Source: Neorhizobium galegae (GTDB lineage Bacteria; Pseudomonadota; Alphaproteobacteria; Rhizobiales; Rhizobiaceae). From it: a DNA stretch of 64,000 bases. Shown here one piece after another: positions 1 through 64,000 of the stretch. The notes below the pieces were generated by a model. The model did no database searches and had not been told where the DNA came from. It worked only from the letters and a program-made list of their open reading frames with translations. A program made the position numbers and the translations under genes. Location: the NCBI RefSeq assembly GCF_021391675.1, contig NZ_CP090095.1, positions 501,501 through 565,500 on the forward strand. Reading direction: 5' to 3'. Every line of letters starts with the position of its first letter. Position 1 is the first letter of the stretch.

Positions 1-633
1 CATCGGCCGGAAGGAGGGTCGCGATTTCAGCCGCTGATACCAGTCCTTGGCGACCGGCGTCTCCGACCAGTCGATCTCGCCAAGATAATCGAGAATCGAA
101 ATCGAAGCGGCGGCGGCAAGGTCGGCATAGCTCAGCCGGTCGCCCGCAAGCCAGGGCCGTGAACCGGCAAGCCAGGAGAGATATTTCATGTGCTGGCGGA
201 TATTGGCGCGGGATGTGCGCAGCACCTTCGAATCCGGCGCGCCTCCGCCTTGAGCCGTCGTCATCTGCAGCTTGTAGACCCGCTCCCGGGTCAGCGGCCG
301 GGTGACATCCTGCTCCATCTTCTGCAGGAACCATTCCGTCAGGCGCCGGATCTCGGCGCGCTGCCACGGGTCTTCCGCAAGCAGCCGGCGGTCGCGCTTC
401 AGCACGCCGTGGGTTTCGTCGAGGAATTCCAGGAGCACGGAAGGGCCACAAAGCACTCTCATGCTGTCGTCGACATAGACCGGGAGCGTGCCCGCAGGAT
501 TGAGCGTCAGGAATTCCCGCCGCTTTTCCCATGGCTGTTCCTCGACCAGATCCGCCTGGAAGCCATATTCGGCGAGAATCAGCCGGACGAACCGGGAGGC
601 CGAAGACATGGAATGATGATAGAGCGTGGGCAT
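1..633 (-). CDS. fzlA: FtsZ-binding GST-fold protein FzlA (3' end cut by the window edge)
   Basis: The reading frame starts at the ATG at 633 and stays open to position 1, giving 211 residues without a stop, so the C-terminus lies outside the window. The N-terminus (MPTLYHHSMSSASRFVRLIL) is a GST thioredoxin-like fold, followed by LNPAGTLPVYVDD and a helical GST C-domain with WLAGDRLSYADLAAA. This is the alphaproteobacterial GST-like family called FzlA in Caulobacter, which binds FtsZ and governs constriction. It lies divergent from uppP, another envelope gene. Assignment rests on remembered similarity to rhizobial FzlA; a plain glutathione S-transferase is the alternative name. Confidence 0.8.
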   Translation of the reverse strand, partial: MPTLYHHSMSSASRFVRLILAEYGFQADLVEEQPWEKRREFLTLNPAGTLPVYVDDSMRVLCGPSVLLEFLDETHGVLKRDRRLLAEDPWQRAEIRRLTEWFLQKMEQDVTRPLTRERVYKLQMTTAQGGGAPDSKVLRTSRANIRQHMKYLSWLAGSRPWLAGDRLSYADLAAAASISILDYLGEIDWSETPVAKDWYQRLKSRPSFRPM

Positions 634-789
634 GGATACTTGAACTTCACGAACTTCGTATAGGAGGGGCAGGGGCGCCTCGCGCGCCCGCCTGACATAT
701 GGCAGCTATATGGATTTGGTAGTCCCAAGACAAGCAACGGCTCATAAACTGCTTAAAACTGCCCTTATCTGCTCAATAAAGGATTAAGA

Positions 790-1596
790 ATGGCGGATCA
801 GTCCATCATCAGCGCGCTCATCCTCGGTTTGATCGAGGGGCTCACTGAATTTCTTCCTGTTTCCTCGACCGCCCACGTTCTCTTGGCTGGTCATTTCCTC
901 GGTTTCCAGTCCCCCGGCAACACTTTCGCGGTCCTGATCCAGCTCGGTGCGATCCTCGCCATCCTGCTCGTTTATGCCCGCAAGCTGCTGCAGATCGCGG
1001 CCGACCTGCCGACCAGTCCCAAGGCGCGCAGGTTCGTGGCAACGGTGCTGACCGCATTCCTGCCCGCGGCGGTGATCGGCGCTTTGGCCCACAGCTTCAT
1101 CAAGGCCGTGCTGTTCGAGACGCCGATGCTGATCTGTGTCATGCTGATCCTCGGCGGCTTCGTGCTGCTTGTGGTCGACAGGATCAAGTTTCAGCCCAAA
1201 TACCACGACGTGATGGATTATCCGCTGTCGCTCGCCTTCAAGATCGGGCTCTTCCAATGCCTGGCGATGATCCCCGGCACGTCGCGATCCGGCGCGACGA
1301 TCGTCGGTGCACTGCTGCTCGGCGCGGATAAGCGCTCGGCGGCGGAATTTTCGTTCTTCCTCGCCATGCCGACCATGCTCGGCGCCTTCGCGCTCGATCT
1401 TTACAAAAACCGCAATGCCTTGAGTCTCGACGACAGCGCGTTGATTGCGGTCGGTTTTATCGCCGCTTTCGTCACTGCCATCCTGGTAGTGCGCTCGCTG
1501 CTCGATTTCGTGTCGAGCCGCGGCTATGCGCCGTTCGCCTACTGGCGAATCGTCATCGGCGCCGCGGGCCTGATCGCCCTGCTGCTGGGAGCGTAA
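790..1596 (+). CDS. uppP: Undecaprenyl-diphosphatase (BacA/UppP)
   Basis: Integral membrane phosphatase that converts undecaprenyl diphosphate to the monophosphate, recycling the lipid carrier for peptidoglycan and O-antigen. The 268 residues match the family length. The two signature motifs are present: a Glu-rich [17 protein letters not shown] at residues 13-29 and PGTSRSG at 162-168. About eight hydrophobic helices are visible. The ATG follows a purine-rich AAAGGATTAAG. Transcription diverges from fzlA. Confidence 0.96.
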
Positions 1597-1621
1597 AAAG
1601 AAGGCGGCTCAAAAGGCCGCC
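1595..1621 (-). terminator. Rho-independent terminator of the small minus-strand gene
   Basis: GGCGGC (1603-1608) pairs with GCCGCC (1616-1621) around a 7-nt loop. Read on the minus strand the stem is followed by TTCTTTTT, a typical U-tract, 16 nt after the stop of the small gene at 1637. On the plus strand the stem also lies just after the uppP stop but lacks a U-tract, so it serves the minus strand best. Confidence 0.65.
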
Positions 1622-1636
1622 GACTTCCCGATCACA

Positions 1637-1789
1637 TCAATGATGGATGGATGCCGTGCTGCACGGGTCGACGCCGTATGCGGGCGTGCATTCGCTCTTG
1701 CCGGCTGCGCCCGTCGTCGGGGCCATGAAGGAGCCCGCGAGGATGATCAGCGCTGCGCATGCAAAAAAGAGGGCGATGGGCTTGCCCAT
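1637..1789 (-). CDS. Small secreted or membrane-anchored protein (50 aa), unknown function
   Basis: From the ATG at 1789 the product begins MGKPIALFFACAALIILAGS, a short charged N-terminus and a hydrophobic core like a signal peptide or membrane anchor. The mature part is about 25 residues, Gly/Thr-rich, with two cysteines (SECTPAYGVDPCS) that could form a disulfide. An in-frame GTG at 1825 would add 12 residues. A terminator follows on the same strand, which supports a real transcript. I do not recognise a family; the call rests on the signal-like start, the terminator and the isolated position. Confidence 0.5.
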   Translation of the reverse strand: MGKPIALFFACAALIILAGSFMAPTTGAAGKSECTPAYGVDPCSTASIHH

Positions 1790-2048
1790 GGAGGAATGCC
1801 TTTCGATGGAAGATTTTATCGTCACGGTTGCGCCGCTTGTTTGGTGAGGGAGGATCTATGGGTTGGATTAGAAGAATTCAATAAAGGATTTTGCTGAACC
1901 GGCCGTTAACGCGAACGCTTCAGCCACTGCGACCTTTGTGCCACAATCCTTGCCCGAAACATGAGCGACAACAAAGGGGTGCCCGATTTTTCATCGGGCA
2001 CGACCGGTATATCGAAGCGAAACAAATCGCTGGATATGGTTAATGATA

Positions 2049-3029
2049 TCAGGCCGCGCGGCCGGAGCCCGTGTACTGGCCCTGCGGGCGATACTGCACA
2101 AGGTAGGATGGCAGGATAGAGGACGCGAGCGTCGGGCGGATGCCTATCCCCTGCAGCGTGCGGCCTTCCGTGACGGCGGCATCGGAAACCACGGTGTCGA
2201 TCTTCAGCAGCTTCACCTGGTCGCTGGTGATCGGCGGCTGGACGAAGGGGATCAGAGACGCGATGCTGCCGATCAGCGATGCGAAGCCGAAGGGCAGAGA
2301 GACGAGCGCATTGCTGCGATTGGTGACGCGCAACATCGTCTCGAGACACTGGCGGAAGGTCATGACCTCGCCGCCGCCCAGCTCATAGATCTTGCCGGAT
2401 GCAATCGTGCCGTCGACCGAGCGTGCGACGGTTTCGGCAACGTCCTCCACATAGACCGGCTGGAACTTCGTCTTGCCGCCGCCGATCAGCGGCAGGGCAG
2501 GGAAAGTGCGGGCCATGGAGGCGAACTTGTTGAAGAAGCTGTCTTCCGGGCCGAAGACGATCGACGGCCGCAGGATCACGGCATCCGGCAGCGTCGAAAG
2601 GATCGTCGCCTCGGCGCGGCCCTTGCTGCGTGCATAGGACGATTCCGAATCGACATCGGCGCCGATCGCGGAAATATGGGTAAGCTTGGCACCGGCCGCA
2701 CGTGCCGCATCGACAACCGCGCGAGCACCAAAATCCTGGACGGCGTCGAACGTGTTGCGGCCGCTCTCGAACATGATGCCGACGCAGTTGACCACATGCG
2801 AAGCGCCTTCGACGGCCTTGATGACCGACTGGCGGTAGCGAAGATTCGCCTGGACCAGCGAGATCTGCCCGACATAGCCGGCCGGCAGCAGGAAGCCTGC
2901 GAGATCCGGACGGCGGACGGCAACCCGGACGCGATAACCGCGCTTGGCGAGCGTACGAACCACATGCCTGCCGACGAAGCCCGATCCTCCGAAAACGGTG
3001 ACGAGCGGCGGAAGGTTGTTGATGGTCAT
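2049..3029 (-). CDS. Complex I NDUFA9-like NAD(P)-binding protein (atypical SDR)
   Basis: A 326-aa atypical short-chain dehydrogenase / epimerase-like protein. The Rossmann motif GGSGFVG is at residues 14-20, and a YARSK (YxxxK) pair is present at Y132/K136. The family resembles the mitochondrial complex I accessory subunit NDUFA9 and is common in Alphaproteobacteria; a role in complex I or quinone biology is inferred from the family name, not shown here. It stands alone, with its ATG about 100 bp downstream of the DUF1330 gene. A generic sugar-nucleotide epimerase is less likely given the C-terminal region. Confidence 0.82.
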   Translation of the reverse strand: MTINNLPPLVTVFGGSGFVGRHVVRTLAKRGYRVRVAVRRPDLAGFLLPAGYVGQISLVQANLRYRQSVIKAVEGASHVVNCVGIMFESGRNTFDAVQDFGARAVVDAARAAGAKLTHISAIGADVDSESSYARSKGRAEATILSTLPDAVILRPSIVFGPEDSFFNKFASMARTFPALPLIGGGKTKFQPVYVEDVAETVARSVDGTIASGKIYELGGGEVMTFRQCLETMLRVTNRSNALVSLPFGFASLIGSIASLIPFVQPPITSDQVKLLKIDTVVSDAAVTEGRTLQGIGIRPTLASSILPSYLVQYRPQGQYTGSGRAA

Positions 3030-3131
3030 GGCGTGCTCCGGGAGCCTGTGGGACGAGATGAGTGCTGTTTAACCGAATCGCGGCACGGGTGGAAGTGTCT
3101 CCACTGCCGCACCGACCGCGACAACCGATTC

Positions 3132-3419
3132 TTAAAGGCCGTCGAGGACGACGATTTCGCCATCCGCCACTTCCTGGCGGATCTTGATGGCGATCGCATA
3201 TTCGGGCGAATTGTAGCAGTCGATGGCGGCCTGCATCGAAGGGAATTCGATGATGACGTTGCGGGCGCGGGACTTGCCCTCCATCGCCGCCATCGCGCCG
3301 CCGCGGGCGAGGAAATTGGCGCCGTATTTCTCGAAGGCGGGCGTGGCGGCTGCGATATAGTCCTTGTAGCGTTCCGGATCGCGGACATCGACGCGAGCGA
3401 CCCAATATCCCTTGGCCAT
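3132..3419 (-). CDS. DUF1330 domain protein (dimeric alpha/beta barrel), 95 aa
   Basis: Small cytosolic protein starting MAKGYWVARVDVRDPERYKD and containing IEFPSMQAAIDCYNSPEYA, the hallmark of DUF1330, a ferredoxin-like dimeric barrel family of unknown reaction. The ATG at 3419 has a strong ribosome site (GGAGGAAAT) 5 nt upstream. It sits between pyrF and the NDUFA9-like gene, all on the minus strand but with gaps of 100-150 bp, so an operon is uncertain. Confidence 0.85.
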   Translation of the reverse strand: MAKGYWVARVDVRDPERYKDYIAAATPAFEKYGANFLARGGAMAAMEGKSRARNVIIEFPSMQAAIDCYNSPEYAIAIKIRQEVADGEIVVLDGL

Positions 3420-3569
3420 GGTATTTCCTCCAACGTGTTTTCGGTTGCGATGACTTCAGGCAAATTCCGGGGTGAGTCAATATGACAGGCTTTGCGCCCT
3501 ATCCTGCGGTCCCCGGGAACTCTTCCCGGACGGCGGCCGGGAGAAATCGTCTCCGGTAACGAGTAGTCG

Positions 3570-4262
3570 TCAGAGCGCGCCCTGCATCTCGGCGAGGATG
3601 GCTTGTGCCGCAGCCTTCGGATCCGGCGCCTTGACGATCGGACGGCCGACGACGAGATGGCTCGATCCGGCCCGCAATGCGTCCGAAGGCGTCATGACCC
3701 GCTTCTGGTCGCCTGCGTCCGAACCCGCAGGGCGGATGCCGGGCGTGACGATCGCCATGTCAGGACCGACGATCTTGCGCACCGCAGCCGATTCCTCGGC
3801 CGAGCAGACGATGCCGCCCATGCCGGCCGCCAGGGCTTGTTCCGAGCGGCGCAGAACCAAGGTGTGCGGGTCGTATTCGTAACCGGCGTCGACGAGGTCC
3901 GTCTCGTCCATCGAGGTCAGGACCGTAACCGCGAGCAGGCAGAGGTCGGAACCCCTGGCTGCCTCGACCGCGGCGCGCATCGCCTTCGGATAGGCGTGCA
4001 GGGTGAGCATAGTCATGCCCATCTTGACGATGTTCTCGACGCCCTTGGCTACCGTGTTGTCGATGTCGAGCAGCTTCATGTCGAGGAAGACTTTTTTGCC
4101 ATCCTTCGCGAGATCGCGAGCAAATTCGAGACCGCCGGCAAACACGAGCTGATAGCCGATCTTGTAGAAGGAAACAGTGTCACCGAGCGTGGCGACCATC
4201 TTTTCGGCTTCGCCGATGGTCGGAATATCGAGGCCTACGATGAGGCGATCACGAGCGTTCAT
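3570..4262 (-). CDS. pyrF: Orotidine 5'-phosphate decarboxylase
   Basis: Catalyses the last step of UMP synthesis. The 230-aa product starts [15 protein letters not shown]; the DxKxxD catalytic array is D61-K63-D66 ([11 protein letters not shown]), and the C-terminal phosphate-binding loop VTPGIRP...VVGRPI is intact. The start at 4262 overlaps the upstream phosphatase stop by 4 bp (ATGA), so I prefer it to longer upstream reading. The downstream 3513-3529 stretch holds a 7-bp hairpin (CCGGGAA/TTCCCGG) but no U-tract. Confidence 0.96.
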
Positions 4263-4852
4263 GCCTGGAACCCTTCCCATTTTTCGATGGGCGTCCAGTC
4301 GCATGAGACAGTCCGATCCGCAAGGGTGAAGCAGAAGAGATTTCCGCCGCCACCCGGCTGGTCCCGGTCGCGGGCGATCGGCGAGCCGGTGAGGTGGCAT
4401 TTCAACAGCGTTCCAACGCCGCCATGCCCGACGAAGGCGATCGGCATGTGTGGATCGTGATCGGCGAGAATTCTGGTGACCGCCGAAACGATGCGGCTCT
4501 GCGCGTCCACGGCGCGCTCCCAGCCTTTGAAGCTCTCTTCCGGATGGGCAAAAAACCAGTTCGCAGCGTCCTCGAACAGCGGCGGCGGCAGGAAACCGGT
4601 CGCCGAGCGGTCGTTCTCATGGGTGTCGTGCGCGATCTCGATCGAAATCCCCGAGGCGGCAGCGATGATTCCGGCGGTCTCTATCGCTTTCACTTCGTCG
4701 CTGGAGATGATCCGGCCGAGCTTTTTTGCCCAGTCGGACTGTGCGGCCTCATGGGCGCGGGCAGCGCCGACATCCGAAAGCCCCCATTGAGGCACCGGAA
4801 CGTCCGGATCGATACGAACCTGGGGATGGGTGATGTAGAGACCGAACGTCAT
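4259..4852 (-). CDS. Histidine phosphatase superfamily protein
   Basis: A 197-aa protein of the phosphoglycerate-mutase / SixA type. The N-terminal motif reads LYITHPQV: the catalytic His is at position 9 but the usual RHG arginine and glycine are replaced by Thr and Pro. The second motif VGHGG, with the second active His, is near residue 142. The substrate is unknown. It overlaps pyrF by 4 bp and begins 2 bp after pmtA, so the three genes are very likely one operon. Confidence 0.8.
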
Positions 4853-4854
4853 GG

Positions 4855-5448
4855 TCAGCCGCGGCTATAGGTCCAGAGCTGCGCAGGCGGAATATTGCGG
4901 ACCACGAAGTCGTAATGCTTGATCCGGTAACGGTCGGGCTGGGCGATGATCGGCGAGACGGGACCGTAGGTGATCTGCATCACCGGCCGGCCGGCCGGGA
5001 TGCGGTCGAGCAGGTCTTCGAGCATCGCGATACGGCGCTCCATCGGGAAACTCAAAAGCGGGATCGCCGAAACGACGCTGTCGAAGGTCTTGTCCTTCCA
5101 GGCGCCGAGCGTGCGCTTCAGGTCGAAGGCGTCGCCGTTGATGAAGTTCACACCCGGATAGGTGCGGAGGAGATGCTGAAAGAAATCGGTCGAATATTCG
5201 ACCGAGACCAGGTTTTCCGGCGAGACGCCGTGCTTCAGGATCGCCTTGGTGATGATGCCGGTGCCGGGTCCGAGTTCGAGCACAGGCAGGCCCGAGGCCG
5301 TGTCGATGACGCTTGCCATGCGTTTGGCGGTGACGGAGGAGGTGGGGCAGATCGCGCCGACCCGTTTCGGGCCGTCGATCCAACCCTTGAAGAACCGGAT
5401 CTCATCATCGAACTTGCGGCCGAGCCGTTCCTTCAAGCGCAGTTCCAT
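4855..5448 (-). CDS. pmtA: Phosphatidylethanolamine N-methyltransferase PmtA
   Basis: SAM-dependent methyltransferase of 197 aa; motif I (VLELGPGTG) is at residues 56-64. The N-terminus MELRLKERLGRKFDDEIRFF and the motif GAICPTSS match the soluble rhizobial PmtA family, which converts phosphatidylethanolamine stepwise to phosphatidylcholine on the inner face of the cytoplasmic membrane. The neighbouring phosphatase and pyrF follow with almost no spacing. A generic class I methyltransferase is the fallback; the RsmA-like family is excluded by length and N-terminus. Confidence 0.82.
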   Translation of the reverse strand: MELRLKERLGRKFDDEIRFFKGWIDGPKRVGAICPTSSVTAKRMASVIDTASGLPVLELGPGTGIITKAILKHGVSPENLVSVEYSTDFFQHLLRTYPGVNFINGDAFDLKRTLGAWKDKTFDSVVSAIPLLSFPMERRIAMLEDLLDRIPAGRPVMQITYGPVSPIIAQPDRYRIKHYDFVVRNIPPAQLWTYSRG

Positions 5449-5530
5449 TTTTTAGCCTCTCCCTTTTGCCCCATGTGGAACCCCAATGCCGCAAAAGCAA
5501 GGAAAAATGTCGCACCTGGGAAACCGCATG

Positions 5531-5559
5531 AAAAAGGCGGCTGGAGTTTTCCAGCCGCC
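5531..5559 (-). terminator. Strong Rho-independent terminator of dnaN
   Basis: A perfect 10-bp stem GGCGGCTGGA / TCCAGCCGCC (5536-5559) with a 4-nt loop, followed on the minus strand by TTTTTC. It begins 8 bp after the dnaN stop codon (TAA, 5568-5570). Confidence 0.9.
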
Positions 5560-5567
5560 TCAATGAT

Positions 5568-6686
5568 TTAAACCCGCATCGGCATCAACACATAGAGCGC
5601 ATCGTCGCCCGCCGTGTCGCGCACCAATGTCGGAGAACCGGCATCCGCCAGCATGAAGATTGCGTCGTCACCCGAAAGCTGGGCGGTAATGTCGAGCAGG
5701 TATTTGGCATTGAAGCCGATTTCCATCGGATCGTTGTCGTAACCGACCGCAACCTCTTCCGTGGCGCTGCCCGAATCCGGATTATTGACGGTCAGCATCA
5801 GCTGGCCGTCGGTCAGCGACAGTTTTACGGCTCGGCCGCGTTCGGAGGAAATGGTCGAGACGCGGTCGACGGCCCTGGTAAAGCTCTGGCAATCGACGCG
5901 CATTTCCTTGTCGTTGCCGGTCGGGATGACCCGCTGGTAATCCGGGAAAGTGCCGTCGATCAGCTTCGATGTCATCACGACCGAGCCGATTGTGACGCGG
6001 ATCTTGGCATCGGAAACCTCGACCGTGACAGCCGCTTCCGGATCGTCGACCAGTTTCTGCAGCTCGCCGACCGTCTTGCGGGGAATGATGATGCCCGGCA
6101 TTCCTTCCGAGCCCGACGGTGCCTGCACATCGGCGCGCGCCAGACGGTGACCATCGGTCGCGACCGCGCGAAGCTTCAGGTCCCCGTCGGCTTCGATCGT
6201 GTGGAAGAAGATGCCGTTCAGGTAGTAGCGGGTCTCCTCGGTGGAGATCGCGAACTGGGTGCGGTCGATCAGCATTTTCAGATCGGTCGCCTTCAGCTTG
6301 AACGTATGCGTGAAGCTGCCGGCGGTGAGATCCGGGAAGTCCGATTCCGGCAGGCACTGCAGAGAGAATTTCGACCGGCCGGATTGCACTGTCATCGAGC
6401 CGCCGTCCGGGTTGGTGGCGAGCAGCACCTCGGAACCGTCCGGCAGCTTGCGGACGATTTCATAAAGCAGGTGCGCCGGAACCGTCGTGGCTCCGGCAGT
6501 CTCGACCATAGCCGGCAGGACCTCGGTGATTTCGAGATCGAGGTCGGTCGCCTTCAGATCGAGACTGGCGCCGGACGCGCGCATCAGCACGTTGGAAAGG
6601 ATCGGGATCGTGTTCCGCCGCTCCACCACGCGATGCACGTGGTTCAGCGACTTCAGAAGGTTGGACCGCTCAAGAGTAATACGCAT
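5568..6686 (-). CDS. dnaN: DNA polymerase III subunit beta (sliding clamp)
   Basis: Ring-shaped clamp that tethers the replicative polymerase to DNA. The 372-aa product starts MRITLERSNLLKSLNHVHRV and ends in the conserved MPMRV; family length is about 370. The start at 6686 is the conserved one; the frame is open further upstream but that part is not clamp-like. As in other rhizobia, dnaN is far from dnaA (about 29 kb away here), unlike the dnaA-dnaN-recF order of many bacteria. It is divergent from rsmI across 269 bp with no other gene. Confidence 0.98.
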   Translation of the reverse strand: MRITLERSNLLKSLNHVHRVVERRNTIPILSNVLMRASGASLDLKATDLDLEITEVLPAMVETAGATTVPAHLLYEIVRKLPDGSEVLLATNPDGGSMTVQSGRSKFSLQCLPESDFPDLTAGSFTHTFKLKATDLKMLIDRTQFAISTEETRYYLNGIFFHTIEADGDLKLRAVATDGHRLARADVQAPSGSEGMPGIIIPRKTVGELQKLVDDPEAAVTVEVSDAKIRVTIGSVVMTSKLIDGTFPDYQRVIPTGNDKEMRVDCQSFTRAVDRVSTISSERGRAVKLSLTDGQLMLTVNNPDSGSATEEVAVGYDNDPMEIGFNAKYLLDITAQLSGDDAIFMLADAGSPTLVRDTAGDDALYVLMPMRV

Positions 6687-6955
6687 GGACGCAATCGCTT
6701 TCGACCGTGACGATCCGGCAGGGCCGGACCCTGATATTCTGCCGGCTTTGGGCCAGCCGGATGATGTGGACCGGCAAAATGGCAGACAACGCCTTCGAAA
6801 AGCAAGAGGTGAACAAGGCGTTAGCAAGTCATTTCACATCTGTCTCACGCACTGCACACAGAAAATATGCGTTCTCAACGGCTTGCGCTTTACTTGCCGA
6901 AGCCCGCCGGCTTGCCCATAAAGGCACATGACCATCCTTTTGCGCGTGACATTCC

Positions 6956-7859
<904 letters not shown>

Positions 7860-7873
<14 letters not shown>

Positions 7874-8243
7874 CCCAGGCTTGAAACGCCGCAAAGCCGA
7901 GCGGCAGAAGGCTCAGCGATGGGGCCATGTCTCGGAATATCTCGCCGCGCTTTATCTCTTTGCCAAAGGCTACAAGGTTCTGGCGATCCGCTACCGTACT
8001 AGGCTCGGCGAGATCGATCTCATCGTCCGCAAGGGTGATCTGGTGGCCTTTGTCGAGGTGAAGGCGCGGATCGGCGAGCAGGAGGCGATCGACGCCGTCG
8101 GTTTTTCGACACAGAGGCGCATTCGGGCCGCAAGCGATCTCTGGCTTTCGAAGCGGCAGGATGCCGCAAGGCTATCACAACGTTACGACGTGGTCGCGGT
8201 GCTTCCGGGCCGTCTGCCGCGGCATTTTGCGAACGCTTTCTGA
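7860..8243 (+). CDS. yraN: YraN / UPF0102 family nuclease-like protein
   Basis: A 127-aa protein with the UPF0102 core GHVSEYLAALYLFAKGYKVL...TRLGEIDLIVRKGDLVAFVEVKAR, a PD-(D/E)xK-like endonuclease fold resembling Holliday-junction resolvases. The function is unproven in general. It starts with GTG at 7860 inside the end of rsmI. The last gene of the pair is followed directly by the ugp regulatory region. Confidence 0.9.
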
Positions 8244-8285
8244 CGCTGATGTGAAATTGTTGCATAGGTGTGCAATGTAACATTT

Positions 8286-8318
8286 CTGACATAAAACTGT
8301 TAAGGGCCTGTCACAGCC
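8286..8318 (+). promoter_or_regulatory. Pho box (three PhoB half-sites) upstream of ugpB
   Basis: Three heptamers, CTGACAT (8286), CTGTTAA (8297) and CTGTCAC (8308), recur at exactly 11-bp spacing, matching the PhoB consensus CTGTCAT-N4 repeat on the coding strand, about 50-80 bp before the ugpB ATG. PhoB is the phosphate-starvation activator, and ugp operons are classical Pho-regulon members. Spacing and orientation are seen directly; PhoB binding is inferred. Confidence 0.82.
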
Positions 8319-8366
8319 TGGCCCTATTGCGGTCCTCACCCCAACAAAGGTGGAGAGGACCTTAAA

Positions 8367-9689
8367 ATGTTCAAAAAGCTTTCGATGGCCGCGATCGCGG
8401 TCGCTCTGTCCGCGACCTCGTCGCTTGCTGCGACCGAAGTCACCTGGTGGCATGCCATGGGCGGCGAGCTCGGTAAGAAGCTCGAAGAGATCGCTCAGAA
8501 GTTCAACGAGAGCCAGAGCGACTACAAGGTCGTTCCAGTCTACAAGGGAAGCTATCCGGAAACGTTGACCGCCGCCATCGCCGCGTTCCGTGCCGGCCAG
8601 CAGCCGGCCATCGTCCAGGTCTTCGAAGTCGGTACCGGCACGATGATGGCCGCCAAGGGCGCCGTCTACCCGGTCTACAAGCTGATGGCCGACGAAGGCG
8701 AACCCTTCGACACCAAGACATTCCTGTCTCCGGTCACCGGCTACTATTCCGATACGAAGGGCAACATCCTGTCGCTGCCCTTCAATTCCTCCACGCCGAT
8801 CATGTACTATAACAAGGACGTCTTCAAAAAGGCTGGCCTTGATCCGGAGGTTGCCCCGAAGACCTGGAAGGAAGTCGAGGAATTCTCGAGGAAGATCGTT
8901 TCCTCCGGCGCTGCCAAGTGCGGCCTCACCTCGGCCTGGATCACCTGGGTCCAGACCGAAAACCTTTCGGCGCTGCATGACAAGCCTTTCGGCACCCTGG
9001 AGAACGGTTTCGGCGGTGTGAAGTCCGAATTCACCTTCAACGGTCCTCTGCAGGTCAAGCACTGGGCAAACCTGAAGAAGTGGCAGGACGAAGGCCTGTT
9101 CAAGTATGGCGGTCCCGTCGGCGGCGACCAGGCGGCGACCATGTTCTATTCCCAGGAATGCGCCATCACGATGAACTCCTCCGCAGGCCGCGCCGGGGTC
9201 ATCAACAACGCCAAGACCTTCACGCCGGGCTTCGCTCCGCTGCCTTATTACGACGACGAGATCAAGGAGCCGAAGAACTCCATCATCGGCGGTGCCACCC
9301 TCTGGGTGCTGAACGGCAAGGAAAAGGCGACCTACAAGGGTGTAGCCAAGTTCTTCAGCTATCTCTCCAAGCCGGAAGTCCAGGCCGATTGGCACCAGTT
9401 CACCGGCTACCTGCCGATCACCAATGCCGCATATGATCTCGGCCAGAAGCAGGGTTATTACGCAAAGAACCCGGGCTCCGACATCGCCATCAAGCAGATC
9501 ACCCGCGGTACTCCCTCGGAAAATTCGAAGGGCGTGCGGTTCGGCAACTTCACCCAGGTCCGCACCATTGTCGACGAAGAGTTCCAGGCGCTCCTCGCCA
9601 ACAAGAAGGACGCCAAGCAGTCGCTCGACAGCGCGGTGCAGCGCGGCAATGCGCTTCTGCGTGAATTCGAGGCTGCCAACTCGAACTGA
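8367..9689 (+). CDS. ugpB: sn-glycerol-3-phosphate ABC transporter, periplasmic binding protein
   Basis: A 440-aa substrate-binding protein with a clear signal peptide (MFKKLSMAAIAVALSATSSLAA, cleavage expected near residue 22). The mature part opens TEVTWWHAMGG, typical of UgpB, and continues with the family 1 extracellular solute-binding fold. It captures glycerol-3-phosphate or its diesters as a phosphorus source. First gene of ugpBAEC, behind a Pho box. A strong hairpin lies between it and ugpA. No ugpQ phosphodiesterase gene follows in this window. Confidence 0.93.
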   Translation: MFKKLSMAAIAVALSATSSLAATEVTWWHAMGGELGKKLEEIAQKFNESQSDYKVVPVYKGSYPETLTAAIAAFRAGQQPAIVQVFEVGTGTMMAAKGAVYPVYKLMADEGEPFDTKTFLSPVTGYYSDTKGNILSLPFNSSTPIMYYNKDVFKKAGLDPEVAPKTWKEVEEFSRKIVSSGAAKCGLTSAWITWVQTENLSALHDKPFGTLENGFGGVKSEFTFNGPLQVKHWANLKKWQDEGLFKYGGPVGGDQAATMFYSQECAITMNSSAGRAGVINNAKTFTPGFAPLPYYDDEIKEPKNSIIGGATLWVLNGKEKATYKGVAKFFSYLSKPEVQADWHQFTGYLPITNAAYDLGQKQGYYAKNPGSDIAIKQITRGTPSENSKGVRFGNFTQVRTIVDEEFQALLANKKDAKQSLDSAVQRGNALLREFEAANSN

Positions 9690-9706
9690 TTGTTCCGATT
9701 GCTGCA

Positions 9707-9734
9707 GGGAGGACCGGCTGCCGCCGGCCCTCCC
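9707..9734 (+). other. Intercistronic hairpin between ugpB and ugpA
   Basis: GGGAGGACCGGC (9707-9718) pairs with GCCGGCCCTCCC (9723-9734) around TGCC, with 11 of 12 positions matched. No real U-tract follows. Such stems after binding-protein genes usually protect the upstream message or act as partial terminators; the role here is inferred. Confidence 0.6.
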
Positions 9735-9766
9735 TTGCTTGCTTGTTACGTTGTAGTGAGGGACCG

Positions 9767-10651
9767 GTGGATACCAAGAGAACAACCTTCAACAACCGCC
9801 TGCTGCCCTATCTGCTGCTCGCGCCCCAGCTCGCTATCACGCTCGTCTTCTTCATCTGGCCTGCCGCGCAGGCAGTGAAATCCTCCTTCGAGCGGGAAGA
9901 TCCTTTTGGCTTCTCGACCGTTTTCGTCGGATTGACCCATTATCGGCGGCTGTTTGAGGACCCGAACTATCTGGATGCTCTCTGGCGCACCGCCGTATTC
10001 GCGGTATCCGTAACCATCCTTTCGATGATGCTCGGCCTTGCATTCGCGGCTGCGGTCGACCGCCTGGCGCGGTCCGCGAAAATCTATACCACCCTGCTTG
10101 TCTGGCCTTATGCCGTCGCACCCGTTGTGGCGGGCGTCCTGTGGTGGTTTCTCTTCAATACATCCACGGGCCTGTTGCCCTTTTTCCTGGAGCGCATCGG
10201 CATTCGCTGGGACCATGATCTCAACGGCACGCATGCCATGATCCTGATCATCATCGCGGCAGCCTGGAAGCAGATCTCCTACAACTTCCTTTTCTTTCTG
10301 GCCGGGTTGCAGTCGGTGCCGCAGTCGCTGATCGAGGCAGCCGCCATCGACGGTTCAGGCCCGGTGAGGCGCTTCTTCACCATCTCTCTGCCGCTTCTGT
10401 CTCCGACGACGTTTTTCCTGTTCATCATCAACGTGAACTACACGATGTTCGATACCTTCCCGATCGTGGATGCCACGACGGGCGGCGGGCCCGCCCAGGC
10501 GACGACCACGCTCGTCTACAAGGTCTATCAGGACGGTTACGTTGGTCTCAACATCGGTTCGTCCTCGGCGCAGTCGGTATTGCTGATGTTGATCGTGATG
10601 CTGCTGACCTTCGTCCAGTTCCGCTTCGTCGAACGCCGCGTCCAGTATTGA
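9767..10651 (+). CDS. ugpA: sn-glycerol-3-phosphate ABC transporter permease
   Basis: Inner-membrane permease of about six helices with the EAA loop that docks the ATPase (EAAAIDGSGPVRRFFTISLP). I chose the GTG at 9767 (294 aa, near the 295 aa of the E. coli protein) preceded by GAGGGACC; an in-frame TTG at 9743 would add eight unlikely residues. Works with UgpE as the heterodimeric channel. Confidence 0.9.
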   Translation: MDTKRTTFNNRLLPYLLLAPQLAITLVFFIWPAAQAVKSSFEREDPFGFSTVFVGLTHYRRLFEDPNYLDALWRTAVFAVSVTILSMMLGLAFAAAVDRLARSAKIYTTLLVWPYAVAPVVAGVLWWFLFNTSTGLLPFFLERIGIRWDHDLNGTHAMILIIIAAAWKQISYNFLFFLAGLQSVPQSLIEAAAIDGSGPVRRFFTISLPLLSPTTFFLFIINVNYTMFDTFPIVDATTGGGPAQATTTLVYKVYQDGYVGLNIGSSSAQSVLLMLIVMLLTFVQFRFVERRVQY

Positions 10652-10660
10652 GGAACGATC

Positions 10661-11509
10661 ATGGTTGAAAATCGCCCCTTCCTGACCTTCCTCACCCACG
10701 CTTTCCTGATCCTGGGATTTCTGATGGTCGCGCTGCCGGTCTATGTCGCGATCGTGGCATCGACCCACGACATCTCGACGCTGATGAGCGGGCCTGTCCC
10801 ACTTCTGCCGGGCTCGCATCTCATCGAGAACTATTCGACCATTCTGACGAGCGCCTCTGCGGCTCACGGCCTGCCCAATTATTCGCATATGGCGCTGAAC
10901 TCTCTGATCATGGCGTTGGCGATTACGGCCGGAAAAATTGCCATCTCGATCCTTTCCGCCTTCGCCATCGTCTATTTCCGGTTTCCTTTCCGGCTGCTGG
11001 CCTTCTGGATCATCTTCGTGACCCTGATGCTGCCGGTCGAGGTGCGCATCATGCCGACATACAAGATCGTCGCCGACCTCGGCATGCTGAATTCGTGGGC
11101 CGGCCTGACTGTCCCCCTGATCGCATCGGCCACGGCGACGTTCCTGTTCCGCCAGTTCTTCATGACGGTCCCCGACGAGCTTCTGGAAGCGGCCCGTGTG
11201 GACGGAGCAGGCCCAATGAAGTTCTTCCGGGACATTCTGCTGCCGCTCTCACGCACCAATATCGGCGCTCTATGCGTCATCCTCTTCATCTATGGCTGGG
11301 TTCAGTACCTCTGGCCGCTCCTGGTGACCACCGACCCCGGCTATTACACGCTGATGATGGGGATGAAGCGCATGGTCACCGTGCAGGACGGCGTCATCGA
11401 GTGGCAACTGGTCATGGCAGGTTCCGTTCTCGCCATGCTTCCCCCCATCCTCGTCGTGGTTTTCATGCAGCGGTTGTTCATCCGCGGGCTCACTGAAACG
11501 GAGAAATAA
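10661..11509 (+). CDS. ugpE: sn-glycerol-3-phosphate ABC transporter permease
   Basis: Second permease subunit, 282 aa, with six predicted helices and the EAA motif [20 protein letters not shown]. Starts 9 bp after ugpA and ends 1 bp before ugpC, as expected for one polycistronic unit. The closing sequence ([15 protein letters not shown]) is the usual MalG/UgpE-type C-terminus. Confidence 0.92.
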
Positions 11510-11510
11510 C

Positions 11511-12611
11511 ATGGCTGGAATTCACATTTCGGAAGTTTCGAAGATCTATACCGGCGGCGTAAAGGCGGTAAGCTCCGTCTCCATCGACATAGCCGACGGC
11601 GAGTTCATCGTCCTTGTCGGTCCGTCTGGCTGCGGAAAGTCCACGCTGTTGCGCATGGTTGCGGGGCTGGAAGCCATTTCCGCGGGCGAGGTGAAAATCG
11701 CCGGCCGGGTCGTCAACGAGATCGAGCCGGCCGAGCGCGATATCGCCATGGTGTTCCAGAATTATGCGCTCTATCCGCATATGACGGTGTATAACAACCT
11801 GGCCTACGGTCTGAAGAACCGTGGTACGCCGAAGGCCGAGATCGACGCGCGCGTCGCCGAAGCCGCCCGCATGTTGGAGATCACCCAGTATCTGGAGCGC
11901 AAGCCCCGCGCACTTTCCGGCGGCCAGCGCCAGCGTGTTGCCATGGGCCGCGCCATTGTCCGCAAGCCGGCAGCCTTCCTGTTCGACGAGCCGCTCTCCA
12001 ATCTCGACGCCAAGCTGCGCGTTTCCATGCGCGGCGAGATCAAGCGTCTGCAGCGCCGCCTTGGTACCACGTCGATCTACGTCACCCACGACCAGCTCGA
12101 AGCCATGACGCTGGCCGACCGCTTGGTCGTTCTGAACGGCGGCCAGATCGAGCAGATCGGTGCACCGCTGGAAGTCTACCACGCGCCGGCCTCCACCTTC
12201 GTTGCAAGCTTCATCGGCTCGCCGGCCATGAACCTCGTCAAGGGCGAGCTGCATGGCGACAAGCTGGCGATCGGCCCGGCGATGGTCGCCCTCAACGGTT
12301 TCGCGCCGACCTCCGGTGCCGTCACCGTCGGCGTCCGCGCCGAGGATCTGCGCATCGCCCGCGACGACGAGGAGGCTCTGCCCTTCCGACTCGAATATAC
12401 CGAGGAACTGGGTGCCCAGCGCCTGATCCACGGCACCGTCGGCGATCAGCAGATCACCGCGGCCGTTTCGCCGGAGATTGCGCTTTCCCCGGAAATGCGC
12501 GTCGCCGTCGACGCCAGGCGCCTGCATTTCTTCTCGATCGAAACGGGCAAGCGCCTGCCGGGCCACGTTCCGGCCGAGGCAAAGCTCGCGCCGGTCGAAC
12601 CGGTTATCTGA
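11511..12611 (+). CDS. ugpC: sn-glycerol-3-phosphate ABC transporter ATP-binding protein
   Basis: A 366-aa importer ATPase of the MalK/UgpC type. Walker [10 protein letters not shown] at residues 37-45, signature LSGGQ at 135-139, Walker B FLFDEP at 156-161, and a C-terminal OB-like regulatory domain from about residue 240. Powers uptake through UgpAE. The ATPases of this family are partly interchangeable between sugar transporters, but its place in ugpBAEC makes the assignment firm. Confidence 0.93.
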
Positions 12612-12629
12612 GGGCCCAATCCGAAATTG

Positions 12630-12660
12630 AGGCCGATCGTTAAAATTCTAACATCGGCCT
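12630..12660 (+). other. Inverted repeat after ugpC
   Basis: AGGCCGAT (12630-12637) and ATCGGCCT (12653-12660) form a perfect 8-bp stem around an AT-rich 15-nt loop, 18 bp after the ugpC stop. There is no U-tract, so it may be a factor-assisted 3' end rather than a classical terminator. Confidence 0.4.
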
Positions 12661-12721
12661 GAAGAGCGGGCTTACTCTTTGCCGTTAGCATCTCCCGGAA
12701 TTGACAGCTTCCGGGGGAAAG

Positions 12722-13225
12722 ATGAGTTGGCACGTCCTCGCCGCGACCGCAGCGGCAATTGCATTTCGGTCAAAGTCCTATGCACCCGAGAAGCCGAAGG
12801 TGAAGCCGTTTATCGGCGCCTGTCCGCATTCTCTCGAAATGAAGCCGATGCCGATCGAGCCCACCTGGGTCATCGCCGGCGATCCGCAGGCGCGTGCCGG
12901 TTCTCATTCCACCGCCGAGGACGATTGCGCGACGACCGGTGTATGGGAATGTACGGCGGGCGAGTTCCGCTGGTACTTCCATTGGGACGAAACAGTGGTG
13001 ATCCTTGAGGGCGAAGTGCATGTGACTGCCGAAGACGGCACGCAGCGCGTTCTCCAGGCAGGCGATGTCGCCTATTTCAAGGGCCGGACCTGGGCCACCT
13101 GGCGCATCGACAAATATCTGAAGAAGGTCGCCTTCATCCGCCGGCCTTTCCCGAAGCCGATCGCCATGCTTTTCCGCCTGCGCAACATGTTGCGGGCAAA
13201 GACGCAGGTCGGCATCTCCGCGTGA
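12722..13225 (+). CDS. Cupin-domain protein (EutQ-like / cupin_3)
   Basis: A 167-aa single-domain cupin: the core contains WECTAGEFRWYFHWDETVVILEGEVHV and LQAGDVAYFKGRTWATWRI, the two conserved cupin motifs of the DUF861 / cupin_3 type. Metal or ligand and reaction are unknown. The start is the ATG at 12722, preceded by GGGGGAAAG. Just upstream, CCCGGAA (12694-12700) and TTCCGGG (12709-12715) form a 7-bp hairpin next to the ribosome site, which might affect translation. Transcribed alone between ugpC and gshB. Confidence 0.75.
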   Translation: MSWHVLAATAAAIAFRSKSYAPEKPKVKPFIGACPHSLEMKPMPIEPTWVIAGDPQARAGSHSTAEDDCATTGVWECTAGEFRWYFHWDETVVILEGEVHVTAEDGTQRVLQAGDVAYFKGRTWATWRIDKYLKKVAFIRRPFPKPIAMLFRLRNMLRAKTQVGISA

Positions 13226-13299
13226 TATCGGCCGATTGCAGTTGCCTTTGACGGCCCGCCATCCTACATCAGGCGGGCCAATCCTAGGGGGCTGAAGTC

Positions 13300-14250
13300 A
13301 TGGCGAAAATCCGCAAGGTCGCGTTCCAGATGGACCATATCTCCGGCATCAGCATTGCCGGCGACTCCACTTTTGCCATGGCGCTCGAAGCGCAGGCGCG
13401 TGGCTTCGAACTGTTTCACTACACTCCCGACCGCCTGACCATGCGTGACGGCAAGATCTTCGCCGCTGTCGAACCGTTGCAGGTGCGCGACGTCAAAGGC
13501 GATCACTTCACGCTCGGGGAGAAGGAACGCGTCGACCTGTCGGTGATGGACGTCGTCCATCTCCGCCAGGATCCGCCCTTCGACATGGGTTATATCACCT
13601 CGACGCATCTGCTCGAGCGCATCCACCCGAAGACGCTTGTCGTCAATGACCCGGCCTGGGTGCGCAACTCGCCGGAAAAGATTTTCGTCACCGAATTCGC
13701 CGACCTCATGCCGGCAACGCTGATCAGCCGCGATCCGGGCGAAATCGCCCGCTTCCGGGAAGAGATGGGCGATATCATCCTGAAGCCGCTCTACGGCAAT
13801 GGCGGCGCCGGGGTTTTCCATTCCGCCCGTGACGACCGCAATTTCACGTCGCTGCTCGAAATGTTCGGCCAGATGTATCGCGGCGAACCCTATATCGCCC
13901 AGGCCTATCTGCCGGCCGTGCGCAAGGGCGACAAGCGCATCCTGCTGGTGGACGGCGAGCCGGTCGGCGCGATCAACCGGGTTCCCGCCGAACACGACAG
14001 CCGCTCCAACATGCATGTCGGCGGCCGTGCCGAGGCAACCGAGATCACGCCGCGCGAGAAGGAAATCTGCTCCCGTATCGGACCCGCCCTGCGCGAGCGC
14101 GGCTTCATCTTCGTCGGCATCGATGTCATCGGCGATTACATGACCGAGATCAACGTCACATCCCCGACGGGCATCCGCGAAGTCAAGAAGTTCGGCGGTG
14201 CCGACGTCGCAGGCCTCCTCTGGGATGCAATCGAGGCAAAACGCGCCTGA
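13300..14250 (+). CDS. gshB: Glutathione synthase
   Basis: ATP-grasp ligase joining gamma-glutamylcysteine and glycine, the second step of glutathione synthesis in the cytosol. The 316-aa length is typical. Visible motifs include [17 protein letters not shown], the ATP-grasp loop [17 protein letters not shown] and the C-terminal [13 protein letters not shown]. In relatives I recall, it follows rsmI-yraN directly; here the ugp operon and the cupin gene lie between. Confidence 0.96.
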
Positions 14251-14258
14251 TGAAGCCG

Positions 14259-14290
14259 AGGCGTTTCGGAAACGGGTCGCCTTTGTTCTC
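14259..14290 (+). terminator. Probable gshB terminator
   Basis: AGGCG (14259-14263) and CGCCT (14278-14282) bracket a further internal pairing (CGTTTC/GAAACG), followed by TTGTTCT. It starts 9 bp after the gshB stop. The outer stem is short, so confidence is moderate. Confidence 0.45.
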
Positions 14291-14445
14291 GCGATGCAAC
14301 CGCCTGCAACCCATTTGCAGCGGATGCGTGAAATTGTTCGACTAACGTTCTTGTTTCATTCCGTTTTCTATGTCAGATTGCAATTCCTGGCACGGAAAGC
14401 GTGTATCGCTGGCGTCCTGGACATGAAGTTAGGGGCGGGGTGGAT

Positions 14446-15981
14446 ATGGTTTCGCGCGTCAGCACAGTCGCATTCCAGGGCATAGAGGGCGTTCCGGTCG
14501 ACGTGCAGGTCATGGTCGGGCCGGGCAAGATCAACATGCATATCGTCGGCCTGCCGGACAAGGCGGTGGCCGAGAGCCGCGAGCGGGTGCAGGCGGCACT
14601 GCACGCCTCGGGCCTTGCCATGCCGCCGAAGAAGATCACCGTCAATCTGGCGCCGGCCGACCTTCCGAAGGAAGGCTCTCATTTCGACCTGCCGATCGCG
14701 CTGGCATTGATGGCGGCGCTGGGCGCCGTTCCCGGCGATGCACTTACCGGCTATGTCGTGCTCGGGGAACTGAACCTCGACGGAACGCTTGCGCCTGTGG
14801 CCGGAGCACTTCCGGCGGCAATCGCCGCCAACGCCTTGGGAAAGGGCCTGATCTGCCCGGCTGACAGCGGCGCGGAAGCCGCCTGGGCAGGCGCCGAGAT
14901 CGATATCGTCGCGCCACGCAGCCTGATCGCGCTCGCAAACCATTTCCGCGGCACCCAGGTCATCTCCCGTCCGCAGCCGGCAATTCGCGCCTTGCCTGCC
15001 AATTTGCCGGATCTGGTCGACATCAAGGGTCAGGAATCGGCCAAGCGGGCGCTGGAAGTCGCCGCCGCCGGTGGGCATAATCTTCTGATGGTCGGCCCTC
15101 CCGGCTCCGGCAAATCCATGCTTGCCGCCCGGCTGCCGTCCATCCTGCCGCCGCTTTCAGCCCCCGAACTGCTGGAAGTGTCGATGATCCATTCGATTGC
15201 TGGCCAGCTTTCCGGTGGCAAGCTCTCCGACCGCCGGCCTTACCGCACGCCGCATCATTCGGCCACCATGGCAGCGCTGGTGGGCGGCGGCCTGCGCGCC
15301 AGGCCCGGGGAAGCATCGCTCGCCCATCACGGCGTGCTGTTCCTCGACGAATTTCCGGAATTCTCGCCGCAGGCATTGGATGCGCTCCGCCAGCCGTTGG
15401 AGACCGGTGAATGCATTATCGCCCGCGCCAATCATCGGGTTTCCTATCCCGCCAGTATCCAGCTCGTCGCCGCCATGAACCCATGCCGTTGCGGCATGGC
15501 GGGCGAACCGGGCCATTCCTGCGCGCGGGGGCCAAAATGCATGTCGGACTACCAGGGGCGCATTTCGGGGCCGCTGATGGACCGTATCGATATCCGCATC
15601 GACGTGCCGGCAGTCTCGGCCGCCGATCTCATTCGCCCGATGCCTGCGGAAAGCAGCGCGGATGTCGCCAGGCGCGTAGCGGCTGCGCGTGACAGACAGC
15701 GGGAGCGGTTCGAACAGGCCGGTTATCCGCGGGTGCTCACCAATGCCCGCTGCTCGACGGCGCTGATCGAGAAGATCGCGGAACCCGATCCCGGTGGTCT
15801 CCAGTTGCTCAGGGATGCGGCCGAGAAGCTCAAGTTCTCGGCCCGCGGATACCATCGGATATTGAAAGTCGCCCGCACGCTCGCCGATCTCGACGGCAAG
15901 GATACGGTCGGCCGCATTCATCTCGCTGAGGCGATTTCCTATCGCATGGTCGGCGAACGGCTGGCGACGGCCGCGGCGTGA
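14446..15981 (+). CDS. YifB / ComM-family Mg-chelatase-like AAA+ ATPase
   Basis: A 511-aa protein with an N-terminal Lon-protease-like (ChlI) domain (VGLPDKAVAESRERV), a central AAA+ module (Walker A GPPGSGKS near residues 216-223, Walker B VLFLDEFPEF) and the cysteine-containing insert MNPCRCG...CARGPKC, then the Mg-chelatase C-terminal domain. The ComM relatives are helicases that extend branch migration during natural transformation; the role in rhizobia is inferred. The ATG at 14446 is chosen over earlier in-frame codons because it opens the conserved N-terminus. Confidence 0.9.
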   Translation: MVSRVSTVAFQGIEGVPVDVQVMVGPGKINMHIVGLPDKAVAESRERVQAALHASGLAMPPKKITVNLAPADLPKEGSHFDLPIALALMAALGAVPGDALTGYVVLGELNLDGTLAPVAGALPAAIAANALGKGLICPADSGAEAAWAGAEIDIVAPRSLIALANHFRGTQVISRPQPAIRALPANLPDLVDIKGQESAKRALEVAAAGGHNLLMVGPPGSGKSMLAARLPSILPPLSAPELLEVSMIHSIAGQLSGGKLSDRRPYRTPHHSATMAALVGGGLRARPGEASLAHHGVLFLDEFPEFSPQALDALRQPLETGECIIARANHRVSYPASIQLVAAMNPCRCGMAGEPGHSCARGPKCMSDYQGRISGPLMDRIDIRIDVPAVSAADLIRPMPAESSADVARRVAAARDRQRERFEQAGYPRVLTNARCSTALIEKIAEPDPGGLQLLRDAAEKLKFSARGYHRILKVARTLADLDGKDTVGRIHLAEAISYRMVGERLATAAA

Positions 15982-16099
15982 GGGGAGTGGGTAGTGGTTG
16001 GTCGGTAGTGAGTAGTTGGTAGCCAATGGTTGGGATGAGCGGTAGCGAGTAGGGTAGGGAAACTTCCGGCAGCTTGCATGCCGCCGGTTTTGCCCCGAC

Positions 16100-16128
16100 A
16101 CTACCCACTACCCACTACCCACTACCCA

Positions 16129-16130
<2 letters not shown>
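16100..16130. repeat. CTACCCA heptamer tandem repeat
   Basis: Four exact head-to-tail copies of CTACCCA (from 16101) plus a partial copy. The cysK stop codon (TAG, complement of 16129-16131) lies inside the array. About 100 bp to the left, 15985-16060 carries degenerate GGTAGTG-type repeats, which are complementary to the array, so the whole yifB-cysK spacer could fold on itself. Confidence 0.85.
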
Positions 16131-17097
<967 letters not shown>

Positions 17098-17226
17098 GGT
17101 GCCCTCCCTGAGTTTGGAGAGAACGTAGGGCGTGTTCCCGATGAATGCCAGCAAGGCCGAACCCGACAACAGGCGAAATGGAAATTTTGTTCCCGGAAGA
17201 GGCCGGCGACGAAAACGCCGTTGCGT

Positions 17227-17697
17227 TCAGAGGCCGGTCGAGCCGAAACCACCGGCGCCACGGGCAGTTGCAGTCGCTTCCGTAATTTCGGCAACCCGAA
17301 CCTGGGTAACGGGCGCGATCACCATCTGCGCGATCCGCATGCCGCGGGTGATGACGAAATCCTCGTCGCCGAAATTGATCAACAGCACCTTCACTTCGCC
17401 GCGATAATCGCTGTCGATCGTGCCGGGCGTGTTGAGGCAGGTGATGCCGTTCTTGAAGGCAAGTCCTGAACGCGGCCGAATCTGCGCCTCGAAACCTTCC
17501 GGAATTTCGAAGATGAAGCCGGTCGGCACCAGCGCCCGCTTGCCGGGGGCGATCGTCAGCGTCGTGCCGTCTTCGACGGCAGCGCGCAGATCCATGCCGG
17601 CGGCGCCCGCGGTTTCATAGGCCGGCAGATCGAGGCCGACGCCATGCGCGAGACGGATGAGGTTCAGCTTCGGCGAGGAGGGGGCGTGAATGTTCAT
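17227..17697 (-). CDS. dut: Deoxyuridine 5'-triphosphate nucleotidohydrolase (dUTPase)
   Basis: Trimeric enzyme that hydrolyses dUTP to dUMP, keeping uracil out of DNA and feeding dTMP synthesis. The 156-aa protein contains all five motifs, including [38 protein letters not shown] and the C-terminal Gly-rich [10 protein letters not shown] that closes over the substrate. The start is the ATG at 17697. Divergent from prfC across 98 bp. Confidence 0.97.
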
Positions 17698-17795
17698 CGT
17701 GTCATTTGTCGACCCACGGTCGCTCCGGTCAAACACGAATTGAAAGTTATCCACGGAGTCGTTAGATACGCGGCAACGTAAAGGATCTAGAAAAA

Positions 17796-19379
17796 ATGCC
17801 CGAAACGATTGCCGAGGCGGTTTCCCGCCGCCGCACATTCGCAATTATTGCCCATCCGGACGCGGGCAAGACGACGCTGACCGAAAAACTGCTGCTGTTC
17901 GGCGGCGCGATCCAGCTCGCCGGCGAAGTGAAAGCCAAGAAGGACCGTATCCAGACGCGGTCCGACTGGATGAAGATCGAGCGCGAGCGCGGCATCTCGG
18001 TCGTCACCTCGGTGATGACTTTCGAATATAACGGCAACGTCTTCAACATTCTCGATACGCCCGGCCATGAAGACTTCGCGGACGACACGTATCGCACGCT
18101 GACGGCGGTGGATGCCGCGGTCATGGTCCTCGACGCCGCAAAAGGCATCGAGCCGCGGACGCTGAAACTGTTCGAAGTCTGCCGCATGCGCGATATCCCG
18201 ATCATCACCTTCGTCAACAAGATGGACCGTGAAAGCCGCGATCCGTTCGAGATCCTCGATGAAGTCGAGGAGAAGCTGGCGCTCGACACCGCTCCGGTCA
18301 CCTGGCCGATCGGCCGTTCGAAGAGTTTTTGCGGATCCTATAACCTGGCGGACAATACCGTTCGCGGCTCGGATACGGACGTCAAGGCAACCCCGGTCAA
18401 CGGACCCCAGAGCGTTGCCGACCGCCTGCCGGAAAACGAACGCGCGGCCTTCGTCGAGGAAACCGAACTGGCGATCGAGGCCTGCCGGCCGTTCGACCGC
18501 AAGGCTTTCCTAGAAGGCCACATGACGCCGGTCTTCTTCGGTTCGGCTTTGCGGAATTTCGGCGTGCGCGATCTCATCGATGCGCTGGGCGATTTCGCCC
18601 CGCCGCCGCGAGACCAGGTGGCGGACATCCGCACCGTGCACGCGACCGACGACAAGATGACGGCCTTCGTCTTCAAGATCCAGGCGAACATGGACCCGAA
18701 CCACCGCGACCGTATCGCGTTTGCGCGCATCTGCTCGGGCAAGCTGGAACGCGGCATGAAGGCGCGGCTGTCGCGCACGGGCAAGCAGCTCGGGCTGACG
18801 GCGCCGCAGTTCTTCTTCGCGTCCCAGCGCCAGTTGGCCGATACCGCTTATGCCGGCGATGTGGTCGGCATCCCGAACCACGGCACGCTGCGCATCGGCG
18901 ATACGCTGACCGAAGGCGAACAACTGGTGTTCCAGGGCGTACCGAACTTCTCGCCGGAAATCCTCCGCCGCGTGCGGCTGGAGGATGCCATGAAGGCGAA
19001 GAAGCTCAAGGAAGCGCTGCAGCAGATGGCGGAAGAGGGCGTCGTGCAGCTCTTCTCGCCGGAAGACGGCTCGCCGGCCATCGTCGGCGTCGTCGGCGCG
19101 CTGCAGCTCGACGTGTTGAAGGAACGGCTGCAGGGCGAATACGGCCTGCCGGTCTCCTTCGAAATGTCACGGTTCTCGATCTGCCGCTGGATCTCGGCCG
19201 AAAATCAGGCCGATCTCGACAAGTTCCTGACGGTAAAGCGCGGCGATATCGCCCGCGATCTCGATGGAGACCCGGTTTTCCTGGCGCAGGACAGCTTCTC
19301 GCTGCGCTACGAATCGGAGCGTTATCCGGCCATCAAGATGGTAGCGATCAAGGAATATCAGGTGGCCAAGGCGGCGTGA
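17796..19379 (+). CDS. prfC: Peptide chain release factor 3
   Basis: GTPase that recycles RF1/RF2 from the ribosome after termination. The 527-aa product has G1 [10 protein letters not shown]3 DTPGHEDF and G4 NKMD, followed by translation factor domain II and the RF3 C-terminal domain (EFG-like). The ATG at 17796 gives the usual N-terminus. Convergent with the dehydratase gene, 15 bp apart. Confidence 0.97.
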
Positions 19380-19394
19380 TATCATTCGGTCGTC

Positions 19395-20339
19395 TTAGGC
19401 GAACTTGACCGCCGTCGTGTTGGAACCGCAGACGAGCACGCAGACGCGCTCATTGGGGCCTGGAACGTATTTGCCCGATAGCAGGGCGGCGAAGGCGGCA
19501 GCACCGCCGGGTTCGGCCACGATCCGCGCGCCGGCCCAGAGCGCTTTCTGAGCGCCGAGGATTTCGTCGTCCGTCACCAGTACCGGCGGCTGGACATATT
19601 TCTGGGCAACAGGGAACATCAGTTCGCCAACCTGCTTTGGCGCCAGCGAATCCGCGGCGATACCGCCGGCCGGCGCTTCAACCGGGCGGCCAGCCTTGAA
19701 GGCTTCGTGAAGGGTCGGCGCACCGTCGGATTCCACTGCGACGATCTTCACCCGGCCGCGGAACCAGGAGGCGATGCCGCCGATCAGCCCGCCGCCGCCG
19801 ACCGCAACGAGCAGCGTCGTCATCTCCGGCAGGTCGTCTTCGATCTCCTTGCCGAGCGTGCCCTGGCCAAGCAGGGTTTCTACCTGGTCATAAGCATGGG
19901 CCGCGATGGCACCGCTCGTCGCCACATAGGTCTGGCTTGCCGCCAGCGCATCGTTATAGCGATCGCCGCCGACCACCAGTTCCGCGCCATAGGAGCGAAT
20001 GAGGTCGATCTTCGCCTGCGAGGCCACGCTCGGCACGAAGATATGCGCCGGAACGCCGAGCCGCATCGCGGCGTAGGCGACGGCCGCCCCATGATTGCCT
20101 CCGGACGCGGCGACGACGCCGGCCGCCGGGACATTGCGGGTCAAAAGGTTGGTGAAGGCGCCGCGCGCCTTGAACGAACCGGAATGCTGCAGCAGTTCGA
20201 GCTTCAGGTCGACCGGCAGCGGTGTCCCGCCGAAATCCCGCATGTCGACGCGCATCACCGGCGTGCGGCGGATATGCGGGCGGATGAGCGTTTCGGTTTC
20301 CGCGATGCGTTCGGGCGTGACGGTGGGTTCGATCGACAT
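19395..20339 (-). CDS. Threonine/serine dehydratase (fold-type II PLP enzyme)
   Basis: A 314-aa catabolic-type dehydratase. The PLP lysine is K57 in HSGSFKARGAF, followed by ASGGNHGAAVAYAA and the glycine loop VGGGGLIGGIASW. There is no C-terminal ACT domain, so it is not the feedback-inhibited biosynthetic IlvA; it could also be a serine racemase or a beta-hydroxyaspartate dehydratase. It starts 62 bp downstream of a LysR regulator on the same strand, which could control it. Confidence 0.83.
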   Translation of the reverse strand: MSIEPTVTPERIAETETLIRPHIRRTPVMRVDMRDFGGTPLPVDLKLELLQHSGSFKARGAFTNLLTRNVPAAGVVAASGGNHGAAVAYAAMRLGVPAHIFVPSVASQAKIDLIRSYGAELVVGGDRYNDALAASQTYVATSGAIAAHAYDQVETLLGQGTLGKEIEDDLPEMTTLLVAVGGGGLIGGIASWFRGRVKIVAVESDGAPTLHEAFKAGRPVEAPAGGIAADSLAPKQVGELMFPVAQKYVQPPVLVTDDEILGAQKALWAGARIVAEPGGAAAFAALLSGKYVPGPNERVCVLVCGSNTTAVKFA

Positions 20340-20401
20340 GATGGCCTCTTGGGGATGGGACGGCCATGGGTAGCCCCCAGGCCCCCGAAATGAAAGTCCT
20401 T

Positions 20402-21295
20402 TTAGGCGCCGATCCGTTCGCTGAGAAAGTCGACGACGGCGCGCACGGCCGGAAGCTGCCCGCGTCGATGCGGCATCAGGATCGTCGTGGTGATGCTGCC
20501 GGCGGTCCAATCGGGCAACAGGCGGATCAACCTGCCCTCGGCAAGCGCCCCGCGGCAGACGGAAGTCGGCAGGCAGGTCAGGCCAAGGCCTGCCATCGTT
20601 GCCTTCATGATCACCATCGGCTCGTCGGCGGAAAGCACGGATCTGGGTGTCACGACGACCGCTTCGCCATCCTCGGAAGCCAGTTTCCAGACCGTATCCG
20701 TCGGGCCGGCAGTGACCGCCCTGTGTCCGGCGAGATCTTCCGGCCGCGAGGGTTTGCCATGGGTGCGAACATAATCCGGTGAGGCGACGACGAAGAAAGA
20801 GTGCACGCCGAGCTTCTTCTGCAGAAGCGTCGAATCCGGCAGCGGCGCCTGGTGGCTGCGTACCGCGATGTCGAAACCCTCCTGAACGATATCGACGAAC
20901 CGGTCGCTGACATGCAGCGAAAGATGCAGCTTGGGATAACGCGCCGAAAGCTCGGCGAGCTGGTCGGCGAGCAGGAATTGCGCGGTCGGCACCGCGGCCG
21001 TCATCCGCACGATGCCGCTCGGCTCGCCGAGATGGGTGCGAACGATGGTTTCCGCCATCTCCGCCTCGATCACCGATGCCTGCGCGTGCCGGAAGAAATC
21101 CCGGCCGAGATCGGTCAGCGAGAAACTGCGGGATGTCCGCTGGATCAGCCGCACGCCGAGCCGGTCCTCGAGTTCCGCCACGCGTTTGCTGATGGTGGAT
21201 TTCGGCATGCCGAGCCGGCGGCCTGCCGCGGAAAAGCCGCCATGCTCCACTGCCTGCACGAAGAGATAGAGATCATTGAGGTTGGGCAAAGTCAT
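20402..21295 (-). CDS. LysR-family transcriptional regulator
   Basis: A 297-aa LysR regulator: N-terminal winged helix (LNDLYLFVQAVEHGGFSAAG, residues 4-23, with RLGMPKSTISKRV as recognition region) and a C-terminal effector-binding domain. The ATG at 21295 has GGAAG 6 nt upstream; an ATG at 21307 has its purine tract too close. It is divergent from a GST gene and just upstream of the dehydratase, a layout typical of a regulator controlling the divergent gene. The ligand is unknown. Confidence 0.9.
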   Translation of the reverse strand: MTLPNLNDLYLFVQAVEHGGFSAAGRRLGMPKSTISKRVAELEDRLGVRLIQRTSRSFSLTDLGRDFFRHAQASVIEAEMAETIVRTHLGEPSGIVRMTAAVPTAQFLLADQLAELSARYPKLHLSLHVSDRFVDIVQEGFDIAVRSHQAPLPDSTLLQKKLGVHSFFVVASPDYVRTHGKPSRPEDLAGHRAVTAGPTDTVWKLASEDGEAVVVTPRSVLSADEPMVIMKATMAGLGLTCLPTSVCRGALAEGRLIRLLPDWTAGSITTTILMPHRRGQLPAVRAVVDFLSERIGA

Positions 21296-21404
21296 TGCAG
21301 CTTCCATACCTCTAGACTTAAAGGCGAAAAATGGGCGCCTACCGCACCGGCGTCCACAAATTCATATTGCCGGTGCCTCAAAATTTCAATCCAGGGAGTA
21401 TGAA

Positions 21405-22112
21405 ATGACACCGATCCTGTTTTACGGCGTTCCGGAAGGATGTTCCTTCGGCTCGATCGTCGCGCTCGAATGGACCGGCGCGCCATATCGACTATGCCGC
21501 GTCGAAATGCCGGCCGTGGTTTCGAGCGAGGCCTACAAGCCGGTGAATCCGATCGGCGAAACACCGTCGCTGATGCTGCCGGATGGCCGGGTTATGAGCG
21601 AAAGCATGGCGATCCTCAACCACATCGCCGCGCGTACGGTGGATAAGGGCTGGGGTTTCGATCCGAAATCGAAAAAGTTCTACCGGCTGAACCAGATGCT
21701 GGCCTTCCTCAATACCGCTTTCTTCAACGCCTTCGGCCCGCTCTGGCACACGGTGGAGCACGAACTCGACCCGCAGGCCAAGCAGGCGCTTCGCGCTTAC
21801 GGCATCGCCAAGGTCGAGAAGGCGCATGCGCAGCTCGAAACGCTTCTTGGTGGCCGCGAGTGGCTGCTCGGCGACGAGAAGAGCTTTGCGGATGCCTATT
21901 TCGCCGGCATTGCCCGATGGAACGATTTCCACCAGGTCGTCGACCGGAGGCAGTTTCCGGCGCTCAATGCGCTCTATGAGCGTTTGCAGCAGGACCCCGC
22001 GGTGCAGTTCGCCTGGGCCATCGAGCATCAGGAAGAGGCGCAGACGAGCGGCCAGTTCCTCGGCCATGTGAGCCTCGATGAAGCACTCGGATCTTTGAAG
22101 CAGGCGGCGTGA
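21405..22112 (+). CDS. Glutathione S-transferase family protein
   Basis: A 235-aa GST: thioredoxin-like domain (MTPILFYGVPEGCSFGSIVA, with NPIGETPSLMLPDGRVMSES for glutathione binding) and helical C-domain (WLLGDEKSFADAYFAG). The ATG at 21405 is preceded by CAGGGAG. Divergent from the LysR regulator, which probably controls it. The substrate cannot be told; FosA-like or maleylacetoacetate isomerase functions are not indicated. Confidence 0.88.
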   Translation: MTPILFYGVPEGCSFGSIVALEWTGAPYRLCRVEMPAVVSSEAYKPVNPIGETPSLMLPDGRVMSESMAILNHIAARTVDKGWGFDPKSKKFYRLNQMLAFLNTAFFNAFGPLWHTVEHELDPQAKQALRAYGIAKVEKAHAQLETLLGGREWLLGDEKSFADAYFAGIARWNDFHQVVDRRQFPALNALYERLQQDPAVQFAWAIEHQEEAQTSGQFLGHVSLDEALGSLKQAA

Positions 22113-22214
22113 TTGCCATATCCATGCGCAGTCGTGGCGTCCTTGGTGGGCGCCGCGACCTGAGGCGCTTGCCTGAAATGATACTCGGATTTGATCCTTG
22201 GAGGTTCAACGAGC

Positions 22215-23591
22215 TTACGCCGCGGTGAGATCCTTGAGGAAGTCGTCGCACCAGCGTGTCACGTCGTATTCGAGGAGATGCTCCATCATCCGGCCCCAGC
22301 GCTCCTTGCGCTCTTCAATCGGCATGTTGATGCCGCGCGCGATCGCGTTCGCCGTGCCTTCGATATCGTAGGGATTGACCAGCAGCGCGCCGCGAAGCTC
22401 CCGTGCCGCGCCGGCAAACCGGGATAATACCAGAACGCCCGGATTTTCTGGGTCCTGCGCCGCGACATATTCCTTGGCGACGAGGTTCATGCCATCGCGA
22501 AGTGGTGTGACGAGCCCTATCCTGGCGAGCCGATAGAGACCGGCGAGGACGGGCCGTCCGATCGAGCGGTTGATATAGCGGATCGGCACCCAGTCGACCG
22601 TGCCGATCGCACCGTTCACGCGGCCGGCCTGCTCGGCCACCATCCGCTGCATCTGCTCGTATTCCGGTACTTCGGATCGGGATTTCGGGGTGATCTGCAG
22701 GTAGGTGACGCGGTTGTGATGGGCGGGGTTGGATTTGACGAAGTGCTCGAAGGCATCGATCCGCTGGGTGATGCCCTTGGAATAATCCAGCCGGTCGACG
22801 CCGATGATCAGGTCGCGTCCTTCGACACTCTGCTTGGCCTTGCGCACGATGACATTGCTGGCCGCTTTCTTCGCGTATTCGGCAAACATCGCCGTCTCGA
22901 TGCTGATCGGATAAAAGCCGCCCTTGAAGGTGCGTCCGTAAGAGGTCAGCTTCCCGCCCTCGAGCGCGTCCCCGATGCCTTCTCGTACCAGTCCTCCGAC
23001 GAAATTGGCGAGGTCATGATCGGTCTGAAACCCCACCAGGTCGTAGTAGGAGAGGTTCTTCATGATCTCCTCATGCACGGGCATGGTGAACAGCACGTCC
23101 GCCGGCGGCCAGGGAATGTGCAGGAAGAAGCCGATCTTGTTCTTGAGGCCCATCTGGCGCAGTTCCGCGGCAAGCGGGATCAGGTGGTAGTCGTGTATCC
23201 AGATGACGTCGTCTTCCTGGATGAGCGGCGCCAGCTTGTGGGCGAAGAAGCGGTTGACGCGGAAGTAACCGGCCATCTCCTTGCGTCCATATTCCGCCAG
23301 ATCCATCCGGTAATGACAGATCGGCCAGAGCACGCGGTTGGCAAACCCGTGGTAATATTCCTCGACGTCCGTCTTGGTGAGATCGGTGAGCGCATAGGTG
23401 ATGTTGCCATGCTGCTGCATGTCGAGCGGCGCCGGCTCCTTCGCGCCGCTGGATTTGCCGGACCATCCCATCCAGATGCCGCCGTGCTCTTCCAGGGCGG
23501 CCTGTAGCGCGACAGCCAGCCCGCCGGCTGGAGCATCGCCGCTCTTTTGCGGCAGGGAGACACGGTTCGAAACGACGACAAGTCGGCTCAA
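22215..23591 (-). CDS. otsA: Trehalose-6-phosphate synthase
   Basis: GT20 glycosyltransferase forming trehalose-6-phosphate from UDP-glucose and glucose-6-phosphate. The 458-aa protein starts MSRLVVVSNRVSLP (TTG codon at 23591 with AGGA upstream), has IWIHDYHL near residue 128 and the C-terminal nucleotide-binding LRDGMNLVAKEYVAAQ. It follows otsB by 17 bp in one unit. Trehalose protects against osmotic and desiccation stress. Confidence 0.96.
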   Translation of the reverse strand: MSRLVVVSNRVSLPQKSGDAPAGGLAVALQAALEEHGGIWMGWSGKSSGAKEPAPLDMQQHGNITYALTDLTKTDVEEYYHGFANRVLWPICHYRMDLAEYGRKEMAGYFRVNRFFAHKLAPLIQEDDVIWIHDYHLIPLAAELRQMGLKNKIGFFLHIPWPPADVLFTMPVHEEIMKNLSYYDLVGFQTDHDLANFVGGLVREGIGDALEGGKLTSYGRTFKGGFYPISIETAMFAEYAKKAASNVIVRKAKQSVEGRDLIIGVDRLDYSKGITQRIDAFEHFVKSNPAHHNRVTYLQITPKSRSEVPEYEQMQRMVAEQAGRVNGAIGTVDWVPIRYINRSIGRPVLAGLYRLARIGLVTPLRDGMNLVAKEYVAAQDPENPGVLVLSRFAGAARELRGALLVNPYDIEGTANAIARGINMPIEERKERWGRMMEHLLEYDVTRWCDDFLKDLTAA

Positions 23592-23608
23592 GATATTGTC
23601 CTTTCAGC

Positions 23609-24424
23609 TCACGCGGCGTCGGGCTTGACGCCACTCGCAAGCGCTTTGATTGCCGCGCGCAAGGCAGCGGCCGAGGGGAGGGTGGATTTGGCTTGCGTGT
23701 CACCCGGTGTCTCGGTGATACGGATGGAATGGCCGCCGAGTTCGTTGGCGGTGCGGAACATCGCCTCGTCGGTCACGTCGTCGCCGATCGCGATCGGCTT
23801 GCGGCCCTTGAAGGGCGGTTGATCGAGAAAGGCCTGCAAGGCGTGACCCTTGCTCGCCTGGGCCGGCCTGATTTCCATCACCATCTTGCCGTGCTGGAGC
23901 GTGAAGTCCGGCCCCGCCATATCGAGGTAGCGGGGCATGGCAGCCTCGACCGCCTCGCGTTGCTCCGGCGCCTGGCGATAATGAGCGGCGACCGCGGCAC
24001 CCTTGTCCTCCACCAGAACGCCCGGCCATTGGCCGGCTTCGCGGACAAGAGCCGCTTTCAGGTCTTCGAACGCGGCATCGACCTCCACCCGGCTGATTGC
24101 CCCGGAGGGATCGCGGCGCTCGGAGCCGTGCAGGCCTGCGATCGGGAATTTATACGGGGTGAAAAGCTGGTCGGCATAGGGAAGTGCCCGGCCTGTGACC
24201 AGCGCCAGCGCGCCGCCGAGGCTCATGGAAAGACGATGCAGGTTTTCAGGCAGCTCCGGCGGTACGACGATCCCGTCCGGGGTCTCGGCAAGCTCGATCA
24301 GCGTGCCGTCGATATCGAGAAACAGCGCCCATCGCTCCGGCTCGAGCATGAGCCTGGCAAGAACGGAATCCCCCGGAAGGAGCGCTTCTGCTGTAGCTGG
24401 GCTCGGCTGTTCTTTACGCGACAT
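23609..24424 (-). CDS. otsB: Trehalose-6-phosphate phosphatase
   Basis: HAD-family phosphatase releasing free trehalose from trehalose-6-phosphate. The 271-aa protein contains the nucleophile motif FLDIDGTLIE (first Asp is the phospho-acceptor), ALVTGR, and the Mg-binding IAIGDDVTDEAMF. First gene of otsBA. Divergent from the amidotransferase gene across 194 bp, which should hold both promoters. Confidence 0.96.
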   Translation of the reverse strand: MSRKEQPSPATAEALLPGDSVLARLMLEPERWALFLDIDGTLIELAETPDGIVVPPELPENLHRLSMSLGGALALVTGRALPYADQLFTPYKFPIAGLHGSERRDPSGAISRVEVDAAFEDLKAALVREAGQWPGVLVEDKGAAVAAHYRQAPEQREAVEAAMPRYLDMAGPDFTLQHGKMVMEIRPAQASKGHALQAFLDQPPFKGRKPIAIGDDVTDEAMFRTANELGGHSIRITETPGDTQAKSTLPSAAALRAAIKALASGVKPDAA

Positions 24425-24618
24425 GAGCCTCTATCTAGGCCGCCAAATTCCGGCGGCAACCTCGAAAGATCACGCCCTGTCGCAAAAAGTGATACATTCC
24501 TTGGCAAGAAACTGGCATGTAGCCATCGAATTCATGTTTCATTAAGCCTTTGTAGTGACCCTGAAGTTCCTGGATTTTCAGGCCGCGGACGGGCGGCAAC
24601 GTCGGAGCAGAAAGACCC

Positions 24619-25413
24619 ATGTGTCGTTGGGCAGCCTATCGTGGCGAACCTCTTTATCTCGAAGAACTCGTCTCCTCGCCGGCCCATTCCCTGATCGAGC
24701 AGTCTCATTGCGCCACCCGCGCCAAGACCGCGACGAATGGTGATGGTTTCGGCATCGCCTGGTATGGCGACCGGCCGGAGCCCGGCCGTTACCGCGACAT
24801 CCTGCCCGCCTGGTCGGACTGCAATCTGAAGAGCCTGGCGCGGCAGATCCGTTCGCCGCTCTTCCTCGCCCATGTACGGGCGGCAACCCATGGCGCGACG
24901 CGGCGCGACAATTGTCATCCTTTCGTCCAGGGCCATTGGTCGTTCATGCACAATGGCCAGATTTCCGGCTTCGAGCGCATCCGCCGGCATATGGAGGGCA
25001 TGCTCTCCGACGCGCTTTTCGATGCCCGCAACGGCACGACGGATTCCGAACTTCTCTTCCTGCTCGCCTTGCAATTCGGCCTGGATACCGACCCGTTCCA
25101 GGCCATGGAAAAGGCGATCGCCGCGGTCGAGGACCTGTCTCTCGAAAAATCGGGCGAGGCGTTGGTGCGCTTCACCGCCGCCTATTCCAACGGCCGCGAA
25201 CTCTATGCGGTGCGCTATGCCACCGACCATAAACCGCCGACGCTCTACGCGGCCCCGATGGGCGGCAAGACGGGCTATTGCCTTGTTTCCGAGCCGCTCA
25301 ACGATGAAGTCGATACCTGGGTGGAAATCCCTGACGGCAGCGCCGTCGTGGTTGGGGCCGATGGCCTCCAGGCTACGCTCTTCCGGCCGAAGGCGCTGTC
25401 CGAAGCGGCTTGA
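24619..25413 (+). CDS. Class II glutamine amidotransferase (YafJ / EgtC-like)
   Basis: A 264-aa protein that begins MCRWAAYRG, so the Ntn nucleophile Cys2 is exposed after removal of Met. Other class II motifs are NGDGFGIAWYG, FLAHVRAATHG and SFMHNGQI. It has the glutaminase domain only, without a synthetase domain. Relatives are of unknown role or act with peptidases on gamma-glutamyl substrates. Convergent with coaBC, separated by 3 bp. Confidence 0.88.
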   Translation: MCRWAAYRGEPLYLEELVSSPAHSLIEQSHCATRAKTATNGDGFGIAWYGDRPEPGRYRDILPAWSDCNLKSLARQIRSPLFLAHVRAATHGATRRDNCHPFVQGHWSFMHNGQISGFERIRRHMEGMLSDALFDARNGTTDSELLFLLALQFGLDTDPFQAMEKAIAAVEDLSLEKSGEALVRFTAAYSNGRELYAVRYATDHKPPTLYAAPMGGKTGYCLVSEPLNDEVDTWVEIPDGSAVVVGADGLQATLFRPKALSEAA

Positions 25414-25416
25414 GAT

Positions 25417-26622
25417 CTATCCGAGCTTCGAGGCGATCAGTGCGGCAAGGCGCTCTGCCACCTCGTCCTTGTCGAGATCAGGCCATTCATCGACGCTTTT
25501 GGCGCTGATGATCTTCACCCGGTTGCGGGTGCCACCCATGATGCCGGTTTCCGGTGAGACGTCGTTGGCAACGATCAGGTCGGCGCCCTTGCGTTCCAGT
25601 TTCGCGCGGCCGTTCTTTTCGATATCCTGGGTCTCTGCGGCAAAGCCGACCACTATCTTGGGCCGCTTTTGGTGATGACCCACGGTCTTCAGGATGTCCG
25701 GGTTTTCGGTCAGTAGCAGGGGAGGCGGGGCCTCGCCCGGCTGCTTCTTGATCTTCTGGCCGGCCGACGAGGCGACGCGCCAGTCGGCGACCGCTGCCAC
25801 CATGACGGCGATATCGGCCGGCAGCCGGGAGGTCACCGCTTCCAGCATTTCCTCGGCGCGTTCCACATGTATGGTCTTTACGCCGACCGGATCGGGTATG
25901 GTCACCGGTCCGGAGACGAGCGTCACATCCGCGCCGAGCTTTGCGAGCGCCGCGGCAATCGCATGGCCTTGCCGGCCGGAGGAGCGGTTGGCGATATAAC
26001 GCACCGGGTCGATCGGCTCATGCGTCGGGCCTGATGTGACGATCACCTTTTTGCCGGCAAGCGGCTTTGGCGTGCCGTCCAGCAGGCTGATCGCTGCCGC
26101 GACGATCTCCAGCGGCTCGGCCATGCGGCCGGTGCCGGCCTCGTTGCTTTCGGCCATCTCGCCCGCCATCGGACCGATGAAATGGATGCCGTCGCTCTTC
26201 AGCGTCGCGACATTGCGCTTGGTCGCGGGTGCGGCCCACATCTTTGGGTTCATGGCAGGCGCGACCAGGACCGGCTGGTCGGTGGCAAGCAGCACCGCAC
26301 TCGCGAGATCGTCCGCCAGCCCATGCGCCATCTTGGCCATCAGGTCGGCGCTGGCAGGTGCGACGATCACAAGATCGTTGTCGCGGGCGAGCCTGATATG
26401 GCCGACATCCTGCTCGTCCTCGCGGGAAAACAGATCGATATAGACATGGCTGGCGGATAGCGCGCCGACCGCCAGCGGTGTGATGAATTCCTGGGACGCC
26501 TTGGTCATGATCGGACGAACCGATGCCCCCCGCTCGCGAAGCCGGCGAATGAGATCGAGGCTCTTATAGGCGGCAATGCCGCCGGAGATGATCAGAAGGA
26601 TGCGCTTGCCGGAGAGTTCCAT
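25417..26622 (-). CDS. coaBC: Bifunctional phosphopantothenoylcysteine decarboxylase / phosphopantothenate-cysteine ligase
   Basis: Two-step coenzyme A enzyme, 401 aa. The N-terminal flavoprotein domain (CoaC) starts KRILLIISGGIAAYKSLDLIR and carries the PAMNPKMW motif near residue 121. The C-terminal CoaB domain has VTSGPTHEPIDPVRYIANRSSG. In several rhizobia the gene lies close to dut and ubiB; here dut is about 8 kb away and four extra genes separate coaBC from ubiB. Confidence 0.95.
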   Translation of the reverse strand: MELSGKRILLIISGGIAAYKSLDLIRRLRERGASVRPIMTKASQEFITPLAVGALSASHVYIDLFSREDEQDVGHIRLARDNDLVIVAPASADLMAKMAHGLADDLASAVLLATDQPVLVAPAMNPKMWAAPATKRNVATLKSDGIHFIGPMAGEMAESNEAGTGRMAEPLEIVAAAISLLDGTPKPLAGKKVIVTSGPTHEPIDPVRYIANRSSGRQGHAIAAALAKLGADVTLVSGPVTIPDPVGVKTIHVERAEEMLEAVTSRLPADIAVMVAAVADWRVASSAGQKIKKQPGEAPPPLLLTENPDILKTVGHHQKRPKIVVGFAAETQDIEKNGRAKLERKGADLIVANDVSPETGIMGGTRNRVKIISAKSVDEWPDLDKDEVAERLAALIASKLG

Positions 26623-26749
26623 GCCATTACCCGATGCCAGAATGGCGGGAAGCTAAGCCTTTGGCCGCCGAGTTGCAATTGCCTTCCCCACGGATGGCGC
26701 CGCGGAACAGTTGCAGCTGACGGGAGTTCGGCTGCAAAGGAGAACCGCC

Positions 26750-27109
26750 ATGAAAAAGAATTTCATCCCGAAGAAGATAGCCGGATTCAAGGTGCCGAAA
26801 TCCGTGCGCAGGTCGTCATTGCTGCGCAACATGCTGGCGAGCGGCACCGGTCGGCAGATGCTGGCAAGAGCCCTCGTTGCCGGTGCCAATGCTGCCGCCA
26901 CCGTCCTGACCGACGAGCGGGCCGACATCCGTAAACCCGGCAAGGCAAGCGGCCGCAGACGCGCCCTTGCCGCAAGCGTGGCAGGCGAGGCGATCGATAG
27001 CGCGACCGCCGCAGCCATCGATGTCGTCACCGGCCCGACGCGCCCGCTCTTCAAGGCAAGTGCCAAGGCGAAGCAGGGCCGGATTTTCCCGGAACCGGTC
27101 ACGCACTGA
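26750..27109 (+). CDS. Small basic protein of unknown function (119 aa)
   Basis: Starts at an ATG with a textbook AAAGGAGAA site. Product: Lys/Arg-rich N-terminus (MKKNFIPKKIAGFKVPKSVR), then Ala-rich helical segments around residues 38-54 and 77-92 that look weakly hydrophobic or amphipathic. No domain recognised. A secretory signal is not apparent. Codon pattern and ribosome site support a real gene. The reverse frame is also open but looks like a shadow. Confidence 0.6.
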   Translation: MKKNFIPKKIAGFKVPKSVRRSSLLRNMLASGTGRQMLARALVAGANAAATVLTDERADIRKPGKASGRRRALAASVAGEAIDSATAAAIDVVTGPTRPLFKASAKAKQGRIFPEPVTH

Positions 27110-27333
27110 CGCGAAAGCAATCCGAACATCTTGCGCGAATTTCTGGACTGCATTACTCCTGTTTGCGGCCGGATGCGGCCAGCCGCCCGCGGCGCCTTCA
27201 AGCGCCAAAGTGAATGCATCCACCGCCTCTCATCCTTTGCCGATCCGGCCAGCGATGACGAACGGATCAGCAATGCGGGCGCTGATTGATGGGACCTGAG
27301 CGGTCTTTGTTCGTCTGTTGAAAGGATGATGAG

Positions 27334-27888
27334 ATGCGCGATTTCCGCGATGCAAAACTGATGGCGAAAAGCCTGCGCCAGGCGCTTGCCGAGCGTAAGG
27401 TCGAGCTGACGCATAGCCAGGTCCTGGAGCTGGTTGCGACACAGTTCGGCTACGACAACTGGAATATTCTTGCTGCAAGGATCGATGCGGCAGAGCCGCA
27501 GCAAAGTAAACGGGATGCGGTGTCGATCCAGCCGGCGATCCCGATCTTCCGGATATTCTCCGTCGACAAGGCGATGGAATTCTACCGCGATTTCTTAGGC
27601 TTCACCGTAGACTGGGAACACCGCTTCGGCGAAAACTTCCCGCTCTATTGCCAGATCTCGCGAAGCGGCATGCTGATGCACCTCTCCGAACATGCAGGCG
27701 ATGCGTCGCCGGGCGCAAGGGTCTTTGTGCCGATGACGGGCGCCCGCGCCTTTCAGCAGGAGCTGATCGGCAGGAACTACCAGTACATGAAGCCAGGGCT
27801 CGAACAGGCGGATTGGGGACTGGAAGTGACTGTCACCGACCCGTTCAGCAACCGCATCACCTTCTGCGAGCGGGAGATCAAGCCGTAA
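27334..27888 (+). CDS. Glyoxalase-superfamily protein with N-terminal glyoxalase-related domain
   Basis: A 184-aa two-part protein. Residues 1-50 (MRDFRDAKLMAKSLRQALAE...QFGYDNWNIL) match the small helical glyoxalase-related domain that often precedes VOC domains. Residues 60-184 form a VOC fold (PIFRIFSVDKAMEFYRDFLGFTVDWEHRF) of the bleomycin-resistance type. The activity could be binding of a glycopeptide drug or an isomerase / dioxygenase reaction; nothing here decides. Stands alone. Confidence 0.78.
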   Translation: MRDFRDAKLMAKSLRQALAERKVELTHSQVLELVATQFGYDNWNILAARIDAAEPQQSKRDAVSIQPAIPIFRIFSVDKAMEFYRDFLGFTVDWEHRFGENFPLYCQISRSGMLMHLSEHAGDASPGARVFVPMTGARAFQQELIGRNYQYMKPGLEQADWGLEVTVTDPFSNRITFCEREIKP

Positions 27889-27936
27889 GCCTGACCCGGG
27901 GCCGGTCTGCTCGCGGCGTTCAAGCCCAATGATACG

Positions 27937-28713
27937 CTAGATCTTCTTCCTGGCGGTCGCGAGCGGCTCGGTCGTCAGCTTGAAATCCGTCATTTCCTTC
28001 GGCGTCAGGTAATAGAGCCGGTCCGGCGGTGTTTCGAGCGCATGGATCCAGAGGCCCGCGCCGATGCCCATCTGGTCGAGATGGCGAGCGACCCGTGCGG
28101 TGGTCGCCTGCGCGGCAGACATCGCCTGTTCCGCCGACGGCCGGTCCTTGGCTCCGTTGAACACCTGGTGCACGCCGATCACCGCATCCTTCTCCGCCAA
28201 ACGCCCGACGCCGCCGGCAAATACGATCGGGCAGGAAGAGGCGCAGAGCGCCTTCGACGCCACCTTCGTATCGAGCTTCCTGTCGCGGATCAGCTTCGAC
28301 ATGGCGAGCGCATCGTCCACCGAGCCGCCGGGGGAGTTAAGCGTCACCGTCTTCACATATTCCCCGCGCGTTTCGATCTCCTTGGAGAAGCGGGCGGCGG
28401 CGCCCGGGTCGATCGTCCCTTCGGCGAGCAGCACGCCGCCCGTGGTGAGCTCGAAGGTAATCGGCTTGCGCAGCACTTCCCTGGGGCTGGCCGGCTGTAC
28501 CGGCGGCGCTGCGGGGACGCCTTCGGTCAGGGCTGGCGGTAGCACGGGCTGGTCCTCGTGCATCGGATCGAAGCCAGGCAGGGCGGCGTTCATTGCCGTC
28601 ATGTCACGAATATCGACGACGAGGAAAACCGCTGCGGCCGAGAGAAGAATATAGAAGGCGCCGCGCATCAGCACGCCTTCATCGAGTTTGCTGATCGCCT
28701 CACCGATCCTCAT
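27937..28713 (-). CDS. Membrane-anchored ClpP-fold serine hydrolase-like protein
   Basis: A 258-aa protein. A hydrophobic anchor spans residues about 17-35, a Pro-rich linker runs to about 85, and a crotonase/ClpP-type domain follows. It has the oxyanion loop LNSPGGSVDDALAMS (126-139), a candidate nucleophile Ser159 or Ser160 in ALCASSCPIVFAGG, a candidate His182 in GVHQVF and Asp243 in LTPKEMTDF, a plausible Ser-His-Asp set. Cys157 and Cys161 flank the nucleophile and could form a periplasmic disulfide. It overlaps the upstream membrane-protein gene by 14 bp. The substrate and partner are unknown; SppA-like peptide cleavage is an inference. Confidence 0.68.
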   Translation of the reverse strand: MRIGEAISKLDEGVLMRGAFYILLSAAAVFLVVDIRDMTAMNAALPGFDPMHEDQPVLPPALTEGVPAAPPVQPASPREVLRKPITFELTTGGVLLAEGTIDPGAAARFSKEIETRGEYVKTVTLNSPGGSVDDALAMSKLIRDRKLDTKVASKALCASSCPIVFAGGVGRLAEKDAVIGVHQVFNGAKDRPSAEQAMSAAQATTARVARHLDQMGIGAGLWIHALETPPDRLYYLTPKEMTDFKLTTEPLATARKKI

Positions 28714-30061
28714 GCGTCCGGTCCCGGCTGCGCGACTTGAGGTCGATGGCGGTGATATTGTTCGGCTCGGCTTCGGACGCTGGTTCCGGCGTTGATTCAG
28801 GTGTCGGTTGCGGCCTTGGCGCGAATGTCTTGTCGTCGGCTTCCGCCTTGGCGATCGTCTGCTCGATGTTCACCCCGCTCGCCGTGACGGCACGCTGAAC
28901 TTCCAGCGCCCTGAGAAGCTTGGCCGCGGTGATCCGTTCGGCGAAGGGCAGATCTTCCTCCTGGCGGCGGATCGCACCATGCACGGTGGCGAGAATGAAC
29001 ACCATCACGCCGGGCAGGAGGTCGATGGAAATAGCGCCGGCCCAGGCGGGAATGAAATCCTGCGCATAATGCAGCACGGCTTCGGCGGAGGAGAGCGGCA
29101 CGAAACGGCGCTCCTGAACCGGCGGGCGGGCGAGGATTTCGTCGGCGGCCTTGGCGAGCGCCTTGGATTGCGCGGTGACCGAGGTGCGGACGGTGTCCAT
29201 CACCTGGTTCTGGCGGTTGACGAGATCGGCCGCACCGCCATCCGGTACCGGCGCGATGAACCCGACCGACAGGTCGTCCGCCGCGCGGCGGATCGACGGC
29301 GCGATCGAGGTTTGCGCCAGCGAGGTGATGACACCGGTCAGCGCCACGGCTTCGGTGGAAAACTGGTCGGCACGCGGCTCGATCGTGCCCGGTGCCGAGA
29401 CCAGCGAACGCATCGTCTCAAGCCGTTTCTGCCCTTGGGCGAAGAGGCCGTCCACCTGCTCGCGTGAGGCATTGATGTTGGCTGAAAGCGACTTCATCTG
29501 CGCCGACATCTGGCTGAGAAGCTGCACGACGCTCCCCGAACCGGTCGTGCCGGTGAGCGAACCGGATTGCCGCTCGACGCCCGCGAGCTGGGCGAAACGT
29601 TCGGACGCACGCTGGATATCCGGCAGCAGGTTTTGGGCCGCGAGTGCGTTCTGGTGGGCGCGATCGAGATCGGCGGTATAGTCCTCGACCGTTTCGGAAA
29701 GATGCTGCTCGACGGCCGCGGAACCGGCAAGCGCCGCCGCGTTCAGCCAGCTCGACATGGCAAGGATCATCGCAGCGCCGACCGCCATGACGCCAAGCAT
29801 GGCGGTGCGGCCGCCACGGCTCGTCACATGCGGATAGAACCGGGCCATATAGGACCAGAAGGCATAGATGCCGACCGAAACCGAAGCGGAGTAGATGACC
29901 GCCGCAAAAAACACGGCCGTCGGCGACCCGTCGAGAATGCTGCGCGCGCCGAGATAGGTGTAGACGCCGGATGCCAGCGCCAGCACGGCAAGCGCGAAAC
30001 GGGTCATCGTCTCGACGGCGGCGACGCCGTCATGCAAGCGTTGAGTTGCGCCTAGCGCCAT
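28700..30061 (-). CDS. Membrane protein with a long periplasmic-type coiled coil, unknown function
   Basis: A 453-aa protein. Three N-terminal helices (about 20-37, 48-70, 85-105), a long Ala/Gln/Ser-rich helical region (115-320, coiled-coil-like, with the segment QMSAQMKSLSANINASREQV), a fourth helix near 340-362, and a Pro/Glu-rich tail (414-433). The start is the ATG at 30061 with GGAG upstream; an in-frame TTG at 30082 is less likely. The downstream ClpP-fold gene starts 14 bp before this one stops, so the two are coupled. No known family recognised. Confidence 0.65.
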   Translation of the reverse strand: MALGATQRLHDGVAAVETMTRFALAVLALASGVYTYLGARSILDGSPTAVFFAAVIYSASVSVGIYAFWSYMARFYPHVTSRGGRTAMLGVMAVGAAMILAMSSWLNAAALAGSAAVEQHLSETVEDYTADLDRAHQNALAAQNLLPDIQRASERFAQLAGVERQSGSLTGTTGSGSVVQLLSQMSAQMKSLSANINASREQVDGLFAQGQKRLETMRSLVSAPGTIEPRADQFSTEAVALTGVITSLAQTSIAPSIRRAADDLSVGFIAPVPDGGAADLVNRQNQVMDTVRTSVTAQSKALAKAADEILARPPVQERRFVPLSSAEAVLHYAQDFIPAWAGAISIDLLPGVMVFILATVHGAIRRQEEDLPFAERITAAKLLRALEVQRAVTASGVNIEQTIAKAEADDKTFAPRPQPTPESTPEPASEAEPNNITAIDLKSRSRDRTHEDR

Positions 30062-30210
30062 GAAACGTCTCCGGAAGGCCAAGTCCCCAAAGGAATGTAT
30101 TCCTTAACAGAGAATGAGAACTCGGCGGAATAAAGGCCGCTTTGGAGTTGCAATATGGCGAAAGCCCTTGCGGAGCAGGGTTTCCGCATCATCAGGCGAC
30201 CGGACAAACC

Positions 30211-31773
30211 TCAGCTGAGCGTGAAGGCGAGATACAGCAGCGACAGCGCGATGATCCAGAGCGCGACGCGCCCCGAACGATTGTGTCGCGCCTCCGACCT
30301 GCCTATGGCCTCTGTCGTCTCAGGATCGAAGCGCAGGCCGTGCTCGCTCATATAGACGAGTTCCTGGTGTAGCGTCTCCGTCTTGGCGGCGATTTCCGGA
30401 AGAGCCTCGGCAAGCTTGACGGCGGCTTTCACCCCGTCGCGCAGGTCCGAGACGATGCGTTTCGGTCCGAGATTGTCGCGGATCCATTGGCCGACGACCG
30501 GTTCTGAGGCCTTCCACATGTTGAAGCGCGGATCGAGCATGCGCGACACGCCTTCGACCACGACCATCGTCTTCTGCAGGAGAATGAGTTCGGTACGGGT
30601 CTGCATCTCGAACAGGTCGGTGACCTCGAAGAGCAGCGCCAAGAGCCGCGCCATGGAGATCGTTTCGGCCGGCTGGCCGTGGATCGGCTCGCCGATCGCG
30701 CGGATCGCCTGGGCGAAGCTCGCCACGTCGTGATGGGCCGGCACGTAACCCGCCTCGAAATGCACTTCCGCGACGCGCATGTAGTCGCGGGTGATGAAGC
30801 CGTAGAGGATTTCGGCGAGGAAACGGCGCTCCTTCTTGCCGAGCCGCCCGACGATGCCCATGTCGACCGCGACGATCGTGCCGGCGGAATCGACGAACAG
30901 ATTGCCGGGATGCATGTCCGCATGGAAAAAGCCGTCCCGCAGCGTATGGCGCAGGAAGGATTGGATCAGCACTTCGGCGAGCTTTTCGAGATTGTGGCCG
31001 GCCGCGCGAAGCCCCGCCAGGTCCGACATCTTGACGCCGTCGATCCACTCCATGGTGATCACGTCGCGGCCGGTGCGTTCCCAATCGACCAGCGGCACCC
31101 TGAAGCCCGGATCGTCCTTGGTATTTTCGGCAATCTCGGAGAGTGCTGCCGCTTCCAGGCGCAGGTCCATCTCCACCTTGGTGGTCTGTTCGAGCGTCCG
31201 CGTCACCTCGACCGGTCGCAGCCGGCGGCTGGAGCGCATGAAGCGTTCCTGCATGCGCGCCAGGAGATACATGCTTTCGATGTCATGGGCGAAACGCTGG
31301 CGCACGCCCGGGCGCACCACCTTGATCGCCACTTTCCTGTCATTGACGACGCCAGGATGGACCTGGGCAATCGAGGCGGCCGCAATCGGCTCGCCGAAGG
31401 AGGAATAGAGGTCGCCGATCGTCCGGCCGAGCGATGCCTCGACCGCTGATTTCGCGGTCTCGGTCGGGAAGAAGGCCATCTGGTCCTGCAGCATGGCGAG
31501 ATCGACGGCCCAGTCGACGCCGACCACATCCGGGCGGGTCGCAAGGAACTGGCCGATCTTGACATAGGAAGGCCCCAGCCGGTCGACGGCACGGGTCAGC
31601 CGCTCGCTGCGCGCCTGCGTCTTGGAGCGGAACCGCGCCAAGGGTTCGACCAGTGCCTTGATAAGGCCGACGGAAGGCGGCATGTCCTGGGTCGGCAGTG
31701 CCGATACCACGCCCTCGCGCACAAGAACCCAGCCGACGCGGGCAAGCCGGAAATAAGCGCCGATCGTGCTCAT
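30211..31773 (-). CDS. ubiB: UbiB-family ubiquinone biosynthesis protein
   Basis: Atypical kinase-like ATPase needed for ubiquinone synthesis, anchored at the inner membrane. The 520-aa protein contains the KxGQ motif (YVKIGQFLATRPDV), an Ala-rich nucleotide loop (AAASIAQVHPG), the catalytic-type HADMHPGNLFV and VAVDMGIVGR, and a C-terminal membrane helix (VALWIIALSLLYLAFTLS). Older annotations call it 2-polyprenylphenol 6-hydroxylase. Starts 4 bp after ubiE, in one operon. Confidence 0.95.
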   Translation of the reverse strand: MSTIGAYFRLARVGWVLVREGVVSALPTQDMPPSVGLIKALVEPLARFRSKTQARSERLTRAVDRLGPSYVKIGQFLATRPDVVGVDWAVDLAMLQDQMAFFPTETAKSAVEASLGRTIGDLYSSFGEPIAAASIAQVHPGVVNDRKVAIKVVRPGVRQRFAHDIESMYLLARMQERFMRSSRRLRPVEVTRTLEQTTKVEMDLRLEAAALSEIAENTKDDPGFRVPLVDWERTGRDVITMEWIDGVKMSDLAGLRAAGHNLEKLAEVLIQSFLRHTLRDGFFHADMHPGNLFVDSAGTIVAVDMGIVGRLGKKERRFLAEILYGFITRDYMRVAEVHFEAGYVPAHHDVASFAQAIRAIGEPIHGQPAETISMARLLALLFEVTDLFEMQTRTELILLQKTMVVVEGVSRMLDPRFNMWKASEPVVGQWIRDNLGPKRIVSDLRDGVKAAVKLAEALPEIAAKTETLHQELVYMSEHGLRFDPETTEAIGRSEARHNRSGRVALWIIALSLLYLAFTLS

Positions 31774-31777
31774 GCGT

Positions 31778-32554
31778 TCAGAGCTTCCAGCCGGAATGCA
31801 GCGCCGCGATGCCGCCGGTATAATTGGTGTAGGTGACGCGCGAAAAACCCGCATTGCGGATCATCGCCGCGAAATTCTCCTGGTTCGGAAATTTCCGGAT
31901 CGATTCCACCAGATATTGATAGGGCTCTGCCTCGCCGGTGATCATCTTTCCGAAGCGAGGGATCGCCTTGAACGACCATTCCTCGTAGAAGCGCTCGAGA
32001 AGAGGCATCTCGACTTCGGAAAATTCCAGCACCAGCAGCCGTCCGCCGCGCTTCAGCACGCGATAGGCCTCCTTCAGCGCCACGTCGATATGCGGCACGT
32101 TGCGGATGCCGAAGGCGATCGTATAGGCGTCGAAGGAATTCGCCTCGAAAGGCAGCGACTCGGCATTGGCCTCGACGAAGGCGAGGTTTTCGGAAAGACG
32201 TTTCTTCTCGGCGCGCTCGGCCCCGACGCCCAGCATCGAGCCGTTGATGTCGAGCACGGTCACGTGCGCCTTACGGTCGGAAGCCTCGACGATCCGGAAA
32301 GCGACGTCACCGGTGCCGCCGGCCACGTCCAGGGTTTTGTAGCCGACGTCCTTTCTCGGATTGAGCGAGGCAATCAGCGCATCCTTCCAGACGCGGTGCA
32401 TGCCGGCCGACATCACGTCGTTCATCACGTCGTAGCGTTTGGCGACCTTGTGGAAGACGTCGTTGACGAGGCCCTGCTTCTCGCCATCCGCGACCTTGCG
32501 GAAGCCATAGGATGTTTCCATCCCGCCGTCGGCGCTGGTACGGGCTTCGGTCAT
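31778..32554 (-). CDS. ubiE: Ubiquinone/menaquinone C-methyltransferase UbiE
   Basis: SAM-dependent C-methyltransferase of ubiquinone synthesis, 258 aa. Contains [20 protein letters not shown] and motif [13 protein letters not shown]. The ATG at 32554 has TAGGAG 7 nt before it; an upstream in-frame ATG would add 18 unconserved residues. First gene of the ubiE-ubiB unit, divergent from mutM. Confidence 0.95.
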
Positions 32555-32706
32555 CGGTGAACTCCTAACGTCTCTCTTCTGGTCGGCGACCATAGCGAAG
32601 TCGCGCATCCCGCGCTATCTGTGGCGCGTATTCATAAGATGGGTGCGACATCCGGTCCGGTCTATAGACCAGGCGCGATGTCGTTGAAACAGGAAGTTAG
32701 TCAATC

Positions 32707-33585
32707 ATGCCCGAATTGCCAGAGGTGGAAACCGTCCGGCGCGGTCTCGCCCCGGCAATGGAAGGTGCGGTGATCGCCAGGCTGGAGCTCAACCGTCCGG
32801 ACTTGCGCTTTCCGCTGCCGGAGAATTTCGCCGGTGCCGTCAACGAACGCCGCATCGTCTCGCTCGGCAGGCGCGCCAAATACCTGCTGATCGACCTGGA
32901 GGATGATCTGACCGTGATTAGCCATCTCGGCATGTCGGGATCGTTTCGGATCGAGAACGATGCGCTCGGCGAGTTCCACCATCCGCGTTCGAAGGATCAG
33001 AAACACGATCATGTCGTCTTCCATCTGAGACAGAAGGAAGGCCTGCTGCGCGTCATCTATAATGACCCGCGCCGCTTCGGCTTCATGCAGCTGTGGAAGC
33101 GCAGCGAGCTCGATCTCTATCCGGCCTTTGCCGAGCTCGGGCCGGAGCCGACTGGCAATGCGCTCGATGCGGATTATCTGGCCGCGAGGTTGGCAGGCAA
33201 GAGCCAGCCGCTCAAGGGCGCGCTGCTCGACCAGACGGTGATCGCCGGCCTCGGCAATATCTATGTCTGCGAGGCGCTGTGGCGCTCGCATCTTTCGCCG
33301 AAACGCGCCGCCGGCAGTGTCGTGACCAAGACCGGCAGGCCGAACAAGGAGCTGGTCCTCCTCAACCAGTCGATCCGCGATGTCATCGCCGATGCGATCG
33401 CCGCCGGAGGCTCGTCGCTGAGAGACCATATCCAGACGGATGGCTCGCTTGGTTATTTCCAGCACTCCTTCTCCGTCTACGATCGGGAAGGCGGCGCTTG
33501 CCGCACGCCGGGCTGCGGCGGTACCGTCGCACGCATCACCCAGGCGGGCCGCTCCACATTCTATTGCCCCGTCTGTCAGAAATAA
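32707..33585 (+). CDS. mutM: Formamidopyrimidine-DNA glycosylase
   Basis: Base-excision repair enzyme removing 8-oxoguanine and Fapy lesions. The 292-aa product begins [14 protein letters not shown] with the catalytic Pro2 and Glu3, has the H2TH region ([19 protein letters not shown]) and ends in a four-cysteine zinc finger (CRTPGCGG...FYCPVC). Part of the conserved mutM-enoyl-CoA hydratase-rpsT-dnaA order of rhizobia. Confidence 0.97.
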
Positions 33586-33617
33586 CCGCTGCCAGAAGCA
33601 TAAAGAGGAGACACCAG

Positions 33618-34391
33618 ATGAGCTACGAAACCCTGCTGACCGAAACCCGGGGCGCCGTCGCGCTCATCACCCTCAATCGCCCGAAGGCGCTGAATGCGCT
33701 CAACTCGACCGTGATGGCCGAACTGACTGAAGTGCTTGCCGCCTTCGACAAGGACGAGGCGATCGGTGCGATCGTGCTGACCGGCTCGGAAAAGGCCTTT
33801 GCCGCCGGCGCCGACATCAAGGAAATGCAGGGCATCGATTTCGTCGAGGCCTATGTCAACGACTTCATCTCCGGATGGGAGGCGATTGCCGCCACCCGCA
33901 AGCCGATGATCGCCGCCGTCTCCGGCTTCGCGCTCGGCGGTGGCTGCGAGCTCGCCATGATGTGCGATTTCATCATCGCCTCGGAAACCGCGAAGTTCGG
34001 CCAGCCGGAGATCACCCTCGGCGTCATTCCCGGCATGGGCGGCTCGCAGCGGCTGACGCGAGCGGTCGGCAAGGCGAAGGCGATGGACATGGTGATGACC
34101 GGCCGGATGATGGATGTCGCGGAAGCCGAGCGGGCAGGGCTGGTGTCGCGCATCGTTTCGCCGGAACGGCTGATCGACGAGGCGGTCGAGGCGGCAGTGA
34201 AGATCGCCTCCTTCCCGCGCGCTGCGGTGCTGATGGCCAAGGAGGCCGTCAGCCGTTCCTTTGAGACGACGCTTGCCGAAGGCCTGCGCTTCGAACGGCG
34301 GCTTTTCCATTCTTTGTTTGCGACTGCCGACCAGAAGGAAGGCATGGTCGCCTTCGTGGAAAAGCGCAAGCCGCAGTTCTCCAACCGGTAA
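33618..34391 (+). CDS. Enoyl-CoA hydratase
   Basis: Crotonase-family hydratase of fatty acid beta-oxidation, 257 aa. The oxyanion segment [11 protein letters not shown] and both catalytic glutamates (E111 in GGGCE, E131 in FGQPE) are present, as in mitochondrial ECHS1. The start is the ATG at 33618 with AAAGAGGAG upstream. It follows mutM by 32 bp. Confidence 0.93.
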
Positions 34392-34582
34392 ATCGCGCAA
34401 AAGCGGATGGTCATCCGCCAAAATGCGCGTTGACTGGGGCGGGTATTCCGGTTATATGCCCGCCCACAGTTGGGAAAGCCTGATCACGGCTTCCTCTATT
34501 GCTCCCGAATTGCTGGATTGATGGTCGCAAGGACCGGCGCGGCAACGGCGGAGTTTGGTTCGAATTCGTAGAGAGGCATGAA

Positions 34583-34849
34583 ATGGCCAATACAACTTCG
34601 GCGAAAAAAGCGACCCGCAAGATCGCTCGCCGTACCGCAGTCAACAAGTCCCGCCGCTCGCGCGTTCGTGGCTTCATCCGTAAAGTCGAGGAAGCCATCG
34701 CTTCCGGCGATATGACCGTTGCTGCCGAAGCCCTCAAGGCTGCCCAGCCGGAAATCCAGCGTGCCGCCACCAAGGGCGTGCTTCACAGCAACACGGCATC
34801 CCGCAAGGTGTCCCGTCTTGCTGCACGTGTGAAGGCTCTTTCGGCCTGA
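34583..34849 (+). CDS. rpsT: 30S ribosomal protein S20
   Basis: An 88-aa basic protein ([20 protein letters not shown]) that binds 16S rRNA in the small subunit body. Family length is 86-88. The ATG at 34583 follows AGAGAGGC. A strong terminator follows. Upstream of dnaA, as in other rhizobia. Confidence 0.98.
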
Positions 34850-34874
34850 TCATTTCACAAACTGTATCATAATG

Positions 34875-34903
34875 AAGCCTGGTCCTCTCGACCGGGCTTT
34901 TTG
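34875..34903 (+). terminator. Rho-independent terminator of rpsT
   Basis: AAGCCTGGTC (34875-34884) pairs with GACCGGGCTT (34890-34899, one G-U pair) around CTCTC, followed by a T-run. It starts 25 bp after the rpsT stop. Confidence 0.9.
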
Positions 34904-34951
34904 TGATTCTCTCAGGCCTCCTTATATTTATCCGGCTCATTAACAATTTCG

Positions 34952-34967
34952 TGTCACCGGCGTGACA
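34952..34967. other. Dyad TGTCAC-N4-GTGACA
   Basis: Perfect 6-bp arms around CGGC in the AT-rich left part of the dnaA upstream region. The size suits a dimeric regulator; no known consensus matched with certainty. Confidence 0.4.
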
Positions 34968-35077
34968 GAAAATAGTTATTTTAATCAATGACTTACTGGA
35001 GGTCTATGAGTCTGTGGGTGACTTTGGCGATGGCCAAAAGCCCCCAGGTGGAGTCAAGAAGATTTTTATTTTTTCTG

Positions 35078-35091
35078 TGAACGATCGTTCA
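35078..35091. promoter_or_regulatory. 14-bp perfect palindrome, possible operator
   Basis: TGAACGATCGTTCA is its own complement. The form resembles operators of TetR-family repressors. It lies between GANTC sites upstream of dnaA; no regulator gene is adjacent. Confidence 0.45.
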
Positions 35092-35106
35092 GAATGTATG
35101 TCATTT

Positions 35107-35125
35107 TTGAATCCCATTGATTCAA
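35107..35125. promoter_or_regulatory. Dyad with a GANTC in each arm
   Basis: TTGAATC and GATTCAA are perfect 7-bp inverted arms around CCATT. Each arm contains one CcrM target (GAATC, GATTC), so methylation would mark both halves of the dyad. Confidence 0.5.
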
Positions 35126-35189
35126 CAGCGATTCTCCATGAATGCCTCTGTGACATTCAAATCACGCTCGTGGAGTCAACGCCCGCCTC

Positions 35190-35204
35190 TTAATTTTGCG
35201 TAAA
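35190..35204 (+). promoter_or_regulatory. CtrA-like site TTAA-N7-TAAA
   Basis: Seven of eight consensus bases of the alphaproteobacterial CtrA site (TTAA-N7-TTAA) are present in the dnaA upstream region, 13 bp after the last GANTC of the cluster. A single near-match in AT-rich DNA could be chance. Confidence 0.3.
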
Positions 35205-35373
35205 ATTCATCATTGATCTTGGCATTTGATCCTGCCTAAATGGCCTTCAGCAAGGGGCGCGGGGATTACTTCAGAGGGCTGCCGGTTACCGTCACATGGT
35301 GGACGGCAGGCAGACTTTTACCCTTTGCAACGGGATAAACTCTCCCGTTTTCCTGATAACCATCGGTTGCGAT

Positions 35374-35393
35374 CCGGAAATTGGCATTTCCGG
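35374..35393 (+). other. Perfect hairpin in the dnaA leader
   Basis: CCGGAAAT and ATTTCCGG pair around TGGC. Twelve bases later a T-run follows a second GC stretch (GGCCGGTTTTTG), so an attenuator-like structure is possible. Confidence 0.4.
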
Positions 35394-35653
35394 AAACGGC
35401 CGGTTTTTGTCAACGCGATCCGGTCCGGTGTCCGGATGAAGGAGGTGGAAGAGGTTCGGACGGCTCATGATGAGGATGAGGGCGTTCGTATATGTGGGGT
35501 GGCTTCCGCAAGCGCAGACCGTTCACGAGGCGGGCTGGGCGTAACTTTCGATCGGCTGCGAGGACGAGAGAAGGTTTTGAAACACAAGGGGACGGGCGGC
35601 GACGGTTCTCAATGATTGGGAATGGTTTGCTATGCCTTGAAACAAAGTTTGTT

Positions 35654-35679
35654 CTGGCGGCGTTAACGAGAACCGCCAG
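35654..35679 (+). other. Hairpin just upstream of the dnaA start
   Basis: CTGGCGG (35654-35660) pairs with CCGCCAG (35673-35679); the 12-nt loop contains the palindrome CGTTAACG. It lies 28 bp before the first dnaA start codon, so it could influence translation or serve as an operator. Confidence 0.4.
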
Positions 35680-35706
35680 GCTACGAGATTTGGAAGGCGG
35701 CGAATT

Positions 35707-37272
35707 ATGCATATGAATACTATATCAGCCCGTGCAGGTAATGGGGACCACGCGCGGCAGGCATTTGATTCTAGTTGCTCCCAGGCGGCAGGGGAAACGA
35801 CGGAAATGAAGCATAATGCTCTTTTTGAGCGGTTTAGTGCGCGTCTGAAGGCACAGGTCGGTCAGGATGTTTATGCAAGCTGGTTCGGGCGTTTGAAGCT
35901 GCATTCCGTCTCAAAGAGCGTTGTTCGGCTCACGGTACCGACCACTTTTCTGAAGTCCTGGATCAACAATCGTTACCTGGATCTCATCACCACCATATTC
36001 CAGGCGGAAGACGCCGAGATCCTGAAGGTGGAAATCCTGGTGCGCAGCGCAAGCCGCAGCATCAAGGCGCCTGTGGCAGGTGAAGAGCGTAGTCTGGCCC
36101 CGGAACCTGCTGTTGTTGCTTCGTTTCCACGTTCTCAGGGCCCCCGCGAGATTGGCAAGATCGCAACTTTCCCGTCGCCGTCTGCTGCGTCGGCGCGTTC
36201 TACCCAGGCTCCCGGACCGCTGTTCGGCTCCCCGCTCGACAGCCGCTTTACCTTCGACACTTTCGTAGAGGGCCCGTCGAACCGGGTAGCGCTTGCTGCC
36301 GCCAAGACCATCGCTGAAGCCGGCGCCAGCGCGGTCCGTTTCAATCCACTCTTCATTCATTCGGGCGTCGGCCTCGGCAAGACCCACCTTCTGCAGGCGA
36401 TTGCCAATGCGGCCGTCGGCAGCGAGCGCATGCCGCGGGTCGTCTACCTGACGGCGGAATATTTCATGTGGCGTTTCGCGACCGCGATCCGCGACAACGA
36501 CGCGCTGACGCTGAAGGACTCGCTGCGCAATATCGACCTGCTGATCATCGACGACATGCAGTTCCTGCAGGGCAAGATGATCCAGAACGAGTTCTGCCAT
36601 CTCCTCAACATGCTGCTCGACAGCGCCAAGCAGGTGGTGGTTGCTGCCGACCGGGCGCCCTGGGAACTGGAATCGCTCGATCCGCGCGTCCGTTCGCGCT
36701 TGCAGGGTGGGGTGGCGATCGAAGTCGAAGCGCCGGACTACGAAATGCGTCTCGAGATGATCAAGGGCCGTTTGGCGACTGCCCGCCAGGACGATCCGTC
36801 GCTCGATATCCCGGCGGAAATCCTGAGCCACGTCGCTCGCAATGTGACCGCCAGCGGTCGCGAGCTGGAAGGCGCGTTCAACCAGCTTCTGTTCCGCCGC
36901 TCCTTCGAGCCCTCTCTGTCGATCGAGCGTGTCGATGAGCTGCTCGCGCATCTGGTGGGCGCAGGCGAAGCCAAGCGCGTCCGCATCGAGGACATCCAGC
37001 GCATCGTCGCGCGTCACTATAATGTGTCGCGACAGGAACTGGTCTCGAACCGCCGCACCCGCGTCATCGTCAAGCCGCGCCAGATCGCCATGTATCTGTC
37101 GAAGACGCTGACGCCGCGTTCCTTCCCGGAGATCGGTCGCCGTTTCGGCGGCAGGGATCATACGACCGTCCTTCATGCCGTCCGAAAGATCGAGGACCTG
37201 ATTTCGGGTGACACGAAGCTCAGCCACGAGGTAGAACTCTTGAAACGGCTGATCAACGAGAACAACGCTTAA
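35707..37272 (+). CDS. dnaA: Chromosomal replication initiator protein DnaA
   Basis: AAA+ initiator that binds and melts the origin. From 35707 it is 521 aa. Domain I ([20 protein letters not shown]) starts near residue 37, a variable linker follows, Walker [11 protein letters not shown] is near residue 220, Walker [14 protein letters not shown] follows, and the domain IV DNA-binding signature is [14 protein letters not shown]. The first 33 residues are poorly conserved, so starts at 35713 or 35806 ([10 protein letters not shown]) are possible. The gene has a long regulatory upstream region and no dnaN behind it. Confidence 0.97.
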
Positions 37273-37277
37273 AATCC

Positions 37278-37895
37278 ATGTTTCTGCTTTCTGTCGCAAC
37301 AATCTGGGCCGTGGCGTGTATTACGCCAGGGCCCAATACGCTTCTGGTCATGCGTTATGCGCTGACGGCGCCGCGCCGTGTGCCGATCCTGGCGGCGATG
37401 GGCACTATCACCGGCACGCTCTGCTGGGGTTTTGCCGGCTGGCTGGGGATCAATGCCCTCTTTCAGGCGGCTCCCTTTGCCTATGTGGCGCTTAAGATCG
37501 TCGGCGGGCTTTATCTCGTCTGGCTTGGATTGAAGATATTCCTGGATGCGCGAAAGTCGCGTCGGTCGGCTGATATCGTGGCGGCTCGTATCGAGGTGCC
37601 GCTCAAGACCGCCTACCGGATGGGGCTGGCAACCAATCTTGCCAATCCGAAATCGGCGCTCTTCGTCGCCAGTCTTTTCGCCGCAACCATGCCGGCCGGC
37701 ACGCCCTTCCTGTATGGACTTGCGGCGATTGCCGTCATGGTCGCCGTATCGACGGTCTATTATACCTTCCTGGTCGCGCTGATCACCCACCGATCGGTGG
37801 CGGCGGCCTATCTCAAGGCCAAGAAGAAGATCGATCTCGGTGTCGGCATGGTCTTCGTGGGCTTTGGCACCAAGCTGCTGATGTCGCAGCGTTGA
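37278..37895 (+). CDS. LysE/RhtB-family amino-acid exporter
   Basis: A 205-aa inner-membrane protein with about six helices. The signature CITPGPNTLLVMRYALT is at residues 14-30, and NLANPKSALFV is mid-protein, as in RhtB/LysE exporters of amino acids or derivatives. It starts only 5 bp after the dnaA stop and is followed 9 bp later by a methyltransferase, so it may be co-transcribed with dnaA. The substrate is unknown. Confidence 0.88.
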   Translation: MFLLSVATIWAVACITPGPNTLLVMRYALTAPRRVPILAAMGTITGTLCWGFAGWLGINALFQAAPFAYVALKIVGGLYLVWLGLKIFLDARKSRRSADIVAARIEVPLKTAYRMGLATNLANPKSALFVASLFAATMPAGTPFLYGLAAIAVMVAVSTVYYTFLVALITHRSVAAAYLKAKKKIDLGVGMVFVGFGTKLLMSQR

Positions 37896-37904
37896 GGATC
37901 ATGA

Positions 37905-38498
37905 ATGGCTATCGAAAAGGATTCGACGACCCGTTTCTATAGCCAAAACGCGGCAACCTACGCGGCGAGTTCCGCACCGAGCACGCGCCACCTCGATAGT
38001 TTCCTGTCAAAACTCGCGCCCGGTGCCGCCATCCTCGAACTCGGCTGCGGCAGCGGGAGGGATAGCGCGGTCATGATCGCGCGGGGTTTCGACGCCACGC
38101 CCACGGATGGCACGCCGGAGATGGCGGAGGAGGCCGCCAGACATCTGGGCAGGCCGGTTGGCGTGCTCCGTTTCGGGGAGATCGACGCGGTCTCGGCGTT
38201 TGACGGCATATGGGCCAATGCATGCCTCCTGCATGCGCCGCGGGCGGAGCTCGGGGGCATCCTCGGCCGCATTCACAAGGCCTTGCGCCCGGGCGGCGTC
38301 TTCTACGCGAGCTTCAAGGCTGGCGAAGCCGAAGGTTATGATGGCCTCGGACGTTATTATAACTATCCGTCCAAGGCCTGGCTAAGCGCGGCCTATGGGG
38401 GGGTCGCCTGGACTTCTGTCGATATCGATGAGGTGCACGGCAGCGGTTACGACAAAAAGCCGACCGACTGGCTGCATGTGCTGGCGGTAAAAGTCTAA
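37905..38498 (+). CDS. Class I SAM-dependent methyltransferase
   Basis: A 197-aa protein with motif I ILELGCGSGRDSAVMIARG near residues 44-62 and post-motif ALRPGGVFYASFKAG. The N-terminus (TTRFYSQNAATYAASS) is typical of small-molecule methyltransferases close to tellurite-resistance TehB-like and UbiE/COQ5-like proteins. The substrate is unknown. It follows lysE by 9 bp. Confidence 0.85.
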   Translation: MAIEKDSTTRFYSQNAATYAASSAPSTRHLDSFLSKLAPGAAILELGCGSGRDSAVMIARGFDATPTDGTPEMAEEAARHLGRPVGVLRFGEIDAVSAFDGIWANACLLHAPRAELGGILGRIHKALRPGGVFYASFKAGEAEGYDGLGRYYNYPSKAWLSAAYGGVAWTSVDIDEVHGSGYDKKPTDWLHVLAVKV

Positions 38499-38508
38499 AC
38501 GCAGGATT

Positions 38509-39702
38509 TTAGCAAGCCAGATCGGCAACCACCGCATCGAGGATCAACATGCCGGATGGCGTGCAGCGCAGCCGCGAATTGCCGAGGCGCTCGATGAAGC
38601 CGTATTCCAGCAGCCGTTCCTCACGGATCGGGTCCGGGTCGCGGCCGGAAAGCTGCTGCCAGCGGGCGAGATCGACGCCTTCCCGCAGACGCAGGCCCAT
38701 CAGCAACAATTCGTCGGCCTGTTCGTCGTAGCCGAGGATTTCCTCATCCAGCATGCCATGGCCGATGCGTTCCACCTGTTCCAGCCAGGTTTCCGGACGC
38801 CGCTCGGTGGAGGTCGCAATCTTGTTTCTGCCGCGCATCAGACGCCCATGGGCGCCAGGACCAATGCCGGCATAGTCGCCGTAGCGCCAATAGGTCAGGT
38901 TGTGGCGGCTTTCCGCGCCGGGCCGGGCGTGATTGGAAACCTCGTAGGCCGGCATGCCGAACCGCTCGGTAATCTCCTGCGTCGCCTCGTAGAGTGCCGC
39001 CGACTGGTCGTCGTCCGGCACGATCAGCTTGCCGGCCTTGTGCAGGCCATAGAAGGGCGTGCCTTCCTCGATGGTGAGCTGGTAGAGCGACAAATGGTCG
39101 ACCGCGTAGGATATCGCTTCCTTCAGCTCCGCTTCCCAGGCCTCGACCGTCTGTTTCGGCCGCGCATAGATGAGGTCGAAGGACATGCGCGGAAAGATCT
39201 CCCGCGCCAGCCTGATCGCCTTCAGGGCATCGGCAACGTCATGCAGCCGACCGAGGAATTTGAGGTCCGGATCGTTGAGTGCCTGCACGCCGAGCGAGAC
39301 GCGGTTGACGCCGGCAGCGCGATAGCCGCGGAAGCGGGTCGCTTCGACGCTGGAGGGATTGGCCTCCATGGTGATCTCGATACCGTCAGGAACATGCCAA
39401 TGTCTGGCGATGCCGTCGAGTATCGCCGAGACCGTGGCAGGATCCATCAGCGACGGCGTGCCACCGCCGAGGAAGATGCTGGTAACGGTCTTCGGACCGC
39501 TCATGCGCCGCATCACTTCCATTTCCTTCAGGAAGGCGGCGGTGAAGCGCGGCTGGTCCACCGGCTGGTGGCGCACATGGCTGTTGAAGTCGCAATAGGG
39601 GCACTTGGCCGCACAGAACGGCCAATGCACATAAACGCCAAAGCCCGGCTCGCCCGTATCAGGCAGAAGGGTATCGCGCAAAAGAGGAGCGGCTGAATTC
39701 AA
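38509..39702 (-). CDS. hemW: Radical SAM heme chaperone HemW
   Basis: A 397-aa protein once annotated as oxygen-independent coproporphyrinogen oxidase; HemW proteins bind heme and deliver it to respiratory enzymes. The [4Fe-4S] motif is C30-x3-C34-x2-C37 (HWPFCAAKCPYCDFN). The HemN C-terminal domain is present. The only nearby start is TTG at 39702, right after the rdgB stop in the same frame, with GGAGG upstream. Last gene of the rph-VOC-rdgB-hemW unit. Confidence 0.9.
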   Translation of the reverse strand: MNSAAPLLRDTLLPDTGEPGFGVYVHWPFCAAKCPYCDFNSHVRHQPVDQPRFTAAFLKEMEVMRRMSGPKTVTSIFLGGGTPSLMDPATVSAILDGIARHWHVPDGIEITMEANPSSVEATRFRGYRAAGVNRVSLGVQALNDPDLKFLGRLHDVADALKAIRLAREIFPRMSFDLIYARPKQTVEAWEAELKEAISYAVDHLSLYQLTIEEGTPFYGLHKAGKLIVPDDDQSAALYEATQEITERFGMPAYEVSNHARPGAESRHNLTYWRYGDYAGIGPGAHGRLMRGRNKIATSTERRPETWLEQVERIGHGMLDEEILGYDEQADELLLMGLRLREGVDLARWQQLSGRDPDPIREERLLEYGFIERLGNSRLRCTPSGMLILDAVVADLAC

Positions 39703-39708
39703 AGCGCC

Positions 39709-40354
39709 TCAAGCCTCCAGGCAGGTTTCGACGAAACGCTTGAAGGCACGGGCGCGATGCGAGAGCGCTTCCGGTTCGCCGGGTTTCCAGCCATGTTTCT
39801 GATCACTGCTCATTTCGCCGAACGTAATATCATAGCCCTCCGGTTGGAAGACCGGGTCATAACCAAAACCCTGGGTGCCGCGCGGCGGCCACGCCACCGT
39901 GCCTTCCACCTCGCCGCGGAACATTTCCGTGTGCCCGTCCGGCCAGGCGAGACAAAGCACGCTCACAAAGCGGCAGCTACGCTGCTCCGGCCTTGTTGCA
40001 CCGCGCTCCTCCAGCGCCTTCTCGACCTTCTCCATCGCCATCTGAAAGTCACGGCTGCCGTCCTCGCGCTCCGCCCAGTTGGCGGTATAGACGCCCGGTG
40101 CGCCGTCGAGCGCGTCGATGACGATACCGGAATCATCCGACAGCGCCGGCAGTCCGGAGGCCTTGGCAGATGCGAGCGCCTTGATTGCGGCATTTTCTTC
40201 GAATGTCGTGCCCGTTTCGTCGGGCTCTTCGAATTTCAGTTCGGCGGCGGATTTCGCCGAGAAGCCAGAAGGGACCGATCAGTTCGGCGATTTCGCGGAT
40301 TTTCCCGGCATTGTGGCTGGCAACGACGATCGTCTTGGTCTCGAGCTTGCGCAT
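39709..40354 (-). pseudogene. rdgB: dITP/XTP pyrophosphatase RdgB/HAM1, frameshifted
   Basis: House-cleaning enzyme hydrolysing dITP, dITP-like and XTP nucleotides. The start MRKLETKTIVVASHNAGKIR and the 3' part ([13 protein letters not shown]...[16 protein letters not shown]) are both typical, but lie in different frames. One extra base near 40267 breaks the frame after LIGPF: removing it restores [20 protein letters not shown] and [20 protein letters not shown] without a stop, giving 214 aa, the family length. As given, translation ends at codon 74. It is either a true mutation or a sequencing error; all other codons are intact. Confidence 0.88.
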
Positions 40355-40362
40355 TACAATTC

Positions 40363-40770
40363 CTATTTGATATCCCAGAGCCTGGGCTCAGCGCATTCCA
40401 GGCTGTTGCCGGCCGGATCGCGGAAATAGATTGAGCGGGCACCGTTCGGCCAGCGGAAATCGCTTTCGATGGCAATACCTGCCTTGTTGAGCTTTTCCTT
40501 GATCAAGTCAATTGCCTCGCCTGTCATGCGAAAACAGATATGCCCCGGGCCTGTCGCGCCATGGGGTGGAACCGGCAATGCACCGGCCGGTGGTGGCTTC
40601 ACCGTCTCGGCAGGATTGAAGATCAGCAGGATGCCCGGCCCGCAACGGAAGAACACATGCCTGTTGCCGGCGCGCAGAACCTTTTCGAGGCCGAGAATGC
40701 CGCCATAGAAGGCCTCGGCGGCATCGAGATCGTTAGCATAAAGTGCGGTTTCGAGAATGCCTTCGATCAA
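40363..40770 (-). CDS. VOC-family (glyoxalase / bleomycin resistance-like) protein
   Basis: A 135-aa single VOC domain: ILETALYANDLDAAEAFYGGILGLEKV, with metal-ligand-like HICFRM and the closing YFRDPAGNSLECAEP, where the terminal Glu is the usual ligand. The start is TTG at 40770 with GAGG upstream. Lies between rph and rdgB on the same strand. The substrate is unknown; fosfomycin-type thiol transferase is one possibility. Confidence 0.85.
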   Translation of the reverse strand: MIEGILETALYANDLDAAEAFYGGILGLEKVLRAGNRHVFFRCGPGILLIFNPAETVKPPPAGALPVPPHGATGPGHICFRMTGEAIDLIKEKLNKAGIAIESDFRWPNGARSIYFRDPAGNSLECAEPRLWDIK

Positions 40771-40792
40771 ACAGCACCTCTTTCAGCGAGTT

Positions 40793-41509
40793 TTAGGCAA
40801 TCGCCTGCTTCTGCATCGCCACCAGTTCCTGCGTGCCGTCCTGAGCCAGTGCCAAAAGCTTCAGGAATTCCTCCTGGCTGAAAGGCTTGCCCTCGGCCGT
40901 GCCCTGCACCTCGACAATGCCGCCGGTGCCGGTCATCACGAAATTCGCATCCGTCTCCGCAGCCGAATCCTCGATATAGTCGAGGTCGATAACCGGCTGG
41001 CCGGCAAAGATGCCGCAGGAGATCGCCGCGACATGATCCTTCAGCACCTTGTCGACCTTGGTCATCGAGCGGGCTTCCATCCACTTCAGGCAGTCGTAGA
41101 GCGCAATCCAGCCACCGGTGATCGAGGCCGTGCGCGTGCCGCCATCCGCCTGGATGACGTCGCAGTCGATGGTGATCTGCTTTTCGCCGAGCGCTTCGAG
41201 ATCGATCACGGCGCGCAAGGAGCGGCCGATCAGACGCTGGATTTCCTGGGTGCGGCCGCCTTGCTTGCCGGCGGCGGCTTCGCGCTTCATGCGGTCGCCG
41301 GTGGCGCGCGGCAGCATGCCGTACTCGGCCGTCACCCAGCCCTTGCCGCTGTTTCGCAGCCACGGCGGCGTCTTTTCTTCGAGACTCGCGGTACACAGCA
41401 CATGCGTGTCGCCGAATTTCACGAGGCAGGAGCCTTCCGCATGTTTGGAGAAATTGCGCTCGAACGAGACCTTGCGCATCTGGTTCAACTGTCTGCCTGA
41501 AGGCCGCAT
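40793..41509 (-). CDS. rph: Ribonuclease PH
   Basis: Phosphorolytic 3'-to-5' exoribonuclease that trims tRNA 3' ends, forming a hexameric ring. The 238-aa length is exact for the family. [37 protein letters not shown] and [22 protein letters not shown] segments are all present. First gene of its operon, divergent from hrcA, matching the rph-hrcA-grpE arrangement of rhizobia. Confidence 0.97.
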
Positions 41510-41684
41510 GCTTCACTCCCTGGATTTCTGTTTTCGCCTTCTACGGCTCCGGTCAAGCTTTTGCAAAGAAAAAGGCCTAATGCGTGTACAGTAGCCGATT
41601 GTGGCTGCGGTGATTTTCCCTTTGGAGAAGGGGCGGCGAATGACTATATTTTGTGAAAACATCAACGGAACGGTGAAGGTCTAG

Positions 41685-42764
41685 ATGGGATTTTCGGCAT
41701 CGACGGGTAGGGACAGCGGCTCTGTGCTCGATGACCGTTCGCGCGAAATTTTCCGCCGCATCGTGGAAAGCTATCTGGAGACCGGCGAACCGCTCGGCTC
41801 CCGAAATCTTTCCCGCCTGCTGCCCATATCGCTGTCGCCGGCGTCGGTGCGCAATGTGATGAGCGATCTCGAGGAGCTCGGGCTCATCTACTCCCCGCAT
41901 ATCAGCGCCGGCCGCCTGCCGACCCAGTCAGGGCTTCGCTTTTTCGTCGACGCTTTCATGCAGGTCGGAGATCTCTCCGCCGAGGAGCGTGCCAATATCG
42001 ACCGGCAGATCCGGCCCGCGGATCGCGATCAGCCGATGGAAAGCCTGATGGCGGAGGCGAGCCGCATGTTGTCGGGCGTCTCGCGCGGCGCCGGGATCGT
42101 CATTACCACCAAGAGCGACCCGGTCCTAAAGCACGTCGAGTTCATTCGTCTCGAGCCGACCAAGGCGCTTGCGGTGCTGGTTGGCGATCATAACCAGGTG
42201 GAAAACCGTATTATCGAACTTCCGGCCGGCGTGACATCGTCGCAGCTGACCGAGGCGGCTAATTTCCTCAACGCCCACCTGAGCGGCCAGACGCTGCCGG
42301 AATTGCGCGGCCAGCTGAAGACGCTCAAGGATCAGGTACAGGGAGAGCTCCATGCGCTCTCGCAGGAACTGGTTGAGCGCGGTCTTGCGGTCTGGTCCGG
42401 CGATAGCGAGGAAGGCAAGCCGACCCAGCTCATCGTCCGCGGCCGGGCCAATCTGCTCGAAGGCCTGGCGGATGTCGCCGATCTCGATCGCCTGCGGTTG
42501 CTTTTCGACGATCTCGAAAAGAAGGACAGCCTGATCGAAATCCTCGATCTCGCTGAGAAGGGACCGGGCGTGCGAATCTTCATCGGCTCGGAAAACAAAC
42601 TGTTCTCCCTGTCGGGCTCCTCGCTCATCGTGGCGCCCTATCGTGACGGCGAAGACCGGATCGTCGGCGCCGTCGGGGTCATCGGGCCGACGCGGCTCAA
42701 CTATTCGCGCATCGTGCCGATGGTGGATTACACCGCGCAGCTGCTTGCCAGGCTGTCGCGCTGA
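41685..42764 (+). CDS. hrcA: Heat-inducible transcription repressor HrcA
   Basis: Repressor that binds CIRCE elements of chaperone operons, typically groESL. The 359-aa protein has an N-terminal winged helix ([25 protein letters not shown]...[20 protein letters not shown]) and the C-terminal HrcA domain ([21 protein letters not shown]). The ATG is at 41685. No CIRCE element is visible upstream here; the 175-bp gap to rph holds a small hairpin CCCTT/AAGGG near 41622-41638. Confidence 0.96.
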
Positions 42765-42799
42765 ATTCACGACGGAGCCGCCCAATTTTCCCATCAAGC

Positions 42800-42828
42800 C
42801 TTGATTTTTTCACTTTAAACCTCGATAT
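42800..42828 (+). promoter_or_regulatory. Possible heat-shock (RpoH-type) promoter of grpE
   Basis: CTTGAT (42800-42805) and CTCGATAT (42821-42828) with a 15-bp spacer resemble the alphaproteobacterial RpoH consensus CTTGAA...CCATAT. The -10 part fits only loosely. It is just upstream of the grpE leader. Confidence 0.35.
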
Positions 42829-42835
42829 CGGGCAC

Positions 42836-42860
42836 AAATCCAAGCCCGTAAATCCAAGCC
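42836..42860 (+). repeat. Direct repeat AAATCCAAGCC (x2) in the grpE leader
   Basis: Two identical 11-mers at 42836-42846 and 42850-42860, ending 20 bp before the grpE ATG. The meaning is unknown; slippage or a binding site are options. Confidence 0.6.
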
Positions 42861-42880
42861 AAGAATAACCGGAGACCGTC

Positions 42881-43522
42881 ATGACCGACGAAACCAACAA
42901 GAACGGACCTGACGCAACTGCCGCGGAGAACACGGTTGAAGCTGTTGCATCTGCTCTTGAGGACGCGGCCAACCAGAAGAATGCCGAGGCGCCTGCCGCC
43001 GAACCGGATCCGCTGGAATTGCTGAAAGCCGAAAATAACGAGCTGCGCGACCGCTTCCTGCGGCTGGCGGCCGAAATGGATAACCTGCGCCGCCGCACCG
43101 AACGCGAAATCAAGGACGCAAAGTCCTATGCGGCGGCTGGCTTTGCGCGCGACATGCTCGCCGTTTCGGACAACCTGCGCCGGGCGCTGGACGCCGTGCC
43201 GGCCGAGATGCGCGCCGGAGCCGATGCATCGCTGACCACGCTTCTGGAGGGGGTCGAGCTGACCGAACGCTCCATGCTGTCGGCGCTGGAACGCCACGGT
43301 GTGAAGAAGATCGATGCGGAAGGTCAGAAGTTCGACCCGAACTTCCATCAGGCCATGTTCGAGATCCCGAACCCTGCTGTCCCGAACAATACCGTCGTTC
43401 AGGTCGTCCAGGCGGGCTTCACGATCGGCGAACGCGTGCTGCGCCCCGCCATGGTCGGTGTTGCAAAGGGCGGCCCGAAGGCGGAAGTCTCCGCGGAAGC
43501 CGCCGGCGAGAAAAATGCCTGA
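42881..43522 (+). CDS. grpE: Nucleotide exchange factor GrpE
   Basis: Co-chaperone that releases ADP from DnaK. The 213-aa product has an acidic Ala/Glu-rich N-terminus, the long dimer helix ([20 protein letters not shown]) and the beta-domain ending ([19 protein letters not shown]). Follows hrcA; a leader with a direct repeat and a possible heat-shock promoter precede it, and a terminator follows. Confidence 0.97.
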
Positions 43523-43530
43523 AAGCTTTG

Positions 43531-43556
43531 AAAAGCGGGCGCAAGCCCGCTTTTCG
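43531..43556 (+). terminator. Rho-independent terminator of grpE
   Basis: AAAAGCGGGC and GCCCGCTTTT form a perfect 10-bp stem around GCAA, ending in a T-run, 8 bp after the grpE stop. Confidence 0.9.
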
Positions 43557-43654
43557 CTTTGCGCCGGACCTTCAGTCGGCGTTTCGCAATCCTGACGGCA
43601 AGCGCCCGCTCCGCCAAGTCCACGTAGATCTTCCCCTTAAAACGGCGGCTCAAG

Positions 43655-43692
43655 AACAAAACCGCCCGGCGCTTTGTCAGCGGCCGGGCGGT
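43655..43692 (-). terminator. Rho-independent terminator of ptsN
   Basis: ACCGCCCGGC (43661-43670) pairs with GCCGGGCGGT (43683-43692); on the minus strand the stem is followed by TTTGTTCTTG. It lies 29 bp beyond the ptsN stop. Confidence 0.8.
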
Positions 43693-43721
43693 TCGTTTCG
43701 TCCCCACGAATGTGTATGCGG

Positions 43722-44186
43722 TCAGGCGGCGTGGTTTGCCTGCTGCTCGTTGAGGAAGGCATAGATCGCCGAAGCGGAATCGGTCTTGCGCAGCTTGGCG
43801 ACAAGTTCCTGGTCGCGCAGGACGCGGGCGATGCGCGACAGGGCCTTCAAATGGTCGGCGCCGGCGCCTTCGGGTGCGAGCAGCAGGAACACCAGATCGA
43901 CCGGCTCGTCATCGAGCGCTTCGAAATCGACCGGCGCTTCAAGGCGCGCGAAAATACCCTTGATCGACGAGATGCTGTTGAGCTTGCCGTGCGGGATGGC
44001 GATGCCGTGGCCGACGCCGGTGGAGCCGAGCCTTTCGCGCTGCAGGATGATGTCGAAGATTTCTCGTTCGCTCACGCCCGTCAGCTTGGAAGCCTTGGCC
44101 GCCAGCTCCTGCAATAGCTGTTTTTTGGAATTTACCTTTAGGGCAGGAATAATCGCATCTTGCTGCAGCAAATCTGCCAATGCCAT
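43722..44186 (-). CDS. ptsN: Nitrogen PTS EIIA protein (EIIA-Ntr)
   Basis: Regulatory phosphocarrier of the nitrogen phosphotransferase system, 154 aa. The phospho-accepting His66 lies in GIAIPHGKLN. It relays carbon/nitrogen state to potassium transport and other targets. The ATG at 44186 (MALADLLQQDAIIP) has AAGGA 8 nt upstream; the ATG at 44195 sits too close to that site. Last gene of lptCAB-rpoN-hpf-ptsN; a hairpin (44230-44257) lies between hpf and ptsN. Confidence 0.96.
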   Translation of the reverse strand: MALADLLQQDAIIPALKVNSKKQLLQELAAKASKLTGVSEREIFDIILQRERLGSTGVGHGIAIPHGKLNSISSIKGIFARLEAPVDFEALDDEPVDLVFLLLAPEGAGADHLKALSRIARVLRDQELVAKLRKTDSASAIYAFLNEQQANHAA

Positions 44187-44262
44187 TCTCGTCATCCTTC
44201 GTGCCGCAAGAGCTTGTGCCCTAGGCGAAGGGGAGCGCCGTCTCCGACGCTCTCCCCAGGTG

Positions 44263-44838
44263 TCAGTTCTTGATATTGGTGGAATCGATCCAGCCAATAT
44301 TACCGTCATTGCGGCGGTACACAATGTTCAGATGTTCCTTGCCGGGACTGCGGAACAGAAGAACAGGCTCGTCTGTCATATCAAGTGCCATGACGGCGCT
44401 TGCGACCGTCATCGTCTTCAACTGCTTCGAACTTTCCGCGACAATGGTCGGCGCGAAATCCTCGGGCACTTCCTCCCCTTCATCCGGTACGCTGTCCATA
44501 ACAGTGTAGGCAACTTCCGCATAACCATTCACATGGTTGCCGGCATGATGATCCTTGAGCCGCCGTTTGTAGCGGCGCAGACGCTTTTCGATCCGCTGTG
44601 CTGCGGCGTCGAAACTGATCTGTGGATCATTCGCCTCGCCGGCCGCATGCAGGACGATCCCGGTATCGAGATGCACCTTGCAGTCGGCAGAAAAGCGCGA
44701 ACCAGCCTTTTCCACGATGACTTGGCTCGAATAGCCTCCGTCGAAGTATTTTGTAACCGCTTCTCCGATTTGGTCCTCGATCCTTTGACGGAACGAATCG
44801 CCAATTTCCATATGCTTACCGGATACACGCACACTCAT
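44263..44838 (-). CDS. hpf: Ribosome hibernation promoting factor (long form)
   Basis: A 191-aa protein: N-terminal RaiA/HPF domain (MSVRVSGKHMEIGDSFRQRI) and C-terminal dimerisation domain (VLLFRSPGKEHLNIVYRRNDGNIGWID). The long form makes 100S ribosome dimers in stationary phase. The ATG at 44838 is the conserved start. A 248-bp gap from rpoN suggests its own promoter, as often seen for this locus. Formerly called sigma-54 modulation protein. Confidence 0.94.
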   Translation of the reverse strand: MSVRVSGKHMEIGDSFRQRIEDQIGEAVTKYFDGGYSSQVIVEKAGSRFSADCKVHLDTGIVLHAAGEANDPQISFDAAAQRIEKRLRRYKRRLKDHHAGNHVNGYAEVAYTVMDSVPDEGEEVPEDFAPTIVAESSKQLKTMTVASAVMALDMTDEPVLLFRSPGKEHLNIVYRRNDGNIGWIDSTNIKN

Positions 44839-45086
44839 GGAGTTCTTCCTTCTTGTCGTGACTTGCGTGTTCCAGTCTACGCCAAGCCGTCCCCTCATCC
44901 AAGTCGTTCACACGTCACCGCGCTAAATTGCTGCAATCGGTGTCTGTCTGGATGATGGGATACGTTTCGTGCCATGTCCCGTGCAGTTGCGGCGGGCTTC
45001 TAGCGCCCGATGTTTTAAATGTCAACGGTGGCCGGTCTCGGGATTTCTACGTAGGCCTGTGGAAAACCGCCTGTTTCGGCCGCGTT

Positions 45087-46643
45087 TCAGTATGCCGCGA
45101 CCCCGGCGATCGCACGCTTTTCGCGGCGGCGCTGAACGGAGGAGGGGATGTTCATCGCCTCGCGGTATTTAGCGACGGTCCGGCGCGCAAGTTCGACGCC
45201 GCCGCGTTTCAGGCTGATCACGATATCGTCGTCCGAAAGCACCGCATCCGGCGTCTCCTGCGCGATGAGCAGGCGAATCCGGTGGCGCACGGCCTCGGCC
45301 GAATGGCTGTCGCCACCTTCTTCTGCCGAGCCGATCGACACCGTGAAGAAATATTTGAGTTCGAACAGGCCCCGCGGTGTCAGCATGTATTTGTTGGAGG
45401 TGACGCGGCTGACCGTGGATTCATGCATCTTGATCGCTTCGGCAACGGTCTTGAGGTTGAGCGGCCGCAGGTGATCGACGCCGTGCATCAGGAAGGCATC
45501 CTGCTGGCGGACGATTTCGGTCGTCACCTTCATGATCGTCTTGGCCCGCTGGTCGAGGCTGCGCGTCAGCCAGTTGGCGTTCTGCATGCAGTCGGACAGG
45601 AAATTATGATCGTCGCCGTTCTTCGGGCAATTCTTCGACACCGTCTGGAAATAGGTATGGTTGACCAGAACGCGCGGCAGGGTGTCCGGATTGAGTTCCA
45701 CCATCCAGCCGCCGTCGGGCGCTGCGCGCACGACGATATCCGGCGAAATCGTCTCTGACATGCCGCGCTCGAAACCCGCGCCGGGCTTCGGGTTGAGGCC
45801 GCGGATTTCCGCCAGCATGTCGATCAGGTCTTCGTCGTCGACACCGCAGATCTTTCGAAGCGAGGCGAAATCGCGTTTGCCGAGCAGATCCAGATGTCTG
45901 ATCAGTGCTTCCATGGCCGGGTCGAGCCGGTCCTTTTCCCGAAGCTGGATTGCCAGACACTCGCTGAGTGATCGGGCAAAGACGCCCGGCGGATCGAGCG
46001 TCTGCAGCGAGTGCAGGATGGCCTCCACATTCTCGGAGCTTCTGCCGAGGCGGGCGGCGATCTCCTCGATGTCGCCCAGCATGTAACCGGCCTCGTCGAG
46101 CTGATCGACGAGATGCTGAGCAATCAGGCGGCTGGCCGCATCGACGATCAGGAAGGGGATCTGCTGGTTCAGGTGGTCGCGCAGCGTCACCTGGCCGGCG
46201 ACGAAATCATCCAGGTCGTAGTCTTCGCCGGACTCGCCGCCCGGCATCGATTTCCATTGGCTGAGCAGTTCCGGCGCATCGGCGCGCCGCACCGGGCCGT
46301 CGTCCGGGAAGACGTTTTCGAAGCCCGTATCGAGCCCTTCGCCGAGCCTTTCGGCGCTGATGGAGGAGGAGCCCTCATACCAGTCGCTATCGACTTCGGC
46401 GGCCGCCGAACTCTCGCGGTCTTCGATCGGGGCAAAGTCGTCGGCGGTTTCGAAGCCTGTTTCCGCGTCGTTTTCGCTCTCGCTTGACGTAATTTCAAGC
46501 AGCGGGTTCTTTTCGACTTCCTGGGCGATGAACTGGTTGAGTTCGAAATGCGTCATCTGCAGCAGCTGGATGGATTGCATCAGCTGCGGCGTCATCACCA
46601 GCGATTGGGTTTGGCGTAGGAAAAGATTAGCGGATAAACCCAT
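45087..46643 (-). CDS. rpoN: RNA polymerase sigma-54 factor
   Basis: Sigma factor for nitrogen assimilation, dicarboxylate transport and symbiosis genes that need enhancer-binding activators. The 518-aa protein has region I (LRQTQSLVMTPQLMQSIQLLQM, residues about 8-29), an acidic region II, the core-binding region, the helix-turn-helix and the RpoN box ARRTVAKYRE near the C-terminus. The ATG at 46643 is chosen; an in-frame TTG at 46667 is less likely. A -24/-12 promoter-like site lies about 100 bp upstream. Confidence 0.97.
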   Translation of the reverse strand: MGLSANLFLRQTQSLVMTPQLMQSIQLLQMTHFELNQFIAQEVEKNPLLEITSSESENDAETGFETADDFAPIEDRESSAAAEVDSDWYEGSSSISAERLGEGLDTGFENVFPDDGPVRRADAPELLSQWKSMPGGESGEDYDLDDFVAGQVTLRDHLNQQIPFLIVDAASRLIAQHLVDQLDEAGYMLGDIEEIAARLGRSSENVEAILHSLQTLDPPGVFARSLSECLAIQLREKDRLDPAMEALIRHLDLLGKRDFASLRKICGVDDEDLIDMLAEIRGLNPKPGAGFERGMSETISPDIVVRAAPDGGWMVELNPDTLPRVLVNHTYFQTVSKNCPKNGDDHNFLSDCMQNANWLTRSLDQRAKTIMKVTTEIVRQQDAFLMHGVDHLRPLNLKTVAEAIKMHESTVSRVTSNKYMLTPRGLFELKYFFTVSIGSAEEGGDSHSAEAVRHRIRLLIAQETPDAVLSDDDIVISLKRGGVELARRTVAKYREAMNIPSSVQRRREKRAIAGVAAY

Positions 46644-46740
46644 GGCGGACGCGAAACTCCCCTGCAATCCCCTTGAACCACCCGGTCATGGAGTGGTGGA
46701 CGCTCGACTTCGCCGAGCCCCACAAGGCCAAATTTGCATC

Positions 46741-46756
46741 TGGCACAAGAATTGCT
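46741..46756 (+). promoter_or_regulatory. Sigma-54 (-24/-12) promoter sequence pointing away from rpoN
   Basis: TGGCAC-AAGAA-TTGCT matches the consensus TGGCACG-N4-TTGCW, with GG at 46742-46743 and GC at 46754-46755, exactly 10 bases between. It is on the plus strand, between rpoN and lptB (both minus strand), so it would fire antisense to lptB. It could also act as a binding site by which sigma-54 holoenzyme blocks the rpoN promoter. Confidence 0.65.
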
Positions 46757-46832
46757 TTTTTGAAAGATTTGGTCAAGCGCTGCAGTGCGGGAAAGTAAAT
46801 TTCTTTGTCGCGCTGCAACGACCAATTCGCGC

Positions 46833-47639
46833 CTAGAGGCTGAATTTGTCACCGAGATAAAGACGGCGAACATCCGGGTTGTTGACGATATCGTCTGCCC
46901 GGCCATGCGTCAGCACTTCGCCCGCGTGGATGATGTAGGCCCGGTCGATCAGGCCCAGCGTCTCGCGGACGTTGTGATCCGTTATCAGAACGCCGATCCC
47001 GCGCGCCGTCAAGTGGCGTACGAGGTTCTGAATGTCGGAGACCGAAATGGGATCGACGCCGGCAAAAGGTTCGTCGAGCAGCATGAAGGCCGGGTCGGTC
47101 GCAAGCGCCCGGGCAATTTCGAGGCGCCGGCGTTCGCCGCCGGAAAGCGCCACGGCCGCCGATTTCCGCAGCTGGCTGATATGGAACTCTTCCAGCAGCT
47201 CGTCGAGCTTGGTCTCCCGCTTGTCCCTGTCCCGCTCGTGCACTTCCAGCACCGCGCGGATGTTCTCCTCGACGGTCAGGCCGCGGAAGATCGAGGCTTC
47301 CTGCGGCAGATAACCCACGCCCAGGCGGGCGCGGCGATACATCGGCATGTGGGTGACTTCGTTGCCGTTGATCGCGATCATGCCTTCGTCCACCGGCACC
47401 AGGCCGGTGATCATGTAGAAACAGGTCGTCTTGCCCGCACCGTTCGGCCCGAGCAGCCCGACGGCCTCGCCACGGCGCACGACCAGTGACACGCCGTTGA
47501 CGACGCGACGGGTATCGTAGGTCTTCGAAAGACCATGCGCGACCAGCGTACCCTCGTAGCGCGCTTTATCGCGTACGACGAAGGGTTCGGGCGCGGACGG
47601 CTTCCTTGCCGACAGACTGGGGAGGAACGGTATTTTCAC
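46833..47639 (-). CDS. lptB: LPS export ABC transporter ATP-binding protein
   Basis: ATPase of the LptB2FG complex that pulls lipopolysaccharide out of the inner membrane. The 268-aa protein has Walker A GLLGPNGAGKTT, signature LSGGERRRLEIARAL and Walker B FMLLDEPFAGVDP, the last typical of LptB. The first 25 residues precede the usual domain start. The start codon is GTG at 47639. Upstream of rpoN, as in most Proteobacteria. Confidence 0.95.
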   Translation of the reverse strand: MKIPFLPSLSARKPSAPEPFVVRDKARYEGTLVAHGLSKTYDTRRVVNGVSLVVRRGEAVGLLGPNGAGKTTCFYMITGLVPVDEGMIAINGNEVTHMPMYRRARLGVGYLPQEASIFRGLTVEENIRAVLEVHERDRDKRETKLDELLEEFHISQLRKSAAVALSGGERRRLEIARALATDPAFMLLDEPFAGVDPISVSDIQNLVRHLTARGIGVLITDHNVRETLGLIDRAYIIHAGEVLTHGRADDIVNNPDVRRLYLGDKFSL

Positions 47640-47651
47640 GTCAAATGTCTA

Positions 47652-48206
47652 TTATTGCTTTGGTCGCGATTTCGGGTCGAGCAGGATTTCGACGCGCCCG
47701 CCACAGGCGTCGAGCTTGGCCTGGCCGGTTTCCATCAGTACGGTGAGTTTGCAACCCTTGAAGACGTTGGGCCCCTCGGAGAGCACGACCTGCTTGCCAG
47801 AAAGCACGAAGGTCTGGGATTTCATGTCGAACTCGCCCTTCTCGGCGGTCGCCTGCTGCGTTCCCGAGGTCAGGAATACCGTATCGTCAAGAAAGATCTT
47901 GTCGATATCGGCGCTGCCTGAGGTCACCGAGCCACCTTCACCGGTATAAAGGACCGTCATCTTGCCGGCCTTCATCGTGGTCGTGCCCTGCACGACCTGG
48001 ACGTTGCCGGTAAAATAGGCCTTCTTTTCCTGCTCCTTGATCTCGAGCTGGTCGCTCTGGATCTGGATCGGCTGGTCGCCGGAAAGCTTCAGGCCTTCCA
48101 TCTGGCTGGTGGTGGTCTGGGCATGTGCGGTCGCTGCCAGACAGGAGATGAATCCTGCCGCGATCAGAACTGCGGTATTGCGTGTAAGAAGGCGGCGATT
48201 GATCAT
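47652..48206 (-). CDS. lptA: LPS transport periplasmic protein LptA
   Basis: Periplasmic bridge protein of the LPS transport path. The 184-aa product has a signal peptide (NTAVLIAAGFISCLAATAHA, cleaved near residue 29) and an OstA beta-jellyroll (IQIQSDQLEIKEQEKKAYFT, then VVQGTTTMKAGKMTVLYTG). Twelve bp separate it from both lptC and lptB, so the three are one unit. Confidence 0.92.
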   Translation of the reverse strand: MINRRLLTRNTAVLIAAGFISCLAATAHAQTTTSQMEGLKLSGDQPIQIQSDQLEIKEQEKKAYFTGNVQVVQGTTTMKAGKMTVLYTGEGGSVTSGSADIDKIFLDDTVFLTSGTQQATAEKGEFDMKSQTFVLSGKQVVLSEGPNVFKGCKLTVLMETGQAKLDACGGRVEILLDPKSRPKQ

Positions 48207-48218
48207 GACGGCCGGGCT

Positions 48219-48887
48219 CTACTTGCCTTGGTTGCGGATGGTGGCTGGATCGAGATGGACGCGAACCTGGCCCTTGAAGGTGATGGTACGCCCCTTATCC
48301 GTTATCTTTAAAGACTCTGCAACAATAGAGCCTTCTTTCATGGAGATATCGACGTGCTCGGGTGATTCCATCACACCTGCGTTGATATCGAGATGCGCGG
48401 ACTTGAAGCGGGCGGTGATCCCGTTGCTCAGATTGACGTCGAACGGGGAGTTGAGATCGAGCATGTCGGTGCCGCGGTCGAAGTCGGCGGCTGTCGCGGT
48501 CACCCGGGCGATCACGTCGTCGTTGACCGGTACGGCGGCCTTGACGTCCTCGAGCGTGATCATGTTCGAGTTCTGGATATCCTGCAGCGCGCGGTTGGCG
48601 GTCATCGAATAGCTGATGCCGTCCTTGTTGCGGCCAGAGATCGCCGGCCGCTCCATGACGATCTTGCCGTTTTCGATCCGGGCGTTTTCAATCGAGAGGT
48701 TCTCCGGCAGATAGGCGCGGATGATCGAGACCCCGATGAAGGCGGCCGAAATCACGCCGGCCAGGATCGGCAGCAGTATCTTGAGCCTGCGCACGATCGC
48801 GGAATGCGCCAGCGCCGCCTGATAGGCATCCGCGCGCGGCTCCAGCGCCGCCGCAAAGCCTGCCGTTTTTCGAATATGCTGCAGCAT
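48219..48887 (-). CDS. lptC: LPS export protein LptC
   Basis: Bitopic inner-membrane protein that hands LPS from LptB2FG to LptA. The 222-aa protein has one membrane helix (residues about 37-57, LKILLPILAGVISAAFIGVS) and a periplasmic jellyroll with ENARIENGKIVMERPAISG. The ATG at 48887 gives the conserved start (MLQHIRKTAGF); the frame opens further upstream but that part is not conserved. Head of lptCAB. Confidence 0.9.
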   Translation of the reverse strand: MLQHIRKTAGFAAALEPRADAYQAALAHSAIVRRLKILLPILAGVISAAFIGVSIIRAYLPENLSIENARIENGKIVMERPAISGRNKDGISYSMTANRALQDIQNSNMITLEDVKAAVPVNDDVIARVTATAADFDRGTDMLDLNSPFDVNLSNGITARFKSAHLDINAGVMESPEHVDISMKEGSIVAESLKITDKGRTITFKGQVRVHLDPATIRNQGK

Positions 48888-49094
48888 GAGTGCCGGACAG
48901 TTCCTTTTTAGCCCGTCTCCGTTCTCATCCCGGTTGTGCCGGATGGAGCGGTTGCGAGCTTTGCTTTGTCCGCCAATATGGTTTTGATTCAATCAACAAA
49001 CAATAATGGACAACATAAAAACGTGATGTGGCCCGCTGCAAAACACGCTAGAGAGCCTATTTAGCAACGGCGGTTCATCTCGAAGGTGGTTTTT

Positions 49095-50051
49095 ATGGAT
49101 CAAATGGCAATTGCGGACCGGCGTTCCCTGCGCCGCAAGCTGAGTTTCTGGCGGGTCGTCGCACTTGTTTTCCTCGTCGGCATCGGATTCGCGCTTTACC
49201 GTGTCGTTGCCGGCGAGGGCGTCGGATCTGCGGTGCCGCATGTCGCCCGCATCGAAATCTCCGGTATGATCACGGATGACAAGGACCTACTGGAGCGCCT
49301 CGACAAGATCGCCCAAAGCAGCCAGGCCAAGGCGCTGATCGTCTCGATCTCTTCGCCGGGCGGGACGACCTATGGCGGCGAGCGCATCTTCAAGGCGATC
49401 CGAAAGGTTTCCGAAAAGAAGCCCGTCGTTTCCGATATCCGCACATTGGCCGCCTCTGCCGGCTACATGATCGCCACGGCCGGCGATCAGATCGTCGCGG
49501 GCGAAAGCTCGATCACCGGATCGATCGGGGTGATCTTCCAATACCCGCAGATCGACGAGGTGATGAAGAAGATCGGCGTCTCGCTGCAGGAGATCAAGTC
49601 CGCGCCGCTGAAGGCCGAGCCGTCGCCCTTCCATCCGGCAAGCGAGGAAGCCAAGACGATGATCCGCAACATGGTCATGGACAGCTACGCCTGGTTCGTC
49701 GATCTCGTTGCCGATCGCCGCAAGCTGCCGCGCGACGAGGTTCTGAAGCTCGCGGACGGCACGATCTTCACCGGCCGCCAGGCGCTCAACGCCAAGCTTG
49801 TCGACAAGCTGGGCGGCGAGGAGGACATCCGCGCCTACTTTGAATCGCGTGGCGTTTCCAAGGACCTGCCGGTCGTTGATTGGAAGGAGCATAATTCCTC
49901 CTCGTCCTTCTGGTTCGCGAGCGCCGTCAGCGAGTTGTTCAAGCTCTCCGGTTTCGGCCAGACAATCACTCCCGACGCCCTTCGCACCTTCGGCGCAGAC
50001 AAGTTGTTTCTTGACGGTCTTGTCTCCGTTTGGCAGGTTGGGCGCGGTTAA
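49095..50051 (+). CDS. sppA: Signal peptide peptidase SppA (S49 family)
   Basis: Membrane-anchored serine peptidase that degrades cleaved signal peptides. The 318-aa short form has one N-terminal helix (residues about 18-36), the GGT loop (ISSPGGTTYGGERIF), the nucleophile Ser in RTLAASAGYMIATAG and the downstream Lys region LQEIKSAPLKAEPSPF. The ATG at 49095 has GAAGGTGG upstream; a GTG at 49086 would add three residues. Followed by ihfB after 26 bp. Confidence 0.9.
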   Translation: MDQMAIADRRSLRRKLSFWRVVALVFLVGIGFALYRVVAGEGVGSAVPHVARIEISGMITDDKDLLERLDKIAQSSQAKALIVSISSPGGTTYGGERIFKAIRKVSEKKPVVSDIRTLAASAGYMIATAGDQIVAGESSITGSIGVIFQYPQIDEVMKKIGVSLQEIKSAPLKAEPSPFHPASEEAKTMIRNMVMDSYAWFVDLVADRRKLPRDEVLKLADGTIFTGRQALNAKLVDKLGGEEDIRAYFESRGVSKDLPVVDWKEHNSSSSFWFASAVSELFKLSGFGQTITPDALRTFGADKLFLDGLVSVWQVGRG

Positions 50052-50077
50052 ATATCTAAACTTTTCAGGGGGCAACC

Positions 50078-50377
50078 GTGATCAAGTCAGAACTGGTGCA
50101 GATCGTTGCGGCTCGCAACCCGCATCTCTACCACCGCGACGTCGAGAACATTGTCAATGCCGTGCTCGACGAGATCACAGATGCCCTGGCAGGCGGAAAT
50201 CGTGTCGAACTGCGCGGCTTCGGCGCGTTTTCGGTGAAGAATCGCCCCTCCCGGTCGGGCCGCAACCCGCGCACCGGCGAGAGCGTTTTCGTCGAGGAGA
50301 AATGGGTTCCTTTCTTCAAGACAGGCAAGGAACTGCGTGAGCGCCTGAACCCGGGCCTCGATGACGAAGAAGATTGA
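50078..50377 (+). CDS. ihfB: Integration host factor subunit beta
   Basis: DNA-bending protein of 99 aa ([20 protein letters not shown]), with the flexible arm [23 protein letters not shown] that inserts the bending proline into the minor groove. Pairs with IhfA. It assists sigma-54 promoters, so it works with the nearby rpoN. Starts with GTG; AGGGGGC lies upstream. Confidence 0.96.
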
Positions 50378-50480
50378 TCCCTTCGGCGCGGCTTTCCGTC
50401 GCCCTTGAAACCCCACAAAGCGCGCCTATTCTGCAACAGACGCTGGTAAAACAGCGGACAGTCTGCTGCCGGAGATTCAC

Positions 50481-50816
50481 ATGGATAAGTTCAAAAAGAT
50501 CGTCTCGCTCGTGGTCTTCGTACCGCTCGGCATCGTGTTGATCGTGCTCGCCGTCGCGAACCGCCAGATGGTGACCCTGGCGCTCAATCCCTTCCGGCCG
50601 GAAGACGGCATGCTGGCGGTTAGCGCACCCTTCTTCCTGTTCCTGTTCCTGGCCTTGCTGATCGGGATGTTCATCGGCTCGTTCGTGACCTGGTGGAGCC
50701 AGGGCAAGCACCGCAAGCAGGCCCGCGTCGAAGCACGCGAAGCGGTCCGATGGCAGAACGAACACAAGTCGGCCGTCGCTGGACGGCCGGCCTCGGCGCA
50801 ACTTCCTTCGAAGTAA
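50481..50816 (+). CDS. LapA-domain (DUF1049) membrane protein
   Basis: A 111-aa protein with two helices (about residues 5-24 and 45-70) separated by a short loop, then a charged tail (KHRKQARVEAREAVRWQNE). The lipopolysaccharide assembly protein A domain (E. coli YciS/LapA) fits; E. coli LapAB couples LPS synthesis to LpxC turnover. No lapB partner is seen here, so the role is inferred. Follows ihfB by 103 bp. Confidence 0.8.
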   Translation: MDKFKKIVSLVVFVPLGIVLIVLAVANRQMVTLALNPFRPEDGMLAVSAPFFLFLFLALLIGMFIGSFVTWWSQGKHRKQARVEAREAVRWQNEHKSAVAGRPASAQLPSK

Positions 50817-50832
50817 ATTCAGGCGAAGTAAA

Positions 50833-51288
50833 TTAGGCTTGCGCGGCCTTGGCGACCACGGCCTTGTTGAAATCCGAGAAGAACTGGCCCGCGAGTTTCT
50901 GCGACGTGGAATCGATCAGCCGCGAGCCGAGCTGCGCGATCTTGCCTCCCACCTGAGCCTTGGTGGAGTAGCGCAGCAGCGTATCGCTGCCGTCTTCGAC
51001 CAGCGTAACGGTCGCGGAGCCCTTGGCAAAACCTGCGATACCGCCCTTGCCCTCGCCCGATATCGTGTAGCTTTCCGGCGGGTTGATGTCGGAGAGCGTC
51101 ACTTCGCCGGAAAAGTTCGCGGAAACCGGACCGACCTTCAGTTTGACGGTCGCAGAGAGTTCGGTCGGAGACTTCTGTTCGAGCGTCTGGCAACCGGGGA
51201 TGCACTGGCGAAGGATTTCCGGATCGTTCAACGCCGCCCAGACCACTTCGCGAGGTGCTGCAATACGTTCTTCGCCGCCCATATCCAT
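50833..51288 (-). CDS. CoxG-family SRPBCC protein
   Basis: A 151-aa START-like protein: MDMGGEERIAAPREVVWAAL, GCQTLEQ, KVGPVSANFSGEVTL and AQVGGKIAQLGSRLID match the carbon-monoxide dehydrogenase subunit G (CoxG) family. CoxG attaches CODH to the membrane, but lone copies occur widely. No coxSML genes are near, so function is open. The ATG at 51288 has GGAGGA 7 nt upstream; an ATG at 51303 is possible. Confidence 0.85.
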   Translation of the reverse strand: MDMGGEERIAAPREVVWAALNDPEILRQCIPGCQTLEQKSPTELSATVKLKVGPVSANFSGEVTLSDINPPESYTISGEGKGGIAGFAKGSATVTLVEDGSDTLLRYSTKAQVGGKIAQLGSRLIDSTSQKLAGQFFSDFNKAVVAKAAQA

Positions 51289-51415
51289 GTGATGATCCTC
51301 CATCCACCGTTGCTAGCCTTATTGCAAGGGTGGTGATCTTTGCCAAGGGGGACAAAAGGCGGACAGGCCGGGTCATCAATAAAACACGCAGCCGTCGGCT
51401 CCCCGGCTTTGAAGA

Positions 51416-52573
51416 ATGACGAGCAAATGCTATCTGCTGCCGCAAGTCTCAAAATCCAAGCGGATAAACGTATTGAAGAACAAGGAAAGGCGGCCGGGTG
51501 AAAAAAACCGGAGCGAGGCGGGTAACCGGTCCTCCCGCGGGCACGCCACCGCAAAACCAGCGGCAGTCAGACAGGCCCCGCGGCCGCAGGAAAGGGCCGC
51601 CAAACCCGCGCCGGCCGCAGCGCCGGCGGAAACCCGTCCGCTTTTGCCGCGCAGCGGCGAGCGGCCGCCAGAGCGCGTGCCGATCATTCTCGAATCGTCC
51701 GGTGCCGGGGATTTTCACCTGATCGATAGCGGCAACGGGCTCAAATTCGAGCAATACGGCCCTTATCGCATCGTCCGGCCGGAAGCTCAGGCGCTCTGGC
51801 AACCGTCTCTTCCCGCCCATCTATGGGAAAAGGCGGACGCGCTCTTCACCGGAGACACGGACGAGGACGGCATGGGCCGCTGGCGCTTCACCAAGGAAGC
51901 ACTTGGCGAAACCTGGCCGCTGTCGCTGCTCGGCACCGACTTTCTCGGCCGCTTCACGTCCTTCCGCCATGTCGGCGTCTTCCCGGAGCAGATCGTTCAC
52001 TGGGAGTGGATGAAGAACCGCATCGAGGAGGCGAAGCGGCCGGTGAAGGTGCTGAACCTGTTCGGCTACACAGGCGTCGCATCGCTGGTCGCGGCGGCCG
52101 CCGGGGCGGAAGTTACCCATGTCGACGCTTCCAAGAAAGCGATCGGCTGGGCTCGTGAAAACCAGTCGCTCGCCCGTCTCGACAAGGCGCCGATCCGCTG
52201 GATCTGCGAGGATGCGATGAAGTTCATCCTGCGCGAGGAGCGTCGCGGCAACCGCTACGACATCATCCTCACCGACCCGCCGAAATTCGGCCGTGGTCCG
52301 AACGGCGAAGTCTGGCAGCTTTTCGATCACCTGCCGCTGATGCTCGATATCTGCCGCGAACTGCTGTCGCCGAAGGCGATAGGGCTGGTGCTGACCGCCT
52401 ATTCCATCCGCGCCAGCTTCTATTCGATCCATGAGCTGATGCGCGAGACGATGCGCGGCGCTGGCGGCGCCGTGGAATCGGGCGAGCTCGTCATCCGTGA
52501 GGCGGGGCTGGACGGCAAGACGCCGGGTCGCGCGCTTTCCACTTCCCTTTTCAGTCGCTGGGTGCCGGCATGA
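51416..52573 (+). CDS. Class I SAM-dependent rRNA methyltransferase (RlmI-like)
   Basis: A 385-aa protein. The first 90 residues are basic and Pro/Ala-rich (disordered, possibly RNA-binding); the catalytic part has motif I LNLFGYTGVASLVAAAAGAE near residues 210-229 and motif IV LTDPPKFGRGPNGEVW. The family methylates 23S rRNA cytosines. The start is uncertain: ATG at 51416 or a TTG at 51473. It overlaps the next gene by 4 bp (ATGA). Confidence 0.82.
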   Translation: MTSKCYLLPQVSKSKRINVLKNKERRPGEKNRSEAGNRSSRGHATAKPAAVRQAPRPQERAAKPAPAAAPAETRPLLPRSGERPPERVPIILESSGAGDFHLIDSGNGLKFEQYGPYRIVRPEAQALWQPSLPAHLWEKADALFTGDTDEDGMGRWRFTKEALGETWPLSLLGTDFLGRFTSFRHVGVFPEQIVHWEWMKNRIEEAKRPVKVLNLFGYTGVASLVAAAAGAEVTHVDASKKAIGWARENQSLARLDKAPIRWICEDAMKFILREERRGNRYDIILTDPPKFGRGPNGEVWQLFDHLPLMLDICRELLSPKAIGLVLTAYSIRASFYSIHELMRETMRGAGGAVESGELVIREAGLDGKTPGRALSTSLFSRWVPA

Positions 52574-53430
52574 ACGACGATTTTCAGAAGTCCGGACCAC
52601 GGCGGGTCGGCCAGGTGAAGGAAGTCACCTCGCTTTCCAATCCGATCATCAAGGACATCAAGGCGCTCACCAACAAGAGGGACCGCGAAGAGAGCGGCAC
52701 CTTCATGGCCGAAGGCCTGAAGCTCGTCATCGATGCACTGGAGCTCGGCTGGGAAATCCGCACGCTGGTCTATGCGAAGGCGGCCAAGGGCAAGGCGCTT
52801 GTCGAGCAGGTGGCGGCAAGGACCGTCGCTCATGGCGGGCTGGTGCTGGAGGTCAGCGAGAAGGTGCTCTCGTCGGTCACCCGCCGCGACAATCCGCAGA
52901 TGGTCGTCGGCATTTTCGAGCAGCGTTGGAAAAGGCTCGATGATCTGCGGCCGGGCAGGGACGAGACGCTGGTGGCGCTCGACCGGGTGCGCGACCCCGG
53001 CAATCTCGGCACCATCATCCGCACCGCCGATGCGGCAGGCGCTACCGGGGTAATCCTGGTCGGCGAATGCACCGACCCGTTTTCGCTGGAAACCGTGCGC
53101 GCCACCATGGGCTCGGTCTTCGCGGTACCGGTCGTCAAATGCTCGGCGGAAGAATTTCTGATCTGGCAGAAGCGCTCCGGCACCCAGGTCGTGGCGACCC
53201 ATCTCGCCGGCGCCGTCGACTATCGCACCGTGGATTATTCGAAAAAGCCGGTCGTGCTGCTGATGGGCAACGAGCAGTCCGGGCTGCCGGATAATCTCGC
53301 CAGGGCTGCCGATCGCACCGTTCGCATTCCTCAGCAGGGCAGGGCAGATTCGCTCAACCTCGCCGTCGCGTCCGCCGTGATGCTCTTCGAAGCCCGCCGC
53401 CATCTGCTGACCCTGGACGACAAGAAATGA
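52570..53430 (+). CDS. TrmH/SpoU-family RNA 2'-O-methyltransferase
   Basis: A 286-aa SPOUT enzyme: N-terminal substrate-binding domain ([26 protein letters not shown]) and the knotted methyltransferase core with [30 protein letters not shown] and the closing [19 protein letters not shown]. Substrate is probably 23S rRNA or tRNA. Overlaps both neighbours by 4 bp, forming a coupled trio with the RlmI-like gene and lspA. Confidence 0.9.
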
Positions 53431-53918
53431 CCGGACGCATAGCCCTGCTTTCTCGGCCTCTGATGGCTCTGATCGTCATCGTCATCGCGGTCGCCCTCGA
53501 TCAGGTGGTGAAGATCGCCGTCGAGAATTATCTTCCGATGCAGGAGGCGGTGCCGCTTCTGCCGGTGCTGGCGCTCTACCGCACCTATAACCTCGGCGTC
53601 GCCTTCTCGCTGCTGTCCGGCATGGAGCGGGAATTCATTGTCGGCATGCGGGTGCTGATCGTCGCCTTCGTGCTCTGGCTCTGGCGCCGTACGCCGAAGG
53701 ATCGTCCTTTCGCCCACAGCGGCTTCGCGTTGATCATCGCCGGCGCGATCGGCAACCTGATCGACGGTTTCGCCTATGGCCATGTGATCGACTACATCCT
53801 GTTCCACACCGAGACGTGGTCCTTCGCGGTCTTCAATCTGGCGGACAGTTTCATCACCATCGGGGCGGGCCTGGTCATCCTCGACGAGCTGTTCGGCCCG
53901 AAAAAGGCCGATCAGTAA
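53427..53918 (+). CDS. lspA: Lipoprotein signal peptidase (signal peptidase II)
   Basis: Aspartic membrane protease that cleaves prolipoprotein signal peptides. The 163-aa protein has four helices; catalytic Asp122 lies in GHVIDYI and Asp140 in FNLADSF, 18 residues apart as in the family. It overlaps the upstream methyltransferase by 4 bp. The following kinase starts 54 bp later. Confidence 0.96.
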
Positions 53919-53972
53919 AATTTTACCTGATTGCTCTAAGGATTGGGAAAGAAACCCGGTTAGTCTTTCCCA

Positions 53973-55754
53973 ATGCGAGATATCGCCGACATACATGAAC
54001 GGATCTCGAAGGCGTTCGCGTCTCCCGCCGCGGCCGATATGGCCGAACCGGTGCCGGAAAAGATCGTGCCCGCATTGGGATTGCGGCAGGATGAAGAAAA
54101 GAGGGCGCCGCGCAGCGTCTTTGCCGCGCTCTTTTCCCGGATATCCGAGTGGCGCCGCCAGCGCACGGTTCCCCGGCTCCGGCATGCATTGAAGAATGCC
54201 GAGGCGGCCAGCGCTGCGAAATCCCGGCAGATCGCCACCGTCGTCCATGAAATCCGCACGCCGCTCAACGGCATTCTCGGGATGACGCATCTTCTCGGTC
54301 AGACCAAGCTGACGGCGGAACAGCAGAACTATCTGAGCGGCATTCGCCAGTCCGGTTATGCGCTGGCACAACTGGTCGAAGACCTGCTCGATTATTCGAC
54401 GCTGGAAGCCGGCCGCTTCCGGCTCAACAACCGGGCGGAAAATCTCCGCCACCTCATCGAAAACGTCGTCGAGATGCTGGCGCCGCGCGCCCACGAGAAA
54501 CGCATCGAGATCGCCGCGACGATGACTGCCGATCTCCCCGATCTTCTCGATCTCGATCCGGGCCGCATCCGGCAAGTGCTTTTCAATGTTATCGGCAATG
54601 CGGTGAAATTCACCGCCCATGGCGGCGTGCTGGTGCGGGCGGCGGTCGAAGAAGGCAACGTCGCCATTGCCGTCATCGATACCGGTCCCGGAATGGCGGC
54701 CGATGAACTGACCCAGGTTTTCGGTGAATTCGAGCAGGCGGGTTCCGCCGAGGCGCGCAGCGGCGGCACTGGTCTCGGTCTCGGCATCGCCTCTCGCATT
54801 CTGACGGAGTTCGGCGGGTCGCTTTCCGTCGCCAGCGAGAAGGGGGCCGGCAGCACGTTCACCATCCGCTTCCCCTTGCATTTTGCGGAAACGGCGCAAT
54901 CGGGTACCGGCGAACGCAACCAGTTGCTGGCCATTTCCCGGGTTCTGCTTCTGGCGCCGGAAGGACCTGCCGCCAAGGCGACGGTCGCGACGATCGAAAC
55001 GCTTGGCGGCCGCTGCCGGCACGCCGCCAACACGGCCGACGCTCAGATGCTGATCGACCGCGCCGAGACGGGGCCGCTGCCCTATACCGACCTGATCGTC
55101 GATCACCGGCTGGCCTCCGATTATGCCAATGAAAAGGCGCATGCGCCGCTCCACCGCATCTTGCTCGTCAACCCCGAGGAACGCGCCTCCCAGCCGCAGG
55201 ATTTCTTCGACGCCTGGCTTATCCGGCCGCTCCGGGAAAAATCCCTGATCGATGTCTTAAGCGGCCGCCTGCGCGGCTTCGGCACACGCGACGCGCTGAA
55301 TGACAATCAGGCTATGCCGCCACCGCCCGTCATCGAAAAACATGGCGAAGGGCTCGACGTGCTGCTCGGTGAGGACGATCCTGTCAACGCGCTGATCATC
55401 CGCTCGGTTCTTACAAAGGCCGGTCATCGGGTCCGTCTGGTCGACGATTTCCCCACGCTGATCGAGACGGTACTCAACCGGGTCACGCCGCTCGATCTCA
55501 TCATTTCCGACATGTACATGCCTGGAGGAGATGTTTTCAATCTCCTGGCGGCGCTGCGTGCCGAGGAGCAGGAGGGCGTTCGGCCTCTGGTCCCGGTGAT
55601 CGTGCTGACAGGCGAGAGCCGCGAAGCGACGCATCGCGAGGTGCTTCTGAATGGGGCCAGCCGCGTCTTCGCAAAGCCGGTCGATCCGCTGACGCTTCTG
55701 GAGGAGGTTCGAATTTTGGGAGTTCTCTCTACCGAGCGCCAGCAGGCGCGTTGA
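53973..55754 (+). CDS. Soluble hybrid histidine kinase with a degenerate and a true receiver
   Basis: A 593-aa protein with no membrane helix and no PAS domain. Residues 1-80 are a basic linker, 83-150 HisKA with phospho-acceptor His92 (VVHEIRTPLNG), 190-305 the ATPase domain (N-box GNAVKFTAHGG, G1 DTGPG, G2 GGTGLGLG), 320-440 a receiver-like part without a clear set of acidic residues, and 455-585 a true receiver with Asp513 (IISDMYMPGGD). The signal must come through a partner or the linker. Follows lspA on the same strand; the output partner is not in the window. Confidence 0.85.
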   Translation: MRDIADIHERISKAFASPAAADMAEPVPEKIVPALGLRQDEEKRAPRSVFAALFSRISEWRRQRTVPRLRHALKNAEAASAAKSRQIATVVHEIRTPLNGILGMTHLLGQTKLTAEQQNYLSGIRQSGYALAQLVEDLLDYSTLEAGRFRLNNRAENLRHLIENVVEMLAPRAHEKRIEIAATMTADLPDLLDLDPGRIRQVLFNVIGNAVKFTAHGGVLVRAAVEEGNVAIAVIDTGPGMAADELTQVFGEFEQAGSAEARSGGTGLGLGIASRILTEFGGSLSVASEKGAGSTFTIRFPLHFAETAQSGTGERNQLLAISRVLLLAPEGPAAKATVATIETLGGRCRHAANTADAQMLIDRAETGPLPYTDLIVDHRLASDYANEKAHAPLHRILLVNPEERASQPQDFFDAWLIRPLREKSLIDVLSGRLRGFGTRDALNDNQAMPPPPVIEKHGEGLDVLLGEDDPVNALIIRSVLTKAGHRVRLVDDFPTLIETVLNRVTPLDLIISDMYMPGGDVFNLLAALRAEEQEGVRPLVPVIVLTGESREATHREVLLNGASRVFAKPVDPLTLLEEVRILGVLSTERQQAR

Positions 55755-55853
55755 CGCGACCATCGCTGGAACCTATTGTGACAGCGAATGTCACGTTCTT
55801 GTCGCAGAGAAGTGATTTAAGGCGGTGATCAAACCGGGACGGGGAGAATCACC

Positions 55854-56726
55854 TTGGCAATCGAACTCCTGAACCGTGAAGTGATACCTGAAACAACCCA
55901 GGCGCCGGCCTCTGCTCCGGTAAGCGGCGATGTCTTCGGCCGCATTGGCACGCTCGAAACGCGGCTGGCCCGCAGCGAGCGTGAAATCGATGCCGCGCAG
56001 GCGGTTCGCTACCGCGTCTTCGTCGAAGAAATGCACGCGACCTTGAGCCCGGAGGCCATGCGCCGCCGACGCGACGTCGATGCCTTTGATGCGATCTGCG
56101 ACCATCTTCTGGTCGTCGACAACGCAATCGAAGGTGATATCGAAGATCAGATCGTCGGCACCTACCGCCTGCTGCGCCAGGAAGTGGCACTGGCCAATAA
56201 CGGCTTCTATTCGGCGTCGGAATTCGACATCGAACCGCTGCTTGCGCGTCATCCCGACAAACAGTTCATGGAGCTCGGCCGCTCCTGCGTGCTGCCGGAC
56301 TACCGCACCAAGCGCACCGTCGAACTGCTCTGGCAGGGCAATTGGGCCTATTCGCTGAAGCACGGCATGAACGCGATGTTCGGCTGCGCATCCTTCCCGG
56401 GCGTTTCGCCCGAAGAGCACGCCATGGCGCTGTCCTTCCTGCACCATACGGTCTCGACCAAGGGCGATTGGGCGGTTTCGGCACTGCCGGAACTCTATCG
56501 CTCGATGGACCTGATGCCGATGGAAGGGGTCAACGCCCGCAAGGCACTCTCCCTGTTGCCGCCGCTGATCAAGGGTTACCTGCGCCTCGGTGCCATGGTG
56601 GGCGACGGTGCGGTCATCGACCACGCCTTCAATACCACCGACGTGCTGATCGTCCTGCCGATCGCCTCGATCTCGGACCGCTACATCACCCATTTCGGCG
56701 CTGATGCTGGGCGGTTTGCGAGCTAG
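55854..56726 (+). CDS. olsB: L-ornithine N(alpha)-acyltransferase (ornithine lipid synthesis)
   Basis: Transfers a 3-hydroxyacyl chain to ornithine, the first step of the phosphorus-free ornithine lipid. The 290-aa GNAT-like protein contains ARSEREIDAAQAVRYRVFVEEM, ELGRSCVLPDYR and LPPLIKGYLRLGA. In Sinorhizobium, olsB lies next to tme and mutS, as here apart from the toxin-antitoxin insert. The start is TTG at 55854 with GGGGAG 7 nt upstream. The second-step gene olsA is not in this window. Confidence 0.88.
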   Translation: MAIELLNREVIPETTQAPASAPVSGDVFGRIGTLETRLARSEREIDAAQAVRYRVFVEEMHATLSPEAMRRRRDVDAFDAICDHLLVVDNAIEGDIEDQIVGTYRLLRQEVALANNGFYSASEFDIEPLLARHPDKQFMELGRSCVLPDYRTKRTVELLWQGNWAYSLKHGMNAMFGCASFPGVSPEEHAMALSFLHHTVSTKGDWAVSALPELYRSMDLMPMEGVNARKALSLLPPLIKGYLRLGAMVGDGAVIDHAFNTTDVLIVLPIASISDRYITHFGADAGRFAS

Positions 56727-56729
56727 GCG

Positions 56730-56745
56730 GCGTTTCTCGAAACGC
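56730..56745. other. Inverted repeat between olsB and vapC
   Basis: GCGTTTC (56730-56736) and GAAACGC (56739-56745) form a tight stem 3 bp after the olsB stop and 7 bp before the vapC stop. It may end transcripts from both sides, but neither side has a clear U-tract. Confidence 0.4.
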
Positions 56746-56752
56746 TCCTAGT

Positions 56753-57142
56753 CTAGCGGACGAACCGGATCGGGCCGCTGTATTTGGCTATGGTTTCGTC
56801 CGAAGTCAGCAATAACATGCCTTCGCTCATGCTTTGCGCGATAAGGATGCGGTCGAACGGGTCCTTATGAATCTGTTGAAGCGAGTCAACCTCCAGCGCA
56901 TGGGAGGCTGTCACCGCCAATTCACCGAAACCACTTTCGATTAGGACCCGATAGAGCATGCGGGGCGGAAGCTCGAGCCCGATTTTTCCGGATGAGTATT
57001 TGATCGAAAGTTCCCAGATACTGGCCGAACTGAAGAAAATTTCGTGATCGGGGTTCTCAATGATTTCCCGCGCTATCAAAGGCAACCGATGGGATGCCCC
57101 GACAAGCCACACCAGAAGATGCGAATCCAGCAGTATTTTCAT
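56753..57142 (-). CDS. PIN-domain toxin (VapC-like)
   Basis: A 129-aa PIN-domain ribonuclease. The acidic residues of the active site are visible: Asp6 (MKILLDSHLL), Glu44 (SIWELSIKY), Asp95 (HKDPFDRILIAQ) and Asp114 near LLTSDETI. Such toxins cleave tRNA or rRNA and are held inactive by their partner. It starts 4 bp inside the end of the antitoxin gene (ATGA). Confidence 0.88.
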   Translation of the reverse strand: MKILLDSHLLVWLVGASHRLPLIAREIIENPDHEIFFSSASIWELSIKYSSGKIGLELPPRMLYRVLIESGFGELAVTASHALEVDSLQQIHKDPFDRILIAQSMSEGMLLLTSDETIAKYSGPIRFVR

Positions 57143-57384
57143 TCGTGGTTGCCGTAAAACAGGTCCTCGATCTCTTTGTCCATTCCCTTGTCCAGATCGT
57201 CGGGAATGAAAAATTGACCATCGAGAACGCCGATTTTTCGCTTCTTCTTCGGCGCTTCCTCCAACGGCACGACCTTCACCATCGGCTTGCCGGCCTTGGC
57301 GATGACGAACGCCTCGCCGTTTGCCGCCTCTTCGACGAGGCGCGACAAATGCGTCTTGGCTTCATGGATGTTGACGGTTTTCAC
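57139..57384 (-). CDS. Phd/YefM-type antitoxin
   Basis: An 81-aa antitoxin. The N-terminal DNA-binding part (VNIHEAKTHLSRLVEEAANG, then FVIAKAGKPMVKVVPL) is the Phd/YefM fold; the C-terminal half (DDLDKGMDKEIEDLF) should wrap the toxin. I start it at the GTG at 57384 (GGAG 8 nt upstream); the earlier TTG at 57399 lies inside the operator. Translation is coupled to the toxin by a 4-bp overlap. Autoregulation through the adjacent palindrome is inferred. Confidence 0.87.
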   Translation of the reverse strand: MKTVNIHEAKTHLSRLVEEAANGEAFVIAKAGKPMVKVVPLEEAPKKKRKIGVLDGQFFIPDDLDKGMDKEIEDLFYGNHE

Positions 57385-57395
57385 GGAGCAAGTCT

Positions 57396-57432
57396 CCAAG
57401 TGGACTTAGTTCACTGAACTTAGTCCACTTGG
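57396..57432 (-). promoter_or_regulatory. Operator-like palindrome of the toxin-antitoxin operon
   Basis: Two 18-bp arms (57396-57413 and 57415-57432) are inverted copies with one mismatch, around a single C. Within it, ACTTAGTTCACT (57404) and ACTTAGTCCACT (57418) also form a direct repeat. It ends 12 bp upstream of the antitoxin GTG, where an autoregulatory Phd-type dimer would bind. Confidence 0.75.
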
Positions 57433-57450
57433 GCTTCATTTACAAGAAAC

Positions 57451-59748
57451 TCACGTCCCGGCGTTGTAGGCCGCGATCGCCGCCATGTTGACGATGTCGC
57501 TGTCCTTCGCACCCATCGAAGTGATCTGCACCGACTTGTCGAGACCGACAAGCAGCGGGCCGATCACCGTCGAAGCGCCGAGTTCCTGCAGCATGCGGGT
57601 CGAGATCGAGGCGGAATGGATCGCCGGCATGACCAGCACGTTGGCTGTGCCCGAGAGCCGGCAGAACGGATATTGCTCCATCCGGTGCGAATTGAGCGCC
57701 ACGTCTGCGCCCATTTCGCCGTCGTATTCGAAATCCACGCGACGCTGGTCGAGGATCTTGACGGCTTCGCGAACCCGTTCCGACCGTTCGCCGATCGGCT
57801 GCCCGAACGTCGAATAGGCAACGAGTGCGACACGTGGTTCGTAACCCATCCGCTTTGCGACGCGGGCGGCTTCTACGGCGATATCCGCAAGATCTTCCGC
57901 ATTCGGCATGTCGTGGACGGCGGTGTCGGCGACGAAGATCGTCCGGCCGCGCGAGATCACCAGCGATACGCCGATCACCTTGTGTCCCGGCTTTGGATCG
58001 ATGCAGCGGCGGACGTCCTGCAAGGCCGTCGCATAGTTTCGGGTCGTGCCCGTCACCATCGCATCCGCATCGCCGATCGCCACCATGGTGGCCGCGAAAT
58101 GGTTACGGTCGTTATGGATCAGGCGCTGGACGTCGCGATAGAGGAGCCCCTCGCGCTGCAGCCGCGCATAGAGGTGGTCGATATAGGCATCGACACGATT
58201 GGAGAGGCGTGCGTTGACGACCTCGATGCCTGGGCGGTCAAGATCGATGCCGGCCTTTTCCGCCGTCGCGCGGATGACATCGTCACGGCCGAGAAGGATG
58301 GCAGTGCCGAGCTTCTGGCTGGTGAAGGAAATCGCCGCGCGCATGACCTGTTCTTCTTCGGCCTCGGCAAAGACGACCCGTTTCGGAAAGCGGCGGACAC
58401 GCTCGTAGATGCCTTGTGTCGTCGCGGCGATCGGATCGCGGCGGGCGGAGAGTTCCGAGGCGTAGGCGGCAAGATCGGTGATGTTCTTGCGGGCGACGCC
58501 GCTTTCCATTGCCGCTTCGGCAACGGCGACCGGGATCGCCGAGATGAGGCGCGGATCGAACGGGACCGGGATGATGTATTGCGCGCCGAAGCGGGGGCGG
58601 TTGCCCTGGTAGGCGGCGGCGACATCGTCAGGCACGTCTTCGCGGGCGAGATTGGCGAGCGCGTTGACGGCGGCGATCTTCATCGCGTCGTTGATCTGGC
58701 TGGCCCGCACGTCGAGTGCGCCACGGAAGATATAGGGGAAGCCGAGCACGTTGTTGACCTGATTCGGATAGTCCGAACGGCCGGTCGCCATGATTGCGTC
58801 GTCGCGGATGCGGGCGACCTCTTCCGGCGTGATTTCCGGATCGGGGTTGGCCATCGCGAAAATGATCGGCCTGTCGGCCATGGAGCGGATCATCTCTTCG
58901 GTAAAGGCGCCCTTCTGGGAGAGACCGAACACGACATCCGCGTCCTTCATGGCCTCTTCCAGGGTCCGCTTGGTGGTTTTCACCGCGTGGGCGGACTTCC
59001 ACTGGTTCATGCCTTCGCTACGGCCCTGATAGATGACGCCCTTGGTGTCGCAGAGAATGACATTTTCCGAATTGAAGCCCATCGCCTTGATGAGTTCGAC
59101 GCAGGCGATCGCCGCGGCACCGGCGCCGTTGCAGACCAGCTTGGTGGTCTTGAGGTCCCGGCCGGTCAGCTCCAACGCATTGATCAGGCCGGCGGCGGCG
59201 ATGATCGCAGTGCCGTGCTGGTCGTCATGAAAGACCGGGATATCCATCAGCTCGCGCAGGCGACTCTCGATGATAAAGCATTCCGGCGCCTTGATATCCT
59301 CGAGATTGATGCCGCCAAAGGAGGGGCCGAGGAAGCGCACGCAGTTGATGAATTCGTCGACGTTTTCGGTATCGACCTCGAGGTCGATCGAGTCGACGTC
59401 GGCGAAGCGCTTGAACAGGACGGCCTTGCCTTCCATCACCGGTTTCGAGGCGAGCGCGCCGAGATTGCCGAGGCCGAGGATCGCCGTACCGTTGGAGATG
59501 ACGGCCACCATGTTGCCGCGCGTCGTGTAGTCATAGGCGGTTGCCGGGTTTGCGGCGATTGCCAAGACCGGCACCGCGACGCCCGGCGAATAGGCGAGCG
59601 ACAGGTCGCGCTGGGTCGCCATCGGCTTGGTGGGAACCACTTCGAGTTTACCGGGGCGGCCTTCCGAGTGGAAATCGAGTGCTTCCTGTTCGGTTACGGA
59701 AGCGCGCGAACGTGCGGCCTTCTCCGTGGCCTTGTCCTTAGCAGGCAT
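57451..59748 (-). CDS. tme: NADP-dependent malic enzyme with phosphotransacetylase-like domain
   Basis: Oxidative decarboxylation of malate to pyruvate, linking the TCA cycle to acetyl-CoA or NADPH supply. The 765-aa protein has the malic enzyme N-terminal and NAD-binding domains ([35 protein letters not shown]) in residues 1-430 and a phosphotransacetylase-like C-terminus (450-760) that is regulatory in the family. The NADP/NAD preference is inferred from synteny with mutS-tme-olsB of Sinorhizobium; the NAD paralogue dme is otherwise very similar. Divergent from mutS. Confidence 0.85.
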
Positions 59749-59861
59749 GTCTCCTCCAGCTTTTTGTGGGCAGCCGTCCTCTAGGCCGCGGCAGATGTTG
59801 TCTTTCAGGTGTCTTCATCGATAGTGTCGCAAGTTCCAGCGCGCAACAAAAAATCGGTTCC

Positions 59862-62594
59862 GTGACCCAGTTTGAAAGATTCCCCATCGAAGCCCTGAAT
59901 ACTGCCGAGCTTGCCTCGGAGGAAAGTCGCGCGTCGGCAACGCCGATGATGGAGCAATATATCGAGATCAAGGCGAACAATCCCGGTTCGCTGCTCTTCT
60001 ACCGCATGGGCGATTTCTACGAACTGTTCTTCGAGGATGCGGTCGATGCGTCCCGCGCGCTCGGCATCACGCTCACCAAGCGTGGCCAGCATCTCGGCCG
60101 CGAAATCCCGATGTGCGGCGTGCCTGTGCACGCTGCCGACGACTATCTGCAGAAGCTGATCTCGCTCGGTTTCCGCGTCGCCGTCTGCGAACAGCTGGAA
60201 GACCCGGCGGAGGCCAAGAAGCGCGGCTCGAAATCGGTGGTGAAACGCGATGTCGTGCGGCTGGTGACGCCGGGCACGATTACCGAGGAAAAACTCCTCT
60301 CGCCCTCCGAGTCGAACTACCTGATGGCGCTTGCCCGCATCAAGGGTGCCGCCGAACCGCTTCTGGCGCTCGCCTGGATCGATATCTCGACCGGCGTCTT
60401 CCGGCTCGCCGAGACCGATCAGTCGCGGCTGCTCGCCGATATCCTGCGCATCGAGCCGCGCGAACTGATCCTGCCGGATACGATGTTTCACGACGCCGAG
60501 CTGAAGCCGGTCTTCGACGTACTCGGCAAGGTCGCGGTGCCGCAGCCGTCCGTACTCTTCGACAGCGCCAGCGCCGAGGGCCGCATTACCCGTTATTTCG
60601 GTGTCGGCACGCTCGAAGGTTTCGGCAATTTTTCCCGCGCTGAGCTGGCTGCCGCCGCGGCCGCCGTCGCCTATGTGGAAAAGACCCAGATCGCCGAACG
60701 GCCGCCGCTCGGACGCCCCGAACGCGAAAGCGGCGCTTCGACGCTGTTCATCGACCCGGCGACCCGCGGCAACCTGGAACTGACCAAGACCTTGTCCGGA
60801 GAGCGTGAAGGCACGCTCCTGAAGGCGATCGACCGCACGGTGACCGGCGGCGGTGCTCGTTTGCTCGCTGAACGGCTGATGTCGCCGTTGACGGATCCCG
60901 ACCGCATCAACCGGCGTCTCGATTCCATCTCCTTCCTGCTGGAAGAACCCTCGCTCTGCAGCGAGCTGCGCTCCGGGCTGAAGCACGTGCCGGACATGCC
61001 GCGCGCCCTGTCGCGCCTGGTGCTCGACCGCGGCGGCCCGCGTGATCTCGGCAGTATCCTGCAGGGGCTGGAAGCGGCCCGCGGTGTCGCGGCCTTTCTC
61101 GACAGGGCCATGCTGCCCGAGGAATTGGGGCAGGCGCTCGACGACCTGAAGGCCTTGCCGCTTCATCTGGAATCCATGCTCGGCAACATGCTGGCGCAGG
61201 AACTGCCGCTCCTGAAGCGTGATGGTGGGTTCCTCGCCGATGGCGCTCATTCGGAACTGGACGAGGTGCGGGCGTTGCGCGACCAGTCGCGCCGGGTCAT
61301 CGCCGCGCTCCAGCTCCAATATGCCGAGGAGACCGGGATCAAGTCGCTGAAGATCAAGCACAACAATGTGCTCGGTTATTTCATCGAGGTGACGGCCGGA
61401 AATTCCGGCACGATGACCGATACGCCGGAAGGCAAGGCGCGCTTCATCCACCGCCAGACCATGGCGAGCGCCATGCGGTTCACGACGACGGAACTTGCCG
61501 ATCTCGAAAGCCGCATCGCCAACGCCGCCGACAAGGCCCTGACCATCGAGCTCGAAGCCTTCGACAAGATGGTTGCAGCCGTGACCTCCGAGGCAGAGGC
61601 GATCAAGGCCGGCGCCCGGGCGCTGGCGGTGGTCGACGTCGCGGCAGGCCTTGCCATGCTCGCCGATGAGTGGAGTTATCGCCGTCCGACAGTGGATGCC
61701 TCCCGCATGTTCGCGATCGAGGGCGGCCGCCACCCCGTGGTCGAGCAGGCGCTGCGCAGACAGTCCGTCGGCCCGTTCATCGCCAATGATTGCGATCTCT
61801 CGCCGCATAATGGCGGCGAGTTCGGCGCGCTCTGGCTGCTCACCGGCCCGAACATGGGCGGTAAGTCGACCTTCCTGCGCCAGAACGCGCTGATCGCCAT
61901 CCTTGCGCAGATGGGCTCCTTCGTGCCGGCGACTACCGCCCATATCGGTATCGTAGACCGCCTTTTTTCGCGCGTCGGCGCTTCGGACGATCTGGCCCGT
62001 GGCCGCTCCACTTTCATGGTGGAGATGGTCGAAACGGCCGCGATCCTTAACCAGGCGAGTGATCGTTCGCTGGTCATCCTCGATGAGATCGGCCGCGGCA
62101 CCGCGACCTTCGACGGCCTGTCGATCGCCTGGGCGGCGGTCGAGCACCTGCACGAGGCGAACAGATGCCGCGGCCTCTTCGCCACCCATTTCCATGAGCT
62201 GACCGTGCTTTCGGAAAAACTGAACCGGCTTTCCAACGCCACGATGCGGGTGAAGGAATGGGATGGCGAGGTGATCTTCCTGCATGAAGTCGGCCCCGGT
62301 GCTGCCGATCGCTCCTACGGCATCCAGGTCGCGCGGCTTGCAGGCCTGCCCGACTCGGTGGTCGCCCGTGCCCGCGACGTGCTGACCAAGCTTGAGGATT
62401 CCGACCGCAAGAACCCGGCAAGCCAGCTGATCGACGACCTGCCGCTCTTCCAGGTCGCCGTCCGGCGTGAAGAATCCAAGCGCGCCGGGCCGTCCAAGGT
62501 CGAGGACGCACTGAGGGCCATCAACCCGGACGACATGACCCCCCGCGAGGCTCTGGACGCGCTTTATGCGCTGAAAAAGCAGCTCAAGGCCTAA
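59862..62594 (+). CDS. mutS: DNA mismatch repair protein MutS
   Basis: Mismatch-recognition ATPase. From GTG at 59862 it is 910 aa. The mismatch-binding Phe-x-Glu lies in [12 protein letters not shown] near residue 47, and the ATPase has Walker [33 protein letters not shown] and the Walker [17 protein letters not shown]. The N-terminus is uncertain: the frame opens at 59766, but the conserved part starts with [13 protein letters not shown]. The C-terminal end carries the tetramerisation segment. Divergent from tme, 114 bp apart. Confidence 0.95.
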
Positions 62595-62650
62595 CCTTCC
62601 GGCAACCATCTGAAGGTACGCGATCCTGCGTTATCCACCGGTGAGGGATC

Positions 62651-63787
62651 GTGCCGGATCACCCTTTGGGAACCCTTGATCCGCATGGCCATTTCGGCCC
62701 GGAACATGTTAATGCCTTCAGGTCATCATTCAGGCCGTTTTCACCGGGGCTCCCAGTGCTGTCCGTTCCCCTGCCTTTTCTTGCCGGCCTTGTTTTCGCG
62801 CTGACGCTCTACCGCAGCCTGAAGGGTGTCGACGCGCCCGGCTCGCGTCGTTATTTTTTCGCTTTCCTTATTCTCTATGCCCTGCAGGGCGTGATCGTCG
62901 GCCTGCATTTTGGCTACGGCATCAAGGCGCTCGCACCGGTCCAGCCGATCACCGCCGCAATCATGCCGCCGCTTGCCTTCCTGGCCTTCCGAGCGTTGAT
63001 GGACGAGCGCCTCGGTCAGTCCTGGCTGCACATCCTGCCGCCTCTGGCCGTTGCCGCCGCAGTCGGCTTCCTGCGCGTTCTCGTCGACCCCTTATTGCTG
63101 GTGATCTTCTTCGGCTACGGCATCGCACTCTGGCGCCTGACGCTCTTAGGTGGCGCCGACGCGATGGCGGAAGCTTCGCTTCCGCAAATGAGACCGGCGT
63201 TGCGCGCGGCCCGATTGACTGCGGGCCTGATGCTGTTCTTCGCCGTCAGCGACGCTGCACTGTCGGTCTACACCGATATCTACGGCCCAGGTGATGTGCC
63301 GTTGGCCGTCGCGATCATGAACCTGGCGGTGATCGCCGCGGTGATCGCCTACTATTTCTCACCGGATTTTTCGTCGGCCAAACCGACTGCGGCTTCGCCT
63401 TCCCTCGAGCCAACGGAAGAGGACAAGGCCACGCTATCCCGTATCGAGGCGGCTCTGGAAGACGGCGAGCTTTACAGGAGCGAGGATCTGAGCCTCGCAA
63501 AGCTTGCGCGCAGAGCAAGATTGCCTGTTCGCGATGTCTCTGTCCTCATCAATCGCGCGACGGGGCTGAATGTCTCGCAATTCGTCAACGATCGCCGTAT
63601 CGCCGAAGCCTGCCGTCTTCTGGGGGAGACCGAACGGACGGTGATCCAGGTCATGCTGGATGTCGGCTTCTCGACGAAGTCGAACTTCAACCGTGAATTC
63701 CGCCGCGTGACGGGCATGAGCCCCAAGCAATGGAGAGCCGGGGCAAGGGCCGCACAAGACGGCGGTGCGATAAAAACACGGCCTTGA
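62651..63787 (+). CDS. Seven-helix membrane AraC-type transcriptional regulator
   Basis: A 378-aa protein: about seven hydrophobic helices from residue 36 to 240, then a cytosolic AraC/XylS helix-turn-helix domain at about 270-365 (SLAKLARRARLPVRDVSVLINRATG and GFSTKSNFNREFRRVTGMSPKQW). A membrane receptor fused to a DNA-binding domain is unusual. The start is GTG at 62651; later starts are possible. It lies between mutS and glnD, both of which are adjacent in relatives. The signal and targets are unknown. Confidence 0.78.
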   Translation: MPDHPLGTLDPHGHFGPEHVNAFRSSFRPFSPGLPVLSVPLPFLAGLVFALTLYRSLKGVDAPGSRRYFFAFLILYALQGVIVGLHFGYGIKALAPVQPITAAIMPPLAFLAFRALMDERLGQSWLHILPPLAVAAAVGFLRVLVDPLLLVIFFGYGIALWRLTLLGGADAMAEASLPQMRPALRAARLTAGLMLFFAVSDAALSVYTDIYGPGDVPLAVAIMNLAVIAAVIAYYFSPDFSSAKPTAASPSLEPTEEDKATLSRIEAALEDGELYRSEDLSLAKLARRARLPVRDVSVLINRATGLNVSQFVNDRRIAEACRLLGETERTVIQVMLDVGFSTKSNFNREFRRVTGMSPKQWRAGARAAQDGGAIKTRP

Positions 63788-63899
63788 ACTTCAAAGCGGG
63801 AAGCAACAACTTTGAAACGTCCGATGATGATAATCGTTGGTCAAGGTGCCTCAAAAAGATTATAGCCTCCCTCCGCAGGCCGGGCACCGGCAGGATAAC

Positions 63900-64000
63900 A
63901 TGGCCAGACACGACATCGATTTTTCTGAACTTCTCGACGTGGCCCGTCTTCGGGCCGATTGCCGGACGATCGTCAAGGACAAGGATCGCCCCCAGCTGGA
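63900..64000 (+). CDS. glnD: Bifunctional PII uridylyltransferase GlnD (5' end only)
   Basis: Only the first 33 codons are in the window: MARHDIDFSELLDVARLRAD. The ATG at 63900 has AGGA 5 nt upstream. GlnD adds and removes UMP from PII proteins in answer to glutamine. The call rests on the short N-terminus, which matches the rhizobial GlnD start (MARHE/D...), and on synteny with mutS and tme. Confidence 0.75.
   Translation, partial: MARHDIDFSELLDVARLRADCRTIVKDKDRPQL

Follow-up and report, generated by a model that had tools for sequence, protein, structure and literature searches.

Results

The dnaA locus

The stretch of DNA analyzed here, called the window, comprises 64,000 nucleotides and corresponds to C1:501501-565500 of a 6.05-Mb assembly in three contigs. 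It carries dnaA, whose product is 99% identical to DnaA of N. galegae strain DS1978, and, upstream of it as in 79 of 80 relatives, rpsT. The 856-bp gap between the two genes contains a cluster of GANTC sites and several further conserved features (Table 1). Contig C1 has a HemE motif at its end and a DnaA-box-like sequence at its start, which suggests that the replication origin is located at the contig junction; dnaA would therefore lie about 536 kb away from the origin.

Table 1. Features of the rpsT-dnaA region (positions in the window; counts refer to the 81 aligned gaps)
Feature	Position	Strand	Basis or remark
rpsT (ribosomal protein S20), upstream neighbor	34584..34850	+	ORF and sequence
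rpsT intrinsic terminator	34874..34900	+	terminator scan; conserved in alignment
GANTC site 1, not core	34905..34909		kept in 53/81
Dyad TGTCA-N6-TGACA, just after the rpsT terminator	34952..34967		conserved in alignment, variants listed
CAAN4TT(A/G) block, NtrX-like (CAAN2-5TTG), also IHF-like	34986..34995		alignment of 81
GANTC site 2, lineage-specific, not core	35008..35012		kept in 6/81
GANTC site 3, core; extended form GAGTCAAG	35051..35055		kept in 79/81
T-tract TTTTTATTTTTT	35063..35074		conserved in alignment
GANTC site 4, core; NtrX-like half-site instead in some lineages	35109..35113		kept in 72/81
Position of the 11-mer CAAAACCCTTG in Sinorhizobium L081; window reads GAATCCCATTG	35109..35119		alignment
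GANTC site 5, core; TTGATTCAA	35119..35123		kept in 81/81
GANTC site 6, core; GCGATTCT	35130..35134		kept in 80/81
GANTC site 7, core; GAGTCAA	35173..35177		kept in 81/81
A/T dyad AATTTT-GCGT-AAAATT upstream of the -35 box	35192..35207		alignment; reduced to AAA(A) in several clades
Putative dnaA promoter TTGATC-N17-CTAAAT	35213..35241	+	conservation; fixed 17-bp spacer in 81/81
Predicted long dnaA leader, putative start site	35248..35706	+	from promoter position
AAGGCGGC before the start codon; corresponds to the S. meliloti EcpR1 target region	35694..35701	+	invariant or nearly so
dnaA	35707..37272	+	ORF, homologues

The seven GANTC starts given in a preliminary description of this DNA were all correct, and so were its remarks on longer motifs. 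GANTCAA occurs four times if both strands are counted (three times on the plus strand and once on the minus strand, where the site at 35109 is read backwards), the 10-mer GTGGAGTCAA occurs twice in the window, and the dyad TTGAATC-N5-GATTCAA has a GANTC in each arm. The leading GTG of the 10-mer and the left TT of the dyad are not conserved.

Density of GANTC sites

The density of the cluster, previously called unusual, proved mild when compared with base composition and clear when compared with a GANTC-poor genome. In dinucleotide shuffles, the gap with its seven sites gave a mean of 4.55, and 3307 of 20000 shuffles reached seven; for the 273-bp stretch that spans the cluster, selected after the cluster had been seen, the mean was 1.91 and 23 of 20000 shuffles reached seven. 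Among 16 motif classes of the same shape, GA.TC ranked second by mean count (6.67 versus 7.20 for GC.GC). GANTC is depleted in the window (81 observed against a mean of 371 in 100 shuffles), and a scan of 2.464 Mb of contig C1 (53% of it, with 10 kb masked) counted 2869 sites, or 1.16 per kb. Roughly called non-coding gaps contained 1.96 per kb, a frequency at which seven or more sites have a probability of 1.7e-3 in 856 bp and of 1.6e-6 in the chosen 273 bp. The automatic gap list, in which rpsT was missed and the dnaA gap taken as 1292 bp, ranked this gap 13th of 896.

The search for similar clusters elsewhere, proposed in the preliminary description, returned nine with at least five sites per 273 bp in 2.46 Mb, including one that precedes gcrA. 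Ranked as 273-bp segments of the scanned sequence, the dnaA cluster was third, behind C1:4363340 with 11 sites and C1:4608944 with 8, of which six belong to a 21-bp repeat. Since the excess over the gap's own composition is weak and the probability for 856 bp is 1.7e-3, we regard the density in the dnaA gap as suggestive only. Density alone was rejected as the main argument because the gap count does not stand out significantly from dinucleotide shuffles and GA.TC comes second of the 16 classes.

Some dense places were recorded in their own right. The densest cluster found, with 11 sites in about 260 bp and 16 in the roughly called gap (C1:4363296-4364561), lies beside a large helicase-like ORF. 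At C1:4608944-4609205, GATTC recurs six times with a 21-bp period near a LacI-like regulator ORF. Two relatives (L066 and L069) have 11 and 10 GANTC in their rpsT-dnaA gaps.

Conservation in close relatives

We aligned 81 Rhizobiaceae dnaA gaps, namely that of the window and the best 80 of at least 577 relatives, which are hence close ones. The comparison that the preliminary description had called for came out in favor of the array: five of the seven sites are kept with rigid spacing across the 81 gaps, although the counts (Table 1) come from related sequences and not from independent events. The same four letters at any gap position are kept in a mean of 17.5% and a median of 6%. The core sites are spaced by 58-10-11-43 bp, and distances remain almost fixed up to the putative promoter. 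Indeed, the 10-bp and 11-bp distances are identical in all 81 gaps, the 58-bp distance occurs in 73 (57-59 in all) and the 43-bp distance in 60 (42-44 in all). From 35173 to the A/T dyad there are 21 bp in every gap, and from this dyad to the putative -35 box 20 bp in 80 of 81. Between the putative -10 box and the ATG we counted 60 different lengths among the 81 gaps. The middle base is invariant at each of the five conserved sites, so the constraint exceeds the specificity of CcrM.

A coarser alignment over 8.8 kb, in which the window was joined by 44 of the 80 relatives (45 genomes in total), served as an internal control. At only eight of its columns does a GANTC begin in 60% or more of the genomes; five of these are the dnaA array and three (31902, 36517 and 36670) lie in genes. 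Site 34905 is kept in only 7 of the 44 relatives there. Conservation, not density, is the decisive evidence at the sequence level that the array is more than chance.

The full element has the order TGTCA-N6-TGACA, CAAN4TT(A/G), GAGTCAAG, TTTTTATTTTTT, GAATC-N5-GATTC-N6-GATTC, GAGTCAA, AATTTTGCGTAAAATT and TTGATC-N17-CTAAAT. CAAN4TTG is most frequent at the 34986 position (39 of 81 gaps), with CAAN4TTA, the form of the window, in 27. This block was initially read as an IHF site, but the strict consensus fits only 14 of the 81 sequences, and an NtrX-like site is therefore preferred.

Putative promoter and leader

The putative promoter TTGATC-N17-CTAAAT is close to the rhizobial consensus. An E. 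coli-type promoter scan reported two other sites and not this one. Its putative -35 box is preceded by the core GANTC sites at distances from 35 to about 160 bp. Within the spacer, positions 35228-35235 read an almost invariant GATCCTGC, which is unusual for a spacer. Starting from this promoter, the dnaA leader would be about 458 nt long. For S. meliloti dnaA a long 5'-UTR has been reported, together with sites of the sRNA EcpR1 over the RBS and the start codon (PMC4414408). Minus-strand promoters with CTTGACTC as -35 were considered and rejected, as no conserved -10 follows by eye.

Reach beyond close relatives

A sequence-only model of the element core, for which 50 of the 81 sequences were used, found one copy in the window's genome. 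Of 199 family genomes, 64 gave a match at E<=0.001, including 44 with E-values of about 1e-20 or lower; 135 gave none under the stricter filters applied. The 20 weaker matches belong to other genera; rpsT was found upstream in all but L280 and a DnaA motif downstream in all but L272 (19 each), and since no match lacks both, all appear to be located in this gap.

Two genomes of the genus g114 (G272 and G173) have GTCAAG, the T-tract and the promoter, and none of the five GANTCs, which means that the methylation sites can be lost while the element stays. GANTC therefore does not accompany the element everywhere. Both genomes encode a RAMA domain of the kind typical of CcrM.

At the level of the order, we compared 30 dnaA loci (L082-L111, the best of 150 genomes) and dropped seven in which the DnaA motif was not found. 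Among the remaining 23, the array occurs only in the window's own genome and one close relative (L083); the other 21, three Mesorhizobium-like ones included, arrange their GANTCs differently, which shows that the rigid array does not extend across the order. In a distant genus, two genomes (L099 and L101) have a GANTC triple of their own in the rpsT-dnaA gap, with 11- and 8-bp spacing. The three Mesorhizobium-like loci (L084-L086) have a different set in common upstream of dnaA, consisting of GAATC, GATTC, GAATC and the DnaA-box-like CTATCCACAG.

CcrM, GcrA and the GANTC groups at gcrA and ctrA

The window's genome encodes a GcrA domain and has one match over the cut-off to the CcrM-type RAMA domain (PF18755), for which Caulobacter alone matches among 14 control genomes. 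Just upstream of gcrA lies a GANTC cluster (C1:646777-646964) with a 10-9-13 spacing common to relatives. In 29 gcrA loci (best 30 of 61 genomes, one locus without a start dropped), 10-9-13 (or 14) spacing was found in 12 and the outer 17-19 and 13 spacing in 23. A further group (C1:3116332-3116456) accompanies ctrA (start C1:3116565), with a 9-bp pair in 21 of 29 loci (best 30 of 41 genomes, again one without a start dropped). In both groups the middle base varies, unlike at dnaA. By eye, 14 gcrA and 15 ctrA loci revealed no extended motif common to the three genes beyond GANTC and spacing. Triples of GANTC within 40 bp, a criterion chosen after the dnaA array had been seen, numbered 15 at ten places in the C1 scan, three of them upstream of dnaA, gcrA and ctrA.

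Possible link to NtrX

In S. meliloti, phosphorylated NtrX is reported to activate dnaA and to bind the 11-mer CAAAACCCTTG (PMC9223101). In the Sinorhizobium relative L081, this 11-mer runs into a GATTC, the last G being common to both. At position 35109, 72 of the 81 gaps read GAATC, which is no match to CAAN5TTG; of the nine others, seven read CAAA and thereby match CAAN5TTG, and two have near forms (AAAA or GAAA). One position thus alternates between GANTC and an NtrX half-site. With respect to the NtrX motif CAAN2-5TTG, the window's block at 34986 has a TTA end, and the 35109 position reads GAATCCCATTG. A Walker motif suggests that an ORF at C1:1975682 is NtrX-like, and NtrX may act at dnaA in the window's species as well.

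Discussion

Five GANTC sites, one CAAN4TTR block, the T-tract and the putative promoter lie at nearly fixed distances across the compared Rhizobiaceae. We propose that they form an NtrX/CcrM control region, about 250 bp long, that serves a single sigma-70 promoter of dnaA, with methylation as a tuning layer, a reading to which we give an even chance. Response regulators, NtrX being the best candidate, would bind TTG/CAA-type half-sites that overlap GANTC sites and, once bound, would activate the dnaA promoter. NtrX-type sites and CcrM sites would accordingly have bases in common in a multi-protein control region of dnaA. If regulators bind such half-sites and activate the promoter, methylation is probably a tuning layer on a transcription-factor region and not the whole switch. 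The promoter, a methylation effect and fork timing at dnaA are what we infer here.

The preliminary description had suggested a methylation switch for dnaA. Part of this idea stands, and it largely withstood the checks proposed for its refutation: the array is conserved and rigid, CcrM-type and GcrA domains are encoded, and GANTC groups also precede gcrA, whose promoter is reportedly repressed by methylation in Agrobacterium. Other observations weaken it, namely the 35 bp to the putative -35 box, the fixed middle bases and the loss of the sites in g114 despite RAMA. The last two favor transcription-factor binding as the primary constraint. It could even be the sole one: the region would then be purely a platform for transcription factors or nucleoid proteins. 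GANTC would arise only incidentally, through motifs such as GTCAAG and TTGATTCAA, and methylation would have no regulatory role. This is a serious though rather unlikely alternative. Not only the middle bases but also the flanks of the sites are fixed, and GTCAAG is still read both in the two genomes among the 81 that are without GANTC at 35051 and in the g114 pair, where TCAA has in addition been retained at two further sites; moreover, an NtrX site has been documented here in S. meliloti. Such a platform, however, hardly explains why five separate sites with different flanks are all GANTC in a GANTC-depleted genome, or why the middle base varies in the groups upstream of gcrA and ctrA, and Agrobacterium gcrA is experimentally methylation-sensitive (PMC11514494).

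A different kind of platform is conceivable for the H-NS-like protein MucR, which would cover the A/T-rich tract, shield some GANTCs from CcrM and so cause local hypomethylation. Hypomethylation of GANTC by MucR is reported for Caulobacter and S. meliloti, and our region has a conserved T-tract, but the S. meliloti examples given in that report are SMa1635 and SMa2245, not dnaA (PMC5172544). The nearly fixed spacing also exceeds the need of a loose A/T platform, and we consider this explanation improbable. The gap is long (856 bp), but a small RNA to which the array belongs, or a second transcript as suggested in the preliminary description, is very improbable, since the window has no Rfam match at gathering score, the consensus fold computed from 50 of the 81 gaps (-6.0 kcal/mol) has a covariation term of +0.07 and a double change in 1 of 14 pairs, and no conserved second promoter was recognized by eye in the alignment; given this lack of covariation, we read the element as DNA and find the idea of a second transcript without support.

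Several known systems resemble the proposed NtrX/CcrM region in part. In the Sinorhizobium relative L081, the 11-mer bound by S. meliloti NtrX is found at the same place, and a second CAAN4TTR block is conserved upstream in the compared gaps; the window differs in having GAATCCCATTG at the 11-mer position. In E. coli, the dnaA promoter under Dam/SeqA control is likewise preceded by several methylation sites spaced by about one helical turn, although methylase and motif are different. Few GANTC sites lie near the dnaA promoter of Caulobacter crescentus, which has GANTC at dnaA in common with the window but not the rigid five-site array well upstream of the promoter. Its dnaA transcription is affected by GANTC methylation (PMC3973325). 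The account of NtrX at S. meliloti dnaA, in its accessible text, does not mention GANTC (PMC9223101).

The gcrA promoter of Agrobacterium tumefaciens is comparable in that several GANTC occupy a short upstream region, some of them about a helical turn apart in relatives, and in that it controls a master-regulator gene. Six GANTCs are reported in its 250 bp upstream, and promoter activity is lower when they are methylated (PMC11514494). At gcrA, unlike at dnaA, no site is more than about 190 bp away from the start codon, the sites surround a -35 box placed by eye, their middle base varies, and repression by methylation has been shown; at dnaA the middle base is fixed and methylation control is a candidate. 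Caulobacter-type GcrA promoters have GANTC at precise positions relative to -10/-35, and this placement is absent at dnaA, where the nearest conserved GANTC ends 35 bp before the putative -35 box. Of the five core sites, 35130 alone fits the extended GcrA motif YGAKTCK quoted in PMC8725594, as do the non-core sites 34905 and 35008; GcrA motifs and regulons are reported to vary among species.

A more speculative and, in our estimation, doubtful extension concerns the spacing of about one helical turn in the arrays of Rhizobiaceae at dnaA (10-11 bp), gcrA (10-9-13) and ctrA (9). These arrays might constitute a common hemimethylation sensor, in which a hypothetical SeqA counterpart would recognize multiple hemimethylated GANTCs along the same face of the helix and time the three master regulators by fork passage. 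At dnaA it would compete with NtrX and thus join nitrogen status to replication timing.

We found no description of the array upstream of dnaA in the accessible open literature, supplements aside, and it may be in print elsewhere. It lies 530-660 bp upstream of the dnaA ATG and hence outside the ranges used in two studies: in an alphaproteobacterial promoter survey, the GANTC count reached no further than 400 bp upstream (PMC2877005), and in the work on Agrobacterium CcrM the direct regulon was defined by 200 bp upstream of each ORF (PMC11514494). The main-text section of the latter on CcrM depletion does not include dnaA among the genes changed over two-fold.

In conclusion, how the DnaA level is set in rhizobia and agrobacteria is not settled in the literature we could access, and the array and its conservation suggest that DNA methylation may help to time DnaA production. 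The genus g114, which is without the sites, provides a natural control. If methylation acts, fork passage and nitrogen signaling would converge on shared bases of the gene for the replication initiator.
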